In this document: one piece after another, positions 1-39,051 of the stretch
Position numbering within the stretch: the stretch's first letter is position 1
Layout: the number at the start of each line of letters is the position of its first letter
From: Actinomycetota bacterium
Lineage (GTDB): Bacteria; Actinomycetota; Thermoleophilia; RBG-16-64-13
Direction: 5' to 3'
Length of the DNA: 39,051 nt
NCBI GenBank assembly: GCA_012729575.1
Contig: JAAYCW010000017.1
Span: 1-39,051 of the forward strand
Position numbers and translations under genes: made by a program
The notes under the pieces: generated by a model
The model's database searches: none
The model's input: the letters and a program-made list of their open reading frames with translations, nothing else
Told to the model about the DNA's origin: nothing

Positions 1-722
1 CCACTCGGACCGGCACCACTCGGACCCGCAGATGGGGCGGAACCCGGGGCGCCACCTTCGGAACCTCGGAGCCGTTCGAACACCGATCGATCCAGCTTAC
101 CGATCGAGTCCAAGACCACATCGGCCAGTTCAAGTGCTTCCTTCGCCGGCGGAAATACCGGATTGGGGATAGCTATGACCGCCAGTCCGGCGGCAGACGC
201 CGCCTGGATACCACTCGTGGAATCTTCCACCGCAGCCGCCATTTCCGGCAGCGCCTTCATCCGTACGCAGGCTTCTTGGTAGACATAGGGCTCCGGCTTG
301 CCTCGCGTCACCTCATCCGACGAGACCACCGCCTCGAAACAGGAGCGCAGGCCGGCCAGTTCCAGCGCATACTCGATTATCTCCCGAGGAGATGATGAAG
401 CCACGCCCAAGCGGAAATCCACCGCCAGACGAGCCACGGCGCCGACGGCTCCGGGGATGAGCGGCAGATGACGAGCGTAGCGCCGACGCAACGCTTGGAC
501 TATGCCATCGTAGATCTGCTGGTCGGACAGGTCCACTCCGTTGTTCTCACGCATGGAGGCCGCCCACTGCATCGAGTTGGCTCCCATCACCAGCGGCTGA
601 TCGAGTTCTTCGCTCCAATGCCCCCCGTGCGCCTCGGCGAATTCGGAACGCACGCTGTTCCAGATCTCCTCCGTATCGATAATGACTCCATCGAGATCGA
701 AGATGACCGTATCAATGTACAT
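1..722 (-). CDS. HAD-superfamily phosphatase / beta-phosphoglucomutase-like, 3' end beyond window
   Basis: The open frame starts at an ATG at 720-722 and has no stop before the left edge, so at least 240 residues are visible. It opens with the HAD nucleophile motif (VIFDLDGVIIDTEE, residues 6-19), has a small helical cap region, then SSSP (motif II), a GKPEPYVY lysine motif and the acidic VEDSTSGIQAA motif III/IV. This is the subfamily I layout of phosphoglycolate phosphatases and beta-phosphoglucomutases, which transfer or hydrolyse small sugar phosphates in the cytoplasm; the substrate cannot be read from the sequence. It begins 26 bases after the sbcC stop and is probably its operon partner. 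The visible C-terminus ends in a Gly/Ala/Pro/Ser tail with two copies of an 11-base repeat (1-11 and 16-26), unusual for this family. Family assignment is firm, function is not. Confidence 0.85.
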   Translation of the reverse strand, partial: MYIDTVIFDLDGVIIDTEEIWNSVRSEFAEAHGGHWSEELDQPLVMGANSMQWAASMRENNGVDLSDQQIYDGIVQALRRRYARHLPLIPGAVGAVARLAVDFRLGVASSSPREIIEYALELAGLRSCFEAVVSSDEVTRGKPEPYVYQEACVRMKALPEMAAAVEDSTSGIQAASAAGLAVIAIPNPVFPPAKEALELADVVLDSIGKLDRSVFERLRGSEGGAPGSAPSAGPSGAGPS

Positions 723-748
723 GGCAGTGTGGCCCTCCAATAGCGCTG

Positions 749-3700
749 TCAGGGAACGAAGAAGCGGGTCGAACTACCACTGGGCCCGCCCCGCACCTCC
801 AGCCGCGCGGGAATGACCTGCTTCAACTCAGGTACATGTGAGATGACCCCCACGAGACGCCCACTTAATTGGAGTTCCATGAGCGCGTCCATAGCCAATT
901 CCAGAGCGTCGGCATCGAGAGCGCCGAAACCTTCGTCAACAAATATGGTCTCTAGGGGAGTGCCCGCGGAGTGCTCCTGGACCGTCTCCGCCAGACCTAA
1001 AGCCAGCGCCAAGGCGGCCAAGAAGCTCTCTCCACCCGATAGAGTGACGGCCGGCCGGGATGTGCCCGAGAACTCGTCGAAGACCGCTAGATCCAACCCG
1101 GAGGGCCGGCGGCGACTCGCGGTCTCACGCTGTCGCTCCAAGTGGTAGCGGCCCTTGCTCATCGCGTACAACCTCCGGCCGGCCACCGTCAGCACCTCGT
1201 CCAAGTAGACCCCCAAGACCCAGCGTTGGAAAGAAACACGTCCCGGGTTCTGCCCGCCCGCCACCTCGGCGAGTACACCGACGCTCGCATAGTCGTGCCG
1301 CACGTTTTCCGCTTCTTGATCGATCTCGGCCAGGCGCTCCCTCACCCTTTCAAGTCTGGCCACAGAGCTCCGCGCATCGGCGTGGCGGGATACGGCCGTC
1401 GTGTGCTCTAACCTGGCCCGCTCAGAGACGGCCTGTAATTTGCCCATGTCGCCGCCCTCCGGCCGGCCCTCCAACGCCTGTTTGGCCTGCTGCAACCTCC
1501 CCCTTGCCTGGTGAAGTGCGTCCCGGTGAACGCCGAGTTCGTCCTGCAGTCCGACCCGCCGCTCCTCAGACATCAAACAGTCTCGCCACCCCTCCAGGTC
1601 GGAGAAGCCCTGCTCCGCGATGGCTGCTACACAACTCTCCCCACACGCATGTTCGTCCTCGATGGCCTTGCCCACGGTCTCGCGGGCACCGACAACGGCG
1701 GCCTCCAGAGCTATCCTCGTCTCCTTTGTCGCAGATGCGCGTTCCTGTACCGCTAGAAATGCGGATTCCATCTCTTCCAGCCGCAAACAACACTCAGTCA
1801 GGGCTGCCTCCAGCGCCCCTTCGGCCAGCAGGTCCTGCGGGATGGCCGCAACCCGCTCGCTCAGCCGAGCCTCGAACCCAGCTAGAACCTTCTCTTCGGA
1901 CATGAGATCCGCGGCCGCCGCCTCCGCAGCTTCCGCAGCGGCAGCCGCGGCGGCACGCGCCCCTCTAACTCTCTCCTCCAACGCACCCACATCGGCCCCG
2001 GAGGCAAGCTCCGCCAAGTCGCCTTCCCACTGGGCCACTTCATTGGCGGCATCCACCGGTGAGAGACCCTCGAGCCCCACCTCCTGCTTGAGCGACTCCT
2101 CGCGGGCACGGGCCGCGGCCAGCTGCTCTCTGGCCGCGGTGCTCTCGGCCCGAGCCTCTTCATACGCCTGCCGGGTCTTGCCGGCCGCCGAACGACCCTC
2201 CCCCAAGTCCTGATCGGACACGTCGCCTGCCGTAGGCACGGCCGGTGTAGGATGATCGAGAGACCCGCAGACAGGACAGGGCTCACCCGGCTGGAGCGTC
2301 ACGGCAAGAGCGACGGCTCGCCCCGACCTCCAGCGCTCTTCCATCTCGGCAAGCTCGGCCTCAGCCTTCTGATATCCGCGCAAGGCCAGGACTTCCAAAG
2401 AACCCAACCGGGTGTGGTCGAGTTCGGCGGCGGCGACCTTCGCCTGGGCATCGTGCAGTAACCGGCAGCGGGCCTCATTGCGCTTCGCTTCCTCCAAACG
2501 GCTCCGAGCCACCTCGAGCTGGACTGCGGCCTCCTTTCCCTGAGCCAGATGCACCTCGGCGGCAGCCAGAGTTCCGCGCGCCTCCTTCTCCGCGTCCTTG
2601 GCCTCGTCGTATGCAGCACGGGCCAGAGCTACGCCCTGCGCCGCACGGTCACAGTCCAGCTTCGCCGACCGCCATGCCTCCATGGCAGAGACCAAGCCCT
2701 CCAGACGGTGCTTCTTCTCCACCAACGCCTGCCGCTCGGCCAGACGTCCGTTCTCCGCGGCGAGGGCTTCGACGGCAGCCTGTTCCGTGCTCCGCGCTTC
2801 CTGCAGCTGTTGCTCCGCCGCTTCCACCGCAGCACGAGCCTCTGCCAGGCGGCTCTGAGCCAAGCTGAGTCTCTCAGCAGGAGATCGCACCGCCTCGGCC
2901 CGTGTGGCCATCTCCAACCTGCGGCGCATGTTGGCGATCTTCTCACCCTGCTTCTCGAGTTCATCAAGCTCGGCCTGAGCCTCCGCCACCGCCCGGCGCG
3001 ACTCCTCAGCGGCTTCCGCGGCGGCAAGCGCGTCAGCCGCCTGCCGCGCGGCCCTCTCCACGTTCTCCGCAACATCGGCCGCCGACCTCAGTTCAGCGCC
3101 CGCGATCTCGATAAGAGCAATCAGCTCGGCATCATCGTTCGCCCCGACAGTCTCCAGCTGCGCCTCGCGCTGCGACCGCAACTTCTCCATCTGCCTGCTC
3201 ACCAATCTGGCCCGCTCCTCCAGAGCAGTCTCCAACTCCTTGTAACGCTCGGTGCGGAACAGTTGCCGCAGGATCTCCTCTCGCTTGTCGGAACCCGCAG
3301 ACAGAAGCTCCCGGAATCTTCCTTGCGGCAGCACCACGACTTGTCGGAACTGCTCGCACGAGAAGCCCAGGAGACTCCTGATCTCCGCCTCGGCTTCTCT
3401 GATCTTGGTGGCCAACGGCTTCCCCTCATCGGATTCGGCACAACCGGTGCGCTCCCAGAAGGCCACCTCGGCCTGCTTGGAGACCATGGAGCCTCCTCGG
3501 GCCCCCAGGACCTGCTGGCTGGGCCGGCGTCTAATCCGGAAACTCCTCTCACCCAAACGGAAGTCAAACACCACTTCGGTGCGCAGATCGGCCGCGGCGT
3601 GATCGCAGCGCATCTGATCGGGTTGCCTCTCCCCACCGCTGGTGTCTCCATAAAGGGCGAACACCACGGCGTCCAAGATGGTCGTCTTCCCTGCACCGGT

Positions 3701-3808
3701 ATCCCCGTGTATCAGGAAGACACGGTTCGATCCAAGTTCGGCGAAGTCCACCACTTCCCGGTCGCTGTAAGGCCCGAAGGCCTGCATCTCCAGCTTCACC
3801 GGCTTCAT
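749..3808 (-). CDS. sbcC: SbcC, Rad50-like ATPase subunit of the SbcCD nuclease
   Basis: A 1019-residue SMC/Rad50-type ATPase that, with SbcD, cleaves hairpins, inverted repeats and blocked DNA ends. The N-terminus has the FGPYSDRE lead-in and Walker A GDTGAGKTT (35-43). Long Glu/Arg/Ala-rich coiled coils flank a zinc hook CPVC (Cys511 and Cys514), almost exactly in the middle of the protein. The ABC signature LSGGES is near 923 and Walker B with the D-loop (IFVDEGFGALD) near 955. The ATG at 3806-3808 overlaps the sbcD stop as ATGA, indicating translational coupling. The frame is open a further 102 codons upstream, but that part overlaps sbcD and encodes Arg-rich nonsense, so the short start is right. 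The length is normal for SbcC. Confidence 0.96.
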   Translation of the reverse strand: MKPVKLEMQAFGPYSDREVVDFAELGSNRVFLIHGDTGAGKTTILDAVVFALYGDTSGGERQPDQMRCDHAAADLRTEVVFDFRLGERSFRIRRRPSQQVLGARGGSMVSKQAEVAFWERTGCAESDEGKPLATKIREAEAEIRSLLGFSCEQFRQVVVLPQGRFRELLSAGSDKREEILRQLFRTERYKELETALEERARLVSRQMEKLRSQREAQLETVGANDDAELIALIEIAGAELRSAADVAENVERAARQAADALAAAEAAEESRRAVAEAQAELDELEKQGEKIANMRRRLEMATRAEAVRSPAERLSLAQSRLAEARAAVEAAEQQLQEARSTEQAAVEALAAENGRLAERQALVEKKHRLEGLVSAMEAWRSAKLDCDRAAQGVALARAAYDEAKDAEKEARGTLAAAEVHLAQGKEAAVQLEVARSRLEEAKRNEARCRLLHDAQAKVAAAELDHTRLGSLEVLALRGYQKAEAELAEMEERWRSGRAVALAVTLQPGEPCPVCGSLDHPTPAVPTAGDVSDQDLGEGRSAAGKTRQAYEEARAESTAAREQLAAARAREESLKQEVGLEGLSPVDAANEVAQWEGDLAELASGADVGALEERVRGARAAAAAAAEAAEAAAADLMSEEKVLAGFEARLSERVAAIPQDLLAEGALEAALTECCLRLEEMESAFLAVQERASATKETRIALEAAVVGARETVGKAIEDEHACGESCVAAIAEQGFSDLEGWRDCLMSEERRVGLQDELGVHRDALHQARGRLQQAKQALEGRPEGGDMGKLQAVSERARLEHTTAVSRHADARSSVARLERVRERLAEIDQEAENVRHDYASVGVLAEVAGGQNPGRVSFQRWVLGVYLDEVLTVAGRRLYAMSKGRYHLERQRETASRRRPSGLDLAVFDEFSGTSRPAVTLSGGESFLAALALALGLAETVQEHSAGTPLETIFVDEGFGALDADALELAMDALMELQLSGRLVGVISHVPELKQVIPARLEVRGGPSGSSTRFFVP

Positions 3809-4968
3809 GTGGACACCGCCTCGCGCCCGGCCCGCTCGGTCTGATCGATAACCGCAACGAGTTCCGCGGTCTGTGTCTCGCTGAGAGGCACGCCCTTCAC
3901 GTCCTGGAAGAACTCGCTGAACAGATCCATGACACTCCGCGTTTTCAGCCCGGCGCTCGTGGCCTCGGGGCCGGACACCGACACCTCGGCAGTCTCCCTC
4001 CTGATGGACAGGATGTATGGGAACAATGACCTTAGTCTGTCCAATGGACTCAACACAGGCTCGGAGTCGGTCAGCACCACCTCGATGTAGGCATCGACAA
4101 ACTCCCGGCCCCACCGCCCCGATACGATATCGGCGAAGCTACCCCTCACCCGGCGGACATCGCGTCTGATGGGGAGCCGCACCTCTTCGACCTTCGCCGG
4201 ACTTGTCGGTCCCAGTTCCACCATGGAGACCGACTTGTGATGTGCCTCCTCGTCGAAGGAGTACTTCAGCAGAGAGCCCGCATAGCGTACGGACCCGGCA
4301 CCGGCCGCCTGCCTCTCGTGCAGATGTCCCAGGGCCACATAATCGAACCCCTCGAAAAGAGAGGCAGCAACAGCACCGGCGCCTCCCACAGTGAGCGGCC
4401 GCTCGGAGTCGCTCTCCCGACAGCCCGACACGAAAGCATGCGCCACCAACACGTCGCGTGCGCCGCCGCCAAGAGCCGGGCGGATACTATCCAGCTGAGC
4501 TCTGAACACATCCTCAAACGAGTGGATATCGTCGCGACCCAGTTCGAAGCGGGCCGTCTCCGGATCCGTATAGGCGAGAGGCCAGAACCGTACGCACGTA
4601 CCATCCGCCGCCGCCACCTCGACGGGCTGAGGCCGCGCACCCACCCGCCCCACCACATGTACGCCCGCCCTCCGGGCGAGCCCGCTGAAGAACTCCAGCC
4701 GGGCGGGGCTGTCGTGATTCCCGGCGACCATCACCACGGGTATCTTCAGGTCCAAGGCCAGAACGCCCACTATCTCGTCCAGCAGGTCGACGGCATCGGT
4801 GGGCGGTATGGCCCGGTCGAATACATCGCCCGCGACGACCACGGCGTCAACATTGCGTTCGTCTGCCATCGTTACGAGGCCTCGAAGGGTGAAGCGCTGG
4901 TCGTCCGTGAGATGGATGTTGTGAAAGAGGCGGCCGAGATGCCAGTCTGCCGTGTGGACGAACCTCAT
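3805..4968 (-). CDS. sbcD: SbcD, Mre11-like nuclease subunit
   Basis: A 387-residue metallophosphoesterase-type nuclease, partner of SbcC. The two-metal site is complete: ADWHLG (Asp8, His10), GDVFDR (Asp48), GNHDSP (Asn84, His85), a downstream AHAFVSG and GHLHE. A capping domain and C-terminal SbcC-binding segment follow. I place the start at the ATG at 4966-4968, because the family begins MRFVHTADWHLG and a GGGGGTG Shine-Dalgarno lies just upstream. An upstream GTG-like start 10 codons earlier has no such site. It is the first gene of sbcD-sbcC-HAD, divergent from guaB. Confidence 0.95.
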   Translation of the reverse strand: MRFVHTADWHLGRLFHNIHLTDDQRFTLRGLVTMADERNVDAVVVAGDVFDRAIPPTDAVDLLDEIVGVLALDLKIPVVMVAGNHDSPARLEFFSGLARRAGVHVVGRVGARPQPVEVAAADGTCVRFWPLAYTDPETARFELGRDDIHSFEDVFRAQLDSIRPALGGGARDVLVAHAFVSGCRESDSERPLTVGGAGAVAASLFEGFDYVALGHLHERQAAGAGSVRYAGSLLKYSFDEEAHHKSVSMVELGPTSPAKVEEVRLPIRRDVRRVRGSFADIVSGRWGREFVDAYIEVVLTDSEPVLSPLDRLRSLFPYILSIRRETAEVSVSGPEATSAGLKTRSVMDLFSEFFQDVKGVPLSETQTAELVAVIDQTERAGREAVST

Positions 4969-5001
4969 GTCACCCCCGTGGAAGCGGTGCCGAACCATAC
5001 T

Positions 5002-5007
5002 ACTATA
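5002..5007 (-). promoter_or_regulatory. Candidate -10 box for sbcD
   Basis: TATAGT on the minus strand, 33 bases before the sbcD ATG in the 167-base divergent gap with guaB. No convincing -35 hexamer is seen 16-18 bases upstream, so this is tentative. Confidence 0.3.
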
Positions 5008-5108
5008 CCGACGCGACCGGACGACTGAGAAAGATCGGATTCAACCGCCCCAGCGCGCGCGGTCGACGCCGTTTGGACCCGGCCCATGCAAGTGCGGGCA
5101 CAATTCGC

Positions 5109-6617
<1,509 letters not shown>

Positions 6618-6755
6618 GTGGAAGCGCAGGCCGAAGGTCCGGAACGAACACCTAGCGGCGATCGAGCCTCGGCGCCCTGGGGGCACGGTACACGACCTCG
6701 AACCGTTCACCCACGACCGGCAGGTGGGGCAGCCGCTCGGAGAGATCGTCAGTCG
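6618..6755. other. Convergent gap between guaB and the DUF1801 gene
   Basis: No gene or clear U-tailed hairpin is visible. The minus strand contains a short open stretch with natural-looking codon use, ending in a TAG near 6652, but it lacks an initiator with a ribosome site. It could be a remnant of a C-terminus; I do not annotate it as a gene. Confidence 0.3.
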
Positions 6756-7109
6756 TCAGCCAACCGCCTTCTTCACGAGCGCGGCGATCTTCGCCTCTTC
6801 AGGGGCCGTCAACTCCTTGATCGCGAAGGCAACCGGCCACATAGAGCCTTCGTCCAAGTGCGCCTCGTGCTCGAAGCCGAAGGTGGCATATCTCGTCTTG
6901 AACTTGTCCGCACTCTGGAAGAAGCACACGACCTTGCCCTTCCTGGCATAGGCAGGCATCCCATACCAGAGTCGTGGAGACAACTCCGGCCCGTTGGTCC
7001 GGATGATTTCATGCAGCCGCTCGCCGATCTCACGGTCGGGATCCGGCATCGCGGCAATGGTCGCAAGCACCTCGGCCTCGCCGCTGGTCTCCGTCTTCTT
7101 ATCACCCAT
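6756..7109 (-). CDS. DUF1801 / YdhG-like small protein
   Basis: A 117-residue soluble protein. The [19 protein letters not shown] segment, the later YATFGF and the final [13 protein letters not shown] helix are typical of the DUF1801 (YdhG-like) family. Members have been linked to iron chaperoning by resemblance to frataxin-like folds, but that function is not demonstrable here. The ATG at 7107-7109 is preceded by GAGGAGGT seven bases upstream, a strong site. It stands apart from recO by 209 bases filled with a repeat element, so it likely has its own transcript or relies on read-through. Confidence 0.8.
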
Positions 7110-7162
7110 GCCACAGACCTCCTCTACGCTTGACGCTCAGAACCAGAGCGCGCCTTCGTCAG

Positions 7163-7327
7163 GGTCACTGCTGCGGGCTGTTGCCCGGCCGAATAGCCGT
7201 CAGCAGTGCGCGCTGCTTACCGGAGCGAGCTTTTGTGTACTCACGAGTGCGAGCGCAGGTGAGTAGCGCGCACTGCGTGTACTCGCGAGTGCGAGCCGAG
7301 GCCCGGCAACAGCCCGCCCTAGTGGCC
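7163..7327. repeat. Nested inverted/direct repeat element next to recO
   Basis: The outer arms 7173-7185 and 7305-7317 are a perfect 13-base inverted repeat, extending with mismatches to about 7163-7188 and 7302-7327. Inside lies a second inverted repeat (7204-7217 with 7262-7275, 13 of 14 bases). There are also two direct copies of a 20-base unit (7235-7254 and 7277-7296, 19 of 20 identical), each built on the palindrome ACTCRCGAGT. The right arm includes the recO stop codon. The design resembles REP/BIME or MITE-type elements; no coding capacity is evident. Confidence 0.7.
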
Positions 7328-8035
7328 ATGATGAGCAAGCGTCTGCGTCACCACCTGCTCGACCTCAGCCAGCGCCCGCTCGTCCAGTTCTAGATTCTCC
7401 AATTCCGCCAGGGGATTGTCGAGCAGTATCCGCAGTGTCGAGACCGCGCCTCCGGTCAGGGCGAAACAGGACACGGCCCCCGCAGCGGCGCAGGATTCGC
7501 ATACCATCCCGCCCAGGCTCGGGGAGAACCCGTACAGTTGCCCACCGCCGCCACACCTGGCGCAACATGACATCTCAGGAGCGTACCCCAACAAACCCAG
7601 CAGCTTCAAACGGGTGGCCAGAACCACGCCGGCGGCGACCGATCGCTCCTCGGCCTCCGCGAGCCGGGCAATACCCCTCACCAAGAGATTGAAGGCCGGT
7701 GCGCTCCCTTCCTCAGCCGGAAACAGATGGCGCACCGCAGTGAACAGACGCGCGCCCTCTTCCATGCGGAACAACTCATCGCGCACTCCCTGGAAGGTCC
7801 GCAGTGTCTCCACTCCCACCACCGTATAGAGGTTGCGCCCAGCATAGAGGCTGGTCCGCACTAGTGTGAAGGGTTCAAGACGGCCGCCCACCTTGGACTT
7901 CGTGCGCCTGACCCCCTTCGCCACGGCGCCCAACCGTCCCCTCTCCCGCGTATAAAGTGTGACGATACGGTCGGCGTCCCGGTAGCGCATAGAACCGATG
8001 ACGAGCGCTTCTGTGGTGAGAAAACGGGAGCCCAA
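7319..8035 (-). CDS. recO: DNA repair protein RecO
   Basis: A 238-residue RecO, which anneals SSB-coated single strands and loads RecA with RecR in gap repair. The N-terminal OB fold (TEALVIGSMRYRDADRIVTLYT), the central GGRLEPFT and the C-terminal helical part with a Cys4 zinc site (CARC ... CESC) are all present. The start is a TTG at 8033-8035 with a GGGGGA site about ten bases upstream; no better codon fits the family N-terminus. It sits at the end of the pgpH-ybeY-dgkA-cdd series as in many Gram-positives, but era, usually just before recO, is not there. Its stop codon lies inside the arm of the neighbouring repeat. Confidence 0.95.
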   Translation of the reverse strand: MGSRFLTTEALVIGSMRYRDADRIVTLYTRERGRLGAVAKGVRRTKSKVGGRLEPFTLVRTSLYAGRNLYTVVGVETLRTFQGVRDELFRMEEGARLFTAVRHLFPAEEGSAPAFNLLVRGIARLAEAEERSVAAGVVLATRLKLLGLLGYAPEMSCCARCGGGGQLYGFSPSLGGMVCESCAAAGAVSCFALTGGAVSTLRILLDNPLAELENLELDERALAEVEQVVTQTLAHHGH

Positions 8036-8053
8036 ACCAGCGTCCCCCGGACG

Positions 8054-8749
8054 TCAGTCCCTGTCGGAGGAGAACTCCTTGATGATGTCGACGGCATGAG
8101 CCGTACCGATACGAGCCGCCCCGGCGTTGATCATGATCTCGGCATCGTCGGCGGTCCGGATCCCTCCGGAGGCGTCCACTCCGACGCTCTCGGGAAGCAG
8201 GTCGCGGAACAGCTCCACATCCTTGGCCGTGGCACCTCCCGGCGCCGCCCCGGTGGAAGTCTTGATGAAATCGGCTCCCGAGTCCTCCACGATCTTGCAC
8301 ACCAGCCGCTTGAGTTTCTCATCCAGGTAGTAGGCCTCGACATTGGCCTTCACCAGAACCAAACCCCGGCCGCTGTTGACGCTGGTCATGCGGACATTGC
8401 GAACCACACTCCGCAGCTCGTCGCGGACATAGCGAAAGTCGCCGGAAAGCATGGCCGGGATATTCATAATCACGTCGATCTCATCGGCCCCAAGCGAGAC
8501 CGCCTGCTCAGCACCGACGATCTTGGTGCGCTGGGAATCTGCTCCCAGGGGATAGGACACCACGGTGCCCACTTTGACGTCGTAGCCCTGCAGCAGCTGA
8601 CGGGCCACGGAGACGCAGTAAGGGAGCACGCAGACTGAAGCGAAGTGGTAGGAGATCGCGTCCCGGCACAGTGCCTCAACAGCCGTCGTTGTGCTCGCAG
8701 CCTCGAGCATTGTGCTATCGATGGTCTTGGCAAGCTCTTCGACTCTCAC
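8054..8749 (-). CDS. deoC: DeoC-like deoxyribose-phosphate aldolase with altered active site
   Basis: A 231-residue class I aldolase of the DeoC/DERA family, which cleaves 2-deoxyribose-5-phosphate to glyceraldehyde-3-phosphate and acetaldehyde. The Schiff-base segment FIKTSTG (Lys163) and the EIDVIMNI acidic segment (Asp92) are present. However, the second conserved lysine of the family (usual GVKASGG) is Asp192 here (GVDASGG), the usual IDHT is IDST, and the C-terminal phosphate-binding serines (usual GASSG-type loop) read GTAHA. The start is GTG at 8747-8749, with AAGGAGGTG about nine bases upstream. It lies between a GNAT gene and recO, where era is often found. The fold is certain; true DERA activity is doubtful. 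Confidence 0.82.
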   Translation of the reverse strand: MRVEELAKTIDSTMLEAASTTTAVEALCRDAISYHFASVCVLPYCVSVARQLLQGYDVKVGTVVSYPLGADSQRTKIVGAEQAVSLGADEIDVIMNIPAMLSGDFRYVRDELRSVVRNVRMTSVNSGRGLVLVKANVEAYYLDEKLKRLVCKIVEDSGADFIKTSTGAAPGGATAKDVELFRDLLPESVGVDASGGIRTADDAEIMINAGAARIGTAHAVDIIKEFSSDRD

Positions 8750-8779
8750 GACCCACCCACCTCCTTAGTAGGTCTTCTA

Positions 8780-9283
8780 TCATACACCGCCGTGCAAGCC
8801 CCCCTCATCGAACCGCCAGCGGAGGATGTGCCGATCATGGCCGTCTCCGTAGAAGTCTGGAATGAAGGCCTCGTCCACGAACCCCGTGCTCCGGTAGAGC
8901 CTGATCGCAGGAGCGTTTTCGGGAGCTACGGTCAGCATAAGACCCTGCCCTCCCAGCTCCTTGACCTTCGTCGCCACTTCCATGAGGAACGCCCGCCCGA
9001 TTCCCCGACCCTGCCATTGAGGACGCACGTAGAAGCCGACTATGTAGAAGAACTCCGACTCATCGAGAGTGCGGAGGATCTGGCAACTCCCTGCTATCTC
9101 CTCGTCGACAGAGGCCAGATACACCGCCCCGGCACGCGCCATCACCGCAAGATCATAGGTGCGCAGTCCGGTTGGACCGAAGGCTTCGAGGTCGTACTCC
9201 TCCAGGGTCACGAGCAGATCGTGGCCCGGGCGTACGACCCGGGTGACCACCAGGTCTGAAGGATCTACGGGAGATCCGGTCAT
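8780..9283 (-). CDS. GNAT-family N-acetyltransferase
   Basis: A 167-residue acetyl-CoA-dependent acetyltransferase. Motif A (VRPQWQGRGIGRAFL) gives the acetyl-CoA pyrophosphate loop, followed by LMLTVAPENAPAIRLYRSTGF, the motif B region typical of the family. The substrate is unknown; nothing resembles the RimI or aminoglycoside subgroups closely enough to name. I choose the ATG at 9281-9283, five bases after GAGG; a GTG two codons earlier is part of that ribosome site. It follows the cytidine-deaminase-like gene by seven bases and precedes deoC by 30, so it appears co-transcribed. Confidence 0.85.
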   Translation of the reverse strand: MTGSPVDPSDLVVTRVVRPGHDLLVTLEEYDLEAFGPTGLRTYDLAVMARAGAVYLASVDEEIAGSCQILRTLDESEFFYIVGFYVRPQWQGRGIGRAFLMEVATKVKELGGQGLMLTVAPENAPAIRLYRSTGFVDEAFIPDFYGDGHDRHILRWRFDEGGLHGGV

Positions 9284-9290
9284 GCTCACC

Positions 9291-9680
9291 TCACGTCGGG
9301 TCAGGGGCCTCAGACAGTAACATCATCACCCAGCGACCTCGTTGCTTCACCACCAGAGGGAGATCCCCGGCTATGCCGGCGAGGACCCGGCGTGAGGCCG
9401 CCCCAGGCAACGCCGTCCCCGCAGGGTCGTTGGCGACCGCGACGGCCGCAGCCAAAATATCGACACAGCCTGCCTGTTGCGCCGCCTCCAGGGCCCCCTC
9501 TGCGGCTGAAGTATGCTCGGAGGTGGGGTCTGCGACTGCGCAGCCGTCGTAGATGGCTCCGTCACCGGCCAGTAGAGCCACCCCTTCCGCCCTCGAGCCC
9601 GGGCAGCCCGCTCGCGCAGCGGCGGCCTTGGCGCTGTCGATCAAGCGACCCATCTGGGGAGTGAGCCGGGCTTCGTCCAT
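9291..9680 (-). CDS. Cytidine-deaminase-like protein lacking all zinc ligands
   Basis: A 129-residue protein with the length, fold pattern and operon position of tetrameric cytidine deaminase (Cdd). GVALLAGDGAIYDG and SRRVLAGIAGDLPLV align with the conserved GAALL..DG..Y.G and CRQVL segments. Every zinc ligand is changed: the Cys of CAE is Ala59, and the two Cys of PCxxC are Gly93 and Ser96. The substrate-binding Asn and Glu of the CNVEN loop are Ala48 and Ala50, while the catalytic-type Glu61 and Arg97 remain. It cannot work as a zinc deaminase as encoded. A strong AAGGAGGA precedes the ATG at 9678-9680, so it looks expressed. It may be a structural or regulatory relic of Cdd. Confidence 0.72.
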   Translation of the reverse strand: MDEARLTPQMGRLIDSAKAAAARAGCPGSRAEGVALLAGDGAIYDGCAVADPTSEHTSAAEGALEAAQQAGCVDILAAAVAVANDPAGTALPGAASRRVLAGIAGDLPLVVKQRGRWVMMLLSEAPDPT

Positions 9681-9694
9681 CTAGTCCTCCTTCC

Positions 9695-10417
9695 CTAGAA
9701 CCACAACTGGAAGATGAGCGTAGTCACTATGACGCCGAGCAGCGCCCCGAGGACCACCTCGAGCAACGAGTGGATACCACCCTCCACTCGACTCTGGGCC
9801 GCCAGAGCCGCGACACCTAGGGTAATCATGCTTACCAGGAGGCCTTCGCGGGTGGCGCCCACCAAGAAGGTCACCGCCGTCCAACCGGCGAACGCCAATG
9901 CCGCGTGCCCGGACGGCAAGCCACCGGAGAGAGGGGTCCCTCTTCCCCGGACAGCCTTAACCGCTATCACCGCCGCCATGACCACGCCGAAGGCCACCAC
10001 CGTCAAGTAGCTGGGAGATCTCCTGATGGCCATGAGGAGATCGAGCGAGAAATGGGATAGCCGGTCGACCATGACCAAATAGGCAACCACCAGGGCATTG
10101 ATCGCCGCCACCAGGACGGCCGCCGCCGAGAGGTCTTTGGCCGCCTTGGCCCGAGGATCGTAGTCCTCCGTGATCATGTCGACCACCTTCTCCACGGCGC
10201 TGTTGAGCAGCTCCATCACCAGCACGAAGGTGACGGCAGCCACCACCGCGACGAACTCCAAACGGCTGAGATTCAAGAAGACGCCGACTACCAGCGCCAA
10301 CGCGCCGATGCCCAGGTGGATACGCATGTTGCGCTGGTACCTGACGGCGTAGACGAGTCCCTGAAAAGCGTAGTTGAAGCTCTGGAGCAGCGACGTCCTG
10401 CGGTGCTCGCGAGCCAT
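9695..10417 (-). CDS. DgkA-type lipid kinase fused to a PAP2 phosphatase domain
   Basis: A 240-residue membrane protein with two enzyme modules. Residues about 1-120 are a prokaryotic diacylglycerol/undecaprenol kinase: SFNYAFQGL, a first membrane helix, then the conserved ELLNSAVEKVVD with the metal-binding Glu residues, and KAAKDLSAAAVL. Residues about 130-240 are a PAP2-type phosphatase with PSGHAALAF and SRVEGGIH, the C2 and C3 motifs. The usual final Asp after the C3 His is Glu, and the C1 motif is degenerate. In Gram-positives this DgkA slot encodes undecaprenol kinase, so the fusion could make and recycle undecaprenyl phosphate (inference). The ATG at 10415-10417 follows GGGAGGG; an upstream in-frame GTG lies at that ribosome site and is unlikely. 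Confidence 0.88.
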   Translation of the reverse strand: MAREHRRTSLLQSFNYAFQGLVYAVRYQRNMRIHLGIGALALVVGVFLNLSRLEFVAVVAAVTFVLVMELLNSAVEKVVDMITEDYDPRAKAAKDLSAAAVLVAAINALVVAYLVMVDRLSHFSLDLLMAIRRSPSYLTVVAFGVVMAAVIAVKAVRGRGTPLSGGLPSGHAALAFAGWTAVTFLVGATREGLLVSMITLGVAALAAQSRVEGGIHSLLEVVLGALLGVIVTTLIFQLWF

Positions 10418-10453
10418 GCGCGACCCTCCCACGTATCTCCGTGATGTCAGTTC

Positions 10454-10879
10454 TTAAGGATACGAGACCGCGGCCACAGAGGGGTCAAGCTTCTCCAGAA
10501 GTTCTCTCTCTCGCTGCCGCATCTCTCCGCGATCTCGTTCGTGATCATAGCCTAGGAGGTGGAGTGTCCCGTGTAGAACGGTCCAAGCAAGCCGGTTTCC
10601 CGGATCGGCTCCGTCTTCCTCCGCGTATCGCCGTACCACGGCTGGGCACACGACGACCTCTCCTTCTCCGTCGGCGTAGCAGAACGAGAGTACGTCGGTC
10701 GGCTCCGTCACATCCCGAAAGCGTGCGTTCAGCCCGGTGATCGCAGCCTCATCGACAAAAGCGACAACCACATTCCCCGCCACTCCCTCGGCCTCGAGTA
10801 CCGCTCTCACGAGGTTGGCAATGGGATCCTGCGCCACCCTGAGCCCGGTGTGGTCGACCACCTCGACGGTGCTAGCCAC
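10454..10879 (-). CDS. ybeY: Endoribonuclease YbeY
   Basis: About 141 residues. A zinc-dependent endoribonuclease needed for 16S rRNA 3' maturation and ribosome quality control. The signature HGTLHLLGYDHE carries the three zinc-binding histidines, preceded by the conserved TDVLSF strand. The frame is open 66 codons further upstream, but that part overlaps pgpH and is unlike YbeY. The likely start is the GTG at 10877-10879, which overlaps the pgpH stop by eight bases; a GTG two codons earlier (10885) is an alternative. It is followed by the DgkA-PAP2 gene after 36 bases. Confidence 0.93.
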   Translation of the reverse strand: MASTVEVVDHTGLRVAQDPIANLVRAVLEAEGVAGNVVVAFVDEAAITGLNARFRDVTEPTDVLSFCYADGEGEVVVCPAVVRRYAEEDGADPGNRLAWTVLHGTLHLLGYDHERDRGEMRQRERELLEKLDPSVAAVSYP

Positions 10880-13160
10880 TCCCACCGCCCGGGCTCTCGT
10901 CTGAAGTGGCTTCCACCCTTCGCTCCGTTCGTCCAGCCGTGTCACTTGGTTCCGGCCGTCTGCCCACACTCCCTTGCCCCTGTTGCCCAGGTACAGCTTT
11001 CCCACCGGCTGCCACGATGGCGGCGCTGGGCGGCACGGGGCGCCCGCGGGCGCCCTTTTCACCGGACGGTTGCTCACTGCCGGGATAGCGTATCCGATGA
11101 CCCACCAGCCCCAAGAGACTCTGATCGAAAGACTCCCTGATCTTGTGGAGGTCGCCCTGGGTCAGGGCCGATTCGTCCAACTGGCCGTCCTGTACCTTCT
11201 GCTGGATGATCTCTTGGATGACGCCCTGGATCTTACGCCGAGTGGGATTCTCCATGGCCCGGACGGCCGCCTCGATGCTATCGGCCAGCATGATGATGGC
11301 GGCCTCTTTTGACTGAGGCTTCTGCTCCTCATAGCGGTAGCTCTCTTCGTAAACGGAATCTTTACCCGCTTGCATGGCCTTGTGATAGAAGTAGGCCAAT
11401 ACCGAGGTACCGTGATGCTGTTTGATGATGTCTATCACCGGCTTCGGCAGCCCATAGACCCGGCCCAGGTGCTCTCCATCCCGCACGTGCGCCGTAATGG
11501 CAAGCTTCGACAGGTTCGGGCTGAGACGGTCATGCGGGTTGTCTACGTATATCTGGTTCTCTACGAAGTAATCGGGGCGTACCGTCTTACCGATGTCGTG
11601 GTAGTAAGCTCCCACTCGGGCAAGCAGGGGATTGGCCCCAATGGCCTCAGCGGCCGCCTCGGCCAGATGGCCCATCTGAATGCTGTGGTTGTACGTACCT
11701 GGAGCAACCTGCAACAGCTTCTTGAGCAGCGGGTGGGCCGGATCGGCCAACTCAAGTAGACGGAGAGGCGTAGTCAGGTTGAAAACGGTCTCCAGCACGT
11801 TCAGAAGTATGATCGTGAGCGCAGCCGACAGGAGACCACTTGCCGCTCCCCAGATACTCTGCCGAAGAGCTTCCGCCACAGAAGCCTCTGCGAAAATCTC
11901 CACGGCGAAGATGGAGATCACAGCGAGGGCCGTGGCCGCCGCACCGGCGCCGAGCAGAGCCATGCGCTTGGTCACACGGGAGACGAAGTAGAGAGACAGT
12001 CCACCGACGACGATCGCCACCAACGCGTACTCCATCTGAAGATCAGTCAGAAGCCCGATGTTGAGCGAGAGCAACACAACCATAATGAGGGCACTGCGGG
12101 CATTCAGGATCACAGCCACCAGCATGCCCAAGGCGGCAACGGGTACCAAGTAAGCGGACAGCGGCTCTATGACCAGCAGCCTCGCGACGGCCGTGAAGCC
12201 CAGAAGCAAGAGCGCCAATACCAAGAGCATGTTGTTGCCGTAGTCTTCGACCGTCTTGTTGAAGCGACGGAGGAGGCGCGAGAACAATGCCGCTTCCAGC
12301 GCCATCAGGAAGAACACGCCCAGCCATACCTTCCATCCATGCCGAGCCCCTACAACGCCCAGTTCTTTGAGCACCAGCATGTCCTCAGCACCTATGCGCT
12401 GGCCCTGTTCCAGCACCGTCTCGCCCTCGACGATGGAGATCATAACCGGGGCCACGTGTTCCATAGCCGCATTCCGACGGGCTTCTGTCTGCTTCTCATC
12501 GATCACCTGGTTGGGGCCCAAGAAACCAGCTGTCACCTCGTATACGGCGTCGGCTGCGGCCTGCGACGCAGCCACCTGGTCGGCTATGGCCCGCAGGGTC
12601 GCCCGAGTAGCATCGAGCGAGCCTTCCATGATGGGGTTCGCGTAAAGCGTCTCGAGCGCACCCAGGGTCTGACCCTGTATCTGCTCAAACCTGGTCCCTC
12701 CCACTGTGAGCAGATACTCCAGCGTGGCGGTGGAGACCATTTCCGGAGCCCATCTCTGAAGCGTCTCCACCGCGAGAGACAAGTCCGTGGTACCTGTGAC
12801 CTCTTGCCGCGTTTGCGCGATCTGTTCCAGGAAACCCTGTAGCTGCTCGGCGGCAGCCGGCAACGCACTCGTGTCGGGAAGGTAGACGGGAGCGACCAGT
12901 GCGGCCACCCGAGCCTTGAGATCCTCGGTCGCCTCACGGTCCAACGCAGTGACCGTCTTGCCGGCAACGATCGTGCGCGAAGCCGTACCACCCTCGCTGA
13001 GATCATGAAAGGAGGGAAGGAACTGCGAGCAGATCAGCGCGGTGAGCCCAATGACCAGGCAGGCCAGCACCACCAGCTCAAAACGCCATGGGCTGCGGCC
13101 GTCGATCCAATCTCTGGACACCGCCAGCCGCTCGCGCAGCAGGTAGCTGAACCGGTTCAT
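10872..13160 (-). CDS. PgpH-type 7TM-HD c-di-AMP phosphodiesterase
   Basis: A 762-residue membrane protein of the 7TMR-HDED/HD class (YqfF, PgpH), which degrades the second messenger c-di-AMP. One N-terminal membrane helix (about 28-50) is followed by a large extracytoplasmic domain (to about 275), a cluster of membrane helices (about 280-470) and a cytoplasmic HD domain with YNHSIQMGHLAE, YYHDIGKT, a later HVRDGEHLG and ADSIEAAVR. The C-terminal 60 or so residues are a low-complexity Gly/Pro/Arg tail overlapping the start region of ybeY. The ATG at 13158-13160 has only a weak ribosome site and lies 17 bases after phoH. The phoH-pgpH-ybeY order is the classic arrangement. Confidence 0.93.
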   Translation of the reverse strand: MNRFSYLLRERLAVSRDWIDGRSPWRFELVVLACLVIGLTALICSQFLPSFHDLSEGGTASRTIVAGKTVTALDREATEDLKARVAALVAPVYLPDTSALPAAAEQLQGFLEQIAQTRQEVTGTTDLSLAVETLQRWAPEMVSTATLEYLLTVGGTRFEQIQGQTLGALETLYANPIMEGSLDATRATLRAIADQVAASQAAADAVYEVTAGFLGPNQVIDEKQTEARRNAAMEHVAPVMISIVEGETVLEQGQRIGAEDMLVLKELGVVGARHGWKVWLGVFFLMALEAALFSRLLRRFNKTVEDYGNNMLLVLALLLLGFTAVARLLVIEPLSAYLVPVAALGMLVAVILNARSALIMVVLLSLNIGLLTDLQMEYALVAIVVGGLSLYFVSRVTKRMALLGAGAAATALAVISIFAVEIFAEASVAEALRQSIWGAASGLLSAALTIILLNVLETVFNLTTPLRLLELADPAHPLLKKLLQVAPGTYNHSIQMGHLAEAAAEAIGANPLLARVGAYYHDIGKTVRPDYFVENQIYVDNPHDRLSPNLSKLAITAHVRDGEHLGRVYGLPKPVIDIIKQHHGTSVLAYFYHKAMQAGKDSVYEESYRYEEQKPQSKEAAIIMLADSIEAAVRAMENPTRRKIQGVIQEIIQQKVQDGQLDESALTQGDLHKIRESFDQSLLGLVGHRIRYPGSEQPSGEKGARGRPVPPSAAIVAAGGKAVPGQQGQGSVGRRPEPSDTAGRTERRVEATSDESPGGGSG

Positions 13161-13177
13161 GTGATGTCGCGCGGGCC

Positions 13178-14221
13178 TTACTCGGCCGCCGCGGCGCTCC
13201 TCCGGCCGCTATGACGCTTCTCGCTGGTCCCGCGAGGCGCTGCTTTGCGCGCAGGATGATGCTGTTCACCGTGCTGTTTGTATGCGGACACGATATCCTG
13301 CACCAGTTTGTGACGCACTACATCCTGACTATCGAAGTGTATGAAAGCGATGTCGGGGATCTCGGCCAGAACTTCGCGGACATGCACCAGCCCAGAATGC
13401 TGGCCCCGAGGCAGGTCTATCTGAGTGATGTCGCCGGTGACTATCATCTTCGCTCCGAACCCCAGGCGCGTAAGGAACATCTTCATCTGCTCGGGACTCG
13501 TGTTCTGAGCCTCGTCGAGAATGATCAGAGAGTCGTTGAGCGTGCGTCCCCGCATATAAGCCAAGGGTGCCACCTCGATGGTGCCGCGGGCTAGATGCTC
13601 TGTCAGCTTGTCGGTGTCCATCATGTCATAGAGTGCGTCGAACAGCGGACGTAGATAGGGGTCGACCTTCTCCATCAGCCCCCCTGGGAGGAAACCCAGC
13701 TTCTCACCCGCTTCGACGGCAGGACGGGTGAGGATGATACGAGCCACCTCAGCGGACAGCAGGGCGGAGGTGGCCATGGCCATGGCCAGATAGGTCTTCC
13801 CCGTGCCGGCCGGGCCGACCCCGAAGGTTATAGTATTGGAGCGGATAGCATCAACATACGCCTTCTGGTTCACCGTCTTGGGGCGGATCCGCCTGCCCCT
13901 GTGCTCCAGGATCACGTCGCTCACGATCCGGTCCAGGTCTCTCGCCCAATCACCCCGGCTGTTGCTGAGCGACGCGGCCAATTCGAGCGTGGAAGTATCG
14001 AGACTCTGGCCCGACCGCAACAGCGCCACCAGCTCGTCCACCAGGGCCTCGCCGCGTTCCACTTCTGCGGCCGTCCCGTCCAGAGTGAGTTGGTTGCCAC
14101 GCAGATAGATGTCGCAGTTCAGAAGACTCTCTAGAGTACGCAAGTGCGCGTCGTGCTCACCGACCAGCAAGGCCGCCACGCGATTGTCGAGATCGATCTG
14201 TTTGGTGGAGCCTGAGCTCAG
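13178..14221 (-). CDS. PhoH-like ATPase, probable CTG start
   Basis: About 347 residues of the PhoH/YbeZ ATPase family, linked to RNA metabolism together with YbeY. The N-terminal part contains the RGNQLTLDG KH-like element, followed by Walker A (GPAGTGKT), the PAVEAGEKLGFLPG segment and Walker B (LIILDEAQN). The C-terminal tail is basic. The first ATG/GTG/TTG in frame is the GTG at 14177-14179, but it lacks a ribosome site and would cut off the family-like IDLDNRVAALL segment. Fourteen codons upstream a CTG (14219-14221) overlaps the yqeY stop as CTGA and sits eight bases after AAGGAG, so I prefer it. If CTG is not used the product is 333 residues. Confidence 0.92.
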   Translation of the reverse strand: MSSGSTKQIDLDNRVAALLVGEHDAHLRTLESLLNCDIYLRGNQLTLDGTAAEVERGEALVDELVALLRSGQSLDTSTLELAASLSNSRGDWARDLDRIVSDVILEHRGRRIRPKTVNQKAYVDAIRSNTITFGVGPAGTGKTYLAMAMATSALLSAEVARIILTRPAVEAGEKLGFLPGGLMEKVDPYLRPLFDALYDMMDTDKLTEHLARGTIEVAPLAYMRGRTLNDSLIILDEAQNTSPEQMKMFLTRLGFGAKMIVTGDITQIDLPRGQHSGLVHVREVLAEIPDIAFIHFDSQDVVRHKLVQDIVSAYKQHGEQHHPARKAAPRGTSEKRHSGRRSAAAAE

Positions 14222-14661
14222 GACAGACGCTCCTTGACCAACCGCGACGCCGATTTGCCATCTACGCGGACCCCGCCCTCCGCCATGACCGCAGCCATCA
14301 CCTTGCCCATGTCACGGACGGAAGTAGCCCCCGTCTCGGCGACAACCTTGTTCACCAGCGCGGAGAGCTCCGACTCGTCCATCTGTTTCGGAAGAAGCTC
14401 TTCGATGATACCCACAGCCACCTCTTCGTGAGCGGCTAGGTCGTCCCGGCCGCCGGCGCGGAATGCCTCGATCGACTCCTGCCTGCGTTTGAGTTCTCTG
14501 CGGAGTATGGCAAGTTCTGCGCTTTCGTCGAGTTCTACCCGCGTGCGCTTGGCTTCATTCTGGAGTTCGCAGACCACCATGCGGAGTGCGCTTACCCGCT
14601 CTCTGTCACCGGCCTTAAGGGCCACCTTGACCGACTCCTGGAGCTCGGACAGTATGCTCAC
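14218..14661 (-). CDS. yqeY: GatB/YqeY domain protein
   Basis: A 147-residue protein matching the YqeY family, which resembles the tail domain of the GatB amidotransferase subunit and is thought to bind tRNA; its exact role is unknown. Diagnostic segments are the start SILSELQESVKVALKAGD, the Arg/Glu-rich central helices, and LPKQMDESELSALV followed by MGKVMAAVM. The GTG start overlaps the last base of the HIT stop codon. Its own stop overlaps the probable phoH start, so HIT-yqeY-phoH look translationally coupled. Length is normal. Confidence 0.93.
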   Translation of the reverse strand: MSILSELQESVKVALKAGDRERVSALRMVVCELQNEAKRTRVELDESAELAILRRELKRRQESIEAFRAGGRDDLAAHEEVAVGIIEELLPKQMDESELSALVNKVVAETGATSVRDMGKVMAAVMAEGGVRVDGKSASRLVKERLS

Positions 14662-14999
14662 TAGAAATCCTCCAGCTCTTCTCCACCCAGAATGTGGAAA
14701 TGCAGATGCTGGACCTCTTGGCCACCATCGGGGCCCACATTGGTCAAAGCTCGGTAACCACTTTCCACGACGCCCACCGCCGTCGCCACCTTGACAATGA
14801 ACTGAAGCAGGCGATGGCCCACATCCCCCGCCCGGCCGTCCAGATCGTTGAGCGACACTATGTGTTCGCGGGGGATCACAAGCACGTGCTGGGCGGCCTT
14901 GGGATTGATGTCACGAAAGGCGACGAAGTCGGCGTCTTCAAGCACGATGTCACTGGGGATGTCCCCCCCGGCGATCCTACAAAAAATGCAGTCGTCCAT
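14661..14999 (-). CDS. HIT-family (HinT-like) nucleotide phosphoramidase
   Basis: A 112-residue histidine-triad protein. HinT proteins hydrolyse adenosine 5'-phosphoramidates, including aminoacyl-AMPs. The N-terminus CIFCRIAGGDIPSD contains the Cys pair seen in many bacterial HinT proteins, and the HLHFHILGG triad is intact. The ATG at 14997-14999 has no evident Shine-Dalgarno, but a perfect TATAAT lies eight bases upstream, suggesting a leaderless or nearly leaderless mRNA. It starts 14 bases after rsmE. Confidence 0.95.
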   Translation of the reverse strand: MDDCIFCRIAGGDIPSDIVLEDADFVAFRDINPKAAQHVLVIPREHIVSLNDLDGRAGDVGHRLLQFIVKVATAVGVVESGYRALTNVGPDGGQEVQHLHFHILGGEELEDF

Positions 15000-15007
15000 G
15001 TCGTTTG

Positions 15008-15013
15008 ATTATA
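15008..15013 (-). promoter_or_regulatory. TATAAT -10 box, possible leaderless promoter for HIT-yqeY-phoH
   Basis: A consensus TATAAT on the minus strand at the rsmE 3' end. Only eight bases separate it from the HIT ATG, so a start site at the usual 6-7 base distance would give a 5' leader of one or two bases. This agrees with the missing ribosome site. No good -35 is seen. Confidence 0.4.
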
Positions 15014-15910
15014 CTACCAATCCTCGAGGGCGAGTCGCGCTACCGCAACCCCCACCGGACCGGCAGTCTCAGTCCGAAGTACAGAGCGGCCCAGCCGGAC
15101 CCTCCGCATGCCCATACTGGAGAACAGATCCATCTCGGCGTCCGTCCAGCCGCCCTCCGGACCCACCCAGAGTCCGACCCGTGAGCAGCCGGACCGCAGC
15201 GGCGCCAGTGTCCCGAAAAGGCCGTCCGCGGCACCCGGATCAAGAACCAACGACAGTGTACCCGTGCCGCCCGCACCACCTACGCCGCCCGAGCAACCCA
15301 CGTCGCCCAAAGAACCTACCCCGCTCACGCCACGACCCGTACCAGCGGGATCTGTCGACGCGCCCCAGTCCTCCAGCTTCTCTGCGGCCTCCCGTAGAGA
15401 GCCGGCAACCTGCACTCTGGGCAACTCCACCTGCTTGCTCTGCTTCGCCGCCTCTTGGGCTATCCGAAGCCAGCGGGTGAGTCTGTCTCCCCGGGATGGA
15501 TCAGAGCCCTTGGGCGATCCGGACGCCTGCACAAGGACGAAGAAACTGGCGCCCACCTCGGTGCCCTTCTCCATGACGTAGTCCATGGCGGTCGGGCGGG
15601 CCAGACCCTGCACCACACCAACCTGGGCGCGATAGTGCGCACCGGCGGCCACCCCCTCCAAACGGTAGAGGAGGTCGACCTTCACCGAATTGACCGCCTC
15701 GACCACGGAGGCCGCGTAAACGGCGGCCCCCACCACTATCTCGCACTCATCCCCGGGGCCAAGGCGCAGAACCCGCAGAGCATGGTGGGAATCGGCGGGA
15801 GATAAGGTCAGCCCGATTCCTGAGAGATCGGGGTCCGGCTCACCGCGCACCTCGCATGAGGCCGACACCGCCTCCGGGGAAACGAAGAATCGGGGGCGAA
15901 AGCCGGCCAA
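15014..15910 (-). CDS. rsmE: 16S rRNA m3U1498 methyltransferase RsmE
   Basis: A 298-residue SPOUT-class methyltransferase that methylates N3 of U1498 in 16S rRNA using S-adenosylmethionine. It has an N-terminal PUA-like part (HALRVLRLGPGDE), the central AMDYVMEKGTEVG, and the knot region LWVGPEGGWTDAE plus RLGRSVLRTETA. Between the Lys/Gln-rich helix and the knot is a Gly-rich insert of about 35 residues (DNA 15255-15365) not expected in the family. I choose the TTG at 15908-15910, which overlaps the end region of the S41 protease gene and follows a GAGGGGG ribosome site. Codons further upstream encode Arg/Trp-rich sequence overlapping the protease gene. Confidence 0.92.
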   Translation of the reverse strand: MAGFRPRFFVSPEAVSASCEVRGEPDPDLSGIGLTLSPADSHHALRVLRLGPGDECEIVVGAAVYAASVVEAVNSVKVDLLYRLEGVAAGAHYRAQVGVVQGLARPTAMDYVMEKGTEVGASFFVLVQASGSPKGSDPSRGDRLTRWLRIAQEAAKQSKQVELPRVQVAGSLREAAEKLEDWGASTDPAGTGRGVSGVGSLGDVGCSGGVGGAGGTGTLSLVLDPGAADGLFGTLAPLRSGCSRVGLWVGPEGGWTDAEMDLFSSMGMRRVRLGRSVLRTETAGPVGVAVARLALEDW

Positions 15911-15920
15911 ACCCGCCCCC

Positions 15921-17231
15921 TCAGTCCTCAGCGGTGACGCCCGAGATAAGATCCAATACGGTCTCCAAGGCCTCGTCCACCTCAGTGGTCGCCGGGTCGT
16001 CAGGAGCCACCACATCAGGAACGATACCGGTCTCGTTGATGTTGCGGCCGTCGGGGGTGAGATAGACAGCCGTGGTCATCTTGAGCGCACCGCCGTTAGA
16101 GAGCGAAGAGATGCTCTGCACCAGGCCTTTGCCGAAGGTCGTCTCGCCCACGAGCACGGCGCGCTCGTAGTCCTGCAGAGCGCCGGACACGATCTCCGAA
16201 GCGCTCGCGGTGTACGCGTCGGTCAACACGTAAAGGGGTATGTGCGCGAAGGCGTCACCTCCGGCGTGATAGACCTGCTCAGGCGAATGGAGCCCTTCGG
16301 TAGAGACTACTTCACCCTCGGGGATGAAGATGCTGGCCACGTCGATAGCCTCGTCGAGCAGGCCGCCGCCGTTACTGCGCAGATCGAGGATGACGACATC
16401 CGCCCCATCCCGTTCTACCGCCCGCTGCACCTCAGTCCTGAGTTCGTCGGCCGACCCCTCGGAGAACGTGAAGAAGGCGATGAAAGCCACCTCTTTGTCG
16501 GCGACCTCCAAGACCTCGCTCTCAGTGACCGGGATGGCGATCGTCTTGCGAGTCAGAGTGTACTCGGTGATCTCGCCGCCACCCGGCAGCTGTGAGACAT
16601 CAGCAGTCGAACCCACATCGCCGGTGTTCCCTCCCTCGGATTGGCCGGCTATCGTCGTGGTGGTCGACAGTACGGGCCTGTACATCTCCAAAATCACTGT
16701 GGTCCCCTCCGGCCCCTTTATCTTGGTTACCACTTCGTCAAGACTCAGTCCATCGGTGGACACCCCATCAACCGCAAGGATGATATCTCCGGACTGGATG
16801 CCCGCGATCTCAGCAGGGCTGTCCTTGAAGGTCGAGACGATGGTGACCAGGTTGTCCTTCATCTCCACTACCATCCCCACGCCGCTGTACGACCCAGAGG
16901 AGCTCTCCAGGAACTCAGCGTACTCCCGGGGATCCAAGTACGTGGTGTAAGGATCTCCGAGCCCGGCCAGCATGCCATCGATCGCGCCTGTCTGCAGCTC
17001 CTCGACATCGATCTCCTTGTAGTAGCTCGACTCGAGCTTCCTGAGCACCTCTTGCTGGAGTTCGTAGTCACCGTCGGTGTCGGAGGAGCCAAAGAATCCC
17101 GCGGGGAGCAGGTCACGAACAGACCCGCCGACATCGGGGTCCATGCCCAGGAGGAATCCCCCGAAGACAAGCAGAAAGGCGGCCACGAGACCGACCACCG
17201 TGATGAGAGCCCACTTGGCGCCACTACGCAT
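15921..17231 (-). CDS. S41 C-terminal processing protease (CtpA/CtpB family)
   Basis: A 436-residue exported serine protease. An N-terminal membrane helix (about 8-30) is followed by the S41 helical lead (GMLAGLGDPYTTYLDP), a PDZ domain (SGVGMVV ... GIQSGDIILAVDG) and the catalytic core with DLRSNGGG, the serine motif ASASEI and the lysine motif TFGKGLVQS. A Thr/Gly/Ser-rich insert of about 35 residues (near 185-220) interrupts the PDZ-core junction. The ATG at 17229-17231 lies three bases after the M23 gene stop. Next to ftsEX and an M23 hydrolase, it probably processes or limits wall hydrolases (inference). Confidence 0.93.
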   Translation of the reverse strand: MRSGAKWALITVVGLVAAFLLVFGGFLLGMDPDVGGSVRDLLPAGFFGSSDTDGDYELQQEVLRKLESSYYKEIDVEELQTGAIDGMLAGLGDPYTTYLDPREYAEFLESSSGSYSGVGMVVEMKDNLVTIVSTFKDSPAEIAGIQSGDIILAVDGVSTDGLSLDEVVTKIKGPEGTTVILEMYRPVLSTTTTIAGQSEGGNTGDVGSTADVSQLPGGGEITEYTLTRKTIAIPVTESEVLEVADKEVAFIAFFTFSEGSADELRTEVQRAVERDGADVVILDLRSNGGGLLDEAIDVASIFIPEGEVVSTEGLHSPEQVYHAGGDAFAHIPLYVLTDAYTASASEIVSGALQDYERAVLVGETTFGKGLVQSISSLSNGGALKMTTAVYLTPDGRNINETGIVPDVVAPDDPATTEVDEALETVLDLISGVTAED

Positions 17232-17234
17232 GTG

Positions 17235-18524
17235 TCACAGATACCTGAGAGGGTCGACTGGAGTGCCGTTCACCCGCACTTCGAAGTGCAGGTGCGGGCC
17301 GGTAGAATACCCTGTACTGCCCACTCTGCCAATGACCTGCCCCCCCTTGACCGACCCTCCGGCCGATACGTTTATCATTGACAGATGGCCGTAGAGAGTA
17401 GCCAGGCCTCCACCGTGCGACACGATCACGCACTTGCCGTACCCTCCCCGCCAACCCGCAGACACCACGGTGCCGTTCGACGCCGCCCTGATGGGATCGC
17501 CCATATCTCCGTCGATGTCGATGCCGGTGTGCATCTTGCGTACTTTGAAGATGGGGTGGATACGGTAGCCGAACCCGGAGGTGACCCGCCCCACCACAGG
17601 CCAGGATAATGCACCGCTGCCGGCCTTGACCGTCTTGGCCGTCTCAGCGGCCTTTGCCGCTCTGGCGGCTTCTTTGAGCATCTCGGTGATGCGCTCCGAT
17701 TCGGCCAACAACTCGCCCTGCTGTCTCTTCCAGGCAGCCTCGTCCTCTTGGGCAGCGACCAGCACCTTCTTCTTGGCCGCCCGCGCCGACTCCAGCTCGT
17801 CCAGAGCCGCCCGGCTACGTTCCGCCGCCGCCCGGCACTCGCCGGTGACCACCGTCTGCTCTCGCTCGAGACCGGCGATCTGCTCCTGCTGTCTCTCGAG
17901 AGCCGACCTCTGTTCCTGCACGCGCTCCTTCAGAGCTCTGATCTGACCCAGGATATTGTTGTCCTGCTGAACGATGTTGGTGAGAAGCTCGACCCGGCCG
18001 ATCACCTGAACGAAAGACTCAGACTTCAGCAGAGCTTCCAGGTAGATGATGTTCCCACCGGACTTGTAGACATCCACAAGCCTGTGGTCGAAGATCTCTT
18101 GCTGGGCCCTCAAATCGCTCTCGGTTTGAGCGAGCTCTCTCCTAGTATCGGCCAGATCAGCCGTCACCCTTTCGAGTTGCCCTTGAAGGTCGGCCAGCCT
18201 GGAGGCTGCGGCGTCGTATGCGGCGTTGGCAGTGTCTGCCTCGTCTTCCGCTTGAGCGATACTCTGGTCCAGAGCCGCTATATCCCCTTGCGCCGCCTTC
18301 TTGGCGTTTGCCGCCTTCTCGATGTTGGCCCGGATCGTCTCTAACTCGGAGCGAACGTCTTTCAGTTTCTCATTCAGTTCACTGCTGCTCGCGGCCTCAG
18401 CCGTGTCGACCGAGAAGACGGGCAGCAAGGCGAACCCGGTGATCAGAACGGCAAGAACGAGTACCGCAGCCACCACCCTTGTCCACCCGACCAGCCTATG
18501 TTCGCGACGCGTGAAGAGAGCCAA
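17235..18524 (-). CDS. PcsB/EnvC-like coiled-coil M23 (LytM) peptidase
   Basis: A 429-residue secreted protein. A signal-anchor helix (about 14-36, ending near TAEAAS) is followed by a long coiled coil (about 45-280) with a PcsB-like [17 protein letters not shown] element, then a LytM domain with HTGIDID and GPHLHFEV, the zinc-binding set of active M23 endopeptidases. Its position directly after ftsE-ftsX fits the known use of FtsEX to activate a coiled-coil peptidoglycan hydrolase (PcsB, RipC, EnvC) at the division site. Unlike EnvC, the zinc ligands appear intact, so it may cut wall itself. The TTG start at 18522-18524 follows AGGGAG at about eight bases. Confidence 0.93.
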
Positions 18525-18552
18525 GTGACACGCTCCCTGACGGGGTTCCGGC

Positions 18553-19437
18553 CTAGACTTTGAGAAAACGACGGAGCCCGATGGCCGAACCAGCGGCGCC
18601 GATTACGACTCCCACGGCCAGCAGGATGACCGTGACGAGCACATAGGGGACCGCGTCCAGAGGCATAGCCAAGAACGCCAGGTTGTCGCTGACCGTGCCG
18701 ACTAAGTAGTGATTCAGCCCCAAGACCACCGCTGTGGCCACCAGAGCACCCAAGAACCCCACCGTGATCCCCTCGATGAGGAACGGCCAGCGGATGAACC
18801 AGTTGGTCGCCCCCACCAGTTTCATGATCTCTACCTCCCGTTTGCGGGCGAAGATAGAGAGACGGATGGTGTTGGAAATGAGCAGTATGGCCACGATGCC
18901 CAGGAGCACGATGAAGATCAGCATGAAGTTGCGCGCCTGATCGGTGAAGGCGAACAGCTTGTCGGCTATCTCCTTGCCGTACCTCACCTCGTCGACGATG
19001 GAGTCGCCTTCGAACCTGGCAGCCACGATGTCCACGGTCTGCGGATCGACAAGTGCTATCTCGAAGGAGGCCGGCAGCGGGTTGCTGGTGAGACTCTCGA
19101 ATATCTCCGGACTATCCGCGTAATCCTCTTTCAACCGCTGGAGAGCTTGTTCCTTGGTGATGTAGCTGGAGCTCTTCACCTCCGGCCAGCTCGTGATCTG
19201 GTCCTGCATGATGGCGACTTCTTCCGCCGTGGGATCGGGATCTGTCTTGAGATAGACGGTGATCTCGACCTTCTCCTCAACCTCCTTGAGGAGCGCATCG
19301 GTGGTAAACACGAACACCAACACTCCACCCAGCACGACGATAGAAAGGAATACGGTGACCAGCGCAGCGATGGTCATGAAGTAGTTGCGCCGCAGCGACC
19401 CGAAGGCCTCTTTGAGGAAGAAGCTAATCCTCCCCAT
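18553..19437 (-). CDS. ftsX: Cell division protein FtsX
   Basis: A 294-residue integral membrane subunit of the FtsEX complex, with a short cytoplasmic N-terminus ([16 protein letters not shown]), a first helix, an extracellular domain with VEITVYLK, and three C-terminal helices separated by [21 protein letters not shown], the coupling helix region. It transmits the ATPase state of FtsE to an external hydrolase. The ATG at 19435-19437 overlaps the end of ftsE by 14 bases; a start 12 codons earlier lacks family similarity. Confidence 0.95.
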
Positions 19438-20107
19438 AGCCGCCCCGTTTCTGGTCGCGCACCACTTTCCCATTGTCCAACGCGATGACCCGCCGGCGCA
19501 TGCGGTCGACCATCTCCCGGTCGTGGGTAGCCATCAGCACGGTGGTGCCGGTCTTGTTGATGCGGTAGAGCAGCTGCATGATGCCCATCGACGTGTCCGG
19601 ATCCAAGTTTCCGGTGGGCTCGTCAGCGATGAGCAGAGGCGGATGATTCACGAAGGCCCGAGCGATCGACACCCTCTGTTGCTCACCGCCGGAGAGCTCG
19701 TTCGGGTAGCTGTCGGACTTGTGGCCGAGCCCCACTAGGGCCAAAATCTCTGCAGCCTTCTTTTTCGATGCGCCGGTCGCGTTGCCGGTGACTACCAGCG
19801 CGTACATCACATTCTCAAAAGCGGTCTTGTTGGTGAGCAACTTGAAGTCCTGGAACACACACCCGATATTCCGGCGCAGATAAGGGATCTTCCAACTGCG
19901 TAGGGTATCCAAATCGCGTCCACCGACGATTATGCGGCCCCGATCTTGCTCAATCTCTCGGATAAGTAGGCGGATGAAGGTCGACTTCCCCGACCCGGAA
20001 GGTCCGACGAGGAAGACGAACTCACCCTTCTCAATATGAAGACTGACCCTCTCCAAACCGACGGTGCTCGGGGGGTAGATCTTCGTTACGTCTTCGAACT
20101 TGATCAC
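19424..20107 (-). CDS. ftsE: Cell division ATP-binding protein FtsE
   Basis: A 227-residue ABC ATPase: Walker A GPSGSGKST, Q-loop FQDFKLL, signature ELSGGEQQRV, Walker B LLIADEPTGNLD, switch His in ATHD. It powers FtsX to activate wall hydrolases during division. The GTG at 20105-20107 lies twelve bases after GGAGGT, a rather long spacing; between them an ATG opens a four-codon frame (MSNT) whose stop overlaps the GTG as GTGA. Upstream lies a 119-base gap after prfB with two hairpins. Confidence 0.95.
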   Translation of the reverse strand: MIKFEDVTKIYPPSTVGLERVSLHIEKGEFVFLVGPSGSGKSTFIRLLIREIEQDRGRIIVGGRDLDTLRSWKIPYLRRNIGCVFQDFKLLTNKTAFENVMYALVVTGNATGASKKKAAEILALVGLGHKSDSYPNELSGGEQQRVSIARAFVNHPPLLIADEPTGNLDPDTSMGIMQLLYRINKTGTTVLMATHDREMVDRMRRRVIALDNGKVVRDQKRGGYGED

Positions 20108-20184
20108 GTGTTACTCATAACCTCCGTATATGCGCATCTATCGGGTATTCTGCAGGTCTTGCGAAAAGCCTCCCGTCAAGGACG

Positions 20185-20228
20185 GATGCGTCTTCGACCC
20201 GCATCGAGGGGCGGAGTCCCCAGGACTC
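20185..20228 (-). terminator. Two hairpins between prfB and ftsE
   Basis: The first has arms 20214-20219 and 20223-20228 (six pairs, three-base loop) and includes part of the prfB stop codon. The second has arms 20185-20190 and 20200-20205, with possible extra pairing in its loop. Neither has a run of U afterwards, so they could slow read-through or stabilise an mRNA end rather than act as classical terminators. Confidence 0.3.
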
Positions 20229-21394
20229 AACGCGTCCGGACGCCGAGCTTGCCTGTCGACCTCTGCCAAACGTACTCGCGTATGAACTCGTCTATCGCGC
20301 CGTTTAGAACGGCTTCGACGTTGCCCTTTTCGAAATTGGTCCGATGGTCTTTGACTAATGTGTAAGGAGCCAATACGTAAGACCGGATCTGGCTCCCCCA
20401 CGCGATCTCCTTCTGCTCGCCCTTCTCGCGGGCCATCTCCTGCTCACGCTTCTCATGCTCGAGCAGGAGCAGCTTGCTGCGCAGCATCCGCATGGCGGTC
20501 TCGCGGTTCTGGATCTGTGACCGTTCGTTCTGGCACTGCACCACCGTCTTCGTAGGGACATGCGTGATCCGCACCGCGGAATCGGTCTTGTTCACATGCT
20601 GGCCCCCCGCCCCTGAAGAGCGGTAGGTCTCCACCTTTAGATCCTTCTCGTCGATATCCAGTTCCACTTCACCGTCGACGAGTGGAGTGACATCCACCGA
20701 CGCGAACGATGTATGCCGCCGCGCGGCGGAATCAAACGGTGAGATCCGGACCAGACGGTGCACCCCTCGTTCGGTGGAGAGAAGGCCGTAGGCGTTCTCC
20801 CCGTGTACGGTGAAGGTCACGCTCTTTATGCCGGCCTCGTCCCCTTCGGAGGCCTCGTTGAGCTCGACATCGAAGCCACGCGCCTGTGCCCAACGCAGGT
20901 ACATGCGGAGGAGCATCTCGGCCCAGTCCTGGCTCTCCGTACCTCCCGCGCCCGGATGGATGCTGACGATGGCGTCGCCCGCATCGAACTCCCCGGTGAA
21001 GAGACGCCGCTCCTCTAGGTGCTCTAGGGTTTGGCCGACCCCAGCGGCGAGGCGCTCGATCTCATCCTCCAGTTCCTGGGGAACCTCTTCCCCGCCGGAC
21101 TCCTCGTCGGCCAACTCGAGCATGGCCTCCAGATCGCCCATATCCGCAGCCAGGCGATTGTAGTCATCGAGCCGACCCTTGAGGCGGCTGTAGCGAGTGC
21201 TGACGCTCTGGGCCTGGCTCTGATCGTCCCAGAACTCGGGGGCGCGCATGGTCTCCTCAAGGGAGACGATGTCGCGCGTCACAGTATCGGGGTCAAAGAT
21301 AGTCCCTTGCCCACAGGAATTTGTCGCGAAGAACCACGAGCAAATCGCGATATTCGGCAAGGGACGGGGTCTGTCTTTCTGTCTTCTCGGTCAT
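20227..21394 (-). CDS. prfB: Peptide chain release factor 2 with programmed +1 frameshift
   Basis: RF2 recognises UGA and UAA stop codons and triggers peptide release. The gene is in two frames. The ATG at 21392-21394 opens 33 codons (MTEKTERQTPSLAEY ... ARDYL) ending at an in-frame TGA (21293-21295). A +1 slip on CTT continues with DPDTVTRDIV for 355 more residues, giving about 388. The RF2 codon-reading SPF tripeptide (RISPFDSAARRH) and the GGQ catalytic loop (SSGAGGQHVN) are present. A downstream-frame TTG start would drop the conserved N-terminus and is not credible. It follows secA by 30 bases, as usual in Gram-positives. Confidence 0.95.
21293..21307 (-). promoter_or_regulatory. RF2 autoregulatory +1 frameshift site
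   Basis: On the minus strand the order is AGGGAC, TAT, CTT, TGA, then C. This is the known prfB layout: an internal Shine-Dalgarno-like AGGGA three bases before a slippery CTT followed by a UGA stop with a C after it. When RF2 is scarce, ribosomes pause at UGA and slip forward one base, restoring RF2 synthesis. Confidence 0.93.
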
Positions 21395-21424
21395 GTTCCC
21401 GGGGAGTATACACGTAAGACGCGC

Positions 21425-24049
21425 TTAGGCGCCGCAGCACTTCTTATACTTCTTGCCACTGCCGCATGGGCAAGGATCGTTGCGCCCCACCTTGGTCACA
21501 TTGCGGGGAGCGACGACGGTGCGGGTAGCCTGCTGGGCGGCCTCATAGGCTTCGGCCGAACCGTCGGCGAGGGCGCCGGATTTGGCAGTCGCCGCGCGGC
21601 CGGCCGCTGCAAAGTCCTGAGCGAGGCTGCCGTCTCCGCCACCCGAATAGGCCAGCTTCCTCGCCGCTACCTGCTCCTGAGGCTCCTCTTCACGAACGAT
21701 CTCCAGATGATAGATGTACCGGACGAAGTCCTGTTGGAGGGAATCCATCATGTCCTGGAACATTTTATAGCCTTCGTTCTTGTACTCCACCAGCGGGTCA
21801 CGCTGAGCCAGCGCCCTCAACCCGATACCCTCGCGCAGATAGTCCATCTCGTACAGATGGTCGCGCCATTTGGAGTCGATGGTGCGAAGCAGCACCCATC
21901 TTTCCATCTCCCGCATGGTCTCCGAGCCGAAGCGCTCTTCCCGGGCCTCGTACACCTTCTGGGCGTCCTCGATGACCGTCTCGGTAAGACTCTCGACATC
22001 GTAACCGGCAGGATCGCCCAGTCCTTCGATCGTCAGGGTGGTGGGGAAGAAGTTCCGGACAAGGGTCAGCATCTCTTCCAGATCCCACTCTTCCGAGAAG
22101 CGCGAAGAACCCGTGAAGATCGCGACCTGATTGCCGAGAATGCGTTCGATGATGCCGAATACGTCTTCTTTCAGGTCTTCACCCGAGAGAATCCGCTGCC
22201 TCTCTCCATACACGACCTGGCGCTGCAGGTTCATCACATCGTCGTATTCCAGCACGCGTTTGCGGATCTCGAAGTTCTGCTCCTCCACCTTCTTCTGCGC
22301 ACCCTCCACCGACCGAGAGATCAGGTTGTGCTCGATAGGGATGTCTTCCTCAAGACCTAGACGGTCCATCAGGCGATGGATACGCTCTCCACCGAAGATG
22401 CGCAGAAGATCGTCCTCGAGCGAGATGATGAACTGGCTAGCACCAGGGTCGCCCTGACGTCCCGAACGGCCCCGGAGCTGGTTGTCCACCCGCCGAGCCT
22501 CGTGCCGCTCGGTACCCAGCACGTACAACCCGCCCCGTTCAACGACGCCTTCGCCCAGCTTGATGTCGGTACCACGGCCGGCCATATTGGTCGCGATGGT
22601 GACGGACCCCGGCTGTCCCGCCTGGGCGACGATGGCCGCTTCCTTGGCGTGGTGCTTCGCGTTCAGAACCTCATGGGGGACCCCCCGCCGCTTGAGCATC
22701 TCCGAGAGTCGCTCCGATTTCTCCACGGAGATGGTCCCCACCAGCACCGGCTGCTCCCGTTGGTAACAGTCGTTGATGATCTCCGCCGCCGCCTTGAACT
22801 TCGCCTTCTCAGTCTTGTAGATGAGGTCGTTATGGTCGATGCGGATCATGGGCTCGTTGGTGGGAATGACCACCACTTCCATCTTGTAGATCTCGCGGAA
22901 CTCGTCGGCTTCCGTGGCGGCCGTACCAGTCATGCCGGCGATCTTTTCGTAGAGACGGAAGTAGTTCTGTAGCGTGATCGTGGCGAGTGTCTGATTCTCT
23001 TCCTTGATCTTGACGCCCTCCCGGGCTTCAATTGCCTGGTGTAGACCTTCGGAATACCGCCGGCCTTCGAGGACGCGCCCCGTGAACTCATCGATGATCT
23101 TGACCTCACCGTCCTGCACCAGATAGTCCACATCTCTCTTGAAGAGGGCCGCAGCCCGCAGAGCCTGCATGAGATGGTTGACCAGTTGGCCGGAAAGATC
23201 CTCGTAGATGTTGTCGATACCCAGTTCCTTCTCGACCCGGGCGAGACCCTGCTCAGTGATGGCTACGGTGCGTTTCTTCTCGTCGACCTCGTAGTCCTCG
23301 TCCTCACCGGGTTTTAGCCTTCGGGCGATGCGGGCGAAATCGTAGTAGGTCTTGGCCGCCCGCTCCCCCGGTCCGGATATGATGAGCGGAGTGCGCGCCT
23401 CGTCGACCAAGATGGAGTCGACCTCGTCGACGATGCAGTAGTAGTGGCCGCGCTGCACCTGCTGATCCAGCCGGAGCACCATGTTGTCGCGCAGGTAGTC
23501 GAACCCGAACTCCGTATTGGTGCCGTAGGTGATGTCTGCTTGATAGGCGGCGCGTCTCTCCGAGGCTTCCATGTTGTTGGAAAGGGCGGCCACCGTCAGC
23601 CCCAGGAACTCATACACGGGGCCCATCCAGGCGGCGTCACGCCCGGCCAGGTAATCGTTGACGGTGACTACATGCACACCGCGTCCCGCAAGGGCATTTA
23701 GATAGACGGGCATGGTGGCGACTAGAGTCTTACCTTCACCGGTCTTCATCTCGGCAATAGACCCCTGATGGAGAACCACGGCCCCCATCACCTGCACATC
23801 GAAGGGTCGCATCCCGGTGGCACGACGAGCTGCTTCCCGAGCGACGGCGAAAGCTTCCGGCATCAGATCATCAAGGGTCTCACCTTCCCGATACCTCTGC
23901 TTGAACTCCTCTGTCTTCATCTTGAGCGCCGAGCCAGACAGCGGAGCCACCACGCTCTCGAGAGCAGCCACCTTGGCGACCGCAGACTCGAGCTGCTTCA
24001 GTTTCTTGCCCTCGCCAAAGCGGAGGACTTTGTCAACGACCTTGATCAT
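21425..24049 (-). CDS. secA: Protein translocase ATPase SecA
   Basis: An 874-residue motor that pushes preproteins through SecYEG. Visible landmarks are [17 protein letters not shown], Walker A (KTGEGKT), VTVNDYLA, the DEAD-type IVDEVDSIL, the GMTGTA and NMAGRGTDI helicase motifs, the [11 protein letters not shown] arginine finger region, and a C-terminal SEC-C zinc motif [13 protein letters not shown]. An Ala/Gly-rich linker of about 50 residues precedes that motif. The ATG at 24047-24049 follows AGAGG by about eight bases. It lies between hpf and prfB. Confidence 0.97.
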
Positions 24050-24110
24050 CGGCCGCGCCTCTTGTGCGGAATAGGCCCTGAGCCGGCGACTGACGGGGCC
24101 GGCCTAAGCC

Positions 24111-24686
24111 CTAGCTTTGAGCTTCGATCAGTCCGTAGTTGCCGTCACGACGGCGGTAGACGACCGCCGTTTCATTGGTCTCGGAGCTCGTGAAGACGTA
24201 GAAGTCATGGCCCACCAGCTCAAGCTGCAAAGCCGCTTCCTCGGGGGTCATGGGCTTGATCATGAACTGCTTGGTCTTAACGATAAGCGGTCCGGGAGTC
24301 TCGTTCTCGGACTCCTCGGGCTCTTCCGTGATCTGGAAGCCCTCTAAGACCAGAGCCTCCTTGGCCTCCTTGTGCGCCCCCTGAGAGCGAGAAACAAGCT
24401 TGCCCCTGTACTTCTTGACCTGGCGTTCCAGCTTCGCGAACACGAGGTCTATGGAAGCGTAGATATCGGGCGACGCTTCTCGCGCCCTGATCACCGGTCC
24501 CTTAGTAAATATGGTGACTTCCACGACCTGGTTGTCGGCTATGCTTGGGTTCTTCTCGGTCCACAACTCAACTTCACAACGGGCGCCGTTGGCGAGATAC
24601 TTATCCAACTTGCCCATCTTCTCCTCGGCGTACTTGCCGATGGCGTCTGTAAGAACGAGATTTCTGCCTTTGACCGTGAGGTTCAC
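24111..24686 (-). CDS. hpf: Long-form ribosome hibernation promoting factor
   Basis: A 191-residue long HPF. The N-terminal domain (about 1-100) matches YfiA/HPF, which binds the decoding centre of idle 30S subunits. After a charged linker, the C-terminal domain (about 130-191; KTKQFMIKPMTPEEAALQL, then DFYVFTSSE and AVVYRRRDGNYGLIE) mediates dimerisation of two 30S subunits into a 100S particle. The GTG at 24684-24686 is placed by AAGGAG ten bases upstream. The order hpf-secA-prfB is typical of Gram-positives. Confidence 0.95.
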   Translation of the reverse strand: MNLTVKGRNLVLTDAIGKYAEEKMGKLDKYLANGARCEVELWTEKNPSIADNQVVEVTIFTKGPVIRAREASPDIYASIDLVFAKLERQVKKYRGKLVSRSQGAHKEAKEALVLEGFQITEEPEESENETPGPLIVKTKQFMIKPMTPEEAALQLELVGHDFYVFTSSETNETAVVYRRRDGNYGLIEAQS

Positions 24687-24789
24687 GCCGGTCCTGCTCC
24701 TTGATTCGTCGTACGACCCTACTTCAAGACCCGGTCGGCGGAGCGCTCGGCGCCCGCGTACGGAACGGTGAAGATATCACATACCTCCT
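24687..24789 (-). other. comF-hpf gap with an unused strong ribosome site
   Basis: The gap holds AAGGAGGT just after the comF stop. The nearest ATG is followed at once by TGA; a GTG at about two bases spacing opens 18 codons. A different frame, open from inside comF to a TAG near 24720, has better codon character but no initiator at good spacing. It may hold a very small peptide gene or a decayed gene start; I cannot decide. Confidence 0.25.
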
Positions 24790-25635
24790 TCAGTCGTGCC
24801 TTTCGGTCCCACTGTCCATGGCGCGCGAGAATGTGAAGACGTAGACCGGCAGGCCCATGCACTCCACCAGCACGGAGGCCACCTCTCTCGCCGTCGCCCC
24901 TGTGGTGTAGACGTCGTCGACCAACATAACGGCCTCTACCCGGGCCGCGATGCGGGAGACCGCGGCTCGGTCCAGCGCGAACGCACCCTTCAGATTGCTT
25001 TGACGATCCGCTCTACCCAATCCTTTCTGATGCTTCGTGGACGCGATCTTGCGGGCCAAACCCGCACAGGCGATACCCTCGCCCGAGGCCAGAGCGCGAG
25101 CCAGGACTTCGGCCTGATTGTACCCACGCCTTCGTCGGGCGCCCCGGTGACACGGAACCCAGGTGACGAGGATCCGGTCGGTCGGAGCCACAACTGCAAC
25201 GAAGGCTGAGAAAGCGGGCCGGGCCAGGCCGGCCATCTCCCGGCCTAGTACCGGCTGTCCGCCGTACTTAAAAGCGGCCACCATGCGCCGCGCCACTCCT
25301 TTGTGGACAAAGGCAGCACGGGCGCCCGCGTATGCCATCTCCTCTCCCATGCAATGGCCGCAGCGACCCGCGACCGAGGCTGTTGCTCCCGGCTCACCAC
25401 AGCGAGGACAGCAATCCGGTCCGATCAGCTCCAAGCTGGCACGACAAGACGGGCAGAGATGCGATTCGAAATCGCCGCAACCAACACAGCGCGGCGGGAA
25501 GACGACTGAGAGCACGGGCTCGACTACAGCTGTCCGCCACCACTGGGCCGGGCTAAACGCGCTATGCGACGTGCCGCTCAGCCCGGCACCTATAGGGATG
25601 CGTGAAGAATCAGCGCTCACCAGAAGGGACACCAT
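24790..25635 (-). CDS. comF: ComF-family phosphoribosyltransferase-like protein
   Basis: A 281-residue ComF/GntX protein, associated with DNA uptake in competent bacteria and otherwise of unknown role. The N-terminal part holds Cys pairs (CVGC, CPSC, CPRC, CGHC) forming two probable zinc sites. The C-terminal half is a type I phosphoribosyltransferase fold with RRRRGYNQAEVLA and the PRPP loop VMLVDDVYTTGAT. The ATG at 25633-25635 overlaps the preceding gene by 26 bases; a GTG at 25615-25617, overlapping by eight, is an alternative since neither has a strong ribosome site. No other competence gene is in the window. Confidence 0.9.
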   Translation of the reverse strand: MVSLLVSADSSRIPIGAGLSGTSHSAFSPAQWWRTAVVEPVLSVVFPPRCVGCGDFESHLCPSCRASLELIGPDCCPRCGEPGATASVAGRCGHCMGEEMAYAGARAAFVHKGVARRMVAAFKYGGQPVLGREMAGLARPAFSAFVAVVAPTDRILVTWVPCHRGARRRRGYNQAEVLARALASGEGIACAGLARKIASTKHQKGLGRADRQSNLKGAFALDRAAVSRIAARVEAVMLVDDVYTTGATAREVASVLVECMGLPVYVFTFSRAMDSGTERHD

Positions 25636-26611
25636 CCGATTGCCCGATTATGCCGTCCACCAACACTGCCCCGGGAGAGATGTGCGATCGCTGCAATACT
25701 AGGGTCCGGCTCACATGCGCGCCCCGCCCAATCACGCACCCGTCGCCGATGACGCAGGGACCGTCGATCACAACGTCCTCGCCGATGAGACACCCCCGGC
25801 CGATGGCGACAGGGGATTCGATGCGGGCCGACGTGGCGATCTCGGCACCGTCCTCCACCCACAATCCTGGTCGGATCTCTTTGCCGGGTATCTCCACGTC
25901 CACCCGACCGGCCAAAGCATCGCCGTTGCCCCGGATGTACTCATGCAGGTTGCCCACGTCGCTCCAGTAACCTCCGACCGTTTGGGCATAGAAGGGGGTT
26001 TGCTCCCGGAGGAGGTCAGGGAACACCCGGCGACCAAAATCGTCGAATTGGCCGGGCAGTATGTGGCACAGGATATCCGGTTCGAAGACGTAGATGCCAC
26101 AGTTGCACAGACGGGACCGCGCCTCCTCCAGCGTGGGCTTCTCTTGGAAACCGACCACTCTGCCCTCATCGTTGGTGACGATCACTCCGAACAGACTGGG
26201 GTCGGCCACCTCTTTGACCGCTATGGTGGCGATAGACCCAGTCCGTCGATGCGCAGACACCAGACCGGTGAGGTCGATATCAGTCAGAGCGTCACCGCTC
26301 ACCACGAGGAAGGTCTCGCCACCCAGAAAGTCGGCGTTGTTCTTCACCCCACCGGCGGTGCCGAGCAATTCGGGCTCGAACGAATACTCGATATGCATCC
26401 CCAGCGCGCCGCCGTCCCCAAAGTAGCGGGTGATGGCATCCGGTAGATGATGCAGGTTTATGACCACCTCGTACAGGCCGTGACTACGGAGCAGACGCAG
26501 GATGTGATACAGCGCCGGCCTATTGACGATGGGTGCCATGGGCTTCGGGACCAGATCGGTGAGAGGCCGCAGCCTCGTGCCGATACCGGCCGCCATGATC
26601 ATGACCCTCAT
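25610..26611 (-). CDS. Sugar-1-phosphate nucleotidyltransferase (mannose-1-P guanylyltransferase-like)
   Basis: A 333-residue NDP-sugar synthase. The N-terminal Rossmann domain carries the nucleotide loop MAAGIGTRLRPLT followed by PKPM, the LGTAGGV segment and VVSGDALTDID, and resembles the GDP-mannose/ glucose-1-phosphate group. The C-terminal part (about 245-320) is a left-handed beta-helix of hexapeptide repeats (IGRGCLIGEDVVIDGPCVIG). The base and sugar cannot be fixed from sequence alone. The ATG at 26609-26611 overlaps the mtnA stop as ATGA and follows GGAGGG. It may feed wall or exopolysaccharide precursors to the LCP ligases nearby (inference). Confidence 0.9.
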   Translation of the reverse strand: MRVMIMAAGIGTRLRPLTDLVPKPMAPIVNRPALYHILRLLRSHGLYEVVINLHHLPDAITRYFGDGGALGMHIEYSFEPELLGTAGGVKNNADFLGGETFLVVSGDALTDIDLTGLVSAHRRTGSIATIAVKEVADPSLFGVIVTNDEGRVVGFQEKPTLEEARSRLCNCGIYVFEPDILCHILPGQFDDFGRRVFPDLLREQTPFYAQTVGGYWSDVGNLHEYIRGNGDALAGRVDVEIPGKEIRPGLWVEDGAEIATSARIESPVAIGRGCLIGEDVVIDGPCVIGDGCVIGRGAHVSRTLVLQRSHISPGAVLVDGIIGQSDGVPSGER

Positions 26612-27726
26612 GATCCCTCCAATCTTCGCAGGCTTTCCTCATAGGGGGGAAACGCTACTCCCCGGTCTGTGATAATGGCCGTCACATTGCGGGCCGGAGT
26701 GACATCGAAGGCCGGATTGCGCACCTGCACCCCGGATGGAGCCCAGTTCACATCACCGAAGCCCGTCACCTCAGAGGGATCTCGCTCCTCGATGGGTATG
26801 ACGCTTCCATCGGCAAGCGAGCGATCGACGGTAGAGAAGGGTGCCGCTACGAAAAATGGGATACCGTTCTCACGCGCCAACACCGACACCGAGTAGGTGC
26901 CGATCTTGTTGGCCACGTCTCCATTGGCGGTGATCCGATCGGCTCCCACCACGACGTGGGTGATAGCGCCCCGGCTCATGAAGTAGCCGGCCATGTTGTC
27001 GGTGATCAACTCCGTGGATATGCCTTCGCGGGTCAATTCCCAGGCAGTGAGGCGGGCTCCCTGGAGAAGGGGTCGCGTCTCGTCGGCCAGCACATGCAGA
27101 CGGGGATTGCGGGCATGCACCGATCTGATGACTCCCAACGCCGTGCCGTATCCTGCGGTGGCCAGAGCCCCGGCGTTGCAGTGCGTCAGTATCACCGGTC
27201 GTTCGCCCTGGATGAGATCGGCACCATACTCGCCGATCGCCCTGCACGAAGCCAGATCGTCCTCGTAGATCTCCAACGCCCGCTGCTCCATCGTTCCCAC
27301 GATCTCCGCCGGGGTGATGTCATCTCTAGCCCAGATGCGCTCCATCTCTTTGAGCGCCCAGGGAAGGTTATAGGCGGTGGGGCGGGTTTCGAATAGACCT
27401 TTAGACGCAGCTTGGACTGCGTCCCGAAAGCGACCGGGCTCACCTGCGCTGTCGCACAGGGCTGCCCGCGCCGCCAGAGCCATCCCCATCCCGGCGGCTA
27501 CTCCCAAAGCGGGAGCGCCCCGGATGGCCATCGTGCAGATGGCATCCGCGACCTCCTGCCAACTCCGGCAATGGAGGTAGACCTCCTCGAGCGGCAACCG
27601 CCGTTGGTCGATCATGACCACCGTGCCGTCCTGCCACTCCACCGTACGGATGCTGTCGACGTCGGCGATCAGTGCATCCGCGGCAGTGCCGTCGCCTGAG
27701 TCGCTCACACCCCGAACAGCTTCCAT
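26608..27726 (-). CDS. mtnA: Methylthioribose-1-phosphate isomerase
   Basis: A 372-residue MtnA, which converts 5-methylthioribose-1-phosphate to methylthioribulose-1-phosphate in methylthioadenosine salvage. It shares the eIF2B-like fold. The RGAPALGVAAGMG loop, the catalytic Cys183 in THCNAGALAT and Asp263 in GADRITANGDVANKIGT are intact. It starts at an ATG two bases after ahcY. No mtnK, mtnB or mtnD gene is in the window; the only nucleoside phosphorylase relative is the divergent gene upstream of ahcY, which does not look like an intact MtnP. The isomerase could also act in the MTA/5'-deoxyadenosine to dihydroxyacetone-phosphate shunt (inference). Confidence 0.93.
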   Translation of the reverse strand: MEAVRGVSDSGDGTAADALIADVDSIRTVEWQDGTVVMIDQRRLPLEEVYLHCRSWQEVADAICTMAIRGAPALGVAAGMGMALAARAALCDSAGEPGRFRDAVQAASKGLFETRPTAYNLPWALKEMERIWARDDITPAEIVGTMEQRALEIYEDDLASCRAIGEYGADLIQGERPVILTHCNAGALATAGYGTALGVIRSVHARNPRLHVLADETRPLLQGARLTAWELTREGISTELITDNMAGYFMSRGAITHVVVGADRITANGDVANKIGTYSVSVLARENGIPFFVAAPFSTVDRSLADGSVIPIEERDPSEVTGFGDVNWAPSGVQVRNPAFDVTPARNVTAIITDRGVAFPPYEESLRRLEGS

Positions 27727-27728
27727 GC

Positions 27729-28988
27729 TCAGGTCCCCATGCTCCAGCTGGCCAGGTATTCCGCCTGCTCCGCCGTCAACGTGTCGATGCCTGCCCCCAG
27801 AGACTCAAGCTTCAGCCGCGCTATCTGCTCGTCTATATCAGTCGGGACGTCGTACACACGTTTCTCCAAGGTAGCGGCGTTCTTCACCATGTACTCCGCG
27901 GCGAGGGCCTGGTTGGCGAAACTCATGTCCATCACGCTGGAGGGATGTCCCTCCGCGGCAGACAGATTGATCAGGCGCCCATCGGCCAACAGATAGATGT
28001 TCCTTCCATCGGGCAGCGTGAACTCCTCGACAAACTCCCGCACCTGCCTGCGGGCTACCGACAGAGCCTCCAGCGCCGGGATATCGATCTCCACGTTGAA
28101 GTGTCCCGTATTGGCCACTATGGCCCCATCCTTCATCGCCTCGAAGTGCTCCTTGCGGATCACGTGGATGTCACCCGTGGCAGTGATGAACATATCGCCG
28201 ATAGGCGCGACCTCCGCCATCGGCATAACCCGATAACCGTCCATGATGGCCTCGAGCGCCCGCAGCGGATCGACCTCCAGCACAACCACATCCGCGCCAT
28301 GGCCTTTGGCCCGCAGGGCCACACCCCGGCCGCACCAGCCATAACCGGCGATGACCACGACCTTGCCCGCGATCATCCGATTTGTGGCCCGGATCACACC
28401 GTCCAGAGTCGACTGTCCCGTTCCGTAGCGATTGTCGAACATGTGCTTGGTCATGGCCTCATTGACAGCCACGATGGGATACCGGAGCAATCCCTGTTGT
28501 TGCAGCGACTTCAGACGGATGACCCCGGTGGTGGTCTCCTCGGTACCACCGATGACCCCCGCAGCGGCCTCAGACCTGTCGGAGTGAAGGAGTCCCACGA
28601 CGTCGGCGCCGTCGTCCATAGTGATTTGCGGGCCCGAGTCGATCACACTTTGGATGTGCCGGTAGTATGTGTCACGGTCTTCCCCTTTGATGGCGTACGT
28701 AGACACTCCGTACTCGGTGACCAGGGCCGCCGCCACGTCGTCCTGAGTGGACAGGGGGTTCGATGCGCAGAGGGCCAACTCGGCTCCGCCCGCAGCCAAG
28801 GTCCGCATCAGACCGGCCGTCTCGCTCGTCACGTGCAGACAGGCCCCAATACGCACACCCTGGAGCGGCTTCTCCCTCGCGAAGCGCTCACGGATGAGAG
28901 CCAATACCGGCATCTCCTTTTCAGCCCATTCGATACGGAGGACCCCGGCGGCTGCCAGACTCGTATCCTTCACGTCATGATCGACCAC
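27729..28988 (-). CDS. ahcY: S-adenosylhomocysteine hydrolase, short bacterial/archaeal form
   Basis: About 419 residues. It splits S-adenosylhomocysteine to adenosine and homocysteine, relieving inhibition of methyltransferases. Substrate residues are intact: [16 protein letters not shown] and [20 protein letters not shown] (Lys and Asp). The NAD site is [14 protein letters not shown]. It lacks the roughly 40-residue insert and the KPDHYRY-type tail of the long form and ends [10 protein letters not shown], as in thermophile and archaeal enzymes. I prefer the GTG at 28986-28988, five bases after AAAGGAG; a GTG two codons earlier touches that site. Confidence 0.94.
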
Positions 28989-29006
28989 TGCCACTCCTTT
29001 GTGTCT

Positions 29007-29573
29007 TTATGAACCCGCCAGCAACACGGCGGCTACGCGGAGGCCCATATGAGCCGCCACTACGACCACGGGCACCAGTTCAGAACTCACCGCCACATGG
29101 CCTTGAGCCGTGACCATCTCAGCCTCGTAAGCCGTCACCCGGGCGTCATCACGCACCCCGGCCACCACCCCTGACATCAATATCATACCCTTGAGCGCCG
29201 ACAAGCGATCCAACGCGGCGTTGGGAGAGTAGATACCGGTCATACTGGGGAAGCGCGGACCCACCGCTGGATCGTTCGGCCCGGTCAGCGGGGATCGCCA
29301 CGTGAGGTCGGCGTGATCCGTGACCACGACAACACGACCGTCTGTTGCCTGCCCGACGCTTCCCCTGCACAGGTAACCGACTACCGGATCGTCACCGCGC
29401 AGCCCCGTCCGCAGCAGGTCGACCTCTGCCCGGCTCAAAGGACGGCCCAGATCTCGCACGCCGGTGTCTCGGAGAGATAGGATCGCATCAGCCGGGCCCG
29501 CCAAGCCTCGGGCTACGGTAGCGGCGATGCGGTCGCCTCCTAGATCGACACGAGGACCAGCGAGTACCCTCAT
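29007..29573 (-). CDS. Divergent, shortened purine nucleoside phosphorylase-like protein
   Basis: A 188-residue protein with clear signatures of PNP/MTAP class phosphorylases in its middle: VVVTDHADLTW (residues 81-92), PLTGPND (95-101) and GPRFPSM (105-111), then AAHMGLRVAAVLLAGS at the end, matching ARHLGLRV...SLITN. Normal enzymes have 265-290 residues. Here the N-terminal phosphate loop and the C-terminal helices are absent, the GPSFET substrate motif reads GVRDDARV, the VGMSTVPE motif reads AVSSELVP, and the base-binding Asn of SLITN is missing. It is unlikely to be an active phosphorylase as encoded. The ATG overlaps the LCP stop as ATGA, and ahcY follows 18 bases later, so it is in the operon. 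Confidence 0.68.
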   Translation of the reverse strand: MRVLAGPRVDLGGDRIAATVARGLAGPADAILSLRDTGVRDLGRPLSRAEVDLLRTGLRGDDPVVGYLCRGSVGQATDGRVVVVTDHADLTWRSPLTGPNDPAVGPRFPSMTGIYSPNAALDRLSALKGMILMSGVVAGVRDDARVTAYEAEMVTAQGHVAVSSELVPVVVVAAHMGLRVAAVLLAGS

Positions 29574-31381
29574 TCCGGAGGTATGTAGATCATCGATTCT
29601 GCCACCGCCAGCAGTTCATCCTCACTCAGAAGATTGAAGATGGTGTTGGACACCCAGTACAGCACCCCGTCGGCCTTCCACCAGATGCGTTCGACTTTGT
29701 CCCGGCTACCGACGATGGTGTAGGTGATACCGTCGCGCGTGACTTCCCGGCCCTCACAAGCAGCCGGGGCATCAACCCACGTGGTCTCCATGATGCCCAT
29801 GTACTGGTCGGTCCAGTGGCCATTCTCCTTGAGTCGGTAGACCATCTTGAAGGCCGGCCTGCTGCCGCCGCCCACTTCGATGTTGTAGGTCGCTCCGGAG
29901 GTCGGCACCCGCTCCGAGAACGAGTAACCCTCGGGCAGATAGAAGGGAGCCCGTACCGCGAAGGGAACCATCTGCGCGATCGTCTTCCAGCCACCCGCAG
30001 ACGGCACGGTATCGGGACCGGGCGGCAGCGAGTACTCCGTGGGGAGGGCGAAATCATCCCCCAGAACAACCGTCACCCTCTCGACAGACGAATCCGTTCC
30101 CACGGACTCCGCACCGATGGCCTCCGCGACCTTCTTGCCTTCAGAAGCCATCCCCGAAGGGCATTCGACCAAGGTCTGTCCGACCGAGCGACCGGCGTTG
30201 TCGACGGTCACGATCGTCGCCCCCAGCGCTCCCAGCCACTCCCCGGCGGCGGCGGCCTCGCCCGCACGGCCGTTGGCGTTGAGCACGTCCACCTCGACAC
30301 CCGATAGGTCCGGCGCCGTTTCCGCGACGGTCGCGGCAGAAGAGACCTCGGAGTCTGGGCCGGTGACACCATCGGATCCCGGGCCGGGAGCCGTGAGGAA
30401 ATCGCTCACCGCCCGGGCAAGGTCCTCGTCGTCCACGAACACGTAGGACACCTCATCCAGTTCATCGGCGACCCCGACCAGGGCGATGCGGCGGATGTTC
30501 TCTCGATTCAGCCCGATGCCCCAGTAGGCTAACTCCAAGATGTCGTTCGCGCCCAAATCCGTAGCCACATTCGAGAACAGAGAACTCACCAGTCCGGGTA
30601 GCCGGAAGGGTAGGTCCCAGCCCATAGCCTGGTCTTTTATGGCGCTCAAGAAGATCTGTTGGCGCTCCATCCGCCCGAAATCGAGGTTGAGATCGCGGCG
30701 GAAACGCACGTAGTCCAGAGCATCGGAGCCGTGCAGGAGCTGGTAGCCCGGCGCCAGGTTGATCAGTTCGTATCTGGGGTTGTCGTTGTAGTAGCGTTTG
30801 TCCACATCGACGTAGACGCCGCCCAAAGAGTCGGTTATATCGCAGAAGGCGTTAAAATCAACCTCAAGGTAGTGGTCGACGTCCACCCCGGTGAGTTCCT
30901 GTATGGTCCGGATGGTGAGCTCTCCCCCGCCCGCTGCGTAGGCGTAGTTGATCTTGTTCATTCCGTGACCCGGTATCTTAACCCGCAGGTCACGTGGGAG
31001 CGACAACAGAGACAGATAGTCCTGATCGGGATCCACATGCACGAGGATAATGGTATCCGAGCGTCCCGGATCATCCTCTTCCTCTTCGCGGTGATCCGAT
31101 CCCAGTAGGAGCAGATTCATCGCCGACGGAGACGGCGGCGCCTGTGTTTCCGAGGTGACGGTCTGCAAAGTGCTGGCCGGCTTCTCCGTGAGAGCTACTC
31201 TGATCTCCGGACTCACCCTGTCGTTGGCGCCCGAGACCTGTTGATGGAACCACGCATAGGCGACCCCGGCCGCGCACAGTAGTAGCACGACCAAGCCGGC
31301 GAGCGTCCAGAGAACGATGCGTTTCCACCGTCCGCCAGACCCTCCCTCGACTTCATAGAGGGTGTACGGCTTGTTGTTCAG
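29570..31381 (-). CDS. LytR-CpsA-Psr (LCP) protein with LytR_C and extra C-terminal domain, probable CTG start
   Basis: About 603 residues. LCP enzymes transfer undecaprenyl-linked polymers such as teichoic acid or arabinogalactan onto peptidoglycan outside the membrane. After a basic cytoplasmic stretch comes one membrane helix (about 23-45), the LCP domain (about 87-315; LLLGSDHRE, LSLPRDLRV, the YLEVDF and DALDYVRFRRDLNLDFGRM segments), a LytR C-terminal domain (about 364-450, VEVDVLNANGRAG), and a C-terminal domain (about 480-603) that resembles DUF4367-type modules. The only in-frame initiator giving the basic N-terminus is a CTG (31379-31381) overlapping the previous stop as CTGA, seven bases after GGAG; a TTG at 31292-31294 would cut into the membrane helix. 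Confidence 0.92.
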   Translation of the reverse strand: MNNKPYTLYEVEGGSGGRWKRIVLWTLAGLVVLLLCAAGVAYAWFHQQVSGANDRVSPEIRVALTEKPASTLQTVTSETQAPPSPSAMNLLLLGSDHREEEEDDPGRSDTIILVHVDPDQDYLSLLSLPRDLRVKIPGHGMNKINYAYAAGGGELTIRTIQELTGVDVDHYLEVDFNAFCDITDSLGGVYVDVDKRYYNDNPRYELINLAPGYQLLHGSDALDYVRFRRDLNLDFGRMERQQIFLSAIKDQAMGWDLPFRLPGLVSSLFSNVATDLGANDILELAYWGIGLNRENIRRIALVGVADELDEVSYVFVDDEDLARAVSDFLTAPGPGSDGVTGPDSEVSSAATVAETAPDLSGVEVDVLNANGRAGEAAAAGEWLGALGATIVTVDNAGRSVGQTLVECPSGMASEGKKVAEAIGAESVGTDSSVERVTVVLGDDFALPTEYSLPPGPDTVPSAGGWKTIAQMVPFAVRAPFYLPEGYSFSERVPTSGATYNIEVGGGSRPAFKMVYRLKENGHWTDQYMGIMETTWVDAPAACEGREVTRDGITYTIVGSRDKVERIWWKADGVLYWVSNTIFNLLSEDELLAVAESMIYIPPE

Positions 31382-32910
31382 TCTGACGCTCCGGTCGGTA
31401 CGACGATCATCGACTGAGCCACCTTAAGCAGTTCATTCGAATGCAAGTAGTACGACAGGGTGTTCGACACCCAATACAGGACTCCGTCCTGTATCCACCA
31501 GACATGATCAGCGCCGCTGCTGGTTCCGACGACCGTGTAGGTTATGCCATTCTTCGTCACTTCCCGACCCTTGGCGGCCGCGGGTGCATCGATCCAACTC
31601 GTCTGCATGATCCCCATGTACTGATCGAGGGGCTCACCCTCCCTGGTCAACTGATAGACCATCTTGACGGCCGCTTCCACCTCATCGCCCACCACTATGT
31701 CATAAGAGCCAGGTTGTCTTCTGTCAGGGTTGCTATCGATGTAGGCGTAGCCTTCGGGAAGATAGCCGGGAGCCATGACCTGGAACGGTGCCGCCGCCGC
31801 AAACTGCTTCCACAACCTACTGTTCTCAATGGCGTCGGGATTCGTGGTGAATACCGACGTGTCGATGGCCGTGGTGGTCGTCGTGCTCGGGCCTCCTGAA
31901 GAGAGTGTCGGCTCATCGGTCTCGGCATCCTCGGCCGACGTAGGCGTGAGCAGCCGGTCGACCGCCTCCTCCACCGCTCCTTCCGGGGGTATAACGTAGG
32001 AGACCTCTTCGATCTCCTGAACGTCACCCACGATACTCACCTGCCGGATCCGGTCCCCACTCAGTTTCGCTGCTCCCCAGTAGGCCAACCTGATGATGTC
32101 ATTCGTGCCCAGGGTGGTCACCAGATTGTCGAAGAGCGCGTTGACCAACCCGGGGAGGTCGAGGACCAGATTCCAGCCCATCGCCTGCTCCCGCAGGGCG
32201 TTCAAGAAACGCTGCTGCCTGTCCATACGCCCGAAATCGTAGTTGAGGTCGTGCCTGAAGCGCACGTAGTCCAGCGCATCCGCCCCGTTCAGCCTCTGAT
32301 AGCCGGGGGAGATCTTGATGAGCTCGTAGTCGGAGTCGGCGTCATCGTTGTAGTAGCGCCGATCGACATCTATGTAGACTCCCCCGACGGCATCGGTCAT
32401 ATCGCTGAAGGCCTGAAAGTCGACTTCCACATACTCGGTGATATCGATCTTGGTCAGGGCCTCCACCGTCTCTATGGCTAACTCCTTGCCACCAAGAGCG
32501 TAGGCGGCATTGAGCTTCTGGAGACCATGACCGGGGACTTCCACCCGCAGATCCCGCGGTAACGAGAGAATCGAAAGGTAGTTCTCATCGGGATCGGCAT
32601 GCACAAGCATGAGCGTATCCGAGCGGGTCTCTTCGCCCGAGCCGCCCGGGCGCTTGTCACAGCCAAGCAGCAGGATATCCATGCCGGTCGGCGATTCGAT
32701 CGCATTCTCCGGAGCTGAGGTGAGCACCTCTTGCAGGCCGGAGTCCGTTGTATGGGTGTCACCCACTTCGCAACTCAGCCACAGGTAGGAGCCACCAACG
32801 ATCGCCAACACCACCACGACCAACCCAACAGCCGCCCAGAGCGCGATCCGGCGAAGCCGGCGCTTCTTCAGTTTTTCGACCGTGTAGACGGTATACGGCT
32901 TGTCGTTCAG
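31378..32910 (-). CDS. LytR-CpsA-Psr (LCP) protein with extra C-terminal domain, probable CTG start
   Basis: About 510 residues, a paralogue of the next gene downstream. It has a basic N-terminus, one membrane helix (about 26-46), an LCP domain (about 77-312; LLLGCDKRPGG, LSLPRDLRVEVPGHG, DALDYVRFRHDLNYDFGRMD), a Thr/Ser-rich linker, and a DUF4367-like C-terminal domain (about 375-510; LPEGYAYID, YMGIMQTSWIDAP, YWVSNTL). It lacks the LytR_C domain. The frame is open to a CTG at 32908-32910, seven bases after GAGGGGAG. The resulting MNDKPYTVYTVE matches MNNKPYTLYEVE of the paralogue; the first conventional codon in frame (TTG near 32823) would remove this conserved part. It is the first gene after a candidate promoter. 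Confidence 0.92.
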   Translation of the reverse strand: MNDKPYTVYTVEKLKKRRLRRIALWAAVGLVVVVLAIVGGSYLWLSCEVGDTHTTDSGLQEVLTSAPENAIESPTGMDILLLGCDKRPGGSGEETRSDTLMLVHADPDENYLSILSLPRDLRVEVPGHGLQKLNAAYALGGKELAIETVEALTKIDITEYVEVDFQAFSDMTDAVGGVYIDVDRRYYNDDADSDYELIKISPGYQRLNGADALDYVRFRHDLNYDFGRMDRQQRFLNALREQAMGWNLVLDLPGLVNALFDNLVTTLGTNDIIRLAYWGAAKLSGDRIRQVSIVGDVQEIEEVSYVIPPEGAVEEAVDRLLTPTSAEDAETDEPTLSSGGPSTTTTTAIDTSVFTTNPDAIENSRLWKQFAAAAPFQVMAPGYLPEGYAYIDSNPDRRQPGSYDIVVGDEVEAAVKMVYQLTREGEPLDQYMGIMQTSWIDAPAAAKGREVTKNGITYTVVGTSSGADHVWWIQDGVLYWVSNTLSYYLHSNELLKVAQSMIVVPTGASD

Positions 32911-32917
32911 CAGTCTA

Positions 32918-32925
32918 CTCCCCTC
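32918..32925 (-). promoter_or_regulatory. Shine-Dalgarno deciding the CTG start of the first LCP gene
   Basis: GAGGGGAG on the minus strand, seven bases before the CTG at 32908-32910 (four before another CTG at 32911-32913). No ATG, GTG or TTG in frame lies near it. Confidence 0.6.
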
Positions 32926-32940
32926 GGATGTAGATGAGGG

Positions 32941-32946
32941 ATTATA
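32941..32946 (-). promoter_or_regulatory. TATAAT -10 box upstream of the LCP operon
   Basis: A consensus -10 hexamer on the minus strand, 30 bases before the CTG start, giving a leader of about 24 bases that contains the ribosome site. The region 17 bases further upstream (CGGGTC-like) is not a recognisable -35, so another sigma factor or an activator may be involved. Confidence 0.45.
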
Positions 32947-32964
32947 GCGCGGACCCTACCGGGA

Positions 32965-32984
32965 CCCGAGGGCCGAACCTCGGG
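32965..32984 (-). terminator. G+C-rich hairpin between murA and the LCP operon
   Basis: A perfect seven-base stem (32965-32971 with 32978-32984) and a six-base loop, 17 bases past the murA stop. There is no U-run, so it may be an actinobacterial-style terminator for atp-murA or an operator, as it lies just upstream of the LCP -10 box. Confidence 0.4.
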
Positions 32985-33000
32985 CAAGGTCGACGACCGG

Positions 33001-34305
33001 TTAGAAGCAGGCTCCTGCTCCCGCCTGTCCGATCCTCTCCACATCCGCACCGAGATTCCGGAGCTTCTCTTCGAAACGCTCGTAACCGCGGTCGATATGG
33101 TAGACCTCCCGCAGTTCGGTGCTTCCCTCGGCCACCAAACCGGCTATCGCCAGGGCGGCTCCGGCGCGGAGATCGGGGCATTGCACGATGGCTCCCGTGA
33201 GCGACCGCCCTCCGGTCACCACAGCATGATTGCCATCGACCCGGATATCAGCGCCCAACCGGATCAACTCATCCACGAAACCGAAACGATTCTCGAACAC
33301 GTTCTCGGTGACCATGGAAACGCCTTTGGCGAGCGATAGGAGCACCATCATCTGAGCCTGTAGATCCGTGGGGAAGCCCGGATAGGGCAGGGTGGCCACA
33401 TCCACGGCTTTATAGGAGTCCGGGTCACCGCTCACCCGGATGCTGCGGGTGTTCTCGTGTACCTGCACACCGACCGACCTAAGCTTCGAAAGAAACAGGT
33501 CGAGCACATGCGGACTGATGCCTGCCGCTTCCACTTCGCCGCCCGTTACCGCCCCCGCGATCAGGAAGGTACCCGCCTCAATGCGATCTCCCAGCACGGT
33601 GTGTTCGGCCGGGCGCATCTCCGTCACACCTCTGACCCGCACCGTCGAGCTTCCCGCTCCGTCGATGTCAGCGCCCATGCTGATCAAGAACTTGCAGAGA
33701 TCGACGATCTCCGGTTCTCGAGCCGCGTTCTCCAAGGTGGTGGTACCTTCCGCCATCACGGCTGCCATCAGCAGGTTCTCGGTAGCACCCACGCTCGGGT
33801 ACTCGAGGAACATATCGACGGCCCGCAACTTGGTGGCAGTGACCTCCACGAAACCGTGATCGGAGCGCACCTCACCTCCCATGGCGGCGAGGCCACGCAG
33901 GTGGATGTCGATCTTGCGAGGTCCAAGGTTACAGCCACCAGGCATCGCCACGCGCGCCCGGCCGAAGCGCGCCACCAACGGCCCCATTATCTGGATCGAG
34001 GCCCGCATACGCTGCACCAACTCGTATGGAGCCACATGAGACTGCACTTCAGTGGTATCGACCGTCATGGTGCCGTCGACGAACTCCACCACAGCCCCGA
34101 GGTACTCCAGCACCTCCTGCATGGTCCGGACATCCTGGATATCGGGGACGTTGTGGAGCACGCTGGTGCCGGGTGCCAGAAGAGACGCAGCCATGAGCTT
34201 GAGCGCGGAGTTCTTCGCCCCCGAGACCGTCACCTGCCCCGAGAGACGACGACCACCGGACACAACAAGACGCGGTCCAGCGGTCCCCGCGGTGGGATCT
34301 ACCAT
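33001..34305 (-). CDS. murA: UDP-N-acetylglucosamine 1-carboxyvinyltransferase MurA
   Basis: A 434-residue EPSP-synthase-fold enzyme that transfers enolpyruvate to UDP-GlcNAc, the first committed step of peptidoglycan synthesis. Landmarks are VSGAKNSALKLMAASLL at the N-terminus, the loop MPGGCNLGPRKIDIH with catalytic Cys125 (so fosfomycin-sensitive type), PSVGATENLLMAAV and YPGFPTDLQAQ. The ATG at 34303-34305 overlaps the atpC stop by one base (TGATG), and the long upstream open extension overlapping atpC is Arg-rich noise. MurA directly after atpC is a known Gram-positive arrangement. Confidence 0.96.
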   Translation of the reverse strand: MVDPTAGTAGPRLVVSGGRRLSGQVTVSGAKNSALKLMAASLLAPGTSVLHNVPDIQDVRTMQEVLEYLGAVVEFVDGTMTVDTTEVQSHVAPYELVQRMRASIQIMGPLVARFGRARVAMPGGCNLGPRKIDIHLRGLAAMGGEVRSDHGFVEVTATKLRAVDMFLEYPSVGATENLLMAAVMAEGTTTLENAAREPEIVDLCKFLISMGADIDGAGSSTVRVRGVTEMRPAEHTVLGDRIEAGTFLIAGAVTGGEVEAAGISPHVLDLFLSKLRSVGVQVHENTRSIRVSGDPDSYKAVDVATLPYPGFPTDLQAQMMVLLSLAKGVSMVTENVFENRFGFVDELIRLGADIRVDGNHAVVTGGRSLTGAIVQCPDLRAGAALAIAGLVAEGSTELREVYHIDRGYERFEEKLRNLGADVERIGQAGAGACF

Positions 34306-34751
34306 CACTTCTCGGGTACCTCGGCCACCTTCAGACGGTTGCGGGCCCTGCGAATGGCCAATTGCTCCCGGTAGGAATCTACGTCCTCGTCTGCGGGCAC
34401 GGTGCCTGAGCGGACCCATTCCAGACGCTCGGTCGCCCGTTCGATGGACCTCCGCGCTCGTTCCACGTCTATGTGGGCGGCATCCTCGGCTGCGTCCGCC
34501 AGCACGATGACCTTGTTGAACTGGACTTTGGCGAACCCTTCGGCGACGGCGAACGTTAACCATTCTCCGTCGATCGTCAAAGCCCGCAGCCGCCCTATGT
34601 TCAGCTGGGCCACAAGAGGCGCATGCCTGGGCAGCACACCGACCTCACCGGTGACGGCCGGCAGCACGACCATGTCAACATCACCCTCGAACACCAAACC
34701 CGCTGGAGCCACCAGCTCCAGACGAAGATAGGGACTCTCCTCCTGGACCAC
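34305..34751 (-). CDS. atpC: ATP synthase F1 epsilon subunit
   Basis: A 148-residue epsilon subunit with the beta-sandwich domain (LELVAPAGLVFEGDVDMVVLPAVTGEVGVLPRHAPL) and a C-terminal helical pair (about 90-145) that can brake rotation. The GTG at 34749-34751 is preceded by GAGG with six-base spacing. It follows atpD by 17 bases and is coupled to murA. Confidence 0.95.
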   Translation of the reverse strand: MVQEESPYLRLELVAPAGLVFEGDVDMVVLPAVTGEVGVLPRHAPLVAQLNIGRLRALTIDGEWLTFAVAEGFAKVQFNKVIVLADAAEDAAHIDVERARRSIERATERLEWVRSGTVPADEDVDSYREQLAIRRARNRLKVAEVPEK

Positions 34752-34768
34752 AGCCTACCTCACTTGCC

Positions 34769-37157
<2,389 letters not shown>

Positions 37158-37163
37158 AGGACC

Positions 37164-38687
37164 CTAAAGGATGCCCTTGTCTGCTGACCACAGCTCTTTG
37201 AACGCCTCGATAGCGCTCCGGAGTCTCGCCTCTACCTGGGGATCGAGTTCCTTGGTCCTCGCTATCTCCTCCCCGATCTCGGGATTCTGCTGAGCCAGAT
37301 GCTCGCGCAGACGGCCGTTGAAACGAGAGATATCCGCCACCGGGATGTCATCCGCATAGCCCTGAGTGGCAGCGAAGATGATCATCACCTGTTCCTCGAC
37401 CGGCCAGGGTACGTACTGAGGCTGGTTCAGCGTCTCCACCAGCCGCTCGCCCCGAGCCAGAGTGTTCTGGGTCTCCTGGTCGAGCTCGGATCCGAATTTG
37501 GCGAACGCCTCTAATTCCCTGAACTGAGAGAGATCCAAGCGTAACGATCCGGCCACCTTCTTCATGGCCTTGATCTGAGCATTACCCCCCACCCGGGAGA
37601 CCGAGATACCCACGTTGATGGCGGGCCGAATACCCGAATAGAAGAGATCGCTCTCCAAGAAGATCTGGCCATCGGTGATGGAGATCACGTTGGTGGGGAT
37701 GTAGGCCGAGACGTCTCCCGCCTGGGTCTCGATGACGGGCAGGGCCGTGAGCGACCCTCCGCCCTCTTTGTCACTGAGCTTACAGGCCCGTTCCAGCAGA
37801 CGGCTGTGCAGGTAGAAGATATCCCCGGGAAAGGCCTCGCGGCCCGGAGGCCGGCGGAGCAGGAGCGACATCTGTCGGTAGGAATCGGCGTGCTTGGTGA
37901 GGTCGTCGTAGATGCAGAGGGCATGACGGCCCGAATAGGTGAAGTACTCGCCCATGGCCGCGCCCGCGTAGGGGGCGATGTAGCGCATGGGCGCCGAGGT
38001 GGAAGCCGGCGCCATGATGACGATGGTGTAATCCATGGCCCCGTGTTCTTCCAGCTTCGCCACCAAACCGGCCACCGTGGAGGCCTTCTGACCGATGGCC
38101 ACGTAGATGCAGATCACATCTTGGCCCCGCTGATTGATGATGGTGTCCACAGCAATGGCGGTCTTCCCTGTACCCCGGTCCCCGATGATGAGCTCGCGCT
38201 GTCCGCGCCCGATGGGGATCATGGCGTCGATGGCCTTTATACCGGTCTGCAGGGGCTCCTTCACCGGCTGCCTGCGGATGACGCCCGGGGCCTTGAACTC
38301 CACGGTGCGGAACTCGGTCGTCTCGATGGGACCTTTGCCGTCGAGAGGCACGCCCAACGGGTTGACCACCCTGCCGACGAGGGCTTCACCCACAGGCACC
38401 TGGATGACCCGGCCCGTGCGTTTCACCTGGTCGCCCTCTTTGATCAATGTGTCCTCACCCATCAGAACGGCGCCCACGCTGTCTTCTTCGAGGTTGAGCA
38501 CCAAGCCCATAACGCCGTGAGGCAACTCGAGCATCTCAGAGGCTACCGCGTTCTCCAGCCCCTGGATACGGGCCACACCGTCGCCCACCTGCACGACGGT
38601 ACCTACCTCCTGGATGTCGACGCCCGCTTCGTAGCTCTTGATGCGGGACTTAAGAACGCTGGTTATCTCCTCAGGACGCAGCTTCAA
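37164..38687 (-). CDS. atpA: ATP synthase F1 alpha subunit
   Basis: A 507-residue regulatory nucleotide-binding subunit with [19 protein letters not shown] (Walker A), [10 protein letters not shown], the [12 protein letters not shown] region and the [10 protein letters not shown] arginine finger segment. The TTG at 38685-38687 is placed by TGGAGGG about six bases upstream and overlaps the end of atpH by 17 bases. Confidence 0.97.
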
Positions 38688-39051
38688 CTGAACCCTCCAG
38701 GCTAGCGATTGGGGCGATCAAGGTTTCGCGGAGTCTTTCCAGACGGTATCGTACGCTGGCGTCTGCCACGCGATCGCCGATGCGGAGTCGCAGACCACCG
38801 AGGATCTCTTCGTCCACCGTCAGACTCAGTTGGACGGTCTTCTTCAACGAAGACTCGATCTTGGCCCTCAGCGCGTCCTGCACGGAAGCCGTCAGGGGTA
38901 CCGCGGAGACCACTTCCACGTGGACGATACCCCGCGCCTTCTCGACGAGTCCGACAAAGGCACGGTGGATGCCAGATAACTCGCTCTCCCGGCTCTTATC
39001 GACCAGTAGTCGGAGCAGATTCCTGACCAGTTCGTCGCCGCCCTCTGTCAA
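38671..39051 (-). CDS. atpH: ATP synthase F1 delta subunit (AtpH), 5' end beyond window
   Basis: The C-terminal 126 residues of a delta subunit, which links F1 to the peripheral stalk. The conserved end is visible: [14 protein letters not shown], then [12 protein letters not shown], the [24 protein letters not shown] segment and the terminus. The frame runs off the right edge, so a TTG at the last three bases is probably internal rather than the start, with some 50-60 residues missing. Confidence 0.93.

Follow-up and report, generated by a model that had tools for sequence, protein, structure and literature searches.

The window, a DNA stretch of 39,051 bp, is one whole contig of an uncultured actinobacterium. 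On its minus strand, two LytR-CpsA-Psr (LCP) genes, A and B, lie in tandem after genes that we take from their translations to be murA-like and ATP synthase genes (Table 1). Both match Pfam family PF03816 (gene A, E-value: 1.1e-44; gene B, E-value: 8.7e-44), the two scores being 152.6 and 149.7 bits against a curated cut-off of 24.6. Gene B also matches LytR_C (PF13399, E-value: 6.5e-12), while its match to PF14285 falls under the cut-off. When gene A was compared with the PDB sequences, 18 distinct sequences matched at E ≤0.001, the best being TagV (6uf3, E-value: 2e-31). Based on their domains, both genes are classified as members of the LytR-CpsA-Psr family with a predicted phosphotransferase role. 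They resemble the TagT/TagU/TagV-type LCP ligases in that the LCP domain is preceded by a short, basic N-terminus and then by hydrophobic residues, but differ in having a putative CTG start and a KPYT N-terminal motif.

Table 1. Coordinates of the LCP genes and of the features surrounding their putative starts
Feature	Position	Strand	Details
LCP gene A	31378..32910	-	510 codons from CTG 32910; stop TGA 31380-31378
LCP gene B	29570..31381	-	603 codons from CTG 31381; LytR_C and DUF4367-like end
Putative CTG start codon, gene A	32908..32910	-	column conserved in relatives
Putative CTG start codon, gene B	31379..31381	-	shares bases with the gene A TGA stop as CTGA
Purine-rich Shine-Dalgarno-like site GAGGGGAG, gene A	32918..32925	-	GGAG, gap of 7 to CTG
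GGAG Shine-Dalgarno-like site, gene B	31389..31392	-	seven bases ahead of CTG 31381
N-terminal segment NDKPYTVYTVEKLKKRRLRR and start of membrane helix, gene A	32823..32907	-	dropped under canonical-start calling
TATAAT -10-like box	32941..32946	-	~30 bases upstream of the gene A CTG

The start regions of genes A and B

The original prediction was that neither gene has an in-frame ATG, GTG or TTG ahead of its membrane helix and that each instead has a CTG 29 codons upstream of the first conventional codon, seven bases after a purine-rich site. Each part of this description agrees with the sequence. The gene A frame opens after a stop at 32958 and its first ATG, GTG or TTG is TTG 32823, 29 codons past CTG 32910; the gene B frame opens after a stop at 31426 and its first such codon is TTG 31294, 29 codons past CTG 31381. 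Both of these canonical codons fall within the membrane helix. The ribosome site is GAGGGGAG in gene A and GGAG (31392-31389) in gene B, and the predicted overlap of the gene B CTG with the gene A stop is present. Gene A has two consecutive CTG codons (32913 and 32910), and its paralogue and relatives align to the second. Translation from CTG gives (M)NDKPYTVYTVE for gene A and (M)NNKPYTLYEVE for gene B, the similar pre-helix segments that had been noted in the two paralogues. As had also been anticipated, gene calling restricted to ATG, GTG and TTG picks TTG 32823 and TTG 31294, clipping the N-terminal segment. The equal distance of 29 codons is not general, as the first downstream canonical codon lies 7 to 48 codons away among relatives; in A and B it is a product of common ancestry or of chance.

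Upstream DNA of several relatives, read by eye, contains TANAAT at a distance from the LCP gene similar to that of the TATAAT box before gene A. This placement suggests a short shared leader, and a two-hexamer scan found no full sigma-70 promoter. An inverted repeat spans codons of gene A, but an mRNA hairpin downstream of the CTG was rejected after 29 N-termini were folded (mean z of 0.02).

Start codons of the LCP genes in the family

LCP matches were identified in all 18 family genomes examined. These provided 35 LCP N-termini, two of which are cut by contig ends and seven of which were dropped because they do not contain the K-P-Y-T motif, leaving 26 motif-bearing genes; the matches G009:C122 and C107, both of which start within the protein, are outside this set. 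The KPYT segment on which the original prediction rested is thus conserved (26/35). The start codon is CTG in 21 of the 26 genes, TTG in two, ATG in two and GTG in one. In the last five genes the same N-terminus begins with ATG, GTG or TTG, as had been proposed for orthologues, and the three outgroup homologues used for tree building all start with GTG. What the prediction had not included is that most orthologues retain the CTG itself. In the ATG and GTG genes and in the TTG gene of G009, the motif is one or two residues farther from the start, and these starts are equivalent by role with a gap in the alignment. The TTG of G014, where an ATG lies six codons upstream, is the sole gap-free replacement of CTG. 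Among 12 LCP loci from other families, four (L023, L024, L025 and L026) have a related Y-T-x-Y motif with a GTG start and the other eight lack the motif.

Of the 21 CTG genes, 16, representing six genera, have no canonical codon between the upstream in-frame stop and the CTG. The remaining five (G010C85, G001B, G015, G006 and G016) do have one, and in the studied genome gene B overlaps gene A; both observations could indicate that the frame is entered upstream via another rare start, a frameshift or an A-B fusion, with CTG as an internal leucine codon. This is very improbable for two reasons. First, just 0-4 codons separate the stop from the CTG in six genes: none in G008a, where the stop directly abuts the CTG, one in G010C53B, two in G012B and four in each of G012A, G002A and G007C62. 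Second, in the 23 genes with a leucine codon at this column, CTC, CTT, CTA and TTA never occur, despite making up 46% of leucine codons in these genes (a naive chance of 6e-7 that assumes independence among rows that are related). In the genus of G006 and G015, an in-frame ATG ten codons upstream of the CTG is conserved, and the start in this genus may have shifted.

A Shine-Dalgarno match of at least 4 bases precedes the CTG in 19 of the 21 genes with a gap of 4-8 bases (12 of them at gap 7); the two without a match are G003B and G002B. The segment downstream of the CTG is coding. Among close relatives, third positions account for 12 of 21 changes in codons 2-29 of gene A, 13 of 18 in gene B and 10 of 13 between G013 and G017. 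Wider pairs show many amino acid changes in these codons as well, and G006 and G015 run counter to the trend, with 11 nonsynonymous versus 2 synonymous codons. Because the third-position bias begins at codon 2 and the motif is found in 26 of 35 N-termini, the N-terminal segment is not a chance reading frame. The ATG/GTG/TTG rule places initiation within the membrane helix, at TTG 32823 and TTG 31294, which would leave the upstream part untranslated. We give this scarcely any chance, as codons 2-29 evolve as coding DNA, carry the KPYT motif in 26 genes and the first canonical codon is at no conserved place. From these comparisons of translated N-termini, start position and conservation, CTG is very probably the start site of both LCP genes.

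Other rare starts and the initiation apparatus

To determine how common such starts are, 569,809 bases of G000 were compared with 1,277,783 bases of G012, giving 216 orthologue pairs, 208 of them with both 5' ends. A CTG preceded by a Shine-Dalgarno site, with homology ahead of any canonical codon in both genomes, was found in 3 of the 208 pairs (LCP A, LCP B and a NUDIX gene), a count that misses CTG starts near a canonical codon and genes that are not shared. These were the three CTG cases with a Shine-Dalgarno site among 24 flagged pairs; the other 21 are probably conserved leaders or gene overlaps. Twelve aligned CTG cases were also considered, and the nine beyond LCP A, LCP B and NUDIX were rejected because of an adjacent canonical codon, an internal position or an ambiguous CTGATG. 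At one ambiguous site (G000:C23, near 58998), GTT CTG is aligned with GTG CTG.

The third gene (L189, G000:C14:7885-8859, minus strand; relatives L190-L200), which we take from its sequence to encode a NUDIX hydrolase whose start resembles a zinc ribbon, is unrelated to the LCP genes and was likewise not part of the original prediction. Among the 12 family genomes with a good NUDIX match, its start is CTG in seven and ATG in five. The ATG is at the same column in G007 and G010 and two codons upstream in G008, G005 and G011; in G008 the CTG is also present, but downstream of the ATG. CTG starts are therefore rare, yet not confined to LCP genes. The base following the CTG is A in 21 of 21 LCP genes and in 7 of 7 NUDIX CTG starts. 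As a special four-base signal CTGA is a weak candidate, since A also follows many canonical starts (17 of 26 GTG starts in the background).

The occurrence of CTG starts in two unrelated gene families could also mean that a changed initiation apparatus, either an initiator-like tRNA with a CAG anticodon or a lax IF3, has made CTG an ordinary start. Among the tRNAs read from 36 matches, however, there is an initiator with a CAT anticodon (C80), the Leu-CAG tRNA is of the ordinary long-arm type and no odd initiator was found. By eye, the initiator has three G-C pairs in its anticodon stem. IF3 was identified in 17 of 18 family genomes, the exception being G014, which is 78% complete. In each of the 17 family genomes read, the start column of infC (L232, G000:C54 near 3025; L229-L245) holds ATA, and several of these genomes have a GGAGGTG-type site upstream of it; judging from known infC genes, this conserved rare start implies that the usual IF3-type start discrimination has probably been kept. 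An altered initiator tRNA or a missing IF3 was thus rejected as a cause and, with CTG used in only 3 of 208 pairs, a changed apparatus of any kind is the least credible of the explanations considered. Two further observations were made on the tRNAs. The first pair of an initiator tRNA is usually C1 x A72, while the initiator-like tRNA-Met (L087:1501-1577, G000:C80:12751) appears by eye to have a C1 x U72 mismatch. A selenocysteine tRNA was reported by ARAGORN at L224:4-100 (G000:C109).

Probable origin and maintenance of the CTG start

A tree was built from 28 LCP proteins, comprising 25 of the 26 motif-bearing proteins (the short G010C53B was omitted) and three outgroup rows; it was rooted at the midpoint and several of its forks are weak. 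CTG genes are found on the A branch, on the B branch and on other family lines. The CTG label requires 4 changes on this tree, compared to a mean of 7.1 when shuffled, and a value as low was obtained in 3 of 500 shuffles. By parsimony, the simplest history is likely a single GTG to CTG change near the base of the family, followed by later losses, with CTG apparently in place before the A/B duplication, a point that was also absent from the original prediction.

The first base of the start codon is C in 21 of 26 genes (0.81), while the commonest base at 49 conserved fourfold columns has a mean frequency of 0.53 and a maximum of 0.73. Any change of this C yields ATG, GTG or TTG. As the C is kept above fourfold sites even though every change would produce a canonical start, it looks to be held by selection. 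Ordinary starts are also held, with 72 of 91 aligned canonical starts preceded by a Shine-Dalgarno site being identical between G000 and G012, so the conservation of CTG is not by itself proof of selection for weakness. CTG might instead be a real start but a near-neutral relic, its weakness offset by a good Shine-Dalgarno site and its presence due to descent. The conservation of ordinary starts fits such a history, as do the ATG starts of NUDIX in some genomes and the use of another start in 5 of 26 LCP genes. We nevertheless consider it unlikely, though with some claim to attention, because conservation of the C exceeds that at each of the 49 fourfold sites although all first-base changes are canonical, and because CUG is normally avoided. 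In a start codon reconstruction covering 36 genome triplets, gains of CUG number 2 in 61,358 ancestral AUG starts, 1 in 5,080 GUG starts and 1 in 2,468 UUG starts (PMC5622118). Similarly, 20 CUG-start genes (0.024%) in 69 model bacterial genomes are cited in another paper (PMC9845219).

Our preferred explanation is that CTG is a genuine start that was likely kept for the weakness of its initiation and is plausibly IF3-sensitive; we assign this statement as a whole a probability of roughly 0.6. The ordinary initiator tRNA (CAU anticodon) would read the CUG of both LCP genes after Shine-Dalgarno binding, with the first-base mismatch of fMet-tRNA on CUG being compensated by the Shine-Dalgarno site. 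The change from GUG to CUG would probably have happened a single time, close to the base of the family, and both paralogues would have inherited CUG at duplication. Weak initiation would keep low the output of LCP, a wall-polymer ligase for which such restraint is plausible, and, if IF3 destabilizes CUG complexes, that output would be sensitive to IF3, as for sigR and infC. In cryo-EM work that used a tRNA variant, the bases of the first pair lie too far apart to pair strongly (PMC11497404). A selection in M. smegmatis points the other way, as no enrichment of CTG (0.03%) was seen at the leadered position (PMC4633059). CUG may accordingly be a very poor start in actinobacteria, which counts against this explanation. 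Also against it are the upstream in-frame canonical codons of 5 of the 21 CTG genes, the GTG found 7-10 codons downstream of the CTG in G002A, G010C85 and G010C53B, the two CTG genes that lack a Shine-Dalgarno match and the relatedness of the rows compared.

Two known systems are comparable. In Streptomyces, sigR has a GTC start that 32 of 34 species share and that IF3 represses, and its replacement with a canonical codon leads to SigR overproduction (PMC5472188). Like the LCP start, it is actinobacterial, is preceded by a Shine-Dalgarno site, is a rare start kept in relatives and apparently limits output (PMC5472188). The two differ in that the GUC mismatch is at the third codon base while that of the LCP CUG is at the first, and in that sigR concerns one genus while the LCP CTG spans several genera of a family. 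The sigR start has also been proven by mutation and Western blot (PMC5472188), whereas the LCP start is known from sequence comparison. The second system is infC (IF3), described in that source as autoregulated with an ATT or ATC start (PMC5472188). It shares a conserved non-canonical start, which is ATA throughout the studied family, but controls its own repressor, a loop that LCP and NUDIX do not have. Among the listed matches from the open-licence literature, no paper on a CTG start was found for either LCP genes or NUDIX genes, and none of the titles listed for LytR-CpsA-Psr proteins and start codons concerns a rare start.

Few bacterial non-canonical starts have been characterized. The CUG start described here has apparently been kept through a duplication and across several genera, and its relatives with GUG, UUG and AUG form a ready-made comparison, making it testable whether weak start codons are selected. 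With systematic clipping during annotation, LCP proteins would lose their basic pre-helix segment. We tentatively suggest, as a possibility short of an expectation, that CUG is a standing selected low-output signal in this lineage (LCP and NUDIX) that is sensitive to IF3; the level of IF3 might then tune wall-polymer attachment, and gene callers restricted to ATG, GTG and TTG would clip all of these proteins.
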